A stretch of 64,000 bases of DNA, taken from positions 310,001 through 374,000 of the forward strand of contig NZ_RAQM01000008.1 of the NCBI RefSeq assembly GCF_003610735.1, read 5' to 3'. Below the pieces are notes generated by a model that saw nothing but the letters and a program-made list of their open reading frames with translations, was not told where the DNA came from and ran no database searches. The DNA is from Tenacibaculum lutimaris. Lineage in GTDB: Bacteria > Bacteroidota > Bacteroidia > Flavobacteriales > Flavobacteriaceae. Positions 1-64,000 of this stretch are shown here, in pieces; positions within the stretch are counted from its first letter, which is position 1, and the number at the start of each line of letters is the position of its first letter. Position numbers and translations under genes: made by a program.

Positions 1-68
1 AACCAAATTAGGATGACTACAAATAATAGTGCTACGATTCCTAAAATAATTTTTGCTCTTTTGCTCAT
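1..68 (-). CDS. Periplasmic adaptor (HlyD/MacA-like) subunit, N-terminal fragment
   Basis: The first 22 codons of a minus-strand gene that continues beyond the window. It begins with a basic stretch (MSKRAKII) followed by one hydrophobic segment ending VVILIW, the usual N-terminal anchor of a membrane-fusion protein. It starts 22 bases after the stop of the second permease, so it is almost certainly the last visible gene of the ABC export operon. The adaptor would link the MacB-like permeases to a TolC-type outer-membrane channel. Only the anchor can be seen, so the family call rests mostly on context. Confidence 0.6.
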   Translation of the reverse strand, partial: MSKRAKIILGIVALLFVVILIW

Positions 69-90
69 GATTAATTGATTATTTCTTTTT

Positions 91-1335
91 TTATTCTTCT
101 CTTAATGCTTCGATTGGTTTTACTACCGTTGCCATGTATGCGGGTATTAATCCTATTAGTGTTCCTAAAAGAACTAATATGAAAAACGCCAACATTACTA
201 TGGGTATATTTACGGTTGGATTTACTAATGTTGGATCATCCCCACTTCCTACCGTAAAATCTAATAGAAATAGTACAAGTCCTCCAAAAATAATTCCTAA
301 CATTCCTGCCACAGTAGTTAAGAAAACTGATTCTAAAACAATTTGTCGTCTAATACTTCTTGGAGTTGCTCCTAAAGCTCGTCTAATTCCAATTTCTTTA
401 GTACGTTCTTTTACAGTAATTAACAAGATATTTCCAATAGCAAAAACTCCTGCTATTAAAGTTGCGATTCCTACAAACCAAGTTAAAAACTGCATTCCTG
501 TTAAAAAGCCCATTAATTTATCTATCTGATCTCCTAAATTCACACTACCAAAAGCTCTATTATCTTCTGGATGTACTTTATGTAAACTTTTTAGTGTTAA
601 TAAGATATCTTTTTCCATTTGTTTGATATCTACTCCTTCATTAGCCGTAATCATCATCCAATCTACTTTATTGGACGTATTATATACTTTTTGAAAAGTG
701 GTAAACGGTATATAGGCAGTATCTCCATCAATATCAATAGTGTTTGAAGGTTTATACACTCCTACAACCTTGTAGTTTACGTTGCTAATTTTAACATACT
801 GCCCAATAGGCATTTCCTTTTTATCAAACAGTTGTTTGTACATATCTTCAGATATTACACAAACTTTGGAATTGTTTTTTATATCATTCTGATTAAGAAA
901 ACGTCCATACATAAGATCTTTCTTCTGTACGCGATCTAATACTGGATAATCTCCACTAACTTGAAAATCACCAGTTTTAAAATCCTTAACAATAGTTCCG
1001 TTTGTTTGATTTCTAGGAGCTAATAACTTTATTTCTTTAGCATATTCTTTTTCAAGAACCTCTATATCTTTAAATGTTAGGCTAAATCTTCTTCCTTTTT
1101 GAAACCCCTTAAAAGGCATATCGGTTCTCTGCGTCCATACAAAAACACTGTTGGTTGCAAAATCTCCAAATATTCTTTTAAAATTGTTCTCCATACCACG
1201 AGCAGCACCTAATAACACTACTAAAATGAAGATTCCCCACAGTACTCCTACAATGGTAATACCTGTTCTTAATTTATTTTTACGAATACTTCCGTAAATC
1301 TCTTGCCAAGTGTCTGAATCAAATAAAAACTTCAT
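91..1335 (-). CDS. MacB-like ABC transporter permease (FtsX domain), second copy
   Basis: 414 residues. One transmembrane helix lies near residues 25-45, then a long periplasmic domain (about 50-285, MacB_PCD type). Three C-terminal helices carry the FtsX signature KERTKEIGIRRALGATPRSI around residues 310-330. This is the type VII ABC fold used for efflux or for removing lipoproteins and peptides from the periplasm. It lies 2 bases after a paralogous permease and behind an ATPase, so a heterodimeric MacB-like transporter is likely. The substrate cannot be told from the sequence. Confidence 0.9.
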   Translation of the reverse strand: MKFLFDSDTWQEIYGSIRKNKLRTGITIVGVLWGIFILVVLLGAARGMENNFKRIFGDFATNSVFVWTQRTDMPFKGFQKGRRFSLTFKDIEVLEKEYAKEIKLLAPRNQTNGTIVKDFKTGDFQVSGDYPVLDRVQKKDLMYGRFLNQNDIKNNSKVCVISEDMYKQLFDKKEMPIGQYVKISNVNYKVVGVYKPSNTIDIDGDTAYIPFTTFQKVYNTSNKVDWMMITANEGVDIKQMEKDILLTLKSLHKVHPEDNRAFGSVNLGDQIDKLMGFLTGMQFLTWFVGIATLIAGVFAIGNILLITVKERTKEIGIRRALGATPRSIRRQIVLESVFLTTVAGMLGIIFGGLVLFLLDFTVGSGDDPTLVNPTVNIPIVMLAFFILVLLGTLIGLIPAYMATVVKPIEALREE

Positions 1336-1337
1336 AA

Positions 1338-2567
1338 TTAATCTGCTCTTAATGCTACAATTGGTTTAATTTGTGCTGCCTTTTTTGCAGGTAAATACCC
1401 TGCAATTAATCCTGATAAGATTAATATGATAGTAGCTCCTATTACAATACCTGGACTTACACTTGGATCTTTTATAAAGTACTTTTCAAGGCTATCACCT
1501 ATAGCACTTAATATATAAGTTCCTAAACTCAAACCTAAGTATCCTGCTATGGTTGTAATTAAGATTGATTCTTGAATTACCATACCAATTATTGAAGATG
1601 GTTTTGCTCCTAATGCTTTACGGATTCCGAACTCTTTAGTACGTTCTTTAATCACAAAAATCATGATATTACTAATTCCTATAATTCCTGCAATTAAAGT
1701 TCCTGAGCCGACAAAGATTACAATGAAATACAAGGCAAACATAAATTGGTTAATTCCTTTGTTTGCTTCTGCCATGTTTCTTACCGATAAAGCACTTTGA
1801 TCATCAGGGTGAATATCTAATTTTTTTCGTAAATCTCTTTCTAAACGATTTCCAAATGTAATAGCTTGATCTAAGTTTAATTTTGGATCATAACCAATAT
1901 TTATTTGACTGATATAATCATTGTTACCATATAATTTTTGAGCAGTCGTAACTGGCATATAGGTTAAACGCTCTTCGTTATCACCTCCCTCATCAGAAAA
2001 AATACCGATTACTTTATATGAAATTCCATCAACATTTACTCTTTTTCCCAACGCAGGTTTTTCTCCAAATAAGTCTTGTTTAACAAGACGACCTATCACG
2101 ATAACTTTTGCGTTATTTTTTAAATCTAACTCGTTAATATATCTTCCTTCATCAATAATTGTTTTTTCTAAAAACTGATGATCTGGATGTACTGCTCGTA
2201 ATTGGTAGCTATTTTGATTGTTTTTGTACGTAATATTTACGCTTTTATATATTCTTGCTGTTAAATGTTGAATTTTATCTTCATATTCATCTTTAACATA
2301 ATCAAAATCTTTATTCTTTAGCTGTATTCTTCTTCCTGTTTGTAAGCCTTTATAAGGTTTTGAGGTTTTCCATACTCTTACAAACATTGCATTGGTTGCA
2401 TCATCCGCAAAAGCAGTTTTAAACTGATTCTGTAACCCCGATACAATTCCAAATAATAAGGTAAAAAGTAGAATAGCAAAAGCGACAGTAAACCCTGATA
2501 AAACAGAACGAAGTTTGTTTTTGCTAATACTTTGAAAAATTTCTCTCCAACGATCTATATCAAACAT
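1338..2567 (-). CDS. MacB-like ABC transporter permease (FtsX domain), first copy
   Basis: 409 residues with the same plan as its neighbour: N-terminal helix around 22-45, periplasmic domain, and three C-terminal helices with KERTKEFGIRKALGAKPSSI around residue 310. It is clearly a paralogue of the downstream permease (shared opening FRSIxKNKLR-like and ending KPIxALR). It starts one base after the ATPase stop, so the genes are co-transcribed and probably translationally coupled. Two different permeases suggest a heterodimer rather than the MacB homodimer. Confidence 0.9.
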   Translation of the reverse strand: MFDIDRWREIFQSISKNKLRSVLSGFTVAFAILLFTLLFGIVSGLQNQFKTAFADDATNAMFVRVWKTSKPYKGLQTGRRIQLKNKDFDYVKDEYEDKIQHLTARIYKSVNITYKNNQNSYQLRAVHPDHQFLEKTIIDEGRYINELDLKNNAKVIVIGRLVKQDLFGEKPALGKRVNVDGISYKVIGIFSDEGGDNEERLTYMPVTTAQKLYGNNDYISQINIGYDPKLNLDQAITFGNRLERDLRKKLDIHPDDQSALSVRNMAEANKGINQFMFALYFIVIFVGSGTLIAGIIGISNIMIFVIKERTKEFGIRKALGAKPSSIIGMVIQESILITTIAGYLGLSLGTYILSAIGDSLEKYFIKDPSVSPGIVIGATIILILSGLIAGYLPAKKAAQIKPIVALRAD

Positions 2568-2568
2568 A

Positions 2569-3279
2569 TTATACCGCTTTAGAGTTTTCTGCTTTGGTTG
2601 CCATTTCTGTTAATTCATCACTAATGATAACTCCATCTTTTAAACGAACAACTCGATTGGTTTGCGCAGCTACTTCTTCTTCATGGGTAATTACAAAAAC
2701 CGTCATACCTTCATTGTTAATCTCTGTTAACAAATCCATTACAGAATCGGTTGTTGCTGAATCTAATGCTCCTGTTGGCTCATCCGCTAAAACTACTTTA
2801 GGTTTTGTTGCCAATGCTCTTGCAATAGCTACACGTTGTTTTTGTCCTCCTGAAAGTTCATTTGGTAAATGATTAGCCCAGTCTTTTAAACCAACCTTTT
2901 CAAGATATTCCATAGCTATTTCTAAACGTTCTTTTCTCCCTATACCTTTATAATACAATGGCAACGCAACGTTTTCTAAAGCTGTTTTATAAGAAATTAG
3001 GTTAAACGACTGAAAAACAAAACCTAAAAACTTATTACGCAATACTGCTGCCTTCTTTTCATTTAGGTTTTCAATTAACTGTCCGTTTAAGTAGTATTTT
3101 CCTTCATCATGCGTATCTAACAGGCCTACGATATTTAATAAGGTAGACTTACCAGAACCTGAAGATCCCATAATAGACACAAATTCTCCTTCTTTAATAT
3201 GTAAATTTAATCCCTTTAAAACATGAAGAGAGTCTTTTCCTATAGGATAAGATTTGTGAAGATTTTCTATTCGAATCAT
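2569..3279 (-). CDS. ABC transporter ATP-binding protein (MacB/LolD type)
   Basis: 236 residues, the usual length for a stand-alone LolD/MacB ATPase. Visible motifs: Walker A GSSGSGKST at 38-46, Q-loop Gln90, signature LSGGQKQR at 142-149, Walker B VVLADEP at 162-168, switch His199. The D-loop ALD follows Walker B. It is the first gene of the operon and would drive the two permeases that follow. The upstream 147 bases separate it from a divergent DCC-family gene. Confidence 0.95.
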   Translation of the reverse strand: MIRIENLHKSYPIGKDSLHVLKGLNLHIKEGEFVSIMGSSGSGKSTLLNIVGLLDTHDEGKYYLNGQLIENLNEKKAAVLRNKFLGFVFQSFNLISYKTALENVALPLYYKGIGRKERLEIAMEYLEKVGLKDWANHLPNELSGGQKQRVAIARALATKPKVVLADEPTGALDSATTDSVMDLLTEINNEGMTVFVITHEEEVAAQTNRVVRLKDGVIISDELTEMATKAENSKAV

Positions 3280-3373
3280 AGTTTTAGTTAATTTTTAAAT
3301 AAAAGTACATACTGATTTACATAATTACATCTAAATTATTGTTAAAACACTATTTACTTTCTTACAAGACGCT

Positions 3374-3381
3374 TACTTTTG
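3374..3381 (+). promoter_or_regulatory. Bacteroidota-type -7 element
   Basis: TACTTTTG fits the TAnnTTTG consensus of Bacteroidota housekeeping promoters and lies 45 bases before the DCC-family gene. I do not see a well-spaced -33 TTG, so the assignment is tentative. Confidence 0.35.
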
Positions 3382-3426
3382 ATTAATGTTACAAATTAGC
3401 ACTTAATTTTTTATAAAAAATTAAAT

Positions 3427-3840
3427 ATGAATAATTTACCTAGTAATAAAAAAGTGATTTTATTTGATGGCATCTGTAATTTTTGCAACGATAGTGTGCT
3501 AAAAGTTATAAAACATGACACTAAAAATCAGTTTGTTTTCACCTCTCTTCAATCTGACATAGGAAAGGAAATTACTAAATATTTAGGTGTTGATACCTCA
3601 AAAATAGATTCTATTATTTTATATGAACCTTCTGTTGCTTACTATATAAAATCTTCTGCTGCTTTAAAAATTATGAATGATTTTGGCGGAATTTGGAAGT
3701 TAACCCAAGTTTTTTGGGTTCTTCCTGAAAGGCTTAGAAATATTGTATACGATTACATTGCTAAAAATCGTTACAAGTGGTTTGGAAAAAAGGAGGCCTG
3801 TATGATACCTTCTAAAGAAATACAAGAAAAGTTTTTATAA
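3427..3840 (+). CDS. DCC family thiol-disulfide oxidoreductase (DUF393)
   Basis: 137 residues. The family-defining DxxCxxC motif is present as Asp14, Cys17 and Cys20 in LFDGICNFCN. The C-terminal part (RNIVYDYIAKNRYKWFGKKEAC) is the normal family ending, so the gene looks complete. The family is proposed to be a thioredoxin-like redox protein; its physiological substrate is not established. It stands alone between divergent ABC genes and a convergent B12 locus. Confidence 0.88.
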   Translation: MNNLPSNKKVILFDGICNFCNDSVLKVIKHDTKNQFVFTSLQSDIGKEITKYLGVDTSKIDSIILYEPSVAYYIKSSAALKIMNDFGGIWKLTQVFWVLPERLRNIVYDYIAKNRYKWFGKKEACMIPSKEIQEKFL

Positions 3841-3867
3841 AAAATAAGCTCACCAAATTGGTGAGCT
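3838..3867 (-). terminator. Terminator after the BtuG-like gene
   Basis: AGCTCACC and GGTGAGCT (3847-3854 and 3860-3867) pair perfectly around a 5-base loop. On the minus strand the hairpin is followed by TTATTTTTTAT. On the plus strand there is no T run, so it mainly serves the minus-strand B12-uptake operon. Confidence 0.75.
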
Positions 3868-3904
3868 CACTCATAGCAATATTTCCCTATTTTCTGGGGA
3901 CGAC

Positions 3905-4975
3905 TTAATTAAAATAAATTTTTGAAGCTCCTAAGGCAACTTCTTTAGTATCTTTTTTAGTTTTTGCTGATAAATCGTAAATATCTAATTTACTATTACC
4001 CGAAAAGCTAGCATCTAATACAAAAACTTCGTTGTTTCTTACACCTAAACCATAAAGGTATCCTGCATCTGTAGTTAATAATTCAGATGTTGGTAAAGTA
4101 GTAGCATTTACATCCGTTTTATAAATGTTATTTCCTAAACTATAATAAACATTATTACCATCTAAAACCATTTGAGAAGGGTGCTCTCCTTCATTGAAAA
4201 CTAATTCTGAATCAACCTCGTTACTAGCTGTATTTATAAAAGAAATAGCTGCTAATGTATGTCCTACTACATTCCAATTCTCATCATAAATAGTTTTTCC
4301 TTGAGATAAAACTACTAACTTACCTGAACTATCTACATATAACTCATCTGGGTTATCTTTAACTGTTATTTCTTTTACTACTGACTTTGTAGCAATATCA
4401 ATTACAACTACTTTATTATTTGTTCCGAATGCTCCTAAATGAGAAACATATAATTTTCCATTTTTAGCAATAATTCTTTCTGGTCCTAAAGCTACGTCTA
4501 CTTTTCCTTCTACTTCTAAAGAGTTTAAGTCTACAATTGCAACAAAATCATCATTATCATTATCTGTAGCTCCCCAGTTAGTTACATAACCTTTATTTCC
4601 TACTACGGTCATATACCTTGGTTTTGATAAACCTGTTGTAATAACTCCTGCTTTATCAAAAGTATATCTATCTACTACTGTTACAGTGTTTTGGTTATCT
4701 GCAACGATATAAGCTCTATCATTATCAAATGCAATAGACTGAACATACTCTCCAAACTCAGCATTATTTACTTTTTTATAAATTGTATTTTCTACAATTG
4801 ATAAATCATTAGATACAAAAGAAACAGATCCTGAAACAGCTGTAGTACCTTCTCCACTTATCAAAATTCCATTTTCATAATCTCCTTTAGGTAAACTTGA
4901 ACTTGAATCATCGCTACATGATGTAAAAAGGATACCTCCTAAGAATAATAATCCTAATAATTTAGTTATTTTCAT
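3905..4975 (-). CDS. BtuG-like beta-propeller surface lipoprotein
   Basis: 356 residues with a lipoprotein signal (lipobox ending at Cys20, then SDDSSSS). The rest is a series of YncE-type propeller blades, for example AYIVADNQNTVTVVDRY and LYVSHLGAFGTNNKVVVIDI. It starts 3 bases after the BtuB-like receptor stop and is controlled by the same cobalamin riboswitch. In Bacteroides, BtuG is a surface lipoprotein with a seven-bladed propeller that captures B12 and caps BtuB. Gene order, fold and riboswitch together make a BtuG role the best inference. Direct homology to characterised BtuG was not tested. Confidence 0.75.
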   Translation of the reverse strand: MKITKLLGLLFLGGILFTSCSDDSSSSLPKGDYENGILISGEGTTAVSGSVSFVSNDLSIVENTIYKKVNNAEFGEYVQSIAFDNDRAYIVADNQNTVTVVDRYTFDKAGVITTGLSKPRYMTVVGNKGYVTNWGATDNDNDDFVAIVDLNSLEVEGKVDVALGPERIIAKNGKLYVSHLGAFGTNNKVVVIDIATKSVVKEITVKDNPDELYVDSSGKLVVLSQGKTIYDENWNVVGHTLAAISFINTASNEVDSELVFNEGEHPSQMVLDGNNVYYSLGNNIYKTDVNATTLPTSELLTTDAGYLYGLGVRNNEVFVLDASFSGNSKLDIYDLSAKTKKDTKEVALGASKIYFN

Positions 4976-4978
4976 TTG

Positions 4979-6850
4979 TTAAAATTTATAATTGATATTT
5001 ATGTTAAAATTTCTTTGTGGCATGGGTCTCCTTGGCATAACCATATATTTTTCTCCTAATAGATTATTTATTTTGACTCCTAATAATAGCTCATTTTGTT
5101 TCTTCTGATATAATTTATATTCTGCTCCCACATTAACTATAAAAAAACTAGGAACAATAAAATCATCAGAATTGTCTTCTGTAGTATACACTTCTCCATT
5201 AAAAAGTGACTGAACGAAAAGGTTGGCTTTTTTATAGTTTACCGATAAATTACTATTTAATAAATGTTTAGGCACAAAAGTTAAATACTTATCTGTCTCA
5301 CTATCTTTGGCTAAAGCATAAGAATAATTAGAACTTGCATTAAATTTATATTCTCCTAAATCAATTTTATAACTTAAACTAGCCTCTATACCTTTATTCT
5401 GGGTTTCATTTAAATTGATGGGAACCCAAACACCAGGTCTGCTTGAATCACCAGAAGGTGTCCAGACTATCTTATCGTCTGTATTAATCAAATAAGCCCC
5501 TACATCAATGATTAAACCTTTATTTGAGTACCCTAATCCTACCTCACTTTGAATAGATGTTTCTGGAATCAAATTTTCATTTCCTTGTCCTGGCCAAAAC
5601 AAGTCATTATATGTTGGTACTCTATAATTTTTAGATCCGTTGACTCTTACATACCATTTTGAAATAGGAGTTACTTTTATCCCTGCAGCATAAACAAACG
5701 GAACCTTATAATCTGAATTAAAATCCTTTCTTAACTTAACATTAAAGGAAACATTTTTATGTATATCTTGTGTATAAACAAGGTACTGAGAAAATTGTTT
5801 TCTATTTTTCTCTTTAATTACATCTGTACTACCAAAAGCAGATTCATACTCTGAAAAAGATGAAATTTTTGCTTTAATTCTAGGAAGTTTATAGTTCAGG
5901 TTGTACGACGCTATTACTCTTCTCGATTTTCCATAATTAAAATTATCAGAAAACTTATTAGAGAAATATTGATACTTCTGTGTTAAATATGCTAACTTGA
6001 CTTCATGTCCTATTCTACCCTTTTCAAAACCATACACCAATAAGTTTCTTTGGTTAGAGTCTATATATTTTTCTCTTGCAGATGTTGGATTAGGTAATGT
6101 TCCTGAGAAATGACGCTCACCAGAAAAGCTTGTACTATAAAACTTTAATTCAGATTGATTATTGAACTTATACCCAAAACCTAAGTTAATTCCATAGTTT
6201 TCATAAGCTCCATTAGTATTCCTATACTCTGTATCAAACAATTTAAAATCATTTTCTGAAGAATTTCTAGAAACTCCTATAGCTATGCTATATTTTGAAT
6301 TGGATATTTTCGATTTAAAAAATGAATTGAATGTATTGTAACTTCCCCCTGTTAGTACAAATTGATTTTTTACATTAAATCCTTCCGTGTAATTTAAAAC
6401 ATCATTTAAATGTACAGTTCCTCCTATTGCACCTGAACCGTATTCAATACTCCCTCCTCCTTTTCTTACATCAATAGCGTCATTTAGGCTTACTGTTAAA
6501 GAATTAAAACCTGTTTGTCCATTGTTTATAGAGTTAATGTTGATTCCATTCCATACAACAGCTGTATTAGAAGCGCTCGTCCCTCTAAAACTCACAGAAC
6601 TTGTACCTCCTTTTCCGTATTCCTTTAAATAAATTGATGAATTATATCTTATTAAATCAGTAAAAGATTCAATATTTCGTGTCAACACAGAATCTGAAAG
6701 ACTTACCACATGCTGACCTATGGAGTTTTCTTTTAATTTTTTTGTAGCATTGATAATAACTTCATCTAACCGATAAGAAATAGTATCATTTTGTCCTACT
6801 AGAACAATCACATAAAAAAAAGAAAAAAATGTAATTAATTTTTTAGCCAT
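4979..6850 (-). CDS. btuB: TonB-dependent cobalamin receptor (BtuB-like)
   Basis: 623 residues, close to E. coli BtuB (about 614) and far shorter than SusC-type receptors. An N-terminal signal ends near VLVGQ. A TonB-box-like DEVIINAT is at residues 29-36. A plug domain with SVSFRGTSASNTAVVWNGI and GSGAIGGTVHL covers about 40-150. The rest is a beta-barrel ending in FNININYKF with the terminal aromatic typical of outer-membrane insertion. A cobalamin riboswitch lies directly upstream, which supports B12 as the ligand. Next in the operon is the BtuG-like lipoprotein. Confidence 0.88.
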   Translation of the reverse strand: MAKKLITFFSFFYVIVLVGQNDTISYRLDEVIINATKKLKENSIGQHVVSLSDSVLTRNIESFTDLIRYNSSIYLKEYGKGGTSSVSFRGTSASNTAVVWNGININSINNGQTGFNSLTVSLNDAIDVRKGGGSIEYGSGAIGGTVHLNDVLNYTEGFNVKNQFVLTGGSYNTFNSFFKSKISNSKYSIAIGVSRNSSENDFKLFDTEYRNTNGAYENYGINLGFGYKFNNQSELKFYSTSFSGERHFSGTLPNPTSAREKYIDSNQRNLLVYGFEKGRIGHEVKLAYLTQKYQYFSNKFSDNFNYGKSRRVIASYNLNYKLPRIKAKISSFSEYESAFGSTDVIKEKNRKQFSQYLVYTQDIHKNVSFNVKLRKDFNSDYKVPFVYAAGIKVTPISKWYVRVNGSKNYRVPTYNDLFWPGQGNENLIPETSIQSEVGLGYSNKGLIIDVGAYLINTDDKIVWTPSGDSSRPGVWVPINLNETQNKGIEASLSYKIDLGEYKFNASSNYSYALAKDSETDKYLTFVPKHLLNSNLSVNYKKANLFVQSLFNGEVYTTEDNSDDFIVPSFFIVNVGAEYKLYQKKQNELLLGVKINNLLGEKYMVMPRRPMPQRNFNININYKF

Positions 6851-6894
6851 ATTCTACCAAACTTTTATCCCGAAAGTTTTAATTAAATTATAAT

Positions 6895-7040
6895 AATTGG
6901 CAGGTCTCCTGGCTTGCGTCTTGTAACATACCTTCCCATTAAAAAACAGTGGTTTGAGTAATTGTTACAAGCTTAATAGCTTACAGTTGCGGGAACAGCT
7001 TCGGTTTTGCACCGAATTCCCTTTTAATTCTCTTTAATAG
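6895..7040 (-). promoter_or_regulatory. Cobalamin riboswitch (AdoCbl class)
   Basis: Read on the minus strand, the RNA has the conserved core in order: GGTGCAAAACC, AGCTGTTCCCGCAACTGTA, CCACTG, GGGAAGG, and the B12 box AAGCCAGGAGACCTGCC (plus-strand 6899-6915). It ends about 45 bases before the btuB-like start, so ligand binding probably controls translation or early termination of the uptake operon. It lies between the BtuF-like gene and btuB. Repression by adenosylcobalamin is the established behaviour of the class. Confidence 0.95.
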
Positions 7041-7084
7041 ATGATTAAAGAAAAACCAAAAATCACGGCAAATGTATAGTATTC

Positions 7085-8023
7085 TTACAAATTAGCAACC
7101 ATCAAATCATGATATTTTGCGAATTTTGTTTTTAAGTTCTCTGGTAGTGTATAATAATCTGGATGAATCATTTTTGCTAAACATTCCACTCCTTCTACTA
7201 AAGTACCCGCAGAAGATTGCGTAAACATAGCAAAGTCAGCAATGTATACTTGTTTGTTTTTTACAGCTCTCAAAGACTTCCATTCTTCTCTTTCTTCTAA
7301 AAACTTCATGTCTTCTAGTGTTCTATCGATTCCATATCCACAAGGAGCAATAATTAACACCTCTGGATCATACTTTACAATTTTATCCCAAGAAATAACG
7401 ATGCTATCTCCTGATGGATGTGACAATAAATCGATTCCACCAGCATATCCTATTTGATGAGGAATCCAATGTCCGCAATTAAACAACGGATCAATCCACT
7501 CTAACAGCATTACACTTTTAGACTGTATTTTATGCTCACGTTGCACATCTACAATGTCATATATACGTTTTTTTAATCCCTTCACATACGCCTCTCCTAT
7601 TGCTTCTTGCTTCATAGCTTTTGCAATGGTTAATGCATTATCAAAAACGTCTTCTAAAGAGTTTGGTGTTATAGAAATTAACTCGGGAACCTTAGGTAAT
7701 TTATAAGCTGATTTTGCCACAGACTCCGTATCTATTTGGCAAACATCACACACATCTTGTGTAAAAACAATATCGGGTGCTATACTTTCTAAAACAGGCT
7801 CATCTACATAATACAAGGTTTTTCCTTCCGCCTTTGTTTTTGAAAAAATAGCCGTTATTTCTTTACTCGTTAGCACTTTTCCTTCCAACTTATATCGAAC
7901 AGCCACTTCTTTTTCTTTTAAAGCCACTTCAGGACACTCAAAAGTAATTCCGTTTAAATAATCTTGTAACCCCATATCATAAATCATTTGGGTTACTGCC
8001 GGCATAAAAGAAGATACTGTCAT
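7085..8023 (-). CDS. BtuF-like cobalamin/iron-chelate binding protein without signal peptide
   Basis: 312 residues of the COG0614 substrate-binding fold (DPLFNCGHWIPHQIGYAGG, DPEVLIIAPCGYG, KNKQVYIADFAMF). The protein starts directly with MTVSSFMPAVTQMIYDMGL. I see no signal peptide or lipobox, and no upstream in-frame ATG before a stop. The C-rich VCDVCQID and FNCGHW are unusual for a periplasmic binder and typical of the cytosolic BtuF-like group. A cytosolic cobalamin- or corrinoid-binding role is inferred. It sits upstream of the riboswitch and divergent from cobU. Confidence 0.75.
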   Translation of the reverse strand: MTVSSFMPAVTQMIYDMGLQDYLNGITFECPEVALKEKEVAVRYKLEGKVLTSKEITAIFSKTKAEGKTLYYVDEPVLESIAPDIVFTQDVCDVCQIDTESVAKSAYKLPKVPELISITPNSLEDVFDNALTIAKAMKQEAIGEAYVKGLKKRIYDIVDVQREHKIQSKSVMLLEWIDPLFNCGHWIPHQIGYAGGIDLLSHPSGDSIVISWDKIVKYDPEVLIIAPCGYGIDRTLEDMKFLEEREEWKSLRAVKNKQVYIADFAMFTQSSAGTLVEGVECLAKMIHPDYYTLPENLKTKFAKYHDLMVANL

Positions 8024-8124
8024 AATTCTTTGTTTTAGTTCAGCAAAAATAAACAGTTCTCTATTTTAATTTGTTTTTTATTAAAAATCTTTCCAATCTT
8101 TGTGTCAAAATAAAATGCGATTTC

Positions 8125-8628
8125 ATGATATATTATATCTCAGGAGGTGAACGCTCAGGTAAAAGTAGCTATGCTCAAAAACTAGCAGAATCTTTATCTG
8201 AAACCCCTATTTACCTAGCAACTTCTCGTATTTGGGACGAAGATTTTAAACAACGAGTTGACAGGCATATTTCTGATAGAGATGAACGTTGGACCACTGT
8301 TGAAGAAGAAAAATGGTTAAGTAAAGTAATTTCTGAAAAACAAACTGTGGTTATCGATTGTGTTACGCTGTGGCTAACAAATTTCTTTGTAGATACAAAA
8401 TATGATATTGAAAAAGCACTAGAAATCGCCAAAGAAGAAATAAACAAATTGATTGAAATTGACGCCAATATTATCATCATTTCTAATGAAATTGGTATGG
8501 GATTACACGCTAATTCTGAATCTGGAAGAAAATTTACACAACTACAAGGTTGGACGAATCAACACATAGCAAAATTGGCTGACAAAGCTACTTTTATGGT
8601 ATCTGGACTTCCTTTAACTTTAAAATAA
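8125..8628 (+). CDS. cobU: Adenosylcobinamide kinase / adenosylcobinamide-phosphate guanylyltransferase
   Basis: 167 residues from the ATG at 8125. An in-frame ATG at 8071 would add 18 residues before the P-loop domain and is unlikely. The family P-loop GGERSGKSSYA is at residues 6-16. LATSRIWDEDFKQRVDRHISDR, VIDCVTLWLTN and ISNEIGMGLH match CobU blocks, and GLPLTLK is the normal C-terminus. CobU phosphorylates adenosylcobinamide and attaches GMP, the first step of lower-ligand attachment. cobT follows after 3 bases. Confidence 0.93.
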   Translation: MIYYISGGERSGKSSYAQKLAESLSETPIYLATSRIWDEDFKQRVDRHISDRDERWTTVEEEKWLSKVISEKQTVVIDCVTLWLTNFFVDTKYDIEKALEIAKEEINKLIEIDANIIIISNEIGMGLHANSESGRKFTQLQGWTNQHIAKLADKATFMVSGLPLTLK

Positions 8629-8631
8629 CAC

Positions 8632-9669
8632 ATGACAACAACTATAACTCCCTTATCAAAAGAACTACAAAACGAACTTCAAGAAGAAATTAACTTTAAA
8701 ACCAAACCTGTTGGTGCTTTAGGAGGTTTAGAAAAAATTGCTTTACAAATTGGGTTAATTCAAAATACAACTACACCTGTACTATCAAAACCTACTATTA
8801 TGGTTTTTGCTGGAGATCATGGAATTGCGACTACAGGAAAAGTGAGTCCATACCCACAAGAGGTTACACAACAAATGGTATTTAACTTTTTGCAAGGAGG
8901 TGCTGCCATCAATGTATTTTGTAAACAAAATAATATTCTTTTAAACATTGTAGATGCTGGTGTAAATACTGATTTTGAAGCACATCCTCAACTTACCGAT
9001 GCTAAAGTAGCTAAAGGAACTCAAGATTATAGTACTACTAAAGCCATGACGCTAGAACACTATCAAGAAGCTTTGGAAAAAGGAAGAAAATTGGTAAGAA
9101 AAGTATATAGTGAAGGTTCTAATGTTATTGGTTTTGGTGAAATGGGAATTAGCAACACTTCATCTGGAGCTTTATTAATGAGTTATTTTACCAATACACC
9201 TATTGAAAAATGTGTTGGTAGAGGTACTGGAGTTGATGATAAAGGACTACAAACAAAAATCGACACATTACGTGAGGTTTATAAGTTACATGCCGATTCT
9301 ATTTCAACACCTATGGAAGCCTTAACTGCTTTTGGCGGGTTTGAAATTGTAATGATGTGTGGTGCTATGTTAGAAGCCGCTTCTTTAAAAATGACCTTAC
9401 TTATTGATGGTTTTATTGTTACTTCTGCCCTATTAGCAGCTCATGCAATGGATTCTAATATTCTAGACTATTGTATTTTCTGTCATAATTCAGGAGAACA
9501 AGGTCATCAAAAAATGTTAGAGTTTTTAAATGCTGAACCGCTTTTAAATTTAGGTTTACGTTTAGGTGAAGGTACAGGTTGTGCAATTGCATTTCCTATT
9601 ATTCAATCGAGTGTAAACTTTTTAAACGAAATGGCTACTTTTAAAAGTGCCAATGTTAGCGAAGCCTAG
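8632..9669 (+). CDS. cobT: Nicotinate-nucleotide--dimethylbenzimidazole phosphoribosyltransferase
   Basis: 345 residues, normal length. It carries KPVGALGGLE near the N-terminus, VFAGDHGIA, FGEMGISNTSSGA, and GLRLGEGTGCA with the catalytic-base candidate Glu313. The enzyme makes alpha-ribazole phosphate from the lower-ligand base and nicotinate mononucleotide. Second gene of a tight cob operon (3-base gap on the cobU side, 2-base gap to cobS). Confidence 0.95.
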   Translation: MTTTITPLSKELQNELQEEINFKTKPVGALGGLEKIALQIGLIQNTTTPVLSKPTIMVFAGDHGIATTGKVSPYPQEVTQQMVFNFLQGGAAINVFCKQNNILLNIVDAGVNTDFEAHPQLTDAKVAKGTQDYSTTKAMTLEHYQEALEKGRKLVRKVYSEGSNVIGFGEMGISNTSSGALLMSYFTNTPIEKCVGRGTGVDDKGLQTKIDTLREVYKLHADSISTPMEALTAFGGFEIVMMCGAMLEAASLKMTLLIDGFIVTSALLAAHAMDSNILDYCIFCHNSGEQGHQKMLEFLNAEPLLNLGLRLGEGTGCAIAFPIIQSSVNFLNEMATFKSANVSEA

Positions 9670-9671
9670 TT

Positions 9672-10442
9672 ATGATAAAAAAACAAATCCATTATTTTTT
9701 AACTGCTGTATTATTTTTCACACGCATTCCATGTCCTAAATGGGTAAATCACTCACCCGAAATACTCAACAAAAGCAGTCGTTATTTTTCTTTGGTAGGA
9801 ATTGTAGTCGGAAGCATTGCGGCACTAACCTATTTCGCTTCTTCTTATATTTTTCCTACGGATATTGCTATTGTAATTAGTATGATTAGTTCTATTTGGA
9901 TTACAGGAGCTTTTCATGAAGATGGATTTGCTGATGTATGTGATGGTTTTGGTGGTGGATGGACCAAAGAAAAGATTTTAACCATTATGAAAGATTCCAG
10001 ACTTGGAACTTTTGGTGTGAGTGGTTTGGTCTTTATCCTAGCTATAAAGTTTTTAACTCTATATCATTTACAAAACCTATCCGTTAATTTAATTCTAGTA
10101 ATTATCTCAGGACATAGTATAAGCCGATTTATTGCAACTATATTGTTATATACACATGAATATGTAAGAGATATTGACAGCTCTAAAATAAAGCCAACAA
10201 CCAAACAAATGAGTGGTAAATCGCTACTCATTTCAGCTATTTTTGGAATAGTTCCTTTATTTTTCTTTCAAAAGCCAATGATATTTTTGGTGTTGCTCCC
10301 ATTACTACTTACCTATTTGTATATAGGGCATTTCTTTAAAAAATGGATTGGAGGTCAAACGGGAGATTGTGCGGGTGCTTTGCAACAAGTATCTGAAATT
10401 GTTTTTTATTTAAGTCTACTCGCTTTATGGAAGTTATTTTAG
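9672..10442 (+). CDS. cobS: Adenosylcobinamide-GDP ribazoletransferase
   Basis: 256 residues, an integral membrane protein with about six hydrophobic segments. The family motif GAFHEDGFADVCDGFGGG lies around residue 80-97. The C-terminal GGQTGDCAGALQQVSEI is also typical of CobS. It joins adenosylcobinamide-GDP to alpha-ribazole to form cobalamin (phosphate) at the inner membrane. Its last 16 bases overlap the start of cobC in another frame. Confidence 0.93.
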   Translation: MIKKQIHYFLTAVLFFTRIPCPKWVNHSPEILNKSSRYFSLVGIVVGSIAALTYFASSYIFPTDIAIVISMISSIWITGAFHEDGFADVCDGFGGGWTKEKILTIMKDSRLGTFGVSGLVFILAIKFLTLYHLQNLSVNLILVIISGHSISRFIATILLYTHEYVRDIDSSKIKPTTKQMSGKSLLISAIFGIVPLFFFQKPMIFLVLLPLLLTYLYIGHFFKKWIGGQTGDCAGALQQVSEIVFYLSLLALWKLF

Positions 10443-10954
10443 TACGACATACAACTCCAAATATCGCCAAAGGTATATGCTATGGTCAAGCTGATATTGG
10501 GGCAACAACTACTTTTGAAGAAGAAGTGAGTATTATCCTTAAAAAAGTTCCTGTTAACGATACCGATATAACATATTACAGCAGTCCCTTACAACGCTGT
10601 AAACTTTTAGCTGAAAAACTTTCATCTACAGTAATTTTTGATAATCGATTGAAAGAACTTGATTTTGGTGATTGGGAGCTACAAAAATGGAACGATATTG
10701 ATAAGAAAGAACTCGATGTTTGGATGAACGATTTTGTAAAAACACCTGCTAAAAACGGAGAATCCTATATCGATTTACACAACAGAACCACCGATTTTTT
10801 AACCGAATTAAAAGCCAAAAACCATCAAAAAGTCGTGCTAGTTACCCATGCGGGTGTAATGAGAAGTCTTTGGGCGTATACAAACAATATTCCGTTGGAA
10901 AAATCATTTGAACTTAAACTAAACTACGGGGACATCCTTAGTTTCCACTTATAA
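10427..10954 (+). CDS. cobC: Alpha-ribazole phosphatase-like histidine phosphatase
   Basis: 175 residues. The phosphoglycerate-mutase-like signature is present: Arg7-His8-Thr9, Arg57 in SSPLQRC, Glu77 and WE in LDFGDWE, and His141 in VTHAGVMR. Overlap with cobS and the operon context support CobC, which removes the phosphate from alpha-ribazole-P or cobalamin-P. Histidine phosphatases are promiscuous, so the substrate rests on context. Confidence 0.85.
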   Translation: MEVILVRHTTPNIAKGICYGQADIGATTTFEEEVSIILKKVPVNDTDITYYSSPLQRCKLLAEKLSSTVIFDNRLKELDFGDWELQKWNDIDKKELDVWMNDFVKTPAKNGESYIDLHNRTTDFLTELKAKNHQKVVLVTHAGVMRSLWAYTNNIPLEKSFELKLNYGDILSFHL

Positions 10955-10966
10955 AAACTTATTACT

Positions 10967-12079
10967 ATGAAACGTTATTTACTTATTTTTTCTTTATTAT
11001 TTCTGTTCACACAGTGTAAACAAGAAACTAAAAAAACCACTGAAAAGAAGCCTGCTAAAAGCACTGTAAAATATGCCAAAGGCTTTGATATCATTTCAGA
11101 AAACGGAGCAAAAAAATTAGTCATAAAAAAAGCTTTTCAAAGCTCGCACGAATATTTTTCTTACACCCTTTCCGACAAAACCAACCTTACTAAAAAAGAA
11201 ATTAAAGTTCCTGTAGAAAAAATGGTAGTTACCAGTACTACGCATGTTCCGATGTTGGAACTTTTGAATGCTGAAAACACCATTGTTGGTTTTCCGCATA
11301 CCAAATATGTTTCTTCAAAAAGAACAAGAAATAGAATTGACAAAGGTTTTATTGTTGAATTAGGCTTGGAACAAGACATGAATACTGAAAAGTTAATTGA
11401 TATTGAACCTGAATTAGTTGTTGGTTTCGCCCTACATCCAAATACGAAACTATACCAAAACATCAAAAAAACAGGGATTCCTGTAATTTTTAATGGAGAT
11501 TGGCTAGAAGAAACTCCTTTAGGAAGAGCTGAATGGATTAAATTTTTCGGGGCTTTATACGGAAAAGAAAAGGAAGCAGACAGTATTTTCAACAACATAG
11601 AAAAGGAATACCTAAAAGCTAAAGAAATTGCTAAAAACAGCGCTAAACAGCCTACTATTTTATCTGGAAGCATGTTTAAAGATGTTTGGAATGTTCCTGC
11701 GGGTGAAAGTTTTATTGCGACGTTTTACAACGACGCCAACTTAAATTACTTATGGAAAGACACCAAAGGAACGGGTAGTTTACCTTTAAGTTTTGAAAGC
11801 GTATTGGAAAAAGGACAACATGCCGATTTTTGGTTTAACTGTGGCTTGTATGCTACCAAAGAACAGTTAACTACCGCTAATATTCACTACAAAGAGTTTG
11901 ATGCCTTTACCAATAATAAAATATTTTCTATCGGGCACAACAAAGGAGAAACAGGTGGTTTAATTTACTTTGAACTCTCTCCTGTACGACCAGATTTAGT
12001 ATTAAAAGACTTAATAAAGATTACGCATCCTAATTTGTTACCAGAATATAAATTGACTTTTTATAAGGAAGTTGAGTAA
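10967..12079 (+). CDS. Substrate-binding lipoprotein of a cobalamin/iron-chelate ABC importer
   Basis: 370 residues with a lipoprotein signal (FLFTQC, Cys17). The COG0614 fold is visible in VTSTTHVPMLELLNAENTIVG, IDIEPELVVGF, KTGIPVIFNGDWLEETPLGRAEWIKFFGALYG, and a C-terminal ELSPVRPDLVLKDLIKITHP. It begins 12 bases after cobC, so it probably delivers a corrinoid to an inner-membrane BtuCD permease. No permease or ATPase partner is present in the window. A siderophore ligand cannot be excluded. Confidence 0.8.
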   Translation: MKRYLLIFSLLFLFTQCKQETKKTTEKKPAKSTVKYAKGFDIISENGAKKLVIKKAFQSSHEYFSYTLSDKTNLTKKEIKVPVEKMVVTSTTHVPMLELLNAENTIVGFPHTKYVSSKRTRNRIDKGFIVELGLEQDMNTEKLIDIEPELVVGFALHPNTKLYQNIKKTGIPVIFNGDWLEETPLGRAEWIKFFGALYGKEKEADSIFNNIEKEYLKAKEIAKNSAKQPTILSGSMFKDVWNVPAGESFIATFYNDANLNYLWKDTKGTGSLPLSFESVLEKGQHADFWFNCGLYATKEQLTTANIHYKEFDAFTNNKIFSIGHNKGETGGLIYFELSPVRPDLVLKDLIKITHPNLLPEYKLTFYKEVE

Positions 12080-12119
12080 GTTTTTTGAATTATGATTGGA
12101 GAATTACGAATTTTGAATT

Positions 12120-12159
12120 GACTAAAAAAGAATTAAGTTTATATTGATTTTTAGTCTTT
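12120..12159 (+). terminator. Possible terminator after the cob operon
   Basis: GACTAAAAA (12120-12128) pairs with TTTTTAGTC (12148-12156) and is followed by TTTAAAAAT. The stem is AU-rich, so efficiency is doubtful. Confidence 0.4.
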
Positions 12160-12236
12160 AAAAATATTAACTTCGTTATTATTTGGGTATAATTCATTAA
12201 AACAAAATCATATCCTTAGTAACATTATAGACAACT

Positions 12237-12680
12237 ATGAGGAAAAAAGACGAATTAATTGAATCATATGATATCAAATCTTGGCAAAGCTTGCATGTTA
12301 AACAATTATCGTATGTGCGAAACTTATTCATTTTTATATCAACTGCTTTGACTGGATTCATTTCATCACTTATTTTTTCAGACAAGCAACTTAGCTTTTT
12401 TGTTAATATCCTTCTTAAAATCTCTGCAATTGGATATATAATACCTATCTCAATTGGGATTTGGATTGCTATAAATGAATCAAAAAACTATCGACTAAAG
12501 TATAAAATATCTAGAATTGTAAAGAGATTTGAGCAGCCTAGTGAAAATCCAGAATTTAAGAAAATAGAAGCTGAGTGCACATGTTTGGAGAACATGAATA
12601 AATTCCTTTTCAAAAGTCAACTATTAACTTTTCTAGGAGCTTTCTTAGTTCTTCTAATCGCATTATCGTTAAAATCTTAA
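12237..12680 (+). CDS. Small membrane protein of unknown function
   Basis: 147 residues. A polar N-terminus (to about 28) is followed by hydrophobic segments near 30-50 and 57-80, a charged stretch (RLKYKISRIVKRFEQPSENPEFKKIEAEC), and a last helix near 125-146. I do not recognise the family. It follows the cob operon after 157 bases and converges with the AlkB-like gene. An antisense frame of 62 codons overlaps its start but shows no protein-like features. Confidence 0.6.
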   Translation: MRKKDELIESYDIKSWQSLHVKQLSYVRNLFIFISTALTGFISSLIFSDKQLSFFVNILLKISAIGYIIPISIGIWIAINESKNYRLKYKISRIVKRFEQPSENPEFKKIEAECTCLENMNKFLFKSQLLTFLGAFLVLLIALSLKS

Positions 12681-12776
12681 ATTCAAAAATAGTCATTTAC
12701 TTCAATTTTTATGAAACTTAAAAGTGAATTACCCTATAATCGCCTACATTTATACATACTTGTCTAATAAGCTGAC

Positions 12777-13385
12777 CTACCTCACAATCGTTCTAAACGT
12801 TAAATTTACGCGTGGTCGGTGGACTTTTTTTGTAGGTGGTAACCGGTGAAGCCAATGAGTTTGGGTTTCATCTTTCATTACCAATAACGAACCGTGTTCT
12901 AATACTTTATACACCGTTTCTTTGGTTTGTTTGTGTTTAAAACCAAAACGTCTTTCTGCTCCAAAGCTTAACGAAGCTATGGCTCCGTTCTTTTTTAAAT
13001 CTTTTTCTCCGTCACTATGCCACGCCATTCCTTCAGATCCATCGTGGTATAAATTCAATAAACAAGAGTTATAGGTTTCCTTGGTTTTCTTCTCTACCAA
13101 TTCTTTTAATGCTAACAATTCTTTCGTAAACGGTAAGGCTGTTTTGGTAATGTTCGAATACGAATATTCAAAAGGCTGTTCTGCATACCAAGCTACTTTT
13201 CGTTTGGTTACCATGCGTTTACCAAAAATAATAGCTTCGTCGTTACGCCATTCAATAGAGTTTAATAAAGCCTCGTAATAATGATCTGCTTCCACTTTTG
13301 GTAGAACAATACCGTAGTAATTTACTGTTCCATCTTTTGGAAGTAAGTTTTTAGGAACATCATCAAATTGTGAGAATAAATCCAT
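12777..13385 (-). CDS. AlkB-like 2-oxoglutarate/Fe(II) dioxygenase
   Basis: 202 residues, usual length for bacterial AlkB homologues of the ALKBH2/3-like type. The iron ligands are visible as His123 and Asp125 (AWHSDGE) and His180 (THWLHRLPP). The 2-oxoglutarate-binding RxNLTFR is at 192-198. NLYHDGSEGM precedes the metal site as in AlkB. Likely role: oxidative removal of alkyl groups from DNA or RNA bases. A small gene ends at the base before its start. Confidence 0.92.
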   Translation of the reverse strand: MDLFSQFDDVPKNLLPKDGTVNYYGIVLPKVEADHYYEALLNSIEWRNDEAIIFGKRMVTKRKVAWYAEQPFEYSYSNITKTALPFTKELLALKELVEKKTKETYNSCLLNLYHDGSEGMAWHSDGEKDLKKNGAIASLSFGAERRFGFKHKQTKETVYKVLEHGSLLVMKDETQTHWLHRLPPTKKVHRPRVNLTFRTIVR

Positions 13386-13592
13386 TTATAAAAAATGGTA
13401 AGTACTTAGATTACATAAATTAGGTTGACAACACCAACCATGAGGCAAACTTTTTCTGAAAACATCAACAAACTCAGATAAAGGATTAAATAAAAAGACT
13501 ATAATCAAAACCACACTTAATAATTTAAAAAACAAGCTAGTTTTATTTGGCTTTTGGTATTCAAAAGTTATTGTGTTTAAATCCTTTTCCAT
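13386..13592 (-). CDS. Small single-helix protein upstream of the AlkB-like gene
   Basis: 68 residues with one hydrophobic segment (FFKLLSVVLIIVFLFNPL, about 21-38) and a C-terminal HGWCCQPNLCNL with three cysteines. The stop abuts the AlkB-like start codon, so the two are probably co-transcribed. No family recognised. It could be a chance frame, but an upstream terminator (13609-13635) isolates it as its own transcription unit. Confidence 0.5.
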   Translation of the reverse strand: MEKDLNTITFEYQKPNKTSLFFKLLSVVLIIVFLFNPLSEFVDVFRKSLPHGWCCQPNLCNLSTYHFL

Positions 13593-13608
13593 AACTCAAA
13601 TATAATAA

Positions 13609-13635
13609 AAAGCTCCTGTAATCTACAGGAGCTTT
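13609..13635 (-). terminator. Intrinsic terminator after the TPR-like lipoprotein gene
   Basis: AAAGCTCCTGTA and TACAGGAGCTTT form a perfect 12-bp stem with loop ATC. On the minus strand the hairpin continues into TTATTATATTTG. It serves the gene at 13642-14841. Confidence 0.85.
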
Positions 13636-13641
13636 AGTACT

Positions 13642-14841
13642 TTAATTTCTAAACTTATTTCGTGTGATAATATGTTTGAGTTTTTGTTTTAAGTCGGTAC
13701 CAGTATCGTATACCATTTGTTCGTTTGATGGAAAACTCACTACTCTTTCATTCAACAAATCTAAAAACGAACTTTCTAACGCCCTTTTATCTCCGTCATA
13801 ATCGGCATATACGTGTTCAAATACAAACTCACTTTGAATAGGAAACTTTTCTAATAATTGATTCGTTCTGTTATCAATATACTTTACAACTCCACTAACT
13901 CTACTGCTTTTAAACTGCGTAAATTGATATAACTTACAACGAATTATTTTGTATTTATCTACCTTTATTTTATTTCCTAAGCTATCTTTTACATAATTAC
14001 CGTTGTTATCTAACAAGTACTTGTAACCATCTTTTATTCTTTTCTCTTTAATGATTTCTTTTTCGCGAACTTGCTCAGGAGAAATTTCAATATTTCTAAA
14101 ATCTAATTCCAAATCAAAATCATAACGAATTTTCCTGTCTTTATTTGCATGGTATACGGTCCATAAATCATTCAATCCGTAAGTATCAATCGCCAATAAA
14201 TCTCTTTCTAATCTTTTCGGAATTATCTGATTGGTTTTATTTCTTACCGATACATGTACAAAATCTGTTCCCAACTCATGAGCTTCTTCAATTAACGCTC
14301 TTGTGTCTTTATAATTCGGGTTGATTTTATCTAAATGTCTTAGTTCATCAAAAGCACGTCGGTAATTAATTTTATTACGCTTTCCGTCATTCAACAATGC
14401 TACTCCATTTTCGTATAAATAATCGGCATAGTTTTCTTTAGCTTCAATAATTCTATCAGCATAATTTTCCATTTTAAATTTAGCATCTCTTCCAGAAGAT
14501 AAAATTCGTAAGGGTAATAATGGTTTTATTCTTTCCTGACGATTGTTTAATCGTTGGTATAAACTATAAATAGATTCTAAATTCGACGGATTTTGCTCTT
14601 TTTCTAAAAACGAAATACGGTCTAAATCTCTTTGAGTTGCTTTAGCAAAAGCTTCTTGAAGCATCAACACATACGGCTGGTTTTTCTCCTTCGTTTTATT
14701 CTTTGCTAAATTTTCTATGGATAAAGAAATAGCTTTTTCGTAATCACCAGAATTAATAGCTTTCTCGGTAGTTTTAACACTACTGCAAGACGCTAATACT
14801 AGTACTGAAAAAATAGATAGTAGGGTAGTTTTTTTAATCAT
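13642..14841 (-). CDS. Lipoprotein of unknown function with TPR-like helices
   Basis: 399 residues. The lipobox VLASC gives Cys19. Residues 20-200 are helical with TPR-like pieces (AINSGDYEKAISLSIENL, YRRAFDELRHLDKINPNYKDTRALI). The C-terminal half is rich in beta residues and charged, with no recognised motif. The start codon lies inside one arm of a perfect 18-bp inverted repeat (14836-14916), which may control translation. Hypothetical proteins of this layout occur in Flavobacteriia; the role is unknown. Confidence 0.75.
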   Translation of the reverse strand: MIKKTTLLSIFSVLVLASCSSVKTTEKAINSGDYEKAISLSIENLAKNKTKEKNQPYVLMLQEAFAKATQRDLDRISFLEKEQNPSNLESIYSLYQRLNNRQERIKPLLPLRILSSGRDAKFKMENYADRIIEAKENYADYLYENGVALLNDGKRNKINYRRAFDELRHLDKINPNYKDTRALIEEAHELGTDFVHVSVRNKTNQIIPKRLERDLLAIDTYGLNDLWTVYHANKDRKIRYDFDLELDFRNIEISPEQVREKEIIKEKRIKDGYKYLLDNNGNYVKDSLGNKIKVDKYKIIRCKLYQFTQFKSSRVSGVVKYIDNRTNQLLEKFPIQSEFVFEHVYADYDGDKRALESSFLDLLNERVVSFPSNEQMVYDTGTDLKQKLKHIITRNKFRN

Positions 14842-14916
14842 AAAGTTTAAGTTTCGCTAGAAAATTCAATTTCTGTGCCAAAACTAAGTATTCTTTTTAA
14901 CTTAAACTTTATGATT
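14836..14916 (-). promoter_or_regulatory. 18-bp perfect inverted repeat enclosing a start codon
   Basis: AATCATAAAGTTTAAGTT (14836-14853) is the exact reverse complement of AACTTAAACTTTATGATT (14899-14916), 45 bases apart. In the minus-strand mRNA the second arm contains the ATG of the downstream lipoprotein gene, so folding would hide the initiation site. There is no T run, so it is not a terminator. Confidence 0.7.
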
Positions 14917-14947
14917 TTTATAATATGTGCTAAGAGTTTAATTTTGT

Positions 14948-17395
14948 TTACTCTAACAATTTTGCGGTTGCTATTTGTATAACTCGTAAGTTATTATCAA
15001 TGTTTGAAGGATTGTTAGCCTTTTGCATTTCTACTAATTGACGTAACAAATTGATTCCTACTTTATCAAAATTATATTGCTTGTATTGAAGTCCTTTTGC
15101 TACAATATCATCCGTTAAATTTTGAATGGCTTCTGTATTATTACTTTTTCCAATTTTATCAAACGCTTCTTTGTATAACGATTGAATTTTCTTATTCGGA
15201 CTTAAGAACATTCCTGCCATAACATTACCTGCAATAAAACTTAGCTCTGTATCGTCATTTTCTTCTAAATAAATACGTGTTAACGGTGTAGCTACAATCT
15301 TTTTTACTTCTAACGGTAACGTTTTAGATTTTCTTATTGCCAACTGCTTATCGATGTAATACATTGCTACCAATGATTTACCTAATACCGAGTATGATTT
15401 ACTTTGTAAACCTTTATCAAACACTGATTTTAATGCAGGATCTGTTAACTTTCCTAAAGTTTCAATAGCAGCAGCTTGTACTAATGTTTTAGGGTCGTTA
15501 TTAGCCATTCTCATAATTTTATCAATCACATTCTTTTTTGAATATTTATTGATTAGATTAATGTTTTCCAACGCTAAAATTCTGATTTTATAAAAATCGT
15601 CATTCATTGCTCCTGCAACTGCATTAAAAGCATTTTTATCATCTTGATGTTTTACTACTTCTAACAAAGCTTCTCTTTTATGAACGTAGTTTTGAGCATG
15701 TTTTAATTGATAGATATAATCACTCAATACTTTATTCTCGCTGATATCACATAGTAATACTCCATCAGCATTTACTTGGATTAAATCTGGTTGTTTGATA
15801 AAAGGGAAAGTAAACGAAGCATCTCTACCATCCACAAAAACATTATGACGTGTACGTTTACCTCCTTCAAAAACATCTATCGCAAATGGGAATTTAAACT
15901 CATTCATTTGAGTCTGCATGATATTTATAGTTACTGTTTTACGTAGCTTATTATAATCATACGAAATAGATAATTTTGGATGACCACTGTTAAAATACCA
16001 CTGATTGAAAAACCAGTTTAGGTCTTTTCCGGTAACTTTTTCAAAAGCTAAACGCAATTGGTGTGCTTCTGCTGTACCGTATTTATAATCGGTTAAATAA
16101 GTGTTTAATGTTGTGTAAAAAGCATCATCTCCTACATAGTTACGTAACATGTGTAAAATAGCTCCACCTTTGTTGTAACTCACCGCATCAAACATATCTT
16201 CTTTATCATCGTAATAAAAACGAACTAAATGCTTGTCATAATTTTGTCCTTGTTTGTAGGCTTCGCTGTCTTCAAACAAATGTGCATCTGCTTCATCTTT
16301 TCCGTACTTATGCTCTAACCATAAATACTCGCTATAATTCGCAAAACTCTCGTTTACGGTTAAGTTACTCCAGCTTTCAGTAGTTACTAAATCACCAAAC
16401 CAATGATGAAAAGCTTCATGAGCTATTGTATTTTCTTGTACATTTTCGTCAATTAATTGCCCTGGTGTTTGGTAGGCGTTTTCTCCATGAATTACTGCTG
16501 TGGTATTTTCCATTGCTCCACTAACGTAATCGCGACCAACAATTTGTGCATATTTATTCCATGGATATTCTATTCCTGTTATTTTAGAAAAGAAAGCCAA
16601 CATTTCTGGTGTATTTCCAAAAATATCTTTTGCATACGGAGCATATTCTTTTTCTACATAATAATCAACTGGAATGTCTTTGTATTTGTCTTTGATAATC
16701 TCATACTCTCCTACTCCCATAAAGAATAAATACGGAGCATGTTTTTGAGTAAAGTTCCAATAATCAGTACGAGTTCCATTAGCATTGGTAGTTTGCTTTT
16801 CTAATTTCCCGTTAGAGAGCGTTACATACTTTTGCGGAACTGTCATATAAATTTCTTGTGATGTCTTTTGATTCGGCGCATCAATTGTTGGAAACCAACA
16901 ACTACTCGCTTCAGTTTCACCTTGCGTCCAAATTTGAGTAGGTTTATTTTTGTCCAATCCTTTTGGATTGATAAAATACAGTCCTTTTGCTGAAGTAATT
17001 GCAGCACTTCCTTTTTGCTTTACTCTTTCAGGACGTGCTGTGTATTTAATATACAGTGTAAACTCTTCTTTTCTATTGTATTTACGTGGTAAATTAATAA
17101 CCAACTCAAAATCATCATAATTAAAATCTAATGGTTGATTATTCATTGTTACTTTATGAATTACCATTGCTTTAGCATCTAAAGTAACTTTATCCGTTTC
17201 GTAAAAATGTGGTTTTAGAGTTACCCATTCTTCTCCATTCATTTCTTGCTCTTGAAAATTAAAATCTACTTTTAACTTCGTATGAATTAAACTATGAACT
17301 TTGTCTCTTTCAGCTCTATATACTTTATCTGACTGAGAGTATAGTGCTACTGTAAAAAGGGTAACTACGACAACAAGGAGTTTTTGAAACTTCAT
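14948..17395 (-). CDS. M1 family zinc metallopeptidase (aminopeptidase N-like), secreted
   Basis: 815 residues from the ATG at 17395, which begins the signal peptide MKFQKLLVVVVTLFTVALYSQ. The frame extends upstream only through a TTG and is not needed. GAMEN is at 293-297. The zinc site HEAFH has His326, Glu327, His330, and the third ligand Glu349 lies 19 residues later in NESFANY. The C-terminal half has HEAT-like helices. It probably trims peptides in the periplasm or outside the cell. Likely transcribed alone. Confidence 0.93.
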   Translation of the reverse strand: MKFQKLLVVVVTLFTVALYSQSDKVYRAERDKVHSLIHTKLKVDFNFQEQEMNGEEWVTLKPHFYETDKVTLDAKAMVIHKVTMNNQPLDFNYDDFELVINLPRKYNRKEEFTLYIKYTARPERVKQKGSAAITSAKGLYFINPKGLDKNKPTQIWTQGETEASSCWFPTIDAPNQKTSQEIYMTVPQKYVTLSNGKLEKQTTNANGTRTDYWNFTQKHAPYLFFMGVGEYEIIKDKYKDIPVDYYVEKEYAPYAKDIFGNTPEMLAFFSKITGIEYPWNKYAQIVGRDYVSGAMENTTAVIHGENAYQTPGQLIDENVQENTIAHEAFHHWFGDLVTTESWSNLTVNESFANYSEYLWLEHKYGKDEADAHLFEDSEAYKQGQNYDKHLVRFYYDDKEDMFDAVSYNKGGAILHMLRNYVGDDAFYTTLNTYLTDYKYGTAEAHQLRLAFEKVTGKDLNWFFNQWYFNSGHPKLSISYDYNKLRKTVTINIMQTQMNEFKFPFAIDVFEGGKRTRHNVFVDGRDASFTFPFIKQPDLIQVNADGVLLCDISENKVLSDYIYQLKHAQNYVHKREALLEVVKHQDDKNAFNAVAGAMNDDFYKIRILALENINLINKYSKKNVIDKIMRMANNDPKTLVQAAAIETLGKLTDPALKSVFDKGLQSKSYSVLGKSLVAMYYIDKQLAIRKSKTLPLEVKKIVATPLTRIYLEENDDTELSFIAGNVMAGMFLSPNKKIQSLYKEAFDKIGKSNNTEAIQNLTDDIVAKGLQYKQYNFDKVGINLLRQLVEMQKANNPSNIDNNLRVIQIATAKLLE

Positions 17396-17465
17396 ATTTT
17401 TTTGTTTAGAGTTCAAAAATATGAAATTCTATTGGGAGGCTTGTTAATGCCCCGTTAAAAAGAAA

Positions 17466-17489
17466 AAGCCATCAGGTTTCTGATGGCTT
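17466..17489 (-). terminator. Intrinsic terminator after the Kelch/IPT lipoprotein gene
   Basis: AAGCCATCAG pairs with CTGATGGCTT around GTTT. On the minus strand the sequence runs on as TTTCTTTTTAACG. The stem shares GCCATCAG with the terminator at 19481-19513. Confidence 0.85.
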
Positions 17490-17496
17490 CTTTATA

Positions 17497-19455
17497 TTAC
17501 AAGGGCTCTGTATTTAAATAATATTTATCTATATATATATTCTCATAAAAATACTCTCTTAAACCTAAACCAAAATACATTACATTGTTATGGACAAACG
17601 AAGCATGGTCTTGCATTTTCATTAACATTGGTGTTTTTGTTTTCCAACTCCTTAAATTAAAATCATATTCAGAAACATGAAACCTCATTATTGAATAACT
17701 CAAACCTCCACTTAAATATAATTTATCTTTATAATAATACATAGATTGACGATAATATTGAAAGTTTTCTGAATAATTAGGACGTAATATTGGGGTTCCT
17801 AAATTATCCCATTTATCGTTCTTAATATCGTACATATGAACTGGGCTGTTATGAGATGAAATAAATATTTTATCTTCCTTAAAATAAATTTTCCCAGAAC
17901 TTAAACTTAAACTTAAAGTCGAAGGTATATCTATTCTTGTTTCTTCATGAGTAATTGTATTATACTTATAAAACCCTATTGTCCACTCGTTTTGTATAAC
18001 TTTTCTTGACCCATAAACAAAACCTCCAACATATATTCCTTGAGAATAATCTACCTCAATACTCTCCTCTTCCCATGTTTTATTAATTGTATCATAGATA
18101 TATATCTTACCCCACCTAACAAAATATGCTTTTGAATTAATTAAATTAACTGGAAAGGTATTAGGACCATTAATGATTGTATTATTTATAGGAGGAGGAT
18201 TACTATCCCACACCTCCCACTTATCATTTTGAATAGAGTATTTATAAACCCCACCTTGATTTAAAAAAAACCAATTATTATCATCAGAAAAAGACAAATG
18301 ATATTCATTAAAATTAATTACGTCATCACATGTATTTTCTATTATTTCATGAGGTTCAACACCTTTCAATCCTCTAAAAAACTTACTACCGTTATGATTA
18401 GAAACTTCTATATCAAATGAAGGAGCTAACTTATAATCAAAAGGTAATTTAAAATCAATTCTAAACTCATCTGCATAAAAAATATCACACTCTTTATTAT
18501 CTATTTTTATTATTGTTTGATTTAGATTTTCTCCTTCAATAGTAAAAAGTGTTCCTCTCGATCCTTCTACTTTATTTATTGAATTTATTTTAGTCTCCTT
18601 AATTTTAAATATTATTTCATTAGACTTCTGACCAAATCTCTCTACAACTAACTTATGCTCTCCTTCTTTAAAATTTAATGCTAATTCTATATTATCATTA
18701 ACAACCTTTCCTGTGTAGTAAATATCTATTAACTCATTATCAACATATATTTTAGAAAAATTTTCATCAACAAAATTTTTTCCTTTTAAAATTATTTTCT
18801 CACCATATATGAATTCATTCTTGTTAGTGCTTTCTATAATTGGATCGTTTATTTGAATATCTAAAGTATCTATTCCTTGTATGTTTGTTATTGCTAACTT
18901 AAGCTTTCCTCCTTTTTTAAACTTTAACTTTTCTTTGTCTATTCTTTTGGACCATTCTTCTATTACTACTTTTTCCTCTCCTAAATCATCTACTTCATTT
19001 AAACAACTTATACCGGTATCTCCCAAACTTACATAGTCTTTGAAAAAATTCTTTACATCTAAAATAATTTCTTCTCCAAAATCATATGATTCTTTATTCG
19101 TTTTTTCTATTGTAGGTGGAGAAATATTAATAATTCCTTCATACTTAAACTCCCCTATATAAAGAGTTAAGTTACCATCATGAGGAAAGCTATTTAAAAC
19201 ACCTGTGATTACATTTTTTGAATATTCAATCACTTTTTGTTCTCTACCTCCTATAAAAACTCTTGGTTTAATTGATGGAGTCTCATATAAAAAATCACCT
19301 GTAATAGTAAATTCATCTAGATAACCTATTGTAGAAGGTGAAACATTTTTAACCTTAGTTACTTTAACTTCTTCTTTAACGTCATTATCATCCCCTCCAC
19401 AAGAATAAATAATTAACAATCCTATTAAAGCTAATACCTTTTTTCTATAATCCAT
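17497..19455 (-). CDS. Lipoprotein with IPT/TIG and Kelch-like repeats
   Basis: 652 residues. Lipobox IIYSC gives Cys19. The N-terminal two thirds contain IPT/TIG-type Ig-like units (VSPSTIGYLDEFTITGDFL, NKNEFIYGEKIILKGKNF, VEGSRGTLFTIEGENL). Residues from about 370 show Kelch-like blades (YKYSIQNDKWEVW, IYIYDTINKTWEE, VHMYDIKNDKWDNLG, SEYDFNLRSWKTKTPM). Such proteins are surface or periplasmic adhesion and recognition modules in Bacteroidota; the ligand is unknown. It follows the DUF4252 genes but is separated from them by a terminator. Confidence 0.85.
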   Translation of the reverse strand: MDYRKKVLALIGLLIIYSCGGDDNDVKEEVKVTKVKNVSPSTIGYLDEFTITGDFLYETPSIKPRVFIGGREQKVIEYSKNVITGVLNSFPHDGNLTLYIGEFKYEGIINISPPTIEKTNKESYDFGEEIILDVKNFFKDYVSLGDTGISCLNEVDDLGEEKVVIEEWSKRIDKEKLKFKKGGKLKLAITNIQGIDTLDIQINDPIIESTNKNEFIYGEKIILKGKNFVDENFSKIYVDNELIDIYYTGKVVNDNIELALNFKEGEHKLVVERFGQKSNEIIFKIKETKINSINKVEGSRGTLFTIEGENLNQTIIKIDNKECDIFYADEFRIDFKLPFDYKLAPSFDIEVSNHNGSKFFRGLKGVEPHEIIENTCDDVINFNEYHLSFSDDNNWFFLNQGGVYKYSIQNDKWEVWDSNPPPINNTIINGPNTFPVNLINSKAYFVRWGKIYIYDTINKTWEEESIEVDYSQGIYVGGFVYGSRKVIQNEWTIGFYKYNTITHEETRIDIPSTLSLSLSSGKIYFKEDKIFISSHNSPVHMYDIKNDKWDNLGTPILRPNYSENFQYYRQSMYYYKDKLYLSGGLSYSIMRFHVSEYDFNLRSWKTKTPMLMKMQDHASFVHNNVMYFGLGLREYFYENIYIDKYYLNTEPL

Positions 19456-19480
19456 TTTCTATTTTTATTTCACAAATATA

Positions 19481-19513
19481 AAAAAAGCCATCAGGTAACC
19501 TGATGGCTTTTTT
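19481..19513 (-). terminator. Intrinsic terminator after the DUF4252 lipoprotein gene
   Basis: AAAAAAGCCATCAGG and CCTGATGGCTTTTTT form a 15-bp stem with loop TAA, ending in a T tract on either strand. The core GCCATCAGG recurs in the terminator 2 kb downstream. Confidence 0.9.
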
Positions 19514-19531
19514 TATATTTTAAAATAACGA

Positions 19532-20092
19532 TTATTCAGCTTTTTCTGAGACTATATCACTATCACCTAAAATCATTTTAAATTGTTTTAGGTCAACATT
19601 TCCTGCATCGAAATTAGCTTTCTGCATCATTCCCATAATTTTATTAACATCCATGTTTTCTCCTAAAACACGTGCTACACCTACTCCCATTCCTTTTCCA
19701 TAACCAAAAGCGACTATTTCATCGATAGCATCTGCTTCTCCTAAATAATAAATTGCTGCATTGGCTCCGTCTTTTTTAAACTTTATCAACTCTTTATAGT
19801 TTGATTTTTTTAAAATAGATTTTAACTTCTCTTTTTCAGATTCATAACTAGCCTCATCTAAGTTTTTGTAAGGAACACCAGTAATATTTATTTTTTTTAT
19901 GCTTTCGTAGGCTTTTTTATCTTCTTCCGAAGCTTTATCCATGCTTAATTGAAGTGCACTTGCTGGTAAATCAAACGTCATAAAACCTTCTTTCTCTTGA
20001 CTTTCTACCAAATAACTTTGTAACGATTCAGTTTTACAAGAAACTGTTACAAATGCTATTAATAACATTGAATATATAAATAGTTTTTTCAT
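19532..20092 (-). CDS. DUF4252 lipoprotein
   Basis: 186 residues with lipobox VTVSC (Cys19). The body matches the DUF4252 pattern seen in Flavobacteriia: a central YKELIKFKKDGANAAIYYLGEADAIDEIVAF and a C-terminal MDVNKIMGMMQK followed by helices. It pairs with a second DUF4252 protein upstream and with the ECF sigma/anti-sigma genes, a common flavobacterial cluster. Function unknown; envelope-stress output is an inference from the neighbours. Confidence 0.85.
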   Translation of the reverse strand: MKKLFIYSMLLIAFVTVSCKTESLQSYLVESQEKEGFMTFDLPASALQLSMDKASEEDKKAYESIKKINITGVPYKNLDEASYESEKEKLKSILKKSNYKELIKFKKDGANAAIYYLGEADAIDEIVAFGYGKGMGVGVARVLGENMDVNKIMGMMQKANFDAGNVDLKQFKMILGDSDIVSEKAE

Positions 20093-20113
20093 TGTTGTTA
20101 GTTTTTGATTGAA

Positions 20114-20139
20114 AGCAGCGTTAACGGATTAACGCTGCT
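20114..20139 (-). repeat. Intercistronic hairpin between two DUF4252 genes
   Basis: AGCAGCGTTAA and TTAACGCTGCT form a perfect 11-bp stem with loop CGGA. No T run follows on the minus strand, so it is more likely an mRNA-stabilising or processing hairpin than a terminator. Confidence 0.6.
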
Positions 20140-20150
20140 CTGTTTGTTTG

Positions 20151-20666
20151 TTATTTATCTTTCTTTCCGTCTTTAGAAAACGTTTCTGCTAGTTTAGACA
20201 TTTTATTAATATCTATATTTCCTGTTAAAGAAACAATTACAGACTCTGGTGTTCCGTTTTTAGAATCTTTATCTTTTACAAACATTAACACTTCACTTAC
20301 AAAATCTTTGTTTTTAGTAGCCTTAACATAAATCTTTACACGAGAATCTTTGTCTTTTACTCGCATCAATTCAATTAAATTGCTCTTTCCTACGGCTGAT
20401 TTTACCATATTCTCCATTTGAGCAGCTACCGCAGCATTTTCTGTAGAAAATACTTTTAACTCTTGTAAGTCTTGAATCATTTTAAAAACTTCCATTGCTT
20501 CATTATCTTCAGACTCTACTTTAAATTTTGACAAAATTTCAAAAGCATCTTTGTTTACAACAACTGATGAAACTTCATCTAAATCTTCTAACTTATCAAA
20601 AATTGATTGTCCGAAACTTAAGTTAGATACAAATGCTAATGCTAATAATACTATTACTTTTTTCAT
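20151..20666 (-). CDS. DUF4252 periplasmic protein
   Basis: 171 residues with a type I signal peptide ending near LSFGQ. The body has the DUF4252 layout: LDEVSSVVVNKDAFEILSKF, ELMRVKDKDSRVKIYVKATKNKDFVSEVLMFVKD, and C-terminal IDINKMSKLAETF. It is a paralogue of the next gene downstream, which is a lipoprotein instead. It lies 40 bases after the probable anti-sigma gene. Confidence 0.85.
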   Translation of the reverse strand: MKKVIVLLALAFVSNLSFGQSIFDKLEDLDEVSSVVVNKDAFEILSKFKVESEDNEAMEVFKMIQDLQELKVFSTENAAVAAQMENMVKSAVGKSNLIELMRVKDKDSRVKIYVKATKNKDFVSEVLMFVKDKDSKNGTPESVIVSLTGNIDINKMSKLAETFSKDGKKDK

Positions 20667-20706
20667 GATTTCTTTTGTTTATAAGTACTTGGTTTTACTT
20701 TCTTAA

Positions 20707-21177
20707 TTAATTTACAGTGTTTATTACTTTATTTACTGTTTCTTCATAGGTTTCTAAATGTTCAATCGCATCACTCCCTTTTTTTAGGTTGTTTGAAACG
20801 GCATATATGGCTTCATTTCCTTTGTTTAAATTGACTGAAACTAGTTGTAACGCTTCTTTAATTTGCGCAAACTGTTTACGTTGTTGATGCTTTTGGTATT
20901 CTTCGTTTCCTATAAATACGCTAAATAGTAAGATTACTGACGCTGCTACCGACAACCATTTCCAGTTCTTCTTAGTTTTCTCAGGTTTTAACTGAATGGT
21001 TTGGGTAAAGGTTTCATCTTTACTTTGTTTAAAATAACCAAACATCATACTGTACTCTTGCAAATGAGGTGCCACATTGTTTGAGGTAAAATACTCTTGT
21101 AACATTTTTTCTTCTTGCAAAGTTGTTTCTGCGTCTAGATATTTTTCTAATAACTTCTCTATGTTAGCTAACTCCAT
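20707..21177 (-). CDS. Probable membrane anti-sigma factor
   Basis: 156 residues. A cytoplasmic N-terminus (about 1-72) with an ANIEKLLEKYLDAETTLQEE opening typical of Bacteroidota zinc-less anti-sigma proteins is followed by one membrane helix (WKWLSVAASVILLFSVFIG, about 73-91) and a coiled-coil-like periplasmic tail. Its first 14 bases overlap the sigma-factor gene, which strongly suggests the two proteins bind each other. The sequence itself is too variable for a firm family call. Confidence 0.7.
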   Translation of the reverse strand: MELANIEKLLEKYLDAETTLQEEKMLQEYFTSNNVAPHLQEYSMMFGYFKQSKDETFTQTIQLKPEKTKKNWKWLSVAASVILLFSVFIGNEEYQKHQQRKQFAQIKEALQLVSVNLNKGNEAIYAVSNNLKKGSDAIEHLETYEETVNKVINTVN

Positions 21178-21673
21178 AGTTATGTTTTTTAATGAGTTCT
21201 TCTCTTATTGTTTTTCTTGCTCTTGATAATGCTACCCTTACAGCGGTAGGTTTCATATCTACCATTTTACATATTTCATCAAAATCGTACTGTTCAATAT
21301 CACGTAACTGAATGATTATTTTTTGTTGTTCAGGTAATTTTTCAATGAGCTGGTGTACTTGGTTTACACTATCGTTATGTTCTACTTTCTTTTCTAACGA
21401 TGTTTCTTTTTCTTTATAATTGCTATGCACCAACGTTAAATTACTTGCTTGCTTCGATTTTAATCGATCGTAACAATAATTTTTCGTCATCGTCATCGCA
21501 AATGCCTCTACATTTTTGTAGTCGGACAGTTTTTCCCGATTCCTCCACAATTTAAAATACAATTCTTGCGTAGCGTCTTCAGCTTCTTCTGTAGAAACCA
21601 ACAATCTTTTCGCTAAACGAAAGACTTTGTCTTTAAATGGTAATACAACTTTTAAAAAGTCTGTTTGGTTCAT
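21164..21673 (-). CDS. ECF-type RNA polymerase sigma factor
   Basis: 169 residues. Region 2 is visible as STEEAEDATQELYFKLWRNREKL (about 27-49) with FAMTMTKNYCYDRLK after it. Region 4 is LPEQQKIIIQLRDIEQYDFDEICKMVDMKPTAVRVALSRARKTIREEL (about 113-160). It heads an operon with an overlapping anti-sigma-like gene and two DUF4252 genes. Likely a cell-envelope response regulator that also controls its own operon. Confidence 0.92.
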   Translation of the reverse strand: MNQTDFLKVVLPFKDKVFRLAKRLLVSTEEAEDATQELYFKLWRNREKLSDYKNVEAFAMTMTKNYCYDRLKSKQASNLTLVHSNYKEKETSLEKKVEHNDSVNQVHQLIEKLPEQQKIIIQLRDIEQYDFDEICKMVDMKPTAVRVALSRARKTIREELIKKHNYGVS

Positions 21674-21922
21674 TGTTTAGTTGATTAATTGTGTAATCCT
21701 TTAAAATAAACACTTCTTATTTATCAGGTTTACATAACTACGACGATACAGTTTCAAGTTTGTTACATCAATAATAAAAAAAATAATATTATTCGTTAAC
21801 TTGCGTTGGTATTACAATAAATATACTCTTATTAAAGCCCATAATGGGCATTTAGGTATACCACGCACACGTAACTTGATTAAATCATTAATAAAACAAA
21901 CAATTACAAAAATCTAAAATAG

Positions 21923-23371
21923 ATGAAAATAGTAAAAACAGCCCTTATTCTCTTATTTTCTATACTTATTGTTTCTTGTAGTGAAAAAGATGATGCCCCT
22001 AAAAACATAGAAGTTCAACATTTTGTTTGGAGAGGCTTAAATGCATACTACTTATGGCAAGATTTAGTTCCTGATTTAGATGATAGACGTTTTAGTAACG
22101 ATAACGAAATATATAGTTATTTATCAGGTTATGATGACCCTGTAGATCTTTTTTATAGCTTATTGTACATGGATAATGAATATCCGCAAGATCCAAATAA
22201 AACTTATTCTTGGATTGTAGATGACTATATTGCGCTTGAGCAATCTTTAGCAGGTACACGATTAACAAGTGGAATAAAAGCTATAGGAGCTGATTTTTCT
22301 AATGGTTCTGGTGGTTATTATGTATATGTATACGATGTTGTAATTGGTTCAGATGCTGAAGTACAAGGAGTAACCAGAGGTATGATTATTACTGAAGTCA
22401 ACGGAACAACTTTAACCAGAGCTAATGTGAATGATTTATTTGCTAATGAAACATTTACCATTCATTTAGCCGACTATAACGGTGGAAATCCTATTAGCAA
22501 CGGAGCAACAATAACTGTTAACAAATCACAAATAACTGAAAACCCTGTTAAAGTAAGTAATGTAATTACAGATGGAGGTCATACAATTGGTTATTTACTA
22601 TACAATCAATTTTCTAAAGATTTTGATGGCGATTTAAATGCTGAATTTGCAAGCTTTAAAGCTGCTGGAATTACTGATTTAATCATAGATTTACGTTACA
22701 ACGGTGGTGGTTCTCTACAAACAGCTACCTATTTAGGTAGTATGATTACTGGACAATTTACTGATGAGTTGTTTGCAAAACAACTATGGAATCAAAAAGT
22801 AATGAACTCTCGCCCTGCTGAAGCATTCATTAATAATTTTACAAATCAAATTAAAAATACAGATCCGCAAGGTACTATTGTATTAGAAGAAGCTATTAAC
22901 AGTTTGAATTTAACAACGGTATATTTTATTGTTTCTGGTAATTCTGCCTCTGCTTCTGAAGTCATAATCAATTCTCTTAAACCCTATATTGATGTTAAAC
23001 TAGTAGGAGCTCAAACTTATGGAAAGCATGTTGGTTCCATAACTTTATACGATTCTGACGATTATACTCGATATGGAGATAATTTAAAAAGTCATACTTG
23101 GGCTCTACAGCCTATTGTTTCTGAAATTCAAAATGTTGATGGAGAAAATTCTCCTGAAGGATTTACTCCTGATATTCTTATAGATGAGGATCCTGGGGAT
23201 TTAGGTGTTTTAGGAGATCCTACTGAGCCTTTGCTAGAAAGAACTATTCAATATATTACTACGGGATCAAAAGGAGTTCCCACAATGAAAAAAGGAGTTC
23301 AATTTTCTCCAGCTTGGAATTCTTCTATGACAAACCCTGATTACAATAATATGTATGTTGACTTGAAATAA
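21923..23371 (+). CDS. S41 family peptidase (C-terminal processing type), lipoprotein
   Basis: 482 residues; lipobox LIVSC gives Cys19. A PDZ-like region (GVTRGMIITEVNGTTL) lies near 150-165. The protease core has DLIIDLRYNGGGSL, the Ser motif SGNSASASEVI, and the Lys in TYGKHVG about 25 residues later, matching the Ser-Lys dyad of the family. Divergent from the sigma operon with a 249-base gap holding a GCCCATAATGGGC palindrome at 21837-21849. Probably a periplasmic or surface protease; whether it belongs to the sigma regulon is unknown. Confidence 0.9.
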   Translation: MKIVKTALILLFSILIVSCSEKDDAPKNIEVQHFVWRGLNAYYLWQDLVPDLDDRRFSNDNEIYSYLSGYDDPVDLFYSLLYMDNEYPQDPNKTYSWIVDDYIALEQSLAGTRLTSGIKAIGADFSNGSGGYYVYVYDVVIGSDAEVQGVTRGMIITEVNGTTLTRANVNDLFANETFTIHLADYNGGNPISNGATITVNKSQITENPVKVSNVITDGGHTIGYLLYNQFSKDFDGDLNAEFASFKAAGITDLIIDLRYNGGGSLQTATYLGSMITGQFTDELFAKQLWNQKVMNSRPAEAFINNFTNQIKNTDPQGTIVLEEAINSLNLTTVYFIVSGNSASASEVIINSLKPYIDVKLVGAQTYGKHVGSITLYDSDDYTRYGDNLKSHTWALQPIVSEIQNVDGENSPEGFTPDILIDEDPGDLGVLGDPTEPLLERTIQYITTGSKGVPTMKKGVQFSPAWNSSMTNPDYNNMYVDLK

Positions 23372-23395
23372 TATAATTACCCTATATAACTAAAG

Positions 23396-23422
23396 AATCC
23401 AGCTACTTAGCTGGATTTTTTG
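23396..23422 (+). terminator. Intrinsic terminator after the S41 peptidase gene
   Basis: AATCCAGC and GCTGGATT pair around TACTTA and are followed by TTTTTG. Confidence 0.85.
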
Positions 23423-23450
23423 TATCATTTACATTCGACAGAAGAAAAGT

Positions 23451-23639
23451 TTATTTAAAAAATACAATAATAAAAACCAAAACTCCTATAAACATATAAC
23501 TAAGTATATAGTTGTACGGACTCTCTTCTAAAATAACTTCTTTTAATTTTTTCTCTTTTGAGAGAAAAACCCACCTGATAAAAGCACCTGGAATCACCAT
23601 CAAAATCTCTCTAAAAAACTGCAAAACTATTTCAAGCAT
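23451..23639 (-). CDS. Small two-helix membrane protein
   Basis: 62 residues: an N-terminal amphipathic-to-hydrophobic segment (LQFFREILMVIPGAFIRWVFL), a charged middle (SKEKKLKEVILEE) and a C-terminal helix (YMFIGVLVFIIVFF). It lies 14 bases downstream of the DUF72 gene in the same direction, so it is likely the last gene of the patatin-DUF72 operon. Family not recognised. Confidence 0.6.
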   Translation of the reverse strand: MLEIVLQFFREILMVIPGAFIRWVFLSKEKKLKEVILEESPYNYILSYMFIGVLVFIIVFFK

Positions 23640-23653
23640 TATATAATTGTGTT

Positions 23654-24550
23654 TTACAACAAACTCATTTGTTGGTTATTCTCTTCATTAGGAATCTTTA
23701 AATTAATTCCTAATTCTTTATTCAACTTTTTTATAAAATAAGCCGCCAATAAAGGAGATTCCACTTCTAAGTTTTGATGAATAAAAAAATGAATATTCTT
23801 CAAACCTAAATCACTCCACTCCTTTAAACGAACTATCCAATCGTCTAAACGTGTATAATCCGTTGGATGGTTTGCGCCTACATAACGTATAAAGGCCTCA
23901 TTATTGGTCAATCGCATATGTACCATATCTCTCCTACCTGCTGTATCCACCAATACATTAGCTATATTATTTTCTTCTAACAATTGGGTAAATTCATCAA
24001 ACACTTCTCTGTCTTCAAACCAATCAGGGTGACGAACTTCTATAGCTAGCGGAATTCCATTTGGCCAACTCACAGCAAAATTTTGTAGTTTATCAAAGTT
24101 TTTAGCTCCAAAATTAGAATGCAATTGTAAAAAGATGGTTCCTAATTTTTCTTCTAAATTTGAAGCATTATCTAAGTAGATATTTACAGCGTCTTGAACT
24201 CCTTCTAATCGTTTCCAATGACTTATCTCCTGCCCTAACTTTGGAAAAAACTTAAAACCTTTAGGAGTCTTTGTTCTCCATTTAGCAAACTGTTCTGCAG
24301 AAAACTGACGATAAAAAGTAGCGTTCAACTCGATAGAATTGAATTGTTTCGAATAGTATTCTAATTCATCTTTTGTTCCTTTCGGATAAAACCCTTTTAA
24401 ATCGGCTTTGTTCCACTTAGCACAACCTACAAAAACACTTGGTTTATCATTACTCTTTTCACAAGAACTTAACAACTCTATTGTTTTAGGGTGTGTTTTT
24501 GGTAATGTAAAATCTATTAACTCTGGGTGTTCAACCTTTCCAAACTTCAT
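23654..24550 (-). CDS. DUF72 (YecE-like) protein
   Basis: 298 residues. The DUF72 TIM-barrel pattern is clear: FVGCAKWNKADLKGFYPKG, YSKQFNSIELNATFYR, WRTKTPKGFKFFPKL, LEEKLGTIFLQLHSNFG, LAIEVRHPDWF, and the C-terminal NIHFFIHQNLEVESPLLAAYF. The biochemical activity of the family is not established. It starts 2 bases after the patatin gene, indicating co-transcription. Confidence 0.9.
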   Translation of the reverse strand: MKFGKVEHPELIDFTLPKTHPKTIELLSSCEKSNDKPSVFVGCAKWNKADLKGFYPKGTKDELEYYSKQFNSIELNATFYRQFSAEQFAKWRTKTPKGFKFFPKLGQEISHWKRLEGVQDAVNIYLDNASNLEEKLGTIFLQLHSNFGAKNFDKLQNFAVSWPNGIPLAIEVRHPDWFEDREVFDEFTQLLEENNIANVLVDTAGRRDMVHMRLTNNEAFIRYVGANHPTDYTRLDDWIVRLKEWSDLGLKNIHFFIHQNLEVESPLLAAYFIKKLNKELGINLKIPNEENNQQMSLL

Positions 24551-24552
24551 AC

Positions 24553-25506
24553 TTAACTGTTTTCTATTCCTTCTTCAATTTCTTGGTTATCTACCATTTC
24601 TGGTCTAAATTCTGTCATTCTATCATCATTTAGCTTTTTAGCATAATTATATCCTGACTTCCACCATTGCTTCATCTTCTCTTTATCAAAAACTAAAGAA
24701 TTTGTAGTTAAAACGGTTGGTGTATAATATAAATTCAACTTTACGTTGTGTTGTTTTGCTGATAATTTTCCTATGGTAATATTATGTCGTTCTACATTTT
24801 CTAACATAAAATCAAACGTATCCATCATCAATGAAAAAGGGTTCTTTGCTGGCAATCTATTCATTTGTGTTACTTCGGTAGCTAAAATTACCGCATCTAC
24901 CTCTGTAGCTCCTCTAGAAATTGCTTCTCGTATAGGTATTAAACTTCCAAAACCTCCATCTGCATACTGACAATGATCTTTTTCTAACAAGCTCATAAAT
25001 GGCACATAGTTGCACGAACCCCAAATCCAATCGCAAAAATCTTCATATTCACACTCTAAAATAGACTTATATTCAATTTGATTCGCTGTTAAATTAGAAA
25101 CTGTTACTACCACTTCTTTATTCAATCTTCTAATCTCATCATACATTTCTTTGGTTATGCTATTTTTTATAAGCTTACGTAAATTTTTACTCTCACCAAA
25201 GGTTTTACTTCCATTTAAAAAGTTCCAAAAAGTATTTCTATGTCGTATTGACACCACTTTTTCACCATGGACTGATTTTACTCTAAACGGACTGTTACTA
25301 AAAATAGCTTTTTGATCTACCGAAGTATATACCTCTTTCAGCTCGTCAACCATACCTAAAGCCAAATGCGATACCATTAAACTACCTGTAGAAGTTCCTA
25401 AAAGTATATCGTAATCTTTATTTTTATGCTTCATTAAGTATTGTGCAACTCCACCTGCAAACGCTCCTTTACTTCCCCCTCCTGAAATTACCAAGGCTTT
25501 TTTCAT
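24553..25506 (-). CDS. Patatin-like phospholipase
   Basis: 317 residues, no signal peptide. The oxyanion-hole glycine run SGGGSKGAFAGG is at 8-19, the nucleophile elbow GTSTG puts Ser39 as nucleophile, and the dyad Asp183 is in YADGGFGS. This is the cytosolic single-domain type of acyl hydrolase. The C-terminus (EFRPEMVDNQEIEEGIENS) is charged and probably unstructured. Confidence 0.92.
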   Translation of the reverse strand: MKKALVISGGGSKGAFAGGVAQYLMKHKNKDYDILLGTSTGSLMVSHLALGMVDELKEVYTSVDQKAIFSNSPFRVKSVHGEKVVSIRHRNTFWNFLNGSKTFGESKNLRKLIKNSITKEMYDEIRRLNKEVVVTVSNLTANQIEYKSILECEYEDFCDWIWGSCNYVPFMSLLEKDHCQYADGGFGSLIPIREAISRGATEVDAVILATEVTQMNRLPAKNPFSLMMDTFDFMLENVERHNITIGKLSAKQHNVKLNLYYTPTVLTTNSLVFDKEKMKQWWKSGYNYAKKLNDDRMTEFRPEMVDNQEIEEGIENS

Positions 25507-25658
25507 TGAATTAAGTTTGATTTATCTATTTTTAGTTCTGTAAAAATATCAAAAATATACAACCAACATTTTTAAAATAATCTTTCCTGTATATGTTTAA
25601 TGATTATTTTAAATAATAGAGGTTAGCTACAATCACCAAAAACAACTAAAACAAACAT

Positions 25659-26708
25659 ATGAAACGATTTGTTATTCTTTTTTTAGTCATTTTTAGTCTA
25701 TTTTCTTGTAAAACAGAAAAACAATACACTCCAAGAACTATTAACTCTGTTACGATTACAGAAATCAAACAAGACAGCACTAGTATCAGAGCTATATTAG
25801 CCATTAATGCAAATACATTAACTTATGCGGGTTCTATAGGAGATATTACAACTACTATAGATGGAGGTAAAACTTGGAGCACTCAAAAACTGAAATACAA
25901 CGATTCTATCATCCCACATTTTAGGAGTATTGCCCAAAATAACAATGCTATTTTTGCTTTATCAGTAGCAAATCCAGCTCTACTATATAAAAAAAATCAA
26001 GAGGAGCTCCAATTAGTTTATATTGAAAAAAATGAAAAAGTTTTTTACGACAGTATGAAATTCTTTGCTGATGGAAAGCATGGAATTGCTGTTGGTGACC
26101 CTACAGAAGACTGTCCGTCAATTATTCTTACTTCGGATGGAGGAAATACTTGGACTAAACTTCCTTGTTCACAATTACCAACTTTTGAAGATGGTGAAGC
26201 TTTTTTTGCTGCTAGTAACACCAATATTTCAATCGTAAATAATACTGTTTGGATTGGGTCTGGTGGAACAAAAGCACGTATTTTAAAATCTACTGACTTT
26301 GGTAATACTTGGGAGATATTTGATACACCAATTGTACAAGGTGACGGACCACAAGGAATGTACTCAATCGATTTTTATGATGAAAATAATGGAATTGCCA
26401 TTGGAGGAAACTACTCAAAGCCAGAAGACAATAACGCTAATAAAGCTATTACTACTGATGGAGGTAAAACATGGACACTCGTAGCTAACAATACCAACCC
26501 TAATTATAAAAGCTGTGTACAATATGTGCCTAACACCAACGGAAAAGAAATTTTTGCCGTTGGAAAAACTGGAGTTTCATTTTCTAATGATGGTGGGCAT
26601 ACTTGGAAGGATGTTAGTAAAGACGGGTACTATGCTATTCAATTTGTAGACAGTAATACTGCTTGGTTATCAGGACACGAAAAAATAGGAAAGCTAATTC
26701 TTAACTAA
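25659..26708 (+). CDS. Asp-box (BNR-like) beta-propeller lipoprotein
   Basis: 349 residues; lipobox LFSC gives Cys17. Five Asp-box motifs are visible: TIDGGKTW, TSDGGNTW, STDFGNTW, TTDGGKTW and SNDGGHTW. They mark consecutive blades of a sialidase/YCF48-like propeller. Flavobacterial homologues are often called oxidoreductases without evidence. No catalytic sialidase Arg triad can be confirmed, so a structural or binding role is as likely. Followed 76 bases later by the amidohydrolase pair. Confidence 0.85.
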   Translation: MKRFVILFLVIFSLFSCKTEKQYTPRTINSVTITEIKQDSTSIRAILAINANTLTYAGSIGDITTTIDGGKTWSTQKLKYNDSIIPHFRSIAQNNNAIFALSVANPALLYKKNQEELQLVYIEKNEKVFYDSMKFFADGKHGIAVGDPTEDCPSIILTSDGGNTWTKLPCSQLPTFEDGEAFFAASNTNISIVNNTVWIGSGGTKARILKSTDFGNTWEIFDTPIVQGDGPQGMYSIDFYDENNGIAIGGNYSKPEDNNANKAITTDGGKTWTLVANNTNPNYKSCVQYVPNTNGKEIFAVGKTGVSFSNDGGHTWKDVSKDGYYAIQFVDSNTAWLSGHEKIGKLILN

Positions 26709-26784
26709 TTCTTAATGTTTTGTTAAAAGGGTTTTTATTCCTTTTTAACTGCATACTTTTATAAACTAATCAACTCAATATTCA

Positions 26785-29727
26785 ATGAAAAAAATACTAT
26801 TCTTACTCTTATCCTTGTGTATTAGTAGTTCTTTTGCACAAGAGTACTTTCCTACCAATACTGGTGTAAAGTCTTCCAAAAACAATGTATATGCATTTAC
26901 CAATGCTACCATTTATGTTACCCCTAATCAAACAATAAAAAAGGGAACATTACTTGTTAAAGACGGAAAAGTTGTTTCTGTAGGTAAATCAGTTTCTATT
27001 CCTACCGAGGCGCAAACTATCGATCTTGAAGGGAAATCTATTTACCCTTCTTTTGTAGATGTTTATGCTACTTTTGGTATTGAAAAGCCCAAAAGACAAG
27101 GTGGTCGCGGACAAAGGCCTCAATATGATGCCGCTAGAAAAGGATATTATTGGAACGATCATATTCGTCCTGATATAAATCCAACTTCTGAATTCAAGTT
27201 TGATGATAAAAAAGCTAAAGAATTATTAGCGGCTGGTTTTGGTGCTGTTAATACGCACTTAGAAGATGGAATTATGCAAGGAAACGGAATGTTAGTTGCC
27301 TTAAATCCTAATAACACTGATGCATATCGAATTTTAGATAAAAAGTCTGGAAACTACTTATCATTTTCTAAAAGTGTAAAATCACGTCAAAGTTACCCTA
27401 CTTCTCGTATGGGAGCCATGGCTTTATTACGCCAAACTTATTTAGATGCTGATTGGTATGCTAACGGAAATGCTAAAAACACTGATTTAGCTTTAGAAGC
27501 TTTAAACAATAACAAAAACTTACCTCAAATTTTTAATGCAGGTGGTTATTTAGATAACTTAAGAGCTGATAAAATTGGTGACGAATTTGGTATTCAATAC
27601 ACCATCTTAGGTGGTGGAAATGAGTACGAAAGAATTAACGATATAAAAGCTACAAATGCTACTTATATCCTTCCTATCAATTTCAGAAAAGCTTATGATG
27701 TATCTAATCCGTTTTTAACGGATAAAATTGCGTTGAGTGATATGCGTGCATGGAATCAAGAGCCTTCAAATCCTGCTGTATTTGCTAATAATAAAATTCC
27801 TTTTGCCTTAACTACACATGATTTAAAAAATGTAAAAGATTTTAGCACCAACCTACAAAAAGCTATTGCTCGCGGATTGGATAAAACTACCGCTTTAGAA
27901 GCTTTAACAACAATTCCTGCAACTATTTTAAAAAACAATAAAATAGGTAACTTAAAAGCGGGTAGTTATGCTAACTTTTTAATTACTTCTGGAGATATTT
28001 TTGATTCAAAAACAACCTTATTTGAAAATTGGGTTCAAGGAGCTAAGAATGTTATCAATCCGATGGATATTAAAGATATTACTGGAAACTACACCTTAAA
28101 TGTTAATGGTTCAACATATACCATGGCTATTACAGGTTCAGGAGCAAAACAAGCTGCAGAAATTAAAAAAGGCGAAGAAAAAATCAATTCAAACTTTTCA
28201 TTTGCTAATGATTGGGTAAACATTACTTTAAGAGAAGGTGATAACTTTACACGTTTAACAGGTCAATTAGACAACAAGCAAATTAAAGGTACCGCTATAG
28301 ATAATAACGGAAACGAAAGTAAATGGGCAGCTACGTATACATCTAAAATAGATGAGAAAAAGAAAGACAAGAAAAAAGATGATAAAACACCTGAAGTTTT
28401 TGGTGTTTCTTTTCCAAATATAGGCTATGGTAATGCTGCTAAACCTCAAAAAGAAACTATTTTAATTAAAAATGCTACTGTTTGGACTTCTGAAAACAAC
28501 GAAGTATTGAACAATACTGATGTGCTAATTAAAGACGGAAAAATATCAAAAATAGGATCAAATTTATCTAGTAGAGGTGCAAAAGTAATTGACGGAACAG
28601 GCAAGTACCTTACCGCTGGTATTATTGACGAGCACTCACATATTGCTGCTTCAGCAATTAACGAATCTGGTCATAACTCTTCTGCTGAAGTAACTATTGA
28701 AGATGTTATTAACCCTAACGATATTAATATTTACAGAAACATTGCTGGTGGTGTTACCTCTATTCAAATTTTACATGGTTCTGCTAACCCTATTGGTGGG
28801 CGCTCTGCTATCATTAAACTAAAATGGGGAGAAAACGCTGACGGATTATTATACAACAATACACCTAAGTTTATCAAGTTTGCTTTAGGTGAAAACGTAA
28901 AACAATCTAACTGGGGAGATTCAAACACCATTCGTTTCCCACAAACTCGTATGGGAGTTGAGCAAGTTTACATTGACTACTTCCAAAGAGCAAAAGAATA
29001 CGATGTAAAAAAGAAAAGCGGACAACCATATCGTAAAGATATTGAGTTAGAAACCTTAGCAGAAATCATCAATAAAGAACGCTTTATTTCATGCCACTCT
29101 TACGTACAATCTGAAATTAATATGTTGATGAAAGTGGCAGAGCAGTTCAACTTTAACATCAACACGTTCACTCATATTTTAGAAGGATATAAACTTGCTG
29201 ATAAAATGAAAGAACACGGAGTTGGTGGTTCTACTTTCTCTGACTGGTGGGCATACAAATATGAAGTAAACGATGCTATTCCTTACAACGCGGCAATTAT
29301 GCACAACCAAGGAGTTACTGTTGCCATTAATTCAGATGATGCTGAAATGTCTCGTAGATTAAACCAAGAAGCAGCTAAATTGATAAAATATGGTGGAATG
29401 AGCGAGCAAGAAGCCTGGGCTACAGTAACTATCAATCCGGCGAAACTATTACACTTAAACGATCGTACAGGAAGTATTAAAGTAGGTAAAGATGCCGATG
29501 TAGTTTTATGGAGTGGTAACCCTTTATCTGTTTACTCAAAAGCAGAGAAAACAATTATTGATGGAGCAATGTACTTCGATATTGAAAAAGATTTAGAAAA
29601 GCGTAAAGCTATCAAAGCAGAACGTGCTAAATTGATCAATATGATGTTACAAGAGAAGTTAAAAGGTGGTAAAACACAAGCACCTAAGAAAAAAACTCAA
29701 AAATTATTTCACTGTGATACAGAGTAA
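26785..29727 (+). CDS. Large secreted amidohydrolase-family protein (two domains)
   Basis: 980 residues with signal peptide MKKILFLLLSLCISSSFAQ. Residues 40-410 resemble an amidohydrolase domain, but the metal motif after the first strand is replaced (YPSFVDVYATFG). A middle domain (about 430-535) of beta type ends in a Lys-rich linker. Residues 555-960 form a second amidohydrolase domain with an intact His617-x-His619 (DEHSHIA), later ISCHSYV, FTHILEG, and INSDDAEM. Only the C-terminal half is likely to be catalytic. Substrate unknown; family members hydrolyse cyclic amides or dipeptides. Confidence 0.85.
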   Translation: MKKILFLLLSLCISSSFAQEYFPTNTGVKSSKNNVYAFTNATIYVTPNQTIKKGTLLVKDGKVVSVGKSVSIPTEAQTIDLEGKSIYPSFVDVYATFGIEKPKRQGGRGQRPQYDAARKGYYWNDHIRPDINPTSEFKFDDKKAKELLAAGFGAVNTHLEDGIMQGNGMLVALNPNNTDAYRILDKKSGNYLSFSKSVKSRQSYPTSRMGAMALLRQTYLDADWYANGNAKNTDLALEALNNNKNLPQIFNAGGYLDNLRADKIGDEFGIQYTILGGGNEYERINDIKATNATYILPINFRKAYDVSNPFLTDKIALSDMRAWNQEPSNPAVFANNKIPFALTTHDLKNVKDFSTNLQKAIARGLDKTTALEALTTIPATILKNNKIGNLKAGSYANFLITSGDIFDSKTTLFENWVQGAKNVINPMDIKDITGNYTLNVNGSTYTMAITGSGAKQAAEIKKGEEKINSNFSFANDWVNITLREGDNFTRLTGQLDNKQIKGTAIDNNGNESKWAATYTSKIDEKKKDKKKDDKTPEVFGVSFPNIGYGNAAKPQKETILIKNATVWTSENNEVLNNTDVLIKDGKISKIGSNLSSRGAKVIDGTGKYLTAGIIDEHSHIAASAINESGHNSSAEVTIEDVINPNDINIYRNIAGGVTSIQILHGSANPIGGRSAIIKLKWGENADGLLYNNTPKFIKFALGENVKQSNWGDSNTIRFPQTRMGVEQVYIDYFQRAKEYDVKKKSGQPYRKDIELETLAEIINKERFISCHSYVQSEINMLMKVAEQFNFNINTFTHILEGYKLADKMKEHGVGGSTFSDWWAYKYEVNDAIPYNAAIMHNQGVTVAINSDDAEMSRRLNQEAAKLIKYGGMSEQEAWATVTINPAKLLHLNDRTGSIKVGKDADVVLWSGNPLSVYSKAEKTIIDGAMYFDIEKDLEKRKAIKAERAKLINMMLQEKLKGGKTQAPKKKTQKLFHCDTE

Positions 29728-29746
29728 GAACTTAAAAATACAAAAC

Positions 29747-31045
29747 ATGAAAATTAAATTAATATATAGTTTGGTATGTTTCTTATTCTTAGGAAACATG
29801 CTAGCCCAACAAACACCAGCACCAAAACAAACTCAAGATTATTCTATTGAAGGTGCTACGGCACATTTAGGTAACGGAGAAGTGATTGAAAACTCTTTAA
29901 TTATGTTCTCTAAAGGAAAAATTGAATTTGTAGGAAGCGCTAAAATGAAAATTGCCCGCATGGGTACTGTTATAAACGCTAGAGGAAAACATGTATATCC
30001 AGGATTTATTGCAGCAAACACCTCTTTAGGTCTAGCAGAAATTGACGCTGTTCGTGCTACAAGAGATGTTGACGAAGTTGGTACTATGTTACCTCACATT
30101 CGTAGCATTATAGCCTACAACACCGAAAGTAAGGTGGTGGAAACTATGCGTCCTAACGGAGTACTAATGGCACAGGTAGCTCCTCGTGGTGGAGTTATCT
30201 CTGGTACCTCTTCTGTTGTTCAATTAGATGCTTGGAATTGGGAAGATGCTTCTATCAAAACTGATGACGGAATTCATATGAACTGGCCTAATGCTTTTAG
30301 CCGTGGTCGTTGGTGGATGGGAGAAGATCCTGGTTTAAAACCAAATAAAGACTATCAAAAAAGCATTGAAGAGTTTAAAGACTTTTTTGCCAACGCAAAA
30401 AGTTATTTAGCTAGTAATAAGTCGACTAAAAACTTACCTTATGAGTCTTTACAAGGTGTTTTAAACGGTTCTCAAAAAATGTTTGTACACGTATCGGGTA
30501 AAAAAGGAATTACCGATGCAGTAAACACTTGTAAAGAACTAGGGATTAAAAACATCGTTATTGTACGCGGACAAGAAGCTGAAAAAGTAGCCGATTTATT
30601 AAACGCTAACAACATTCCTGTTATTTTAGAACGCGCTCACCGTTTGCCTAATGGTGAAGATACTGATTATGACAGACCTTATCGTGCAGCCAAATTATTA
30701 GCTGATGCAGGTATTTTAGTTGGTTTAGGTATGGAAGGAGAAATGGAACGTATGAGTACGCGTAACCTTCCTTTTTATGCAGGTACTTATGCTGCTTACG
30801 GGTTAGATAAAGAAAAAGCAGTGCAGTTAATTACAGGTAATAATGCCAAAATTTTAGGTATTGATGACAAAGTAGGTACTTTAGAAGTTGGTAAAGATGC
30901 TACCCTATTTATTTCTGAAGGAGATGCCTTAGATATGCGTACAAATATTTTAAACGAAGCTTTTATTCAAGGTAGAAAAATCAGTTTAGAATCGCACCAA
31001 ACCAAATTATGGAAACGTTATTCTGATAAATATAAAAATCAATAG
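29747..31045 (+). CDS. Amidohydrolase-like protein, probably catalytically degenerate
   Basis: 432 residues from the ATG at 29747, which gives a signal peptide (LIYSLVCFLFLGNMLAQ). An upstream ATG at 29666 overlaps the previous gene and is rejected. The N-terminal HxH motif is absent: YPGFIAANTSLGLAE occupies its place. Later parts (LLADAGILVGLGMEGE, LITGNNAKILGIDDKVGTLEVGKDATLF) are normal for the family. It begins 19 bases after the large amidohydrolase, so the two may form a complex in which this one is structural. Confidence 0.8.
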   Translation: MKIKLIYSLVCFLFLGNMLAQQTPAPKQTQDYSIEGATAHLGNGEVIENSLIMFSKGKIEFVGSAKMKIARMGTVINARGKHVYPGFIAANTSLGLAEIDAVRATRDVDEVGTMLPHIRSIIAYNTESKVVETMRPNGVLMAQVAPRGGVISGTSSVVQLDAWNWEDASIKTDDGIHMNWPNAFSRGRWWMGEDPGLKPNKDYQKSIEEFKDFFANAKSYLASNKSTKNLPYESLQGVLNGSQKMFVHVSGKKGITDAVNTCKELGIKNIVIVRGQEAEKVADLLNANNIPVILERAHRLPNGEDTDYDRPYRAAKLLADAGILVGLGMEGEMERMSTRNLPFYAGTYAAYGLDKEKAVQLITGNNAKILGIDDKVGTLEVGKDATLFISEGDALDMRTNILNEAFIQGRKISLESHQTKLWKRYSDKYKNQ

Positions 31046-31250
31046 AACGTCATTCTAAACTAAGAGATAACCACGTCATTAACATTCCTCGCTATGACAA
31101 CAATCTTAACGTCATTCCGAGGAAGTTTGACGAAGGAATCTAGATAACAATTCATTTAGTCATTTCGAGCAATAGCTAGAAACCGCAAGGTTCAGTGAAG
31201 CTAAATCTCATTCAAGTTTCTCCTTCCATTTCACTTATGTTCGAAATGAC
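31046..31250. repeat. Dispersed foldback repeats after the amidohydrolase pair
   Basis: The 366-base gap before the next gene holds copies of a short flavobacterial intergenic repeat (CGTCATTCCGAGGAAG and relatives near 31110). It also holds a foldback element whose ends GTCATTTCGA (31159-31168) and TCGAAATGAC (31241-31250) are exact reverse complements. Related elements occur at 47728, 58360 and 62690. No coding potential is seen. Confidence 0.7.
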
Positions 31251-31263
31251 ATAGAAATATTTT

Positions 31264-31291
31264 AAAAAGCTCGGTTATCCGAGCTTTTTTT
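31264..31291 (+). terminator. Intrinsic terminator downstream of the amidohydrolase operon
   Basis: AAAAAGCTCGG and CCGAGCTTTTT form an 11-bp stem around TTAT, followed by further Ts. Confidence 0.9.
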
Positions 31292-31379
31292 ATCGTAGAA
31301 CGATAGCCAAATATTTAATTTCTTGCTACTTGACTTTAAATCGTTTCTTTTCTACACTCATGTATTTATCTCTAGGTAA

Positions 31380-31406
31380 TTGATTAAGTCTATATTCGTA
31401 CTTTTG
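31380..31406 (+). promoter_or_regulatory. Promoter of the TrmH-like gene
   Basis: TTG at 31380-31382 and TACTTTTG at 31399-31406 fit the Bacteroidota -33/-7 pattern with a 16-base spacer. The start codon at 31412 follows so closely that the mRNA may be leaderless or nearly so. Confidence 0.55.
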
Positions 31407-31411
31407 CAAAG

Positions 31412-32209
31412 ATGAAACAGATTAGCAGTACACAAAACGCCTATATAAAAGAGCTTTTAAAGCTTCAAGAAAAAGCTAGAGAACGTAAGAAGAAAGGACT
31501 TTTTTTAGTAGAAGGGCAACGCGAAATTTCGTTAGTGCTCAAAGGTGGATATGAAATTGACATTGTACTCTTTGTAGCTGAACTTTTCTCAGAAGAAAAA
31601 CTGACCGAAATAAAAAATCAAGCTGCTAATTGCATCGAAATTACGAAAGAAGTATATCAAAAACTTGCCTATCGCGATACTACCGAGGGTATTATTGCAG
31701 TGGTAAAAACTAAAAATTTCGATTTAGAAGGTATTGAATTCAACTCCACTACTCCACTAGTTTTGGTTATGGAAGGTATTGAAAAGCCAGGAAACATTGG
31801 TGCTATGTTACGTACTGCTGATGCTGCGAATGTAGATGCTGTTTTTATTGCCAACCCTAAAACGGATTTATTCAACCCTAATATTATACGTTCTAGTGTA
31901 GGTTGTGTATTTACCAATCAGATAGCTACAGGTACTTCTGAAGACATTATAGCATTCTTACAAGAACACAACATTCATATTTACAGTGCTACCCTACAAA
32001 ACTCAAACGAGTACCATAAAAACGACTATACTAAGGCTACTGCTTTGGTAGTAGGTACCGAAGCTACAGGGCTAACGCAAGTTTGGCGAGACCAAGCTAC
32101 TCAGAATATCAATATTCCTATGCAAGGAGAAATAGATTCTATGAATGTATCGGTTGCTGCAGCTATCTTAACTTTTGAGGCGAAACGACAACGTAATTTT
32201 ATACAGTAA
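31412..32209 (+). CDS. TrmH/SpoU family RNA 2'-O-methyltransferase
   Basis: 265 residues. The N-terminal substrate-binding domain (KARERKKKGLFLVEGQREI) is followed by the SPOUT knot motifs: MEGIEKPGNIGAMLRTADA (motif 1), VVGTEATGL (motif 2) and IPMQGEIDSMNVSVAAAILTFE (motif 3). The target base in rRNA or tRNA cannot be predicted. It is the last ordinary gene before the accessory array; its transcript ends at the terminator at 32242-32268. Confidence 0.93.
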   Translation: MKQISSTQNAYIKELLKLQEKARERKKKGLFLVEGQREISLVLKGGYEIDIVLFVAELFSEEKLTEIKNQAANCIEITKEVYQKLAYRDTTEGIIAVVKTKNFDLEGIEFNSTTPLVLVMEGIEKPGNIGAMLRTADAANVDAVFIANPKTDLFNPNIIRSSVGCVFTNQIATGTSEDIIAFLQEHNIHIYSATLQNSNEYHKNDYTKATALVVGTEATGLTQVWRDQATQNINIPMQGEIDSMNVSVAAAILTFEAKRQRNFIQ

Positions 32210-32238
32210 ACTTACTTATCAATACTGAAAAACATTAT

Positions 32239-32389
32239 TTTAACCGTACATTTTTGTGCGGTTTTTTATTTTGTTTTATCTTGGCTAACGCTAATAAAAA
32301 AGAACTAAAAATTGCTAAAAACTCCCGTTTATCACCTTGAATACTCCGGATAAAAGTAGTTTTTGTTCTCTTATAACGAGTTGTAAGCC
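32239..32389 (+). repeat. Repeat family A, copy 1: attC-like palindromic site
   Basis: About 145 bases that recur at 42105 with roughly four differences by my alignment. It opens with a terminator (AACCGTACA/TGTGCGGTT, 32242-32263, then T run) and continues with GGCTAACGC. It folds through arms such as AGAAC (32301-32305) against GTTCT (32365-32369) and CGTTTATC against GATAAA. It ends CGAGTTG. The last bases with the cassette start (GTTGTAAGCC, 32380-32389) are the exact reverse complement of GGCTTACAAC on the other side of the next gene. Confidence 0.75.
32242..32268 (+). terminator. Intrinsic terminator after the TrmH-like gene
   Basis: AACCGTACA pairs with TGTGCGGTT (one G-U pair) around TTTT and runs into TTTTATTTTG. 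It is part of repeat A, so it also appears at 42108-42131. Confidence 0.85.
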
Positions 32390-32405
32390 ATTTGAACAAA
32401 AAAAT

Positions 32406-33032
32406 ATGAAAAAAATAATTACATTAACATTTCTGTTTTTTTTAGCTATTAACAGCTATTCACAATCGGACAAAGAATTGGTTTTAAAATCATTTGAGAA
32501 TTATAAAAGTGCAATCCTCACCGATAAAGGAAAATTAGCTGTTGATTTTGTTGATAGTCGGACTATGAATTACTATTCCACTATTTTGGATAAAGTTAAA
32601 ACGGCTGATTCATTAGAAGTAGACTCAATGGGAATAATTGACAAACTCACCGTATTGACTATGCGACATAGAGTAGACAAAAAGGATTTACTGAATTTTA
32701 ATGGTAAAGATTTATTTGTTTACGCAATTGACAATGGAATGGTTGGAAAAAATAGTGTTGTAAATGCTGAATTGGGAGATGTCGTTACAAATGGTGATTT
32801 TTCAAAAGCAGAATTTGTTGTTAATGGACAAAGAACACCTTTTTTCTTTCACTTTTATCGTGAGGACAAAGTATGGCGAATTGATATAACTCATTTATTT
32901 TCACTTGGAACAATGGGTTTTAAAAAAATGATTGAGAATAGCGGAGAAAATGAAAACGATTTTATAACAAACATTCTGGAGGTTTTAACAGGAAAGAAAC
33001 CGACAGAAAATATTTGGAAACCGATAATATAA
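32406..33032 (+). CDS. Secreted protein of unknown function, possibly NTF2-like
   Basis: 208 residues from the ATG at 32406, which starts a signal peptide (KIITLTFLFFLAINSYSQ). The frame is open from 32337, but those codons lie in repeat A and do not encode a sensible N-terminus. The mature part begins SDKELVLKSFENYKSAI, and a later GQRTPFFFHFYREDKVWRIDITHLF resembles the end of an NTF2/SnoaL-like fold. I do not recognise a specific family. It lies between an A site and a B site, the first gene of the putative cassette array. Confidence 0.7.
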   Translation: MKKIITLTFLFFLAINSYSQSDKELVLKSFENYKSAILTDKGKLAVDFVDSRTMNYYSTILDKVKTADSLEVDSMGIIDKLTVLTMRHRVDKKDLLNFNGKDLFVYAIDNGMVGKNSVVNAELGDVVTNGDFSKAEFVVNGQRTPFFFHFYREDKVWRIDITHLFSLGTMGFKKMIENSGENENDFITNILEVLTGKKPTENIWKPII

Positions 33033-33036
33033 AAAC

Positions 33037-33173
33037 GGCTTACAACAATGGCTATAAGTAATTGCTTGTTCTCGCCTACTTCTGAAAATCCGCGAGGATT
33101 TTCAGTTTGGTGTGTACTTGCAAAGTTAATCGCTAAACCACGCAACTACTCATAGCCGAGACCGTTAGCAAAC
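33037..33173 (+). repeat. Repeat family B, copy 1: attC-like palindromic site
   Basis: Outer arms GGCTATAAGTAATTGC (33050-33065) and GCAACTACTCATAGCC (33142-33157) pair with two mismatches. An inner perfect hairpin GAAAATCC-GCGA-GGATTTTC is at 33084-33103. The element begins with GGCTTACAAC (complement of the preceding cassette start) and ends in GTTAGCAAAC (33164-33173), which is complementary to GTTTGCTAAC beyond the next gene. A nearly identical copy is at 43181 (about six differences over 117 bases). Confidence 0.8.
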
Positions 33174-33188
33174 ATAAAAGACAAGATC

Positions 33189-34091
33189 ATGAATCAAACA
33201 TTTTTTTTGACAATACTCATATTTACTTCACAAGTAATACAAGCTCAAAACAATGAAACTTTGAGCGAAAAACTTTGGAAACAAGTACAAGATTGTTATT
33301 CAATGTTTGAGGACTTGGATGAAGATGGAAAAGTCGATTATGATGAAATTATTGATGATTCTAAAAATGGATATTTAAAAGTTTCTGGAAGTTGGCCAAC
33401 TTGTGGTTGTAATTGTGAAAATACAATTGGAGCATATAAAACAAATTCAAATGATTATATTTTCCTTAAAAAATACCAATGGGGATGTTCTTGGCAAAAG
33501 GGATTATATCTAAGTGACAGTGCATCTGTTATATTTCCATTTGATTTTGGAGCAGATGGTTTTTTTCAAACAAAGATTGAAAACTTAAGCCATAATGCAT
33601 ATTTCTATCTGGATTTTAAAATTCCAAGAAAAGGAACAGAAACAAAAGTATTCATAAAACCTATTCCTCTAGGAATTAAAGTAGAGAACGAAAAATATAT
33701 TGTATTTGGATATGCCGAAAAAAACAAATTCACATATAGTCATAAAATGTTTCAGATATGGAGAATTGCTTCTAAAACAAAGGGGAGCAACTGTATAGAA
33801 AATTTGCTAAACAATAACTTAAATGAAATTTCAGAAGCAGATAAGAAAATTATTGATGAAGCAATTGGAACAGGTGATAGTAAATTTGAAAATATAAAAG
33901 AATTGATTATTTGTTTTCAAGAATTAAAACATATTTATGAAGTTTATACTCAAATTCATTATGATTGGCTGATTTTAGGTTGGAATCGAGATAAGGGAGC
34001 ATTTTATATTAAAGAAAAAGGGAAAAGAATGAAAATTGATTCATTTAAAGATTTTCTTAAAAATACTGAAATGTGGAGACCTATTTGTTAA
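33189..34091 (+). CDS. Secreted protein with one EF-hand-like loop, function unknown
   Basis: 300 residues with signal peptide (FLTILIFTSQVIQAQ). Residues 42-53, DLDEDGKVDYDE, fit a canonical EF-hand loop (acidic at 1, 3, 5, Gly at 6, Glu at 12). A Cys cluster (WPTCGCNCENTIG and QWGCSW) follows. The rest has no motif I recognise. It is flanked by GTTAGCAAAC (33164) and its exact reverse complement GTTTGCTAAC (34099), as expected of a single mobile cassette. Confidence 0.7.
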   Translation: MNQTFFLTILIFTSQVIQAQNNETLSEKLWKQVQDCYSMFEDLDEDGKVDYDEIIDDSKNGYLKVSGSWPTCGCNCENTIGAYKTNSNDYIFLKKYQWGCSWQKGLYLSDSASVIFPFDFGADGFFQTKIENLSHNAYFYLDFKIPRKGTETKVFIKPIPLGIKVENEKYIVFGYAEKNKFTYSHKMFQIWRIASKTKGSNCIENLLNNNLNEISEADKKIIDEAIGTGDSKFENIKELIICFQELKHIYEVYTQIHYDWLILGWNRDKGAFYIKEKGKRMKIDSFKDFLKNTEMWRPIC

Positions 34092-34098
34092 TAATTAC

Positions 34099-34139
34099 GT
34101 TTGCTAACTTAAACTGTATATACTCAACGTTGGGATGCA
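34099..34139 (+). repeat. Short attC-like junction between two accessory genes
   Basis: GTTTGCTAAC (34099-34108) is the exact reverse complement of the sequence at the other end of the preceding gene. GTTGGGATGCA (34129-34139) begins the next one. Only 20 bases lie between, so either this site has lost its palindromic body or it is a minimal type. TGCACCACAAC at 34738 complements the second core at 9 of 11 positions. Confidence 0.6.
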
Positions 34140-34145
34140 TTTAAA

Positions 34146-34655
34146 ATGATGATTAAGAAATACACATCGACACTTTTGAATGGAATATACATTCTGACGA
34201 TTATACTTTTTGTCTTTGATTGGTTGACTTCATTTGAAATCAAAAATCAGGCAATAAAGTCGTTTTCATATTTTGGTGTTATGGTATTGACTCCTCTAAC
34301 TTTGGTTTGGAATCTATGGGCTTTTAAATCAAAAAAATGGAAACTAATCGGCTCGACAATTCCGACATTGACCTTAATTGGAATTTTAATAATTGGCCCT
34401 TTAAAAATTGTATTTTCTACGTCAGCTTGGAAAACTCAAAAGGTAATTTATCAAAACGGACATTTAAACTTTAAGAAAGTTGAATTTCAAACGCAAGATA
34501 TCGGTGCCTTAGGGTACAATAAGAGAACTGTAGAAGTAATTTATTTGACTGACCTGTTTATGTTAGTTAATCCAGTAGAAAAGGACATTGACGATAGAGT
34601 TGAATGGATAAAAGTCGACAAAGAAGTAAATGAACTCAGATTGAAATTTCCTTAA
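34146..34655 (+). CDS. Membrane protein of unknown function
   Basis: 169 residues with three hydrophobic segments (about 10-27, 38-58, 66-88). They are followed by a soluble C-terminal domain (TQKVIYQNGHLNFKKVEFQTQDIGALGYNKRTVEVIYLTDLFMLVNPVEKDI). No family recognised. It follows the short junction at 34099-34139 and is followed by a 234-base gap. Confidence 0.65.
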   Translation: MMIKKYTSTLLNGIYILTIILFVFDWLTSFEIKNQAIKSFSYFGVMVLTPLTLVWNLWAFKSKKWKLIGSTIPTLTLIGILIIGPLKIVFSTSAWKTQKVIYQNGHLNFKKVEFQTQDIGALGYNKRTVEVIYLTDLFMLVNPVEKDIDDRVEWIKVDKEVNELRLKFP

Positions 34656-34703
34656 AATTAATTGAATATCAAGAAGCCTTCATGTAACACGGAAATACTT
34701 AAA

Positions 34704-34870
34704 AGGATTTTCAAAAAAAGAAAAAAAAGAAAAAAAATGCACCACAACAATGCCTCCTATGAAAAGTACTAGTCCAGTTTTTCAAAGTTACTATTTCATT
34801 TTTTTAATTATCTCATAATTAATAATTCAATTTCTAAACTATATTTTATTTAGTTAATCCGTTATATCAC
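34704..34870 (+). repeat. Degenerate B-like site in the gap before the next gene
   Basis: An A-rich tract (34711-34737) leads into TGCACCACAACAATGCC (34738-34754), which aligns with the family B opening TTACAACAATGGC. About 112 bases later comes CCGTTATATCAC (34859-34870), resembling the B ending ACCGTTAGC. The interior no longer folds clearly. The spacing matches family B (117 bases between the same landmarks), so I read it as an eroded copy. Confidence 0.35.
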
Positions 34871-34889
34871 AGTGTAAATCTGTAACTAT

Positions 34890-35387
34890 ATGAATTCAAA
34901 ACAAGAAATAGTTAGTTTAATTCATGATGAATTTGGTAAAGAAGAATTTTTAGTATCAAAGGCTAACTATAATTTAATCGAAGTAGAACCTAACTTATGG
35001 GAGTTTACTATTTATTTTGAGACTATGAAATCATTGACTAGAGTTCCTGAACTAGAAGAAGCTATATTAGATCCTAAACCGCATTTTGAAGCTACTGCAC
35101 TTTTAGATAACTCTTCTTTAAACCTTTGCAAAGGAAAAATAATTGAACAAACTGAGTCTTGGGATGAAAACCGAGAAGAAAATCTTTCTAACGTTTATTA
35201 CTTTGAACATACAAGTCTAGAAAAATTAAGGGTTGAGATATTAGAATCTGATACAAAATTTATTAAAGTACTAATTTCAGGCAGAACCTTAATTAATGGG
35301 TCAAACCATAACAACCCAGACACAACAATTAAAACAACACCAATCACTTTTAAAAAAGACATAACTTTAGAAAGAAGTGTTATGTAA
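34890..35387 (+). CDS. Cytosolic protein of unknown function
   Basis: 165 residues without signal peptide or membrane segment. It opens MNSKQEIVSLIHDEFGKEEFLV and contains alternating beta strands (NLWEFTIYFETMKSL, FEATALLDNSSLNLCKGKI, KFIKVLISGRTLING). No motif known to me. The preceding spacer is the degenerate site at 34738-34870. Confidence 0.65.
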   Translation: MNSKQEIVSLIHDEFGKEEFLVSKANYNLIEVEPNLWEFTIYFETMKSLTRVPELEEAILDPKPHFEATALLDNSSLNLCKGKIIEQTESWDENREENLSNVYYFEHTSLEKLRVEILESDTKFIKVLISGRTLINGSNHNNPDTTIKTTPITFKKDITLERSVM

Positions 35388-35457
35388 ATATATTACAACC
35401 AATACTTCACCAAACCATAATAATAAAGCGAAAAAGAATATTTAAAATCCATTTAAT

Positions 35458-36219
35458 ATGAATAAAGAAGAAGAAAAAAAAGTTTTTTATGCTCAGCAAA
35501 ATGAATTAATGAAGCAAGCATCAAAAGATGCTCAGAAGAATTTCAAATATTTTTGGAGAGAATTATATTGGGAATATCGAAGAATAATTCCAGCACATGA
35601 TTTTGCTTTGGTTAAAATTCCTTTTGAACAAACATTTGAGGGACTAAATGAACCTGTTATTGAGCATATGTGGATTAACAACATAAACTTTGATGGTGAA
35701 ATTATTACTGGTGAATTGGTAAACTCCCCTAATCGATTAACTAATATCAAAAATGGTGACTTTGTAACACGAAAAATAAAAGAAATTAGCGATTGGATGA
35801 TATCTATTCAAGGTAAAACCTATGGTGGGTTTACAATTCAAGTTATGCGTTCAGGGATGAATGATACGGAAAGAAAAAATCATGATAATGCTTGGGGGTT
35901 GGATTTTGGCGATTACAATAAGCCTTTATTAGTTTTTGAGCAAATAGAAAATCCAGAAAATTTAATTGAACATCCAATGAGTGTAAATATGGGTGATAAA
36001 GTACGAGAGTTTTTGAATGATAACCCTAAAGAGCTAACAAAAGCAGATGAAAATGGTCTTAATCTTTTGCATAAAGAAGCCATAGCTGGAAATAAAACTA
36101 ACATTGACGTTTTACTAGAGTTGGGTGCAGATAAAAACGTAAAATCTTCTCACGGAAAAACTGCTTTGGATTATGCTGAGTTTATGAATTGGGAACATAT
36201 TAAAGATGTTCTGAATTAA
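35458..36219 (+). CDS. DUF2314 protein with C-terminal ankyrin repeats
   Basis: 253 residues. Residues about 20-150 match DUF2314 (KIPFEQTFEGLNEPVIEHMWINNINFDGEIITGEL and SDWMISIQGKTYGGFTIQVM in separate segments). Residues about 185-253 form two ankyrin-type units (ADENGLNLLHKEAIAGNKTNIDVLLELGADKNV, then GKTALDYAEFMN). DUF2314 proteins occur near polymorphic-toxin immunity genes and as stand-alone cargo, so an immunity or interaction role is possible but not shown. It is followed by a B-family site. Confidence 0.8.
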   Translation: MNKEEEKKVFYAQQNELMKQASKDAQKNFKYFWRELYWEYRRIIPAHDFALVKIPFEQTFEGLNEPVIEHMWINNINFDGEIITGELVNSPNRLTNIKNGDFVTRKIKEISDWMISIQGKTYGGFTIQVMRSGMNDTERKNHDNAWGLDFGDYNKPLLVFEQIENPENLIEHPMSVNMGDKVREFLNDNPKELTKADENGLNLLHKEAIAGNKTNIDVLLELGADKNVKSSHGKTALDYAEFMNWEHIKDVLN

Positions 36220-36224
36220 AAATA

Positions 36225-36353
36225 TCACAAACATTGACTATAAACAATTACAGCCCTTATCTACAGTTGAAAGTCCACAAGGATTTTCAGTTTGGTATAT
36301 TTTGTATCCACTAAGTCAAACAACTAATCATAACCAAGAAGACCTTTACCAGT
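36225..36353 (+). repeat. Repeat family B, copy 3 (diverged)
   Basis: Aligned by eye to copies at 33037 and 43181: ACATTGACTATAAACAATTA (left arm), AAGTCCACAAGGATTTTCAGTTTGGTATA (core hairpin region, given here only as a landmark around 36271-36298), and ACTAATCATAACC (right arm). The end GACCTTTACCAG replaces GACCGTTAGC, so the GTT core is mutated. The next gene's ATG lies immediately after, at 36354. Confidence 0.7.
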
Positions 36354-36914
36354 ATGTGCCGATACGGAATTAATGCTTATAAACCACATTACGCTTGTTT
36401 CGAATGTAGAAAAACATTCAAAAGAAGATTATTAACAGATATTGATAGAGATTCGAGAGAATTTGAAAAACAGTCTTATAAATGCCCTGAATGTAATGGA
36501 GCAACAGTAGACATGGGGCTTGATTTCGAGTCTCCTAAGAAGTCTGACTTAAAAGCATGGAACCATATGAAAAACCTTTATGAAACAGGAATTACATTTC
36601 ATTCTTGTGGGTGTACTGGTCCTGGCTACATTCCAAAAGATAAAAACAAACTGATTGATTTTTTAAAAGAGAAAAAAGAGGTTTATATTAAAAATCTACG
36701 TTTTTGGACTACAAGAGTAGAACCGAAAAATGAAAACGAAAAAAATAAAGATTGGAATAAAAACAATTATTTTCTATTCAATCTACCAAAAGAATTTACA
36801 ACTGGAACCAAAAAGAAAAAGAAAACAGATTTAAAAAAAGCAGTGGAATATTGGACTGAAAGAGTTAACGATATAGAAACCAAAATAATAAAAATAACGG
36901 AAAGCAATGTATAA
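36354..36914 (+). CDS. Zinc-ribbon protein of unknown function
   Basis: 186 residues. Four cysteines Cys15, Cys18, Cys44 and Cys47 (YACFECRK and YKCPECNG) form a likely zinc ribbon. A Cys/His group follows (FHSCGCTGPGYIP). The C-terminal half is Lys-rich and helical (KKKKKTDLKKAVEYWTERVNDIETKI). Similar short proteins beginning MCRYG are familiar in Flavobacteriia, but no function is assigned. Its start codon abuts the end of a B-family site. Confidence 0.75.
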   Translation: MCRYGINAYKPHYACFECRKTFKRRLLTDIDRDSREFEKQSYKCPECNGATVDMGLDFESPKKSDLKAWNHMKNLYETGITFHSCGCTGPGYIPKDKNKLIDFLKEKKEVYIKNLRFWTTRVEPKNENEKNKDWNKNNYFLFNLPKEFTTGTKKKKKTDLKKAVEYWTERVNDIETKIIKITESNV

Positions 36915-36993
36915 TTAGAATTCTGTACGTTCGAATCCAACCAAAATTGCTGACATCTTTTTTTAACCGAAAACAAAGTAAACAAATCAATAA

Positions 36994-37010
36994 TAACCAA
37001 CGGTTGGTTA
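36994..37010 (+). repeat. Core-site palindrome before the discoidin-like gene
   Basis: TAACCAAC and GTTGGTTA are exact reverse complements separated by one G. In the cassette model this is a left and a right core brought together without a palindromic body. The rest of the 127-base gap shows nothing else. Confidence 0.5.
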
Positions 37011-37041
37011 TATACCCCTTTTAATACACTCACAAAACGAT

Positions 37042-37698
37042 ATGAAAATTATAATAACAATATTCTTTTTAACATTTAATACTATTCTATTTTCACAAGA
37101 ATTAAAAAAAATTCAAGCTGTTCAAGAAAAAGACTCTGATTTTTTCGGCTATGATGATTATGATACCTCAGGTAAACCAATTGGCGAATTATTATTTTTA
37201 AAAGGTTGCAGTTGGTATTGTGGTGGTTCTGTAAAATCAATTAAAGCTTCATCAGAATTAAAAGAAAATAAAGGAATTAATTACTCTCCTAAAAATGCCC
37301 ACGATTTTGATAAAAACACAGCTTGGGTAGAAGGCAAATCTGATTATGGAATTGGTGAATTTATTGAATATACTTTTGACTTTAGTGAAATAAAAGAATA
37401 TAATGGAAGCTTAGGAATTAATCGAATTTTATTAGCAAACGGATATAAAAAAAATAAACTGACTTGGCAAAATAATTCTAGAGTTAAACAACTAAAAGTT
37501 TACTTAAACGATAAACCCTACGCAATTTTAAACCTTTTAGATACATTTGAAATTCAAACAATTAATATCGGCGAAATAAAATTCCCTACAAATAAAGTAA
37601 CCAAGCTAAAGTTTGAGATAACTCAAGTTTATAAAGGAATTAAGTTTAAAGACACAGCCATAAGCTTGCTAATGTTTGAAGGAGTTGGAGTACATTAA
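37042..37698 (+). CDS. Secreted discoidin-like (NADase-type glycan-binding) protein
   Basis: 218 residues, signal peptide IITIFFLTFNTILFSQ. The mature part contains SIKASSELKENKGINYSPKN-type and HDFDKNTAWVEGKSDYGIGEF-type segments, then RVKQLKVYLNDKPYAILNL. This is the jelly-roll layout of F5/8-type or NADase-type glycan-binding domains. No catalytic domain is attached. Probably a cell-surface or secreted binding protein; the ligand is unknown. Confidence 0.7.
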   Translation: MKIIITIFFLTFNTILFSQELKKIQAVQEKDSDFFGYDDYDTSGKPIGELLFLKGCSWYCGGSVKSIKASSELKENKGINYSPKNAHDFDKNTAWVEGKSDYGIGEFIEYTFDFSEIKEYNGSLGINRILLANGYKKNKLTWQNNSRVKQLKVYLNDKPYAILNLLDTFEIQTINIGEIKFPTNKVTKLKFEITQVYKGIKFKDTAISLLMFEGVGVH

Positions 37699-37787
37699 AA
37701 GAAGAAACACTACAATAGAATTTCCTATAAAAAATAGTAATCCCTTTCTTTAAAATTAGACACAAAGACACTTAAATTCAAAAAAAA

Positions 37788-39005
37788 ATGAAACTTGAAA
37801 ATAAAAATGATCTTTTAAGAATTATCTTAATAATCAACATTACCATAATATTATCCATCAAAGCCCTCTCATTTATTAATGCAGCAAATTATTTACCTGG
37901 AATGCTAATACTTTTAGCTAATATATCTTTCATTATAGGAATAACAAGTGGGATAAAGAAACAGCTGTTTTTAAAATTTTGCTTCATATCTAGTTTTTTC
38001 TATTTTACAGTGTTACTACTATACCATTTTATTGACGATGGTTTTTTATTTCTTGAAACAATATTAATTATTATTTATTCTATTTTTTATCTTATTATTA
38101 AAAATAAACTGAATAAAAAATATAACGAGACAGAAGCTAAATCAAAAGATAAAACAAGTGATTTATATATATTATCAGTATGCGTTAGTACTTTGTTTAC
38201 GATTTACACGATATACACACAAATTAATAATTATCTTAACAAAAAAGCTATACACGAACAATATGAAAAAGATAGAATTAAAAACGATCTAAGGTGGATT
38301 GAAGAAATGAATTACCACATTGACAATCTATCTAAAAACCATTATATAACTGGCTCCAAACTTTCTCATGAAAATAATAGTGTTTTTAAGAACTTCATGA
38401 AAGTTATTGAAGTAACAGATTCCGAAATTATTCTTCTAAAATTTAAATCTAGAGCATATACTCCTGTAGCTAGATTAATGGAAGAAACATACATGAAATA
38501 TGACAAAAAAGATACTGTAAGAATAACAAAACAAAAACTCAAAAAAACAATTGCCCCTGAAATACGAGATGACGTATACAAACATCAAAATGGTTTAAAA
38601 AAAGAAGGTATATATTATACTGTTAAAGACATTAAGTATATCGACGGTCCTTACTTATCTATAAAAGATGAACATGAAGTTCAATTAGTTGAAGGAGACA
38701 CTACTTTTTTCAAATTTAAGAATCGTAATAAAAAAGCTTATTTAACCAAAATTGAAAATATTTCAGGAAACTATAAATGGCATAATAAATTACCTATGCC
38801 TATTAATGGGTACAGCCTTAACTCAAGAGATTATAATAAAAGCGCAGAATTCAGTTTAAAAGCAACCAATATAGATTATAGACAAGACTTTAGATTCAAA
38901 TTATACTTAGAGGATTCTTTAAAAAATAAACATGTTTTTTTAGTAGTAAAAAGTTCTGAAGATAATAACTTCATTACCTTTGATTGTAAAAGGGTTTTCG
39001 AATAA
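37788..39005 (+). CDS. Multi-pass membrane protein with soluble C-terminal domain, unknown
   Basis: 405 residues. Four to five hydrophobic helices in the first 145 residues (about 10-30, 37-55, 62-80, 86-104, 127-143) precede a charged linker (KKAIHEQYEKDRIKNDLRW) and a soluble domain of about 240 residues with LKFKSRAYTPVARLMEETYMKYDK and FKFKNRNKKAYLTKI. No motif recognised. The flanking gaps (89 and 93 bases) are short and carry no repeat I can identify. Confidence 0.65.
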   Translation: MKLENKNDLLRIILIINITIILSIKALSFINAANYLPGMLILLANISFIIGITSGIKKQLFLKFCFISSFFYFTVLLLYHFIDDGFLFLETILIIIYSIFYLIIKNKLNKKYNETEAKSKDKTSDLYILSVCVSTLFTIYTIYTQINNYLNKKAIHEQYEKDRIKNDLRWIEEMNYHIDNLSKNHYITGSKLSHENNSVFKNFMKVIEVTDSEIILLKFKSRAYTPVARLMEETYMKYDKKDTVRITKQKLKKTIAPEIRDDVYKHQNGLKKEGIYYTVKDIKYIDGPYLSIKDEHEVQLVEGDTTFFKFKNRNKKAYLTKIENISGNYKWHNKLPMPINGYSLNSRDYNKSAEFSLKATNIDYRQDFRFKLYLEDSLKNKHVFLVVKSSEDNNFITFDCKRVFE

Positions 39006-39098
39006 TTTAAAAAAAACTAATACTTATAAACTATACTTACTCGGTTCAAAAGAAATTCCTTTTTAATTGATGAAGAAAAAAATAAAAAAATTAGAAAT

Positions 39099-40205
39099 AT
39101 GAATAGATTAAAAATCTTATTAATTGGGTGTTTAACAATAACATCTCAAATTGTAGCACAAAATTTAGTAATGCAAAACGATATTGTTGAACAACAATTT
39201 GGTAAACAAATATTGTATAAAGACAGTAACAATAACTTGTTAAATGGATACTATAAAATTGCTGATAATCGTGGTAATTTTATTGATGCACATTTTAAAA
39301 ACGGTACTAAAGAAGGAATCCAAACCAACTATGATTACAAAGAACGAAAATTGAGTGAAAAATCTTTTAAAAACGGAAAAACTCATGGAAAATATAAACG
39401 TTTTCATCAAAACGGTCAGGTTAATGTTCAAGGCGAATTTGTAAATGGAAATCAAGAAGGAAAATGGGAGTATTTTAATGATAAAGGAGAAATAGAAGTA
39501 CGTGAATTCTATAAATCAGGAAAAGCTGAAGGAAAGTGGTGGAAAAAAGTAAGAACAAATTCTAATATTGCTTCCTTCATTACTGAAAACTATAAAAATG
39601 GAGAACATTATGGTCGTTCTGAGCAGAAAGATGCAGATGGAAAAATAGAATGGGAACGTAAATATACAAATGACGGTAGTTATTGGCATAAAAGTTACTA
39701 TTCAAACGGAAAACCAGAAATTGAAAAAAATCTCAAAGATTATAAATTAGACGGAGTACAGAAAACATGGAATCAAAATGGTATTTTATTAAGCATGAAA
39801 ACATTTAGTAAAGACCAAATTCAACAAGAAATATATTACTACAAAAACGGTCATAAGGATCAAGTCCATAATTATTCTTATGGCAAAAAGGAAGATCTTT
39901 TTGAAAGATATACTGAAAAAGGTATAAAACTAGAAGTAGGTTATTACAAACATGGTTTTAAAACAGGAGTTTGGAAAAATTTTGATAGTGAAACTGGTCG
40001 TTTGATAACTGAAAGAACTTACGAAAACAATGTTCTTAATGGAATTTATAAAAGTTACAATGAAGCAAACAAAGTAAGTACAGAAGGAAGTTATAAAAAC
40101 GGTGAACAAGATGGAATTTGGAAACACTATAATTTAGCAGGAAAACTTATACAAGAAACGGAATACCAAATAGGTAAAGAAATTTCAGAAAAAAAATATA
40201 AATAA
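39099..40205 (+). CDS. Secreted MORN-variant repeat protein
   Basis: 368 residues with a signal peptide ending near IVAQ. At least eight MORN_2-type units with pattern YxxNGKxxGxW or similar are visible (KNGTKEGIQTNY, KNGKTHGKYKRFHQNGQ, VNGNQEGKWEYF, KSGKAEGKWWKK, ENNVLNGIYKSY, KNGEQDGIWKHY). Databases often label such proteins as YwqK-family antitoxins, but nothing here supports a toxin partner. A perfect-stem hairpin follows the stop codon. Confidence 0.85.
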   Translation: MNRLKILLIGCLTITSQIVAQNLVMQNDIVEQQFGKQILYKDSNNNLLNGYYKIADNRGNFIDAHFKNGTKEGIQTNYDYKERKLSEKSFKNGKTHGKYKRFHQNGQVNVQGEFVNGNQEGKWEYFNDKGEIEVREFYKSGKAEGKWWKKVRTNSNIASFITENYKNGEHYGRSEQKDADGKIEWERKYTNDGSYWHKSYYSNGKPEIEKNLKDYKLDGVQKTWNQNGILLSMKTFSKDQIQQEIYYYKNGHKDQVHNYSYGKKEDLFERYTEKGIKLEVGYYKHGFKTGVWKNFDSETGRLITERTYENNVLNGIYKSYNEANKVSTEGSYKNGEQDGIWKHYNLAGKLIQETEYQIGKEISEKKYK

Positions 40206-40226
40206 GTACCAAAAAAAGCTATATAA

Positions 40227-40268
40227 TCAGAATGGAAACACCTATTAAAAATGATGTTTCCATTCTGA
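40227..40268 (+). terminator. Terminator after the MORN-repeat gene
   Basis: TCAGAATGGAAACA and TGTTTCCATTCTGA form a perfect 14-bp stem with a 14-base loop, followed by ATTTTAATCC. The T run is modest. Confidence 0.65.
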
Positions 40269-40382
40269 ATTTTAATCCGTTAAATATTTTTTTCTAAAAA
40301 CTAATTACTCGGTTTTAGATAAAGTCCTTTATTCAGACACTCTATCAAAAAGATTATACTCCTTGGAAATAAAACAATTGTT

Positions 40383-42008
40383 ATGTTTAAAATTAAATCA
40401 GTAATCATACTATGTTTACTTTACTCTTGCTCTACTAAAGCTCAGGAAACGATTACCAAAGAACCTGTTACAGAACTAATGGTTATAGAACAAGAAAAGT
40501 TATGTGAAGACAAAAGCATAATCGAAAAAAAAGAAAAAGAAATAAAATCTTTTTTAGATACTATAAGTATTAATCATTTAAAGAAACAAGTTAATGAGAA
40601 TTTAAATTACTACATAAACAATGAAAGTAGTATCATTGAATCACTTAACAATCATCAAAAAGATATAAATGAAAGAATTAATAGTAATATAAAATTATAC
40701 TTACCTAACGAAAAAAAATACACTAATAAGGAAAATATACTTTTAAAATTAGTTAACAACAACCATTTAGAATATAGAGATACTATACAAAAAGGTACTT
40801 ATTTTAATCAGCTTTTTGAACACAATAAATCTTACATTAAACCTCTAGTGATGAATAGTGGTTTCTCTACTTATAATTTTAAGAGTAAAGTAACTACCCT
40901 ACCCTACTATTCTTTAAACTCTCATTCTGAACAGAACTTGAGAATTATGAATGTTTATTACCATGATGGTACTAAAAAAAACAACCCAACCCCTATCAAA
41001 TCTCATTCATTCCCTTTGAATTCTATTCCTGTAAAAAAAATGAAACATGTTGATAGTTTACAGCTAGAATTCAAAATTAATTACTTAACCAAAATTGATT
41101 CTATTCATTTTAAAAAAAATGAAATAGGAATACAAAAAGGAGACTTTAAACTACTTAAAATGGAGAAAAATTATGTAGAGTATGAAACTCCAGATGCATA
41201 TTCTCCTTATCTTGAAGCATACTATTACAATAAAGAAGGAAAAGCCTTAAAAACTAAATTCAGCATTAGTAATCTATCTACTGAAACACCTATACAAGAA
41301 TATAATAAAACACTGAATTATATAAAAAGTACTGTTGAATATATAAATAGAATAACTACTAAAGAGGAAGCTTTTCTTACATTAAAATACCTAGATTTAA
41401 AAAACCATAATAATCCACATAAAAAAACTAAGAGTAGAGTAACTTTAGAAGGAAATGTTGATTCTTTTACTTTATATATAGAAAGTAAAAGAGATACAAT
41501 TACCTTTTTAACCACACTTAAAAACGGATCATCAGTAAAAAAACTTTACCTACATAAATTAGAGGACAAGACAGAGTTTATTGACAAAGACGGAAAAGTA
41601 ATTACTTCAATTCCTTCTTCTGTTCACTTTTTATCACATCATACAGGCTATCATTCCGATAAATATTTTTTCACAGAAAGTACAGAAGAAAGAGACTATT
41701 ATTATCTAGATCAAGATAAACAAACTATTTCTAAACTTCCCTATTCACAAATAGAGTACTTATGCTTGCCTATATTACTTGCTAAAGAAAAAGGAAAAGA
41801 AGGGCTTAAATTATTATCAGCAGAAAAAAACCTATTACTATCTGACAAAACATTTACCAATGTTTTTATTCAGCGTTATACTGGCGAAGGTATTCTCGTC
41901 TATAACAACGGAGGAAGCTTCCTACTTTATGATCAAAACAACAAATTAATTACCGAAAACACAAAAAAAGTAGATAAAATAATTCTAAAAAAATCAACAG
42001 GGTGGTAA
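40383..42008 (+). CDS. Lipoprotein of unknown function
   Basis: 541 residues. The N-terminus VIILCLLYSCSTKAQ gives a possible lipobox with Cys16, though cleavage after KAQ by signal peptidase I is also conceivable. A charged helical part (about 20-110) is followed by a mainly beta region with repeated short KLxxxxYVEYETPDAYSPYLE-like stretches. From about 380 there is a KLYLHKLEDKTEFIDKDGKVITSI region resembling WG-like or propeller repeats. No assigned family. Confidence 0.65.
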   Translation: MFKIKSVIILCLLYSCSTKAQETITKEPVTELMVIEQEKLCEDKSIIEKKEKEIKSFLDTISINHLKKQVNENLNYYINNESSIIESLNNHQKDINERINSNIKLYLPNEKKYTNKENILLKLVNNNHLEYRDTIQKGTYFNQLFEHNKSYIKPLVMNSGFSTYNFKSKVTTLPYYSLNSHSEQNLRIMNVYYHDGTKKNNPTPIKSHSFPLNSIPVKKMKHVDSLQLEFKINYLTKIDSIHFKKNEIGIQKGDFKLLKMEKNYVEYETPDAYSPYLEAYYYNKEGKALKTKFSISNLSTETPIQEYNKTLNYIKSTVEYINRITTKEEAFLTLKYLDLKNHNNPHKKTKSRVTLEGNVDSFTLYIESKRDTITFLTTLKNGSSVKKLYLHKLEDKTEFIDKDGKVITSIPSSVHFLSHHTGYHSDKYFFTESTEERDYYYLDQDKQTISKLPYSQIEYLCLPILLAKEKGKEGLKLLSAEKNLLLSDKTFTNVFIQRYTGEGILVYNNGGSFLLYDQNNKLITENTKKVDKIILKKSTGW

Positions 42009-42104
42009 TACGTACATAATTTACGTATAAAAAATTGAAAGTTTTCGTATTACTTATATAGTATAGATTCAAAAACTTGCTTTACAAAGCTCAAAAACAT
42101 CTAA

Positions 42105-42252
42105 TTTAACCGTACATTTTTGTGCGGTTTTTTATTTTGTTTTATCTTGGCTAACGCTAATAAAAAAAGAACAAAAATTGCTAAAAACTTCCGTTTATCA
42201 CCTTTAATACTCCGGATAAAAGTAGTTTTTGTTCTCTTATAACGAGTTGGCG
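42105..42252 (+). repeat. Repeat family A, copy 2: attC-like site
   Basis: Near-identical to 32239-32383. In this copy AGAACAAAAA pairs exactly with TTTTTGTTCT. It ends CGAGTTGGCG, and TTGGCG (42247-42252) is complementary to CGCCAA (43184-43189) after the next gene; over ten bases eight match. The 96 bases between the preceding stop and this site hold nothing recognisable. Confidence 0.75.
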
Positions 42253-42270
42253 TTAATTAAAACGAGCTAA

Positions 42271-43179
42271 ATGACATTAACCATTTTTCTTCACCATAAT
42301 AAAATATTTGACTTTACACCAAATTGGTTTGACTGGTTGACTCTATTGCTTACCATTGCAAGTATTGTAGGTGCTTATTTAGTTTCGGAATCGGTTTACA
42401 AAAGAGAACAAAAAGATAAAAAAAGAGAAAATAAAGAACTTGAAAATTCGGAAAATGAATTATTGAAAAACAATCTGGAAGAAATTAAAAAACCAATTTT
42501 AAAACAAATCGAAAGTTTAAATGAATATATGGAAAAACAGGATTTTAGACTTTCATTTTATTCAGAAATACAAGTAGACTTTCTTCAATTCATTAGTGTT
42601 AAAGACATTTACAAAAAGTACGATTTTCAGAATAAAGAAAATATAAAAGTTATTAATAGACTTTTTACAAGCCTTTATACTCTTTATGATTTCAGAGGCT
42701 CATTAAGAAGTGAGGTTCGAACATATATTGAAAAGTACAATTATCACGAACAACTGTTTTATAAATACAGGAGTTTACTATATACGAAATACTTTGAGCT
42801 ATGCAATTCAAGAGCAGAAAGCATAATAAACGAGAATGGGATTAAAAAATTCAGTTTTAATGACAACGACAAATTTATGGCTGAATTCACTCAATTGCGT
42901 GGAGAAACTTTTGCAGACAATGAGATAATTGACAACAATGGATTAAAAGACAGAAAATTACTCATAGATAGATTTATTGTGCCTTTAATAAATATTGCTT
43001 CTAAATACATTCCTGAAGACTATAATACAATCGAAATTAGTGAGATTTCTAATCAAGTATTATCTGCATTTAATGATATGGAACACGTTACAGAAAAACA
43101 TATGAATGCAATTCAAGGTCATATAGATTCATTGGAGAGCGTTAATGAAAAAATTAACGAGTTTGAAAAAATTAAATAA
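42271..43179 (+). CDS. Single-helix membrane protein with coiled-coil domain, unknown
   Basis: 302 residues. One helix (WLTLLLTIASIVGAYLVSESVY, about 23-44) is followed by a highly charged coiled coil (KREQKDKKRENKELENSENELLKNN) and a helical cytosolic domain to the end. Topology of this kind is seen in some phage-defence membrane proteins, but no defence motif is present and I do not assign a function. It occupies the same A-gene-B position as the unrelated gene at 32406. Confidence 0.65.
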   Translation: MTLTIFLHHNKIFDFTPNWFDWLTLLLTIASIVGAYLVSESVYKREQKDKKRENKELENSENELLKNNLEEIKKPILKQIESLNEYMEKQDFRLSFYSEIQVDFLQFISVKDIYKKYDFQNKENIKVINRLFTSLYTLYDFRGSLRSEVRTYIEKYNYHEQLFYKYRSLLYTKYFELCNSRAESIINENGIKKFSFNDNDKFMAEFTQLRGETFADNEIIDNNGLKDRKLLIDRFIVPLINIASKYIPEDYNTIEISEISNQVLSAFNDMEHVTEKHMNAIQGHIDSLESVNEKINEFEKIK

Positions 43180-43180
43180 C

Positions 43181-43313
43181 TACCGCCAAAAATGGCTATA
43201 AATAATTGCTTGTTCTCGCCTACTTCTGAAAATCCGCGAGGATTTTCAGTTTGGTGTATACTTGCAAAGTTAAGTGCTAAACCACGCAACTACTCATAGC
43301 TGGAGACATTACA
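43181..43313 (+). repeat. Repeat family B, copy 2: attC-like site
   Basis: Same arms and inner GAAAATCC-GCGA-GGATTTTC hairpin as the copy at 33037. Differences cluster at the two ends (CCGCCAAAAATGG at the start, GGAGACATTAC at the end), which is where cassette-specific cores lie. The GTT of the right core is changed to ATT. Confidence 0.8.
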
Positions 43314-43337
43314 TATCAAAACCAATAATACATCTTA

Positions 43338-43456
43338 TTTAACCGTACCAATTGTACGTTTTTTTATTTTATATTATTTTAGCTTACGCTAAATAAGAAA
43401 AAATAAAGAATTGCTACTATTTCCTTTTATCCTCACTTTAAACAAGGAACACCGAT
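43338..43456 (+). repeat. Repeat family A, copy 3 (diverged)
   Basis: TTTAACCGTACCAATTGTACGTTTTTTT keeps the terminator form (CGTAC/GTACG then Ts, 43343-43365). AGCTTACGCTAAATAAG and GAATTGCTACTATTTCC align with the body of copies 1 and 2. The right end is lost. It directly follows a B site, giving a B-A tandem in the 295-base gap. Confidence 0.55.
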
Positions 43457-43474
43457 TAAAATATAAATTGCTTA

Positions 43475-44644
43475 ATGAACTTAATTACACAATATCCCTA
43501 TATATCAATCATCATAATTATATTTATTTTGAATTCTATAATTAAAAAAATTACACGAGCTAAACACTCCCCTATAGCAAAATTATCCTTGTTTATAATG
43601 GCAATTATTGCCCAAGCTTGTAGTCCTTTTGCGGGTCCTGTTGACAAATCTGTTTCAGATTCTTATTACTACTCAAAATCAAAAAAAGACATTCGTTATT
43701 CACCTATGGGGAATTGGTTTTCATTAGGAAACACTAAATTAAATGCTGATGTTAAAAGCTTTAAAGTTTTAGGAAGAGACTTTGGAAAAGATAAAAATCA
43801 TGTATACTTTAAAAGTAATATTATAGATAATGAGGTAGATACCGCTACTTTTTATGTACATGAAGATGATTACACCTGTTTTGACAAAAACCATGTATAC
43901 ATTGCTATAAACTATATGCCACAAGATATTAACCTAATAAATCAAGAGAAAAAACATTTGTGGAAGGTAGCAAAAGCTAATCCTAAAACATTTCAAAAAA
44001 TTGATCAAGATTGGGCTAAAGATGATAAACATTATTTTTACAATTACACTCCTATAAATGTAGATTATGATTTCTTTAAAGTTTTAAACAAAAACTTTGC
44101 TAAGGATCAAAATCAGGTATATTTATTAAAAAACTACGAATTGTTAGTTGCCACAACAATAGATCCTACCACAAGCAAAAAAATTAATGATAGATATATA
44201 GCAGATAAAAATAGTATTTACGACTTTCAAGAATATAAAAATGGTAAAAAAGTAGATTCTCTAACATCAATTCCTTATCAAAACATTGATGATTTAACCA
44301 TTTTAGAAGATAAATTCTTACTTTTTGATAATACTGTTATATACGATGGTGTTAAAATTAAAAATGTTGATTTCTCTACTTTTAAAATCATTCAATTTCC
44401 GTATTCTAAAGATAAAAATCATGTATTCTATCACAGTGATGTTATTGAAAAAGCTGACCCTAATACCTTTAGCATTTTTGAAACTTCTTATTATTCAAAA
44501 GATAAAAACCATGTATACGTTTACGGAAAACTATTAAAAGAAGCTGATGTAGCTACTTTTGGTCCTTCAAACGAAAAGCATTCTTTGTTATATAAAGATA
44601 AAAACCATACCTACCGAGGTGACAAAATTGTAGAAGATAACTAA
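43475..44644 (+). CDS. DKNYYY-repeat protein, probable lipoprotein
   Basis: 389 residues. Two hydrophobic segments lie at about 9-24 and 36-48; the second ends in a lipobox-like IAQAC. At least seven DKNYYY-family units follow (DKNHVYFKSN, DKNHVYIAI, DDKHYFYNY, DQNQVYLLK, DKNSIYDF, DKNHVFYHS, DKNHVYVYG). The repeats are spaced about 35-60 residues apart. Function of the family is unknown; related proteins are common in mobile and accessory regions. Confidence 0.85.
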   Translation: MNLITQYPYISIIIIIFILNSIIKKITRAKHSPIAKLSLFIMAIIAQACSPFAGPVDKSVSDSYYYSKSKKDIRYSPMGNWFSLGNTKLNADVKSFKVLGRDFGKDKNHVYFKSNIIDNEVDTATFYVHEDDYTCFDKNHVYIAINYMPQDINLINQEKKHLWKVAKANPKTFQKIDQDWAKDDKHYFYNYTPINVDYDFFKVLNKNFAKDQNQVYLLKNYELLVATTIDPTTSKKINDRYIADKNSIYDFQEYKNGKKVDSLTSIPYQNIDDLTILEDKFLLFDNTVIYDGVKIKNVDFSTFKIIQFPYSKDKNHVFYHSDVIEKADPNTFSIFETSYYSKDKNHVYVYGKLLKEADVATFGPSNEKHSLLYKDKNHTYRGDKIVEDN

Positions 44645-44746
44645 CCTTGATTAATATTGAAACAGTAAGTTCCCTCTACAAAAACAATATAAACAACGGT
44701 TTATTAGATTTTTTTGTATTTTTATTTCAACTAAAATTAAAAAAAT

Positions 44747-45598
44747 ATGAAAAATCTAATAAACTCTACCTCTCTTGTTGTATTGTCTTTTTTAATGTTT
44801 ATTTTTTCTTTTTCGGCAAACGCTCAAAATGGTTCTGATACCCTAGTTATGATGGATGGAAAAGAAAGAAAAGGAAAAGTAACAGCTATTAATGATGATG
44901 AAATAACATTTACTTTTACTGGTGAAACTTTAGAGTATAAAATCAAGCGAGCTAAAGTCAATAAAATTATTTTTTCCAGTGGACGAACTCAGTTAATCTC
45001 TGAAAAAAAGATTGATAAAAATACTTCAGAGCTATCAAAAAACACCTCAAACCTTACAAATAGAAAAGGAAAAATGGCAGTATTGCCCTTTAAAATTATA
45101 ACCAATATGCCTTCTATAGATAAGGAAGCTATTGGTAGACAGATTCAAACCGACTGTTCTAACACAATAAAAGGAGAATCTCCTATGATTGAAATTGTAG
45201 ACCCAAGAATTGTAAACACAACTTTAGCCAAAAATAATATTTCAGTTGATCAACTTGAAGTTATGTCACCAGATGAATTGGCTATATTATTAGGTGTTGA
45301 ACATGTCGTTTTTGGTTCTTACGATATAGAAAATACAGGTACAAGAACCTCTGGTTCAACTGTAACTTCCTATAAATCTAAAAAAGATAGAGATAAGAAA
45401 AAAGGAACAGCAATTAGCTCTGGAAATTCAACTACTTCAGATACATATGATTCTAAAATTACGATGGATATCTATAATGATGAAGGTTCTAATATTTATT
45501 CTGTTTCTCGTAAACCTTTTATGTCTGGTTTAGATAAATATCACAGTACTATTAAATATTTAATTAAAAGAGCTCCGTTTGGTCGTAAACATAAATAA
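44747..45598 (+). CDS. Secreted protein with CsgG/TolB-like domain
   Basis: 283 residues; signal peptide ends near FSANAQ. Residues 28-80 form a small beta domain (DTLVMMDGKERKGKVTAINDDEITF). Residues about 105-275 read KMAVLPFKI, LAILLGVEHVVFGSYDI and a later ITMDIYNDEGSNIY. This resembles the nucleotide-binding-like fold shared by CsgG and periplasmic TolB N-terminal domains. A role in envelope assembly is only an inference. It ends the run of plus-strand accessory genes at a strong bidirectional terminator. Confidence 0.65.
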   Translation: MKNLINSTSLVVLSFLMFIFSFSANAQNGSDTLVMMDGKERKGKVTAINDDEITFTFTGETLEYKIKRAKVNKIIFSSGRTQLISEKKIDKNTSELSKNTSNLTNRKGKMAVLPFKIITNMPSIDKEAIGRQIQTDCSNTIKGESPMIEIVDPRIVNTTLAKNNISVDQLEVMSPDELAILLGVEHVVFGSYDIENTGTRTSGSTVTSYKSKKDRDKKKGTAISSGNSTTSDTYDSKITMDIYNDEGSNIYSVSRKPFMSGLDKYHSTIKYLIKRAPFGRKHK

Positions 45599-45635
45599 CC
45601 AAACACCAAAATTAAACATCATTTCAAACTGTTTG

Positions 45636-45679
45636 ATAATTACATTACTCTCTAAATTTTTAAAGAGTAATGTAATTAT
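45636..45679. terminator. Bidirectional terminator between convergent genes
   Basis: AATTACATTACTCT (45638-45651) and AGAGTAATGTAATT (45664-45677) pair perfectly, and two more base pairs extend the stem. It separates the CsgG-like gene (plus) from cbpM (minus). Confidence 0.75.
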
Positions 45680-45970
45680 TTACTCATACAATTTAAGCTT
45701 ATTCTCTAATTGTTGAATGGTTTTATGCATGTGATCCATTCTATCAAGCATATTATTGATAACATCAATACCTTGCATATTAACTTCTAAATCGTAGTAC
45801 AATCTGATTATTTTTTCTAAAGTAGGCAGTTGTTCGGTATATAAATACCTATCAGATCCTTTTACCACAAATTCAATCAGTTGAAAGGATTCAATACTTT
45901 CTATAAAATGTTCATCTAAATTATGATGAATAATAACTTTCTGTACACTTATTAACTCTTTATCACTCAT
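45680..45970 (-). CDS. cbpM: Chaperone modulator CbpM
   Basis: 96 residues. The MerR-like CbpM layout is recognisable: short helical N-terminus (ISVQKVIIHHNLDEHFIESI), FVVKGSDRYLYTEQLPTLEKIIRLYYDLEVNMQGIDVI-type core (read in pieces at 30-70), and a C-terminal coiled coil. CbpM binds the J-domain of CbpA and restrains it. It follows the DnaJ-type gene with a 2-base gap, which supports the pairing. Confidence 0.88.
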   Translation of the reverse strand: MSDKELISVQKVIIHHNLDEHFIESIESFQLIEFVVKGSDRYLYTEQLPTLEKIIRLYYDLEVNMQGIDVINNMLDRMDHMHKTIQQLENKLKLYE

Positions 45971-45972
45971 AT

Positions 45973-46875
45973 CTATTTCAATTTAGAAAGTTTAGTAAAC
46001 AAATCACGTTCTTCTTCTGTTAATCTGGTTGGTATGGATACTTTATAAGTAACATATAAATCACCAAACTGATCTTCTTTTTTATACTTAGGAAAACCTT
46101 TTCCTTTCAACCGAACCTTAGTTCCATTTTGAGTTCCTGATTTAACTTTAAGTTTCACCTTATCTACAAAAGTGTCAATTACAACCTCTCCTCCTAGTAC
46201 TGCTGTATATAAGTCGATTGTTTGCTCTATATACAAATTAGCTCCATCTCTTTTAAAGTTTATATCTGGAATAATATCAAAAGTGATGTACAAATCTCCT
46301 TTCGGACCTCCATTGAGCCCTTCTCCCCCATGACCTTTTATTTTAATTGTCTGACCATTCTCCACACCAGCAGGAATCGTAATTCGTATCTTTTTGCCAT
46401 TTACAGTCAGTACTTGTTTTTGCGAAGTATACACATCTCTTAAATTCAATTGTAAAGTTGCATTAAAATCCTGTCCTCTAAATTGAGCTGTTTGTCTACC
46501 TGATCTTCTTCCTCCTCCAAAAGCAGCATTAAAAAAGTCAGAAAAATCGGTTCCTTCAAAGCCAGATGATGAATATTGTTGATACGCACCTCCTCCACCA
46601 AACCCACTCTGATATCCTCGCTGTTTCTTAGCTTCTTCATAAGCATCTGCATGTTGCCAATGCTCTCCGTACTCATCATACTTTTTTCGATTTTCAGGAT
46701 TACTCAACACTTCATTCGCCTCATTTATTTGCTGAAACTTTTTCTTTGCTTCTTCGTCATTCGGATTCGTATCTGGATGATATTTTCTGGCTAGTTTCCG
46801 ATACGCTTTTTTTATATCAGCAGCAGTTGCTGTTTTATCTATTCCTAAAACTTTGTAGTAGTCTATAAAATCCAT
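45973..46875 (-). CDS. cbpA: CbpA-type DnaJ co-chaperone
   Basis: 300 residues from the ATG at 46875 ([12 protein letters not shown]); an upstream frame from 46935 adds a non-conserved extension and is rejected. J-domain residues 3-70 contain the HPD motif at 33-35. A Gly-rich segment (about 85-115) follows, then two C-terminal substrate-binding domains ([43 protein letters not shown]). No CxxCxGxG zinc finger is present, which distinguishes it from DnaJ itself. Confidence 0.92.
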
Positions 46876-46961
46876 AGTATTGATAGCTAGTATAAAACAC
46901 TTCAAAATATACGAAATATTATCATGTGATGCCAAATAAAATCTTTGGCTGATTTTATTTG

Positions 46962-46969
46962 TATTTTTG
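46962..46969 (+). promoter_or_regulatory. Bacteroidota-type -7 element
   Basis: TATTTTTG fits TAnnTTTG and lies 20 bases before the start at 46989. The -33 partner is unclear. Confidence 0.4.
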
Positions 46970-46988
46970 CGCTTTTATTGATGATTAA

Positions 46989-47348
46989 ATGGTGATTGAA
47001 GATTTAGTAGGAAACTATAACATTATAGGTAGCAATCAAGATGAAAGTACTAATACTTATAAAGGAACACTTTCTTTAACTCTTGATGAAAATAACAGAA
47101 TTATTGCCAAATGGCTTATTAATAATGAACAAGAACAATTTGGAACAGGGTTCTTTAAGAACAATATTTTAGCTATTAACTTTAACTATACCGGTTATGA
47201 TAATACTATTTATAAAGGTGTAGTTGTGTATTCTTGTCTTTCTAAAAATATTTTAGATGGATTTTGGTCTGAAAAACATGGAAATCCATTATTTCTTGGA
47301 GAAGAACGTTGTTTTAGAATACAGGAACAACCTCAATTAATTAACTAA
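46989..47348 (+). CDS. Small protein of unknown function (lipocalin-like beta layout)
   Basis: 119 residues, no signal peptide. The pattern VGNYNIIGSNQDESTNTYKG followed by alternating strands (LSLTLDENNRIIAKWLI, GTGFFKNNILAINFNY, VVVYSCLSKNILDGFW) suggests a small beta-barrel of the lipocalin-like type. The family is not certain. The ychJ-like gene follows after 13 bases. Confidence 0.7.
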   Translation: MVIEDLVGNYNIIGSNQDESTNTYKGTLSLTLDENNRIIAKWLINNEQEQFGTGFFKNNILAINFNYTGYDNTIYKGVVVYSCLSKNILDGFWSEKHGNPLFLGEERCFRIQEQPQLIN

Positions 47349-47361
47349 GAGAGAACTACCC

Positions 47362-47727
47362 ATGCAATGTCCTTGCAACCCAAATAAAAAATACAGTGAT
47401 TGCTGCCAAAAAGCACATCAAAACATTCATTCAGTTACCTCAGCTGAAGCTTTAATGCGTTCAAGATACAGTGCTTTTGTACTAGCTAACATTGACTACC
47501 TACAAAAAAGTCACCATAGTAGCACCAGACCTTCTAAAAGAGAAAAGAAAGAAATTTTAGCATGGACAAAATCTGTTAACTGGATAAAGCTAGAGGTGCT
47601 ACACACAACAGAAACCACAGTTGAATTCAAGGCTTTCTTTATGGAGAATGGCAATATTGATGTGATCCATGAAAACTCTCTTTTTTGTAAAGAGAATGAC
47701 CATTGGGTATATCTTGGTCAAAAATAA
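47362..47727 (+). CDS. YchJ-family SEC-C motif protein
   Basis: 121 residues. The N-terminal SEC-C zinc motif CPCNPNKKYSDCC (Cys3, Cys5, Cys14 and Cys15 positions visible) is followed by the YchJ core AEALMRSRYSAFVLANIDYLQKS and WIKLEVLHT. The family fold is NTF2-like; biochemical role unknown. Probably co-transcribed with the preceding small gene. Confidence 0.9.
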   Translation: MQCPCNPNKKYSDCCQKAHQNIHSVTSAEALMRSRYSAFVLANIDYLQKSHHSSTRPSKREKKEILAWTKSVNWIKLEVLHTTETTVEFKAFFMENGNIDVIHENSLFCKENDHWVYLGQK

Positions 47728-47859
47728 GACTGTCTAATAAACATTGTTTCTACTGTCATTACGAGAAATTTTAATTTCGAAGTAATCTGTTAATCCTATT
47801 TTGGATTTTATATAAGATTGCTTTATTTCATTTGAAATGACGCTGTTTTTTAGACAGTC
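47728..47859. repeat. 132-bp foldback element with terminal inverted repeats
   Basis: Ends GACTGTCTAA (47728-47737) and TTAGACAGTC (47850-47859) are exact reverse complements. Inside, a GTCATTACGAG...GAAGTAATCT unit and an inverted AGATTGCTTTATTTC...GAAATGACG unit face each other; they belong to the same repeat family as 31110 and 62690. It starts at the last base of the ychJ-like stop codon's neighbour and ends just before ilvA, so it may act as a bidirectional terminator. Confidence 0.75.
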
Positions 47860-47869
47860 CTAATAAAAA

Positions 47870-49135
47870 TTACACTAAGAACTCAAATAAATTCGGTTTA
47901 TCGTTTAGATATTCACCATAAAAACTACGCTCTTTCATTCTACGAATTAACGGTTGTAAATCTTCTTTCTTTTCTAATTCTATACCTACTACAGCTGGTC
48001 CGTTTTCTCTATTGGTTTTTTTAGAATATTCAAAAAAAGTGATGTCATCATTCTCTCCCAATACCTCAGCTACAAACTCTTTTAAAGCTCCAGCACGTTG
48101 TGGAAAACGAATGATAAAATAATGCTTCAATTTACCGTACAACAATGCGCGTTCTTTTATTTCGGCAGTACGAGTGATATCATTATTACTTCCACTAATA
48201 ACACATACTACATTTTTATCTTTTAATTCGTCTTGGTAAAAATCAAGTGCACTTATGGTCAAAGCTCCTGCAGGTTCTACTACAATGGCTTCTTTGTTAT
48301 ACATTTCTAATATCGTTTGACACACTTTTCCTTCAGGAACGGTAATCATATCTGACAAATTTTCTCGACAAATTCTGTAGGTTAACTCCCCTACTTGCTG
48401 TACTGCTGCCCCATCAACAAACTTATCTATGTTTTCTAATACAACATTTTTGTTTTCTTCTAACGATTTTTTCATCGAAGGTGCTCCAGCAGGCTCTACT
48501 CCTATAATCTTCGTTTTTGGAGACAATAACTTAAAAACACTTGATAAACCAGAAGCCAATCCACCACCTCCAACAGGTACAAAAACATAGTCGATAGGTT
48601 GTTGTGATTGCTCTAAAATTTCTAAACCAACGGTTGCTTGTCCTTCTATAATTTTTTCATCATCAAATGGATGTACAAAAGTCTTTTGTAAACTATCGCA
48701 TAAAAGTTTTGCTGCCTTGTAAGCATCATCAAATGTATCTCCTATTAACTGGATGTCTACAAAATCGCCACCAAACATTTTTACTTGTTCTACCTTTTGT
48801 TTTGGTGTAGGTGCTGGCATGTAGATAGTACCATATATTTCTTTTTTTCTACACGCTAAGGCAACTCCTTGTGCATGATTACCTGCACTAGCACATACAA
48901 TTCCGTTTACTAATTCATCTTCCGTTAAGGAACTAATTTTATTATAGGCTCCTCTTATTTTATACGAACGGACTTGCTGTAAATCTTCTCTCTTTAAAAA
49001 GACGTTTGCATTGAATTGTTGCGATAAGTTAAAGTTTTCTTGCAGCGGGGTAACTGCTACGACTTCTTGTAAAGTCGCAGCAGCTTGTTGTATTGCTTCT
49101 AATTTTGGAAAATAAGTTTCTTTTTGAACTTCCAT
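47870..49135 (-). CDS. ilvA: Threonine ammonia-lyase (threonine dehydratase)
   Basis: 421 residues. The PLP lysine is Lys59 in VRSYKIRGAYNKI. The glycine loop is VPVGGGGLASG and the fold-type-II end CVISGSNNDITR is present. A C-terminal ACT-like domain (KHYFIIRFPQRAGALKEFVAEVLG onward, read from about 335) suggests allosteric control by isoleucine. It makes 2-oxobutanoate for isoleucine. Last gene of the ilv operon, 4 bases after ilvC. Confidence 0.95.
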   Translation of the reverse strand: MEVQKETYFPKLEAIQQAAATLQEVVAVTPLQENFNLSQQFNANVFLKREDLQQVRSYKIRGAYNKISSLTEDELVNGIVCASAGNHAQGVALACRKKEIYGTIYMPAPTPKQKVEQVKMFGGDFVDIQLIGDTFDDAYKAAKLLCDSLQKTFVHPFDDEKIIEGQATVGLEILEQSQQPIDYVFVPVGGGGLASGLSSVFKLLSPKTKIIGVEPAGAPSMKKSLEENKNVVLENIDKFVDGAAVQQVGELTYRICRENLSDMITVPEGKVCQTILEMYNKEAIVVEPAGALTISALDFYQDELKDKNVVCVISGSNNDITRTAEIKERALLYGKLKHYFIIRFPQRAGALKEFVAEVLGENDDITFFEYSKKTNRENGPAVVGIELEKKEDLQPLIRRMKERSFYGEYLNDKPNLFEFLV

Positions 49136-49139
49136 AGTG

Positions 49140-50642
49140 TTATGCTAAAACAGGTTCTTCTTGATTGACGCTTGTTTTGATTACTTTCATTGCAGTCATT
49201 GCCTCACGCAACTCTGCTCCTACTTCTTCAATAGGATGATTTCGAATTGCTTTATTCACTTTAATTAATTCAAGATTATCTACTTCATTGGAAATACTAT
49301 ACTCTTTTCCAATAACATCTGTACTTACTTGTTTCATAAAATCAGTTAACAATGGTTTCGCTGCATGGTCAAATAAATAACATCCGTATTCAGCAGTATC
49401 AGAAATAATTCTGTTCATTTCAAATAATTTCTTACGAGCAACAGTGTTTGCTATTAGTGGTAACTCATGTAGTGATTCGTAATAAGCCGATGCAGAAATG
49501 ATTCCTGATTTCACCATGGTTTCAAAGGCTAACTCTACTCCTGCTTTTACAAAAGCTACTAACAAAGTTCCTTTATCAAAATACTCTTGTTCTGAAATTT
49601 CTTCGGAAGTTGCCGCTGTTTTTTCAAACTGAGTTTCTCCTGTCGCTGCACGCCATGTTAGTAAATTTACATCGTCATTCGTCCAATCTTCCATCATCGT
49701 TTTTGAAAAATGACCAGACATAATATCATCCATGTGTTTATTAAACAAAGGCTCTAGTACCTCTTTTAATTCTTCAGAAAGTTGGTAGGCTTTAATTTTT
49801 GCAGGATTCGATAAACGATCCATCATATTTGTAATTCCTCCATGTTTTAAAGCCTCGGTAATAGTTTCCCATCCGTATTGAATTAATTTGGAAGCATATG
49901 CTGGTTCTACTCCTTCTTCAACCATTTTATTGAATGATAAGATAGATCCTGTTTGTAACACCCCACATAAAATGGTTTGCTCTCCCATTAAGTCTGATTT
50001 CACCTCAGCAACAAATGACGACTCCAATACACCTGCTTTATGACCACCTGTTGCATATGCATAGGCTTTAGCTTGTGCTAAACCTTTATTTTCAGGATCA
50101 TTTTCAGGATGTACAGCAATTAACGTTGGTACTCCAAATCCGCGTTTGTATTCTTCTCTTACTTCTGTTCCAGGACACTTAGGGGCTACCATAATTACTG
50201 TTAAATCCTTACGTACTTGCATACCTTCTTCAACAATATTAAATCCGTGAGAATACGATAAGGTTGCTCCTGATTTCATTAATGGCATTACTCCATTTAC
50301 TACCTGCGTATGTTGTTTGTCTGGTGTTAAGTTACACACCAAATCAGCAGTTGGAATCAACTCTTCGTAAGTTCCTACAGTAAAACCGTGTTCAGTTGCA
50401 TTTTTAAAAGATTGGCGTTGCTCTTTAATTGCTGCTTCTCGTAATGCGTATGAAATATCTAAACCAGAATCGCGCATGTTTAATCCTTGATTCAATCCTT
50501 GTGCTCCACATCCTACAATTACCACTTTTTTACCTTCTAATACTGCTGTTCCGTCTGAAAACTCATCAGCATTCATAAATCTACATTTTCCTAATTGTTC
50601 TAATTGCTCTCTTAATGATAATTGGTTGAAATAATTTTTCAT
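49140..50642 (-). CDS. ilvC: Ketol-acid reductoisomerase, class II
   Basis: 500 residues, the long (class II) form as in E. coli. The Rossmann loop is [14 protein letters not shown] near residues 34-47. [18 protein letters not shown] and the duplicated C-terminal domains ([22 protein letters not shown]) follow. It converts acetolactate and acetohydroxybutanoate to dihydroxy acids with NADPH. Co-transcribed between ilvN and ilvA. Confidence 0.96.
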
Positions 50643-50661
50643 TTTTATTTGTGTTGTTTGT

Positions 50662-51189
50662 TTATACTGTTATTAATTGTAATAGTTTTGATACTGGCAT
50701 TTCTTCTTTCGTAATGGCAATTCTTCCTGAGCGAACAAATTGCTTAATACCATGTTTGTCTAAAATGTGATAGAGTTCTTCTACCTCTTCTTTACTTCCT
50801 GATTTTTCAAGGACAAAAAAGTTTTTATTCACATTAATGACTCTTGATTTACTTTGATTGATAATGGTTTGGATATCATCGTTATCGGTCAATAAGTCTG
50901 TACTCAATTTAAACAAACACGATTCTTGATACACCGTTTCTTCATCAGTATGGTAAAAAGCTTTAATTACTTCCACTTGCTTTTCTATCTGTCCGATAAT
51001 TTTTTTCATTTGCTCTTCAGTAATCTTTACTAAAAGTGTAATTCTAGAAACACTTTTTATTTCTGATGAAGAACTATTAATACTTTCTATGTTAATATGT
51101 CTTCGTTGAAATATTGCTGATATTCTATTCAATAATCCAATATTATTCTCTGTATATATTGAGATTGTATAGGTGTTTTTTGTGCTCAT
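50662..51189 (-). CDS. ilvN: Acetolactate synthase small (regulatory) subunit
   Basis: 175 residues. The N-terminal ACT domain ([30 protein letters not shown], read at about 7-36) binds the feedback inhibitor valine in this family. The C-terminal half matches the normal small-subunit domain ([31 protein letters not shown]). It follows ilvB by 6 bases and partners that catalytic subunit. Confidence 0.93.
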
Positions 51190-51195
51190 ATTTTC

Positions 51196-52929
51196 TTATT
51201 TTAATCGAACTTCTGATACTGACGCCCCTGTTGGAATCATAGGAAATACATTATCTTCTTTTTCTACACAAACCTCTAAGAAGTAAGCTTCTTTAGATTG
51301 TATCATTTCTTGAACAGCAGTTGCCAAATCTTCTCTTTTAGTTACTCTATTCGCTGCCATATGGTACCCTTTAGCTATCGCAACAAAATCAGGGTTGGTC
51401 ATTACAGTTGAAGCATATCGTTTATCAAAAAATAACTGTTGCCATTGACGTACCATGCCTAAAAACTCATTGTTTAGCACCACAATTTTAACTGCTGCTT
51501 TGGTTTGTAAAATAGTTCCTAGCTCTTGTATGGTCATTTGATAACCACCATCACCTATTACTGCTACTACTTCACGCTCTGGCATTCCCATTTTAGCACC
51601 AATAGCTGCAGGTAAAGCAAATCCCATGGTTCCTAATCCGCCTGAAGTAATATTACTTTTAGTTTGGTTAAATTCTGCATAGCGACTCGCTATCATTTGA
51701 TGTTGCCCTACATCGGTAACTACGATAGCCTTCCCTTTTGATGCTTCATTGATTTGTTTGATAACCTCTCCCATTGTCAACCCTTCTTTCGTTGGAAACA
51801 AGTCGTTTTTTATAACGTTATCAAATTCTACCGCATCTAAATTTCTAAACTCTTGCAACCACTCTTTGTGTGAATTTTCTTCTAAAAGAGGAAGTGCTGC
51901 TGCTAAAGTTTGTTTTACATTTCCTAAAACAGCTATATCTGTCTTTACATTTTTATCAACTTCCGCAGGGTCTATCTCAAAATGAATAACTTTTGCTTGC
52001 TTCGCATAACGGTTTAAATCACCTGTAACACGATCATCAAAACGCATTCCGATGGCAATTAACACATCACATTCATTGGTAAGTTTATTCGGACTATAAT
52101 TACCATGCATTCCTACCATACCAACATGTAATGGGTGCTTAGTTGGTAAAGCTGATAAGCCTAATAAAGTACTTGCCGATGGAATTCCTGCTTTTTCTAT
52201 AAACGCTTTAAATTCTTCTTCTGCTTCACCTAAAATCACACCTTGTCCCCAAACTACAAACGGTTTTTCTGCATTGTTAATTAACTCAACCGCTGCTTCA
52301 ACACTTTGAATATCCATATTCGGAACAGGCTGATAACTTCGCACTGAAGTGCATTTTTTATATTCAAAATCAAATTCTTCAAACTGTGCATTTTTTGTGA
52401 TATCAACCAACACAGGTCCTGGTCGTCCCGAGCGAGCAATGTAAAATGCTTTCGCCATTACTTCAGGAATTTCACTAGCTTTCGTTATCTGATAATTCCA
52501 TTTGGTAACAGGAGTTGAAATACCCACAATATCGGTTTCTTGAAAAGCATCAGAACCTAATAAGTGTGCTCCTACTTGCCCTGTAATACATACCATTGGA
52601 GTAGAATCTATTTGCGCATCGGCAATACCTGTAATTAAATTCGTTGCTCCTGGACCCGAAGTTGCCATGGCTACACCAACTTTACCTGTAGCTCTTGCAT
52701 ATCCTTGTGCTGCATGTGTGGCTCCTTGCTCGTGACGTGTTAATACATGATGTAATTTATCTTGATATTTATACAACTCGTCATAAACTGGCATAATAGC
52801 ACCACCAGGATATCCGTATAACAAATCGACTCCTTCAGCTAATAAACATTTGATTACAGCTTCTGCACCTGTAATGGTTACTTTTTGTGTTGTTTCTTGT
52901 TCTGTTTGTTGTTTCGTTTTTGTTTCCAT
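51196..52929 (-). CDS. ilvB: Acetolactate synthase large (catalytic) subunit
   Basis: 577 residues. The catalytic Glu lies in LTRHEQGATHAAQGYARATG (about residue 65). The thiamine-diphosphate motif is VVAVIGDGGYQMT ... NNEFLGMVRQWQ. SGPGATNLITGIADA is also conserved. It condenses pyruvate with pyruvate or 2-oxobutanoate. A 165-base gap separates it from ilvD; the gap holds no leader peptide with branched-chain codons that I can find. Confidence 0.95.
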   Translation of the reverse strand: METKTKQQTEQETTQKVTITGAEAVIKCLLAEGVDLLYGYPGGAIMPVYDELYKYQDKLHHVLTRHEQGATHAAQGYARATGKVGVAMATSGPGATNLITGIADAQIDSTPMVCITGQVGAHLLGSDAFQETDIVGISTPVTKWNYQITKASEIPEVMAKAFYIARSGRPGPVLVDITKNAQFEEFDFEYKKCTSVRSYQPVPNMDIQSVEAAVELINNAEKPFVVWGQGVILGEAEEEFKAFIEKAGIPSASTLLGLSALPTKHPLHVGMVGMHGNYSPNKLTNECDVLIAIGMRFDDRVTGDLNRYAKQAKVIHFEIDPAEVDKNVKTDIAVLGNVKQTLAAALPLLEENSHKEWLQEFRNLDAVEFDNVIKNDLFPTKEGLTMGEVIKQINEASKGKAIVVTDVGQHQMIASRYAEFNQTKSNITSGGLGTMGFALPAAIGAKMGMPEREVVAVIGDGGYQMTIQELGTILQTKAAVKIVVLNNEFLGMVRQWQQLFFDKRYASTVMTNPDFVAIAKGYHMAANRVTKREDLATAVQEMIQSKEAYFLEVCVEKEDNVFPMIPTGASVSEVRLK

Positions 52930-53094
52930 AAACTCAGCTTTATGCTTTAGCTTTTAGCTATATGCTTAGTTATTTTATTAAATTTTTAACACTACTAGGT
53001 CTAGTATTGAATCTTAATTCTCATGTTTTTTTCTAAAAATCAAACACTTTTAGGCAAGCCTCTGGAAATTAATCCTCTGGCTATCGCCCTGCGA

Positions 53095-54771
53095 TTAAAA
53101 TTCGTCGGTTACACATCCGTTGGATGCTGATGCTACTGTTCTTGCATATTTATATAGTACTCCTCTTTTTACTTTTAAAGGTGGAGCTGTCCATTCTTGT
53201 TTTCTCTTTGCTAATTCTTCTTCAGAAACAGCTAAGTTTATTGTATTGGTTTCTGCATTGATGGTTATGGTATCTCCATCTTTTACCAAAGCGATTACCC
53301 CACCTTCTTGTGCTTCTGGTGTAATATGCCCTACTACAAATCCGTGAGTTCCTCCTGAAAAACGACCATCTGTAATTAGAGCAACCTCTTTACCTAATCC
53401 TGCTCCCATAATAGCAGCAGTTGGTTTTAGCATTTCTGGCATTCCAGGACCTCCTTTTGGGCCTTCGTAACGAATTACAACTACATCCCCTTTTTCAACT
53501 TTTCCGTCTCGTATTCCATCATTAGCCTCGTATTCTCCTTCAAAAACTTTTGCTTTTCCAGAAAAATACAATCCTTCTTTTCCTGTTATTTTTGCTACCG
53601 AACCTTCTTTAGCTAAATTTCCGTAGAGCATTCGTAAATGCCCAGTAGCTTTGATAGGCTGTTCTATAGGTTTAATTACATCTTGTCCGTCTGTTAAACT
53701 CGGAACTGCAGTTAAATTTTCGGCTAATGTTTTACCTGTTACTGTTAAGCACTCTCCATGCAACAAACCTTTTTCTAGTAGATATTTTAAAACTGCAGGT
53801 GTTCCACCTACTCTGTGTACGTCTTCCATTAGATATTTCCCACTAGGTTTTAAATCGGCTAAAAATGGAGTTTCATCAGAAATACGTTGAAAATCTTCTA
53901 AGGTAAACTTCACTCCTGCAGCTTTAGCTATGGCTAAAAAGTGTAGTACTGCATTAGTAGAACCTCCCATAACTGTTACCAATCGTACAGCATTTTCTAA
54001 AGCTTTTTTAGTAACAATGTCTGATGGTTTGATATCTTTTTCAAGTAATACACGTAGTGCTTCACCTGCTTTTACACATTCTTGCTCTTTGTTATCACTA
54101 ATTGCAGGATTGGATGAATTGTACGGTAAACTCATCCCCAACGCTTCAATCGCTGATGCCATGGTATTTGCAGTGTACATTCCTCCGCAAGCTCCTGCTC
54201 CTGGACATGCTTTTTCAATTACACTTTGATATTCTTTTTTAGTAATCGTTCCTGCTACTTTCTCTCCCCATGCTTCAAAAGCTGATACTACATCTAACTT
54301 TTTTCCTTCATGACATCCTGAAGCAATAGTTCCTCCATATACTAAAACTGATGGACGATTTAAACGCAACATTGCCATTAAGGCTCCTGGCATGTTCTTA
54401 TCACATCCTACCACGGTTACCAGTCCGTCATACGACATTGCTTGCACTACGGTTTCCATAGAGTCGGCAATTACATCGCGAGATGGTAGTGAATAACGCA
54501 TCCCCGGAGTTCCCATAGAAATTCCGTCAGAAACCCCTATGGTATTAAATATCAACCCTACTAAATCGGCATTTTCGGTTCCTTCTTTTACCAATTTTGC
54601 CAAATCGTTTAAGTGCATATTACACGGATTTCCTTCGTACCCTGTACTTGCAATTCCAACCAACGGTTTTTCTAAGTCTGATTTAGACAATCCTATGGCA
54701 TGCAACATGGCTTGTGCTGCCGGTTGCGTATCATCTTGCGTTACTTGTTTACTAAATTTGTTTAGTTCCAT
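53095..54771 (-). CDS. ilvD: Dihydroxy-acid dehydratase
   Basis: 558 residues. Iron-sulfur ligand motifs are seen in [15 protein letters not shown] and [15 protein letters not shown]. The C-terminal [20 protein letters not shown] is diagnostic. It dehydrates the dihydroxy acids to 2-oxo acids, the common step to valine and isoleucine. The start lies 1 base after the ilvE stop. Confidence 0.96.
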
Positions 54772-54772
54772 G

Positions 54773-55660
54773 TTAGCTTGCTTTTCTTTTTTGACGTAAG
54801 CCTAATACTTCGTCTTTGTATAATTTCATTAGTTTGTGTCCGTGTGATTTTTCCCACGCTAGTGGAAATTGATAATCGTCTAACGATTGTAACCCTACCA
54901 CTTCAGCTGCTGTTCCTGTAAAAAAGCAAGCATCTGCCTGTTTTAATTCTTCTAGTGTAAAGTGCTTTTCTTCAACAGGTATTCCTTCTTCCTTACACAA
55001 ATCGATAACCGTAGCACGTGTAATTCCTGCCATGATATGACCCCTTGGTGGAGTGTATAGCTTTCCATCTTTTTGCATAAAAACATTGGCTCCTGAGCAC
55101 TCTGCTACATTACCGTTCATGTCTAATAATAGTGCTTCATCATACCCATTATTTTTTGCTTCGTTAGTTGATAATATTGAATTTGTATAGTGTCCTGTTA
55201 CTTTGGCTTCTACAAAACATGATTTCGGATTCGGGCGTTGGAAAGAAGACGTTTTTACACGTAGTAATTTATCGCCCATGTATTTTCCCCATTCCCAACA
55301 CTGGATAATTAGGTTTGTTTCTTTAGAAGTCAACAAACTCATATCGGCTCCAGTAGTGACTAACGGACGGATGTATGCATCTTTCAAACCATTACGTTCT
55401 AATAATTCATACGTAATTTGTGTGAGTTCTTCTTCTGAATAATCTAGTTGAATATTCATTACTTCTGCGCCAAACTTTAGTCTTTTGTAATGCTCATACG
55501 ACTTAAAGACTCTAGCTCCTTCAGCTGTATTGTAAGCTCTAATTCCCTCGAAAACTCCGTTTCCGTAGTGTAAACTCTGGCTATACAAATTAGCGCTAGC
55601 ATCTTTCGCTTTTATAAACTCTCCATTGAAAAAAATTACTGTTTCCTCGTTATAGTACAT
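54773..55660 (-). CDS. ilvE: Branched-chain amino acid aminotransferase
   Basis: 295 residues. The PLP lysine is Lys153 in [28 protein letters not shown] and [15 protein letters not shown] are the usual fold-type-IV blocks. First structural gene of the operon. The 3'-most attenuator hairpin lies 157 bases upstream of its start. Confidence 0.94.
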
Positions 55661-55817
55661 TTTTAGTTGTTTTTACTGTTCAAAATTATTTTTCGCTTTT
55701 TACTTTACTTTCTTCTATTTTAAGGCTTCAATGATTCTCATCTACTCACAAAAACACTTAAAAAACTCAAAACCAAATATTTAACACCTATTCATTATGA
55801 TATTCAGAAGCATAAAA

Positions 55818-55849
55818 AAAGCCTGTATCTTGAGTTAGATACAGGCTTT
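55818..55849 (-). terminator. ilv attenuator terminator 2 (proximal)
   Basis: AAAGCCTGTATCT and AGATACAGGCTTT form a 13-bp stem with loop TGAGTT (plus-strand order). On the minus strand it runs into TTTTTTTATGC. It lies 23 bases after the second leader-peptide stop and 157 bases before ilvE. Confidence 0.88.
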
Positions 55850-55872
55850 CTTATAGGTAATAACCATCTGTA

Positions 55873-55935
55873 TTAACTCGGTGGAGAGCTAATAATGACA
55901 ATAATAATTACCACGATGTTAAAAAATTGATTCAT
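55873..55935 (-). CDS. ilv operon leader peptide 2 (Ile/Val-rich)
   Basis: 20 codons: MNQFFNIVVIIIVIISSPPS. Nine of 20 codons are Ile or Val, in an uninterrupted run NIVVIIIVII. It ends just upstream of an intrinsic terminator and starts just after the first attenuator terminator. This is the classical arrangement of transcription attenuation, in which ribosome stalling on scarce aminoacyl-tRNA prevents termination. The length equals that of leader 1. Confidence 0.85.
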   Translation of the reverse strand: MNQFFNIVVIIIVIISSPPS

Positions 55936-55944
55936 GCTTTTTGC

Positions 55945-55977
55945 AACAAAAAAGGCTTCCTAAATTTAGGAAGCCTT
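55945..55977 (-). terminator. ilv attenuator terminator 1 (distal)
   Basis: AAGGCTTCCTAAA/TTTAGGAAGCCTT is a fully palindromic 26-bp unit (55952-55977). On the minus strand it is followed by TTTTTTGTTG. It lies 38 bases after the first leader stop. Confidence 0.9.
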
Positions 55978-56015
55978 CTTATAATTTATATGTTAAACTA
56001 TTAAATACCGCTTCC

Positions 56016-56078
56016 TTATCCTTGTGAAATAATCACAATGACAATAATAGAAATGATATTTAAAATTTGTTTTTTCAT
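56016..56078 (-). CDS. ilv operon leader peptide 1 (Ile/Val/Leu-rich)
   Basis: 20 codons: MKKQILNIISIIVIVIISQG. Eight Ile, two Val and one Leu codon, concentrated in positions 5-17. Stop TAA at 56016-56018. A near-consensus -7 element (TTTG at 56088-56091 on the minus strand) lies only about nine bases upstream, so the transcript may begin almost at the leader AUG. Together with leader 2 it forms a tandem attenuator. Confidence 0.85.
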   Translation of the reverse strand: MKKQILNIISIIVIVIISQG

Positions 56079-56234
56079 CTGTTGCCACAAATATTTGAAA
56101 TTATTTTTTAGTTATCCTAATATTTTTTTAACTTTTTCATTTTCCTTCTAGAAAAAACACTTACTAACCCTCTGTATTCCTTACACTTATAAAACTTTTT
56201 GTTTTTTATATAGCATTAATCAAAATTTATTTTA

Positions 56235-56242
56235 TAGATTTG
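56235..56242 (+). promoter_or_regulatory. -7 element of the arginine operon leader
   Basis: TAGATTTG fits TAnnTTTG exactly and ends 7 bases before the ATG of the first arg leader frame. No TTG is found at the usual -33 distance. Confidence 0.4.
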
Positions 56243-56249
56243 CGCCATT

Positions 56250-56315
56250 ATGCAAACAAATAAAATATACAACAACATACCCAGTTTTTTAGTGCGGTCT
56301 TATAACCGACGCTAG
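56250..56315 (+). CDS. Putative arginine leader peptide
   Basis: 21 codons starting MQTNKIYNNIPS and ending FLVRSYNRR, stop TAG. The three arginines use CGG, CGA and CGC, codons that are rare in the surrounding AGA-preferring genes, and two are consecutive just before the stop. Flanking CAGTTTT (56282-56288) and AAAACTG (56329-56335) can pair across the Arg codons. A role in attenuation of the arg operon is inferred; the frame could be fortuitous. Confidence 0.55.
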   Translation: MQTNKIYNNIPSFLVRSYNRR

Positions 56316-56339
56316 TCTTTCCTTGCACAAAACTGAGTA

Positions 56340-56465
56340 TTGTATAATTTTATTTTCATCCTTTTGATTTCTATAATCTACATTTTTATATCGTTACTAA
56401 CTCTTGTTATTGTTTTCAATAACGCAGTTGTTGTACGACCTATTTTTATCCGACGTCGCCCGTAA
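56340..56465 (+). CDS. Possible second arginine-responsive leader frame
   Basis: 41 codons if started at the TTG at 56340; no ATG exists in the frame after the preceding stop. The encoded peptide is strongly hydrophobic and ends VVVRPIFIRRRP, with CGA followed later by CGA-CGT-CGC and CCG before TAA. The triple Arg lies just upstream of competing hairpins (CGCCC-GTAA-GGGTG at 56457-56470, GAACC/GGTTC at 56484-56504). Start uncertain. Confidence 0.4.
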   Translation: MYNFIFILLISIIYIFISLLTLVIVFNNAVVVRPIFIRRRP

Positions 56466-56483
56466 GGGTGCTACTTCTTTTGG

Positions 56484-56512
56484 GAACCTAGGTGCGTCCG
56501 GTTCTTCTTTTT
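56484..56512 (+). terminator. Possible arg operon attenuator terminator
   Basis: GAACC (56484-56488) pairs with GGTTC (56500-56504), extendable by two G-U pairs, and is followed by TTCTTTTT. GGTGCGTCCGG in its loop can also pair in part with CCGACGTCGCC at the Arg codons, giving an alternative fold. It lies 45 bases before the first structural gene. Confidence 0.55.
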
Positions 56513-56556
56513 AAACCACCGATTTTTAACAAAATGTTTATCTAAAATCAATTTCA

Positions 56557-57168
56557 ATGAGAGTTGTTATTGCTGATCAATCGCATAGTAAGTATGCCGA
56601 AATTATTTGTCAAACTATTGACGAAGCTGCTCTGGTTAGAGGCACAGGAATTGCTAAAAGAAAACCAGAATATATTATTACAAAACTAGAAAATGGTAAC
56701 GCAGTTATCGCTTTAGATGGCGATAAGTTTGCTGGCTTTTGCTATATCGAAGCCTGGAGTCATGGCAAATTTGTAGCTAATTCAGGATTAATTGTTCATC
56801 CAGATTACAGAGGTATTGGTTTAGCCAAGCAAATAAAAAAAGTAGTTTTTGAACATTCCAGAGCAAAATTCCCTAACGCTAAAATATTTAGTATCACTAC
56901 AGGCTTAGCAGTTATGAAGCTCAATAGCGAATTGGGTTATAAGCCTGTTACCTTCTCTGAACTTACAGAAGATCAATCTTTTTGGAATGGTTGTCAAACC
57001 TGCAAAAACTACGATGTCTTACAACGTACACAACAAAAAATGTGTTTGTGTACTGGTATGTTATACGATCCTAACAAAAAACCTCAAAACGTAAAAGTAA
57101 AGGAGAAAGTTTTTCAAAGACTTAAGAGAATTAAAGAAACCATCTTCCTAAAAAAAGACAAAAAATGA
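56557..57168 (+). CDS. GNAT-family N-acyltransferase of the arginine operon
   Basis: 203 residues. The acyl-CoA motif is NSGLIVHPDYRGIGLAKQIKK (about 78-98). The C-terminal part has a conserved-looking Cys cluster (NGCQTCKNYDVLQ and MCLCTGM). It overlaps argG by 4 bases. In Bacteroidota a GNAT at this position is the best candidate for the first step of arginine synthesis (N-acylation of glutamate), since no argA or argJ is seen. Acetyl versus succinyl donor is open. Confidence 0.8.
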   Translation: MRVVIADQSHSKYAEIICQTIDEAALVRGTGIAKRKPEYIITKLENGNAVIALDGDKFAGFCYIEAWSHGKFVANSGLIVHPDYRGIGLAKQIKKVVFEHSRAKFPNAKIFSITTGLAVMKLNSELGYKPVTFSELTEDQSFWNGCQTCKNYDVLQRTQQKMCLCTGMLYDPNKKPQNVKVKEKVFQRLKRIKETIFLKKDKK

Positions 57169-58343
57169 AAAAATTAGTAATTGCTTATAGTGGCGGATTA
57201 GATACTTCGTACTGCGCGGTAAGCTTATCAAAACAAGGATACGAGGTTCATGCTGTTAGTGTGAATACTGGTGGGTTTTCTTCCGAAGAAATTAAAAAAA
57301 TTGAAGAAAATGCCTATACAATGGGAGTAGCTACCTATAAAAACATTAATGCTGTTGATGATTTTTACCATAAGGTAGTAAAGTATTTAATCTTTGGAAA
57401 TGTATTAAAAAATAATACCTATCCCCTTTCTGTAAGTGCTGAAAGAATTGTACAAGCTATTGAAATTGTAAACTATGCCAAAAGTATAGGTGCTGACTGT
57501 ATCGCTCATGGTAGTACAGGTGCAGGAAACGATCAGGTAAGATTTGACATGATTTTTCAAACGATAGCTCCAGAAATAGAAATTATCACACCTATTAGAG
57601 ATTTACAACTTTCAAGACAGGAAGAAATCGAATATTTAAAGAATAATGGAATAGATCTTTCGTGGGAAAAAGCTAAATACTCTGTAAATAAAGGATTATG
57701 GGGAACTAGTGTTGGTGGTGAGGAAACTTTAACTTCTGAACTACCATTACCTCAACATGCCTACCCTTCACAAATAACCAAAACAACACCAGAACAGGTA
57801 AAGCTTTCTTTTGTTAAAGGCGAACTCGTTGCTATTAATGACGACAAAAAGCCCCCTGTACAAAATATAGAGGAACTAAATATTATAGCCTCAAAATTCG
57901 GGATTGGAAGAGATATTCATGTGGGTGACACCATTGTAGGAATTAAAGGAAGAGTTGGCTTTGAAGCTGCTGCTGCGTTAATTACTATCAAAGCGCATCA
58001 TTTGTTAGAGAAACACACCTTAACCAAATGGCAATTACAACACAAAGAGTATTTAGCTAGTTTTTACGGCATGCACTTGCATGAAGGTCAATATTTAGAC
58101 CCTGTGATGAGAGACATGGAAGCTTTTTTAGAAAGCAGTCAATCAAAAGTTACGGGTGATGTTTTTGTTACACTAAAACCTTATCACTTTACATTAGACG
58201 GAATTGCTTCTCCACACGATTTAATGAATGCCAAATTTGGTAGCTATGGAGAGCTTAACAACGGATGGACCGCTGATGATGCTAAAGGTTTTATCAAGCT
58301 CTTAGGAAATCAAAATAAAATATATCAACAAGTGAATCAATAG
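57165..58343 (+). CDS. argG: Argininosuccinate synthase
   Basis: 392 residues. The ATP-binding PP-loop is AYSGGLDTSY at residues 7-16. AHGSTGAGNDQVRFD and SVGGEETLTSELPLP are typical. The ATGA overlap with the GNAT gene indicates translational coupling. It joins citrulline and aspartate; no argH is visible in the window, so lyase is likely further downstream. Confidence 0.95.
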   Translation: MKKLVIAYSGGLDTSYCAVSLSKQGYEVHAVSVNTGGFSSEEIKKIEENAYTMGVATYKNINAVDDFYHKVVKYLIFGNVLKNNTYPLSVSAERIVQAIEIVNYAKSIGADCIAHGSTGAGNDQVRFDMIFQTIAPEIEIITPIRDLQLSRQEEIEYLKNNGIDLSWEKAKYSVNKGLWGTSVGGEETLTSELPLPQHAYPSQITKTTPEQVKLSFVKGELVAINDDKKPPVQNIEELNIIASKFGIGRDIHVGDTIVGIKGRVGFEAAAALITIKAHHLLEKHTLTKWQLQHKEYLASFYGMHLHEGQYLDPVMRDMEAFLESSQSKVTGDVFVTLKPYHFTLDGIASPHDLMNAKFGSYGELNNGWTADDAKGFIKLLGNQNKIYQQVNQ

Positions 58344-58359
58344 ACAGTAAACAACGAAC

Positions 58360-58460
58360 AGATTGCCACTCTTTAGCCTGTCTTGAGCGACAGTCGAAAG
58401 GCTCGCAATGACAAAACCGTCATCATGAGGAGTGATAACGACGTGATGATCTTATAAATG
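58360..58460. repeat. Dispersed inverted repeat inside the arg operon, copy 1
   Basis: The 151-base argG-argC gap contains AGATTGCCAC then GCCTGTCTTGAGCGACAGTC and GAAAGGCTCGCAATGAC (58375-58411). This is the inverse of 62690-62726 with one mismatch in 37 bases. CTTGAGCGACAGTC can fold locally. A second repeat-like stretch (CGTCATCATGAGGAGTGATAACGACG) follows in pieces to 58445. Confidence 0.75.
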
Positions 58461-58494
58461 GAAACTGATTCTACTATTTAAAACAACAAACAAT

Positions 58495-59472
58495 ATGATA
58501 CAAGTAGGAATTATAGGTGGTGCAGGATATACAGCTGGCGAGTTAATAAGACTTTTACTACAGCATCCTGAAACTGCTATCAATTTTGTGTATAGTACCT
58601 CTAATGCAGGTAATAAAATAGCAAATATACATCAGGATTTAGTGGGTAGCACTGAGCTAACATTTACAAATACAATCAATGAGAACATAGATGTACTATT
58701 CTTATGCTTAGGACATGGAAACTCTAAAAAGTTTTTAGAAGCTCATACCTTTTCAGACCACACAAAGATTATTGATTTAGGGAATGATTTCAGATTAAAA
58801 GCTGATAACACTTTTCAAAGAAAAGAGTTTGTATACGGTTTACCTGAACTTCAAAAAACAGCGATACAAGGTGCTTCTTACATAGCAAATCCAGGGTGTT
58901 TTGCTACCGCTATTCAATTAGGATTGCTTCCACTGGCAGGTGCTAATTTGTTACAAGATGATGTACACATCAATGCAGTTACAGGTGCAACGGGTGCGGG
59001 AACTTCATTATCAGCTACCACACATTTTACGTGGAGAGATAATAATTTCTCCTATTACAAACCTTTTATCCATCAACATTTGGGAGAAATTAATCAGACG
59101 TTAGCTACGCTTCAATCTAGTTTTGATTCAGAAGTATTATTTCTTCCTAACAGAGGGGACTTTTCTAGAGGTATCTATGCTACGTTATACACACATTTTG
59201 AAGGAAGTTTAAAAGAGGCACAGCAACTGTATGCTGACTATTACAAGAATGCAGTTTTTACTCATCTTGCTGATAATGACCTGCATTTAAAACAAGTGGT
59301 AAACACGAATAAATGTTTAATTCACTTACACAAACACGAAGATAAATTACTGATAACAAGCATCATTGACAACCTATTAAAAGGAGCTTCTGGACAAGCA
59401 GTTCAGAATATGAACTTACTATTTGGTTTTAAAGAAGATACGGGTTTACAGTTAAAGGCAACTTATTTCTAA
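58495..59472 (+). CDS. argC: N-acyl-gamma-glutamyl-phosphate reductase
   Basis: 325 residues. NADP-binding GGAGYTAGELIRLL is at 8-21. The active-site cysteine is Cys135 in IANPGCFATA. HHxxE-like substrate residues appear in FIHQHLGEIN. It reduces N-acetyl- or N-succinyl-glutamyl phosphate to the semialdehyde. Separated from argG by the repeat above and from proC by 86 bases. Confidence 0.94.
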   Translation: MIQVGIIGGAGYTAGELIRLLLQHPETAINFVYSTSNAGNKIANIHQDLVGSTELTFTNTINENIDVLFLCLGHGNSKKFLEAHTFSDHTKIIDLGNDFRLKADNTFQRKEFVYGLPELQKTAIQGASYIANPGCFATAIQLGLLPLAGANLLQDDVHINAVTGATGAGTSLSATTHFTWRDNNFSYYKPFIHQHLGEINQTLATLQSSFDSEVLFLPNRGDFSRGIYATLYTHFEGSLKEAQQLYADYYKNAVFTHLADNDLHLKQVVNTNKCLIHLHKHEDKLLITSIIDNLLKGASGQAVQNMNLLFGFKEDTGLQLKATYF

Positions 59473-59558
59473 CCCTCACAGAGGGATTAGATAAACCAAG
59501 ATGAATGTCTTAATACAAGAAATGAATAATACAAAATATATAATCTAAACTTTCTCAA

Positions 59559-60356
59559 ATGAAAATAGCAATTATAGGAACAGGTAACTTAGGAAAATCA
59601 ATCGCTAAAGGATTGATACAAAACAATTCATTTTCTCAACTTTTCTTAACCAAGAGAAACATTGAAGAACTTAATGAATTTAATGAGGTACCCAACGTTT
59701 TCATTAGTTCTAATAACAAGGAAGCAATCACAGCATCTGATGTATTAATTTTTGCTCTACAACCAACACATTTAGAAGCTCTTTTAAAAGAAACTGCTCC
59801 TCTGTTATCAGACAATCATATTGTAATTTCTACAGTTGCTGGTTTTTCCATTGAAAAAATGGAAACTCTCATTGGTTCAGATACTACTATTATCAGAGCC
59901 ATGCCTAATACTGCTATTGCCGTTGGAAAATCGATGACTTGTCTTAGTGGTAATACTCAAGAGAAGGAAGATTTAGAAATAGCTACAACTATTTTCAATC
60001 AACTAGGAACTTCTATGATTATTCCTGAAGATCAAATGCAAGCAGCCACCGTAATATGTGCTAGTGGAATTGCTTTTTGGATGCGCTTAATACGGGCAAC
60101 TACACAAGCCGCTATTCAGTTGGGTTTCGATGCAAAAGAAGCACAAGAACTCGCTATGCATACTAGTGAAGGTGCTGCCAACCTACTCATAGCTACAGGA
60201 AATCATCCTGAAGAAGAAATTGATAAAGTTACCACTCCAAAAGGCTGTACCATTGAAGGTTTGAATGAAATGGAACACAAAGGATTAAGTGCAGCATTAA
60301 TACAAGGAATGGTAGCCTCTTTTAATAAAATTAACACCATAAAAAAAACACCATAA
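59559..60356 (+). CDS. proC: Pyrroline-5-carboxylate reductase
   Basis: 265 residues. The Rossmann motif IIGTGNLGKSIAKGL is at the N-terminus. IRAMPNTAIAVGKSMT, TVICASGIAFWM and TTPKGCTIEGLNEME are diagnostic ProC blocks. It makes proline from pyrroline-5-carboxylate. Its presence between argC and argD couples proline with arginine synthesis. Its stop overlaps the argD start by one base (TAATG). Confidence 0.93.
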   Translation: MKIAIIGTGNLGKSIAKGLIQNNSFSQLFLTKRNIEELNEFNEVPNVFISSNNKEAITASDVLIFALQPTHLEALLKETAPLLSDNHIVISTVAGFSIEKMETLIGSDTTIIRAMPNTAIAVGKSMTCLSGNTQEKEDLEIATTIFNQLGTSMIIPEDQMQAATVICASGIAFWMRLIRATTQAAIQLGFDAKEAQELAMHTSEGAANLLIATGNHPEEEIDKVTTPKGCTIEGLNEMEHKGLSAALIQGMVASFNKINTIKKTP

Positions 60357-61483
60357 TGAGTTTATTTAACGTATATCCTCTATTTGATATCACCCCAGTA
60401 ACCGCCAACGATGTATATGTATACGATGACAAAGGCGTAGAATATTTAGATTTATATGGCGGACATGCCGTAATTTCTATCGGGCACTCACACCCTACCT
60501 ATGTAAAAAACATTAGTGAGCAAGTAAGCAAACTAGGCTTTTATAGCAACGCGATTCAAAATCCGTTACAAGTTGAGTTAGCTTCACAACTAGAAAACAT
60601 ATCTGGCTGTAAAGATTATCAACTATTCTTATGCAATTCAGGAGCTGAAGCCAATGAAAATGCTTTAAAACTAGCTTCTTTTCATACAGGTAAGCAGAAA
60701 GTAATTGCTTTTAAGAATTCGTTTCACGGACGTACTTCTGCTGCAGTAGCAGCAACCGACAATCCTAAGATTGTGGCGCCTATCAATGCGCAGCAAGAAG
60801 TTATCTTTTTAGAATTTGAAGATTTAGTAGGTGTTGAAAAAGCTTTACAAGGCAACGATGTTTGTGCTATTATAATAGAAACCATTCAAGGTATTGGTGG
60901 ATTGGACGAAGCATCAACTATTTTTTACCAAGGGTTAGAAAAACTATGCCAGCAATACAACACCTTACTTATTGCTGATGAAATTCAGTGCGGATTTGGT
61001 AGAACGGGTGGTTTCTTTGCTTTTCAAAAACACGGCATTACTCCGCATATCATTTCCATGGCAAAAGGAATGGGGAATGGATTCCCTATTGGGGGAATCT
61101 TAATCCATCCAAGTATTGAGGCTTCTTACGGTTTACTAGGAACTACATTTGGCGGAAATCACTTAGCCTGTGCTGCTTCCTTAGCAGTTATTGAAACCAT
61201 TAAAAAAGAGCATTTGATGGAAAATGCACAGCAAATTGCTGCGTATTTTATGGAACAAGCAGCTTCTATTCCGCAGATAAACACTGTAAAAGGAAGAGGT
61301 TTAATGTTAGGATTAGAATTCGATTTTCCTATTGCTGAATTAAGAAAGAATCTAATATTCAAACATCACATTTTCACAGGGAGCGCTAAGAATCCGAACT
61401 TATTAAGAATTCTTCCGCCACTAACCATTCAAAAGCAACATATCGATGTGTTTTTTGAAGCTTTAAAAAAGGAACTGTCATGA
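60356..61483 (+). CDS. argD: N-acylornithine aminotransferase
   Basis: 375 residues, class III aminotransferase. The PLP lysine is Lys237 in SMAKGMGNGFPIGG. LCNSGAEANENALKLA and LIADEIQCGFGRTG are the usual co-factor blocks. It overlaps argF' by 4 bases. Distinction from ornithine aminotransferase rests on the operon. Confidence 0.93.
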   Translation: MSLFNVYPLFDITPVTANDVYVYDDKGVEYLDLYGGHAVISIGHSHPTYVKNISEQVSKLGFYSNAIQNPLQVELASQLENISGCKDYQLFLCNSGAEANENALKLASFHTGKQKVIAFKNSFHGRTSAAVAATDNPKIVAPINAQQEVIFLEFEDLVGVEKALQGNDVCAIIIETIQGIGGLDEASTIFYQGLEKLCQQYNTLLIADEIQCGFGRTGGFFAFQKHGITPHIISMAKGMGNGFPIGGILIHPSIEASYGLLGTTFGGNHLACAASLAVIETIKKEHLMENAQQIAAYFMEQAASIPQINTVKGRGLMLGLEFDFPIAELRKNLIFKHHIFTGSAKNPNLLRILPPLTIQKQHIDVFFEALKKELS

Positions 61484-62427
61484 AAAAATACACCAGCCTA
61501 AACGACATTAAAAACCTTTCAGATACCGTTCAAAAGGCAATTCAATTAAAAGAAAACCCCTATCAGTTTACTGATTTAGGACAACATAAAACCTTAGTCT
61601 TGCTTTTTTTCAATGCTAGTTTACGTACAAGGTTAAGTACCGAAAAAGCGGCTAAAAACTTAGGTATGGAAGTAAGCGTGTTAAACATTACCAATGCTTG
61701 GAATATGGAGTTTGAAGATGGTACTGTGATGAATTTAAGTACTTCAGAGCATATTAAAGAAGCTGCCATGGTAATTTCTCAGTATGCAGATATGATTGCA
61801 GTAAGAGCTTTTCCGACGTTGAAAGACAAAGAAAAAGATACCTCTGAAATTGTACTCAACAGTTTTATAAAATACGCTACGGTACCTGTTATCAATATGG
61901 AAAGCGCTACTGACCATCCACTGCAAGCCTTGGCAGATGCGATTACTATTACAGAAACTAAAAAAGTTGACAAACCTAAAGTTGTGTTGTCTTGGGCTCC
62001 ACACCCGAAAGCATTACCACATTCGGTTGCCAATGCTTTTGTTCACTTGATGCACAACATGGATGTAGAATTTGTTATAACGCATCCAAAAGGGTACGAG
62101 TTAGATTCTGAAATCACGAAACACTTTCCTGTTGAATATAATCAAGAAAAAGCTTTTGAAAATGCTGACTTTATTTATGCCAAAAACTGGAGTTCTTTTA
62201 ATGATTATGGTAAAATTCTAAATGAAGACCCCAACTGGATGATTACCAAAGAAAAACTAGGCAATGCTAAATTCATGCATTGTTTACCTATCAGAAGAAA
62301 TGTAGTAGCAGAAGATGCTGTTTTAGATGGTGAAAATTCTCTTGTGATTGAACAAGCCAACAACAGAACCTTTGCTGCACAGATAGTATTAAAAGAGATT
62401 TTAAAAACAATGAGCAAGGAGAATTAA
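61480..62427 (+). CDS. argF': N-acylornithine transcarbamylase (ArgF', probable N-succinylornithine type)
   Basis: 315 residues. The carbamoyl-phosphate loop is SLRTR at 47-51, and DHPLQALAD and FMHCLPIRRN are conserved. FIYAKNWSSFNDYG and SWAPHPKALPHSVANAF are features of acylornithine transcarbamylases rather than classical ArgF. The residue aligned with Glu92 of acetylornithine transcarbamylase and Pro90 of the Bacteroides fragilis succinylornithine enzyme appears to be Ser89 (LSTSEH). Substitution of Glu92 by Ser or Pro is reported to shift specificity to succinylornithine, so a succinyl pathway is the better guess. Confidence 0.88.
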   Translation: MKKYTSLNDIKNLSDTVQKAIQLKENPYQFTDLGQHKTLVLLFFNASLRTRLSTEKAAKNLGMEVSVLNITNAWNMEFEDGTVMNLSTSEHIKEAAMVISQYADMIAVRAFPTLKDKEKDTSEIVLNSFIKYATVPVINMESATDHPLQALADAITITETKKVDKPKVVLSWAPHPKALPHSVANAFVHLMHNMDVEFVITHPKGYELDSEITKHFPVEYNQEKAFENADFIYAKNWSSFNDYGKILNEDPNWMITKEKLGNAKFMHCLPIRRNVVAEDAVLDGENSLVIEQANNRTFAAQIVLKEILKTMSKEN

Positions 62428-62439
62428 CAAGTAAAAACT

Positions 62440-62543
62440 GTCTGTATAAAGAAATAACGAGTGAAAAAGCGAAAGTGCTAAGCGTAGCTTTAAGCATGAA
62501 GCTTTGAAAGTGAGTGGTGCGTAGCAATTTCCTCTTTACAGAC
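62440..62543. repeat. Foldback element after argF'
   Basis: GTCTGTA (62440-62446) and TACAGAC (62537-62543) close a 104-base stretch; with one bulge the stem extends through AAAG/CTTT. An inner palindromic part (AAGCGTAGCTTTAAGC, AAGCTTTGAAAG) folds as well. TTTTTT follows at 62548. It may act as a partial terminator inside the operon. Confidence 0.55.
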
Positions 62544-62635
62544 TTGATTTTTTGGTTCGTTTTTTATCAAGAAAAAATGAACAGATTATTAATATGAATA
62601 ACAATAATTGAAAAGATGGTAAAAGGTAACCTTAA

Positions 62636-62741
62636 TAAGATAACCACGTCGTTCATTTAGACTTCGCTCAATGACTTCCTCGTTATGACGTCATTGCGAG
62701 CCTTTCGACTGTCGCTCAAGACAAGCTCAAGCGTGGCAATC
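62636..62741. repeat. Dispersed inverted repeat inside the arg operon, copy 2
   Basis: GTCATTGCGAGCCTTTCGAC with GTCGCTCAAGACAAGC (62690-62726) is the reverse complement of the copy at 58375-58411. GATAACCACGTCGTTCATTTAG just before it resembles GATAACCACGTCATTAAC at 31065. The whole 348-base argF'-argB gap is filled by this and the foldback at 62440. Confidence 0.75.
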
Positions 62742-62775
62742 TTTTTATAAAAACCTATTACTAAAAACTTAAAAA

Positions 62776-63555
62776 ATGAAAAACATAAAGATTGTTAAAA
62801 TAGGCGGAAACATCATTAATGATGAGAAAGCCCTACATAGCTTCTTAGCTGATTTCGCTCAGTTAAAAGGATCTAAAGTATTGATACACGGTGGTGGAAA
62901 ATTAGCTTCTGAATTGGCTAAAGAATTGAATATTCCTGTAACTATGATTGATGGCAGACGTGTAACCGATACGCAAACTTTAGATTTAATTACTATGGTA
63001 TATGCAGGTAAAATCAACAAGCAAATTGTTGCGCAGTTACAAGCGTACAACGCCAACGCCATAGGTTTTACAGGAGCTGATGGAAACACAATTATATCAA
63101 CCAAACGTCCTGCTGAACCTATAGATTATGGATTTGCTGGCGACGTTATTACCGTGAATCCGCAAATACTAACGGTATTAATTAATAACGAAGTAACGCC
63201 TGTCTTTTGTGCGATTACGCACGATGCAAACGGACAATTACTCAATACCAATGCCGATACTATTGCTGCTGAATTGGCTATAGGGTTATCTGCTGATTTT
63301 AATACAGAATTGTACTACTGTTTTGAAAAACCAGGAGTATTAAGTGATGTTTCTGATGATACTTCTGTTATTGAACAAATCACGTTAGAAACCTATACTC
63401 AACTAAAAACTGACGGAATCATTTTTGAAGGAATGCTTCCTAAGTTAGACAATTGCTTTCATGCCCTAAAAAACAATGTTCAAAAAGTACACATAGGCAA
63501 TACAGCTATGGTATTTAACTCAAAAAACAAACATACCTCATTACAACTATCATGA
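62776..63555 (+). CDS. argB: N-acylglutamate kinase
   Basis: 259 residues of the amino-acid kinase fold. KIGGNIINDEKALHSF opens the protein, LIHGGGKLASELAKEL follows at about 33-48, and NTNADTIAAELAIGL and MLPKLDNCFHALKN form the C-terminal part. It phosphorylates the acylated glutamate ahead of ArgC. It overlaps the next gene by 4 bases (ATGA). Confidence 0.94.
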   Translation: MKNIKIVKIGGNIINDEKALHSFLADFAQLKGSKVLIHGGGKLASELAKELNIPVTMIDGRRVTDTQTLDLITMVYAGKINKQIVAQLQAYNANAIGFTGADGNTIISTKRPAEPIDYGFAGDVITVNPQILTVLINNEVTPVFCAITHDANGQLLNTNADTIAAELAIGLSADFNTELYYCFEKPGVLSDVSDDTSVIEQITLETYTQLKTDGIIFEGMLPKLDNCFHALKNNVQKVHIGNTAMVFNSKNKHTSLQLS

Positions 63556-64000
63556 TACAAAGACTCACTACAAAAGCTATCAGCCTATTAAAAAACTTGA
63601 TAGAAACTCCTTCTTTTTCTTCGGAAGAAGATGCTACTGCCCTACTATTAGAAAACTGGTTTCAAGAATTTAATATTCCATATACCAGAACACAGAACAA
63701 TGTATGGTCGGTAAACAAACATTTTGATGATAGCAAACCTACGCTGTTACTAAACTCTCACCACGATACCGTAAAACCTAATAACGGCTATACCAAAGAT
63801 CCTTTTAAAGCGATTGTCGAAGATGGTAAACTCTACGGATTAGGAAGTAATGATGCAGGAGGCTGTTTGGTTTCATTACTAGTAACCTATACCTATTTCT
63901 ACCAAAAAGAAAACTTAGCGTATAATTTGGTATTTGCAGGAACTGCCGAAGAAGAAAGCAGCGGCCCTAACGGATTAAACGGATTACTAAAAACCTTACC
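63552..64000 (+). CDS. argE: N-acylornithine/citrulline deacylase (M20 peptidase), N-terminal part
   Basis: The first 149 codons; the gene runs off the window. Metal-ligand motifs of the M20 family are visible: LLLNSHHDTVKP (HxD), YGLGSNDAGGCL (catalytic-domain Asp) and FAGTAEEESSG (Glu-Glu). With ArgF' upstream, the natural substrate would be N-acylcitrulline rather than N-acylornithine. Co-transcribed and coupled to argB. Confidence 0.9.
   Translation, partial: MIQRLTTKAISLLKNLIETPSFSSEEDATALLLENWFQEFNIPYTRTQNNVWSVNKHFDDSKPTLLLNSHHDTVKPNNGYTKDPFKAIVEDGKLYGLGSNDAGGCLVSLLVTYTYFYQKENLAYNLVFAGTAEEESSGPNGLNGLLKTL

Follow-up and report, generated by a model that had tools for sequence, protein, structure and literature searches.

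The series of genes downstream of a TrmH-type gene in Tenacibaculum lutimaris raises the question of how genes separated by long palindromes came to stand together with no integrase beside them. A preliminary description of the 64,000-nucleotide stretch of DNA analysed here (the window) proposed an array of about a dozen cassettes bounded by two families of attC-like palindromes, A and B. We read the window as the degenerate remains of a Flavobacteriaceae integron-type gene-capture locus that would have lost its recombinase and is probably immobile, and place the probability of this reading at roughly 0.9. The anchor of the locus, the TrmH-type gene, is present in all 39 relatives searched (E <= 0.001), with 91-92% identity in the two genomes compared below, G017 and G022. 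Features are listed in Table 1.

Table 1 Features of the locus in the window; bit scores are against the profile of relatives' sites.
Feature	Positions	Strand	Details
TrmH-type gene, conserved anchor	31412..32209	+	ORF
A1, orphan attI-like site	32236..32383	+	core TATAACGAGTTG, GTT at 32380; ATAACNNGTTR as beside integrase stops
Cassette 1	32380..33163	+	GTT start, ORF 32406-33032, end arm CGGCTTACAAC at 33036-33046, then attC
B1, attC-like site of cassette 1	33043..33166	+	105.7 bits
Cassette 2	33164..34128	+	GTT at 33164, ORF 33189-34091, end arm CGTTTGCTAAC at 34098-34108
Candidate third cassette	34129..34655	+	start GTTGGGATGC at 34129, ORF 34146-34655
B2, decayed attC-like site	36229..36344	+	24.2 bits, E 1.4e-6
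A2, orphan attI-like site	42102..42249	+	GTT at 42246; 95-97% identical to A1 over 148 nt
Cassette between A2 and B3	42246..43307	+	ORF 42271-43179, imperfect end arm at ~43177-43190
B3, attC-like site, right core decayed	43187..43310	+	96.4 bits
A3, attI remnant, upstream of gene at 43475	43338..43477	+	rest beyond left ~80 nt decayed

Both families are genuine repeats, as first described: A1 and A2 are nearly identical, and all three B copies match the profile built from relatives. The match of A3 to family A is limited to its left ~80 nt (43338-43416, 79% identity). The sequences just inside the sites were also said to be complementary across each gene. Five units were tried in the window, and two are joined by exact 11-mer pairs: GTTGTAAGCC with CGGCTTACAAC (33036) in the unit from A1 to B1, and GTTAGCAAAC with CGTTTGCTAAC (34098) in the unit from B1 to 34108, every 11-mer being found once in the window on either strand. 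The complementarity of a third unit, A2-B3, is imperfect and was read by eye. For the units starting at 34129 and after B2, an exact end partner was sought in the window and none was found. The short attC after cassette 2 (34105-34131), also read by eye, is probably truncated. We thus recognise three cassettes in what we take to be a degenerate integron-like locus; of the proposed dozen genes only these three can be shown to be cassettes, and most genes from ~34.7 to 42.1 kb lack recognised ends. Pfam searches with the ORFs of cassette 1 and of the A2-B3 cassette returned no match at E <= 0.01, and a cobalamin riboswitch is the sole Rfam match in the window at gathering scores.

In related genomes, a search for element B finds this attC-like site of ~125 nt repeated in arrays with genes between the copies. 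Each cassette there opens with GTTRNNNNNN, which is usually followed by a gene; then come the same 10 nt as reverse complement and a foldable attC. Of 288 profile hits 282 were retained, and complementarity was compared in the 185 cassettes for which both ends could be located. Over seven positions, the start of a cassette agrees with its own end at 0.93, 0.90, 0.89, 0.90, 0.90, 0.91 and 0.71, and with the ends of other cassettes at 0.53, 0.38, 0.31, 0.34, 0.33, 0.35 and 0.39. The complementary arm is followed by a conserved A.C mismatch in 150 of 180 cassettes. Duplicate cassettes, which come mostly from two genomes, are followed by a different cassette in 51 of 54 pairs, with identity dropping at GTT; their left borders were seen in 29 pairs, and cassettes shared across species were seen as well. 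The ORF is read in reverse in 23 of 148 cases, and 32 of 180 cassettes contain no ORF of 50 aa. Among 90 surveyed cassette proteins (from a set of 144 unique cassette ORFs, without those in reverse or from genome G008), 70 Pfam families were matched, 66 of them by one protein each.

Folding of the bottom strand had been proposed as a check on the sites. It is predicted to be more stable than folding of the top strand in 177 of 178 sites folded (180 cassettes were used), and for B1, treated as an excised circle, the values are -30.9 vs -25.4 kcal/mol. The attC stem also covaries: in an alignment of 71 of the 78 listed sites, double compensatory changes occur at 10 of 14 stem pairs, and none of 500 shuffles reaches the observed value on five measures. 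These patterns bear on whether A and B could instead be REP- or MITE-type hairpins, spread by a transposase and lying between genes by chance. Copies of A and B are indeed dispersed in the window's genome, and B is palindromic. However, the own-end complementarity varies cassette by cassette, the borders of duplicated cassettes coincide with GTT where such elements would be copied independently of borders, and the prediction of cassette ends by attI, described below, is unexpected for MITEs. An origin as mobile hairpins is thus extremely unlikely.

In intact copies of the relatives' loci, the recombinase stop codon is followed, typically 27-36 nt on, by an attI (ATATAACNAGTTR) and then by co-directional cassettes. 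Among 80 named loci, the best 80 of at least 547 relatives, the strict motif ATAACNNGTTR lies near the recombinase stop codon in 64; a relaxed pattern matches 71 and has no match in 9. The background for the motif is 0.0033 per upstream window, from a run in which 17 A-type loci were tried and the pattern fitted 6, missing A1 and A2 themselves. From the 10 nt beside attI, the distal end of the first cassette can be predicted exactly in 31 of 71 loci. Where at least 1 kb of downstream DNA is available (45 loci), the exact end is found in 27 (control 49/4944) and absent in 18, and in 9 of the 45 it is absent even with one mismatch (control 6.4%). The preliminary description had treated family A as attC-like. 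Because its end matches the attI beside integrase stops, and because A1 follows TrmH without an upstream cassette, a second attC family is ruled out; on these matches, element A is an orphan attI. Separately, TAnnTTTG occurs 15-16 nt upstream of attI in 22 of 68 loci (24 within 60 nt); this count has no control and no promoter is claimed.

The recombinase found at these arrays is of the tyrosine type and ~390 aa long (370-400 aa in intact copies). A search for a recombinase with the integron-specific insert had been proposed; a cognate recombinase is present in relatives, but it lacks the insert. The spacing from KDR to TPHTLRHS is 56-57 residues in 25 of 25 rows of the family and 98 in 9 of 9 IntI rows, so that at the place of the IntI-specific insert the recombinase falls short by ~42 residues. 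The member L049 scores 208 bits on the IntI model TIGR02249 (cut-off 265 bits) and 203 bits on NF040815 (cut-off 220). The family carries an additional N-terminal domain, for which weak HARP matches were obtained from 1 of 11 and from 3 of 54 members, and a PHROGs search matches general integrase families. In a structure search with residues 93-357, the top matches fall among XerA and Xer recombinases (4a8e, Z 22.5; 5hxy, Z 21.0). IntI4 of Vibrio cholerae (2a3v) matches in fold at Z 17.9, with an rmsd of 6.8 over 245 residues; in contrast, its sequence match falls into two stretches, split around the insert. In the tree the family forms its own group, and IntI, the family and its relatives separate from four Xer rows at 99/97, a split at which long branches come together and for which few Xer sequences were sampled. 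Grouping the family with IntI alone gives a p-AU of 0.099 and is not rejected; a sister relation did not reach support in the tree and was not adopted.

These properties allow two further explanations to be weighed. In an ordinary integron or CALIN, canonical IntI would simply be absent from the assemblies and the ~390-aa recombinase would be an unrelated neighbour. The sites do carry the YAAC and GTTR core letters of attC, whose consensus is RYYYAAC / GTTRRRY, and other classes of the phylum often have canonical IntI (105 of 395 genomes). Yet the window's class contributes just one of these cases, IntI exceeds the TIGR02249 cut-off in none of 40 genus genomes, and attI adjoins the stop of the ~390-aa recombinase at the frequency given above for the best 80 loci, making this explanation very improbable. 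The sites could also be dif-like sequences around genes, moved as modules by host XerC and XerD. XerC- and XerD-like proteins are encoded in the genome, and XerA is among the nearest solved structures to the recombinase. Whereas dif sites measure ~28 nt, the sites here are several times that length, foldable and strand-asymmetric, and attI adjoins a dedicated recombinase; Xer-type modules thus seem very doubtful.

In G017, a recombinase, attI, cassettes and a B site adjoin the TrmH gene that also anchors the locus in the window; this recombinase belongs to a side group, outside the main clade. The proposed comparison of strains was made between species: content beside TrmH differs among the window, G017 and G022, and in four more genomes neither A, B nor an integrase is matched beside TrmH. 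In about 12 genus genomes, the recombinase and the B sites, among the matches listed, are on other contigs or distant (78 kb in G013). The reported lack of an integrase in the window extends to its genome, where a recombinase profile (A3, E <= 1e-10) finds only a XerD-like, a XerC-like and one distant recombinase and none of the relatives' integrase type. The cassettes might be real and the locus still active, with a recombinase supplied in trans from an assembly gap: the assembly has 14 contigs, with two sites at the very start of one of them (C8, L012). However, it is 99.98% complete, the profile search points the other way, and B2, site A3 and the site at 34105 are decayed, so that continued activity would be unlikely. 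Since orphan attI sites and cassettes remain and no cognate recombinase was found in the genome, the locus is probably immobile, consistent with degenerate remains.

Taken together, the arrays, own-end complementarity, GTT borders, recombinase and attI give the idea of a Bacteroidota cassette system strong support from sequence. Like sedentary chromosomal integrons, the flavobacterial loci have cassette arrays, an attI beside the integrase gene, a GTTR core, and attC sites with complementary ends from both ends of the cassette and a bottom strand predicted to fold. Unlike integrons, the recombinase has no IntI insert and bears an N-terminal extension, it is co-directional with the cassettes and has attI at its 3' end, and the complementary arm of the sites is longer, with a fixed A.C mismatch. 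In class 1 integrons, the integrase is directed opposite to the cassettes. The window's locus resembles a CALIN in having cassette sites without an integrase, but CALINs are defined by an attC model, whereas these sites are of flavobacterial type, are recognised by the relatives' profile, and keep an orphan attI. With XerA, NF040815 and Xer proteins the recombinase shares core-binding and catalytic domains and the lack of an insert; it differs in the sub-threshold NF040815 score of L049, the extra N-terminal domain and its placement at cassette arrays.

In classical integrons, a folded bottom-strand attC is joined by the integrase and the product is resolved by replication. By analogy, the attC of a circular cassette would fold as a bottom-strand hairpin, the flavobacterial recombinase would join this hairpin to attI, acting at GTT or next to it, and the joined product would then be resolved by replication. 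Strand choice may stem from the A.C mismatches of the top strand, which are G.T on the bottom strand. The odds seem about even that this is a second integron lineage in Bacteroidota, of independent origin or retained from a time before IntI acquired its insert, in which a folded single-stranded site would be recombined without the IntI domain and the strand chosen by A.C / G.T asymmetry.

Passages of earlier work treat the IntI-specific domain as essential to integrons or as their defining feature, and one earlier survey retained only integrases that have it (PMC8138268, PMC9668308, PMC2426708). Sections of a 2022 survey report for Bacteroidetes proper a single complete integron and otherwise only In0 elements, and call the absence of integrons in some clades intriguing (PMC9024848). 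Our full-text literature search found no description of the flavobacterial system, and surveys that filter on the IntI-specific domain could overlook it. Judged from sequence, there is in marine flavobacteria an integron-like gene capture that uses a recombinase without the domain held to define integrons. This system would offer a natural test of the purpose of the extra IntI domain and a candidate branch from which integrons may have arisen, and its cassettes may constitute an unexplored cassette pool.

Two recurring palindrome families had been reported in the window, and both are borne out: element A, an orphan attI-like site, lies at three places (one copy partial), and element B, an attC-like site of ~125 nt, likewise at three (one decayed).

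Positions of the attI-like (A) and attC-like (B) elements in the window
Element	Position (nt)	Basis or state
A1	32236-32383	repeat comparison within window
A2	42102-42249	repeat comparison within window
A3	43338-43416	partial copy
B1	33043-33166	
B2	36229-36344	decayed
B3	43187-43310	

Complementary ends across single genes, the other claim of the preliminary description, are found for part of the array. A1 is followed by 10 nt, GTTGTAAGCC, whose reverse complement closes the next unit (CGGCTTACAAC at 33036), and the start after B1, GTTAGCAAAC, pairs with the end of the following unit, CGTTTGCTAAC at 34098; both pairs are exact, and each paired 11-mer occurs once in the window. For the A2-B3 unit the own-end complementarity is imperfect, as judged by eye, and an 11-mer search of the window gave no exact partner for the unit starts at 34129 and after B2. 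The three window cassettes had no Pfam match. Two toxin/immunity-like genes lying between A1 and A2 have no recognised cassette ends: one encodes a DUF2314-ankyrin protein (35458-36219), the other a product with an NAD-glycohydrolase-translocation-type domain (37042-37698). A DKNYY-family protein (PF13644; 43475-44644) contains internal DNA repeats, and a cobalamin riboswitch (114.9 bits) is located at 6882-7075 on the minus strand.

In a comparison between species, the content next to the same TrmH gene differs among the window, G017 and G022; in four other genomes (G018, G008, G003 and G002) other ORFs are found there, with no A, B or integrase matches. In G017 (TrmH 91% identical), a recombinase gene starts <100 nt after TrmH; downstream of it come an attI-like site, a gene with complementary start and end, and a B site. 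G022 (TrmH 92%) still has the left portion of A and a single gene unit, whose ends pair exactly, and a profile A3 search detected no recombinase of the G017 kind. Element A resembles, by eye, the attI region of recombinase locus L092 across ~55 nt. Among 44 genomes, seven copies of A were seen in the window's genome, seven in G022, three in G017, and a single short match apiece in three further genomes. Of 17 A-type loci compared with the search pattern, 6 fitted it, giving three exact pairs and a fourth pair with one mismatch. The absence of an integrase noted for the window extends to its genome as a whole, where profile A3 finds only XerD-like, XerC-like and one distant recombinase. The missing gene could sit in an assembly gap, the assembly being in 14 contigs, which we consider improbable. 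The window is therefore interpreted as a decayed integron-like locus whose recombinase has been lost.

The recombinases found by searching the genus with TIGR02249, the curated IntI model, have open frames of ~340-416 aa aligned to model positions 2-180 and 239-315; no canonical IntI above cut-off was found in 40 genus genomes. By hand, the gene was placed upstream of B, on the same strand and within ~21 kb, in 14 genomes (G001, G003, G008, G009, G010, G016, G017, G021, G024, G027, G028, G029, G030 and G034); for the remaining genomes the listed B matches are on another contig or farther off (78 kb in G013). Co-directional integrases are known from Treponema denticola. A second recombinase subtype of the genus (L239 in G371, L189 in G017) likewise accompanies B-type sites. 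The attI site was surveyed at 80 named loci kept among at least 547 relatives, whose titles were Flavobacteriaceae or unnamed Flavobacteriales. ATAACNNGTTR occurs at -60 to +250 nt of the recombinase stop codon in 64/80 loci (71/80 in relaxed form), against an expectation of 0.0033 per equal stretch upstream of the gene. From attI alone, an exact prediction of the 11-mer closing the first cassette was obtained in 31/71 loci; where ≥1 kb lies downstream, 27/45 were exact and 36/45 matched with one mismatch allowed. Control tests gave 49/4944 exact and 6.4% with one mismatch, and replacing C by T, A or G left 1, 0 and 0 matches.

Element B is present in 33/59 genomes searched, including 31/36 of the genus (the window's own, with 17 matches, among them), and forms arrays in several. 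In the stretches examined, sites lie on one strand in G016 (62), G013 (37), G024 (22), G005 (12), G021 (9) and G034 (8), and on both strands in G008 (49) and G028 (15); at the G008 loci L073-L075, with both-strand sites, cassettes are present as many near-identical copies. Own-end complementarity was measured in 185 cassettes, each lying between two successive sites: at positions 3 to 9 the start agrees with the reverse-complemented end of the same cassette with frequencies of 0.93, 0.90, 0.89, 0.90, 0.90, 0.91 and 0.71, versus 0.53, 0.38, 0.31, 0.34, 0.33, 0.35 and 0.39 for other cassettes' ends, and the position that follows carries a start A and an end C in 150/180. Full-length duplicates (≥90% identity) number 54 pairs, with a different cassette next in 51. 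At their right border identity is 0.65-1.0 in the final 20 nt, reaches 1.0 across GTT and drops to 0.2-0.6 beyond it, except for a conserved A and adjoining T; at the left border (29 pairs) it varies upstream of GTT and is 1.0 from there into the cassette. At ≥75% identity, 36 of 55 pairs are within G013 and 15 within G008; three cross-species pairs share 86-92% identity. The longest ORF of 180 cassettes follows the cassette direction in 125 and is reversed in 23, and 32 have no ORF of 50 aa. A Pfam scan of 90/144 unique ORFs (E ≤ 0.001) returned 70 families, 66 in one protein each. One cargo protein, among the matches listed for 25 of 63 families in a separate comparison, is a reverse transcriptase of defence-associated type.

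Bottom-strand folding, suggested earlier as a check, is predicted to be favoured over the top strand in 177/178 excised sites with DNA parameters (mean -24.5 vs -19.7 kcal/mol) and in 175/178 array-form sites. On 71 aligned bottom strands the outer stem has 14 predicted pairs, 10 with double compensatory changes, the structure being derived from the same alignment as the covariation test. Stem cells pair in 93.7% of cases, versus 28-50% for slid structures, and none of 500 shuffles reached the observed value on any of five measures. The bottom-strand cells comprise 885 Watson-Crick, 46 G.T, 7 A.C and 56 other mismatches, and the excess of G.T over A.C fits selection on the bottom strand.

A search for a tyrosine recombinase with the integron-specific insert had been suggested; a recombinase is found in relatives, and the insert is not. 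Between KDR and TPHTLRHS are 98 residues in IntI (9/9), 56-57 in this family (25/25) and 61-64 in four Xer proteins. PF00589 and a SAM-like domain were matched in 54/54 sequences, with no firm Pfam match for the ~90 N-terminal residues; R229, K254, H318, R321, H344 and Y353, which we take to be catalytic, are invariant in all 54. Residues 93-357 of an AlphaFold model (mean pLDDT 87.6, pTM 0.55) match archaeal Xer/XerA (Z 22.5 and 21.0) and IntI4 2a3v (Z 17.9, rmsd 6.8 over 245 residues). In a 41-row tree, the family (25 rows), IntI (6) and Xer (4) each form one group; IntI groups with the family and its relatives at 99/97 support, the branches being long and Xer thinly sampled.

Recombinase profile A1 (E ≤ 1e-60) matched 107/395 phylum genomes and not the window's own; canonical IntI above cut-off was found in 105/395, of which one belongs to the window's class and none to its order. 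Forty wider relatives (six with <1 kb downstream) gave 11 exact first-cassette pairs (1, 2 and 1 with other letters) and the attI-like pattern in 10, with pair or pattern in 18; part of these matches may be due to chance. A relative on Chryseobacterium plasmid NZ_CP041688.1 (L229) has an attI-like site and lies near a ParA gene. Published studies report no integrons by IntegronFinder in Tenacibaculum larymnensis (PMC10013915), count Bacteroidota among integron-bearing phyla (PMC8618304), record intI for the Bacteroidetes/Chlorobi group (PMC2426708), and describe attC models built from 11 taxa excluding Bacteroidetes (PMC8352920) and an IntI insertion that is essential to integron function, yet incompletely conserved within an integron-like subgroup (PMC8138268; further integron literature, PMC9024848, PMC9668308). 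No description of such a system was found in the full-text literature searched, which leaves out preprints and most subscription papers, and an earlier one may exist. On sequence criteria we place the system outside the IntI-defined family, because the domain that defines that family was looked for in the recombinase and is missing. By sequence tests the flavobacterial system nevertheless appears to behave like an integron, in which recombination would involve circular cassette intermediates, a choice of strand, and a product resolved through replication.
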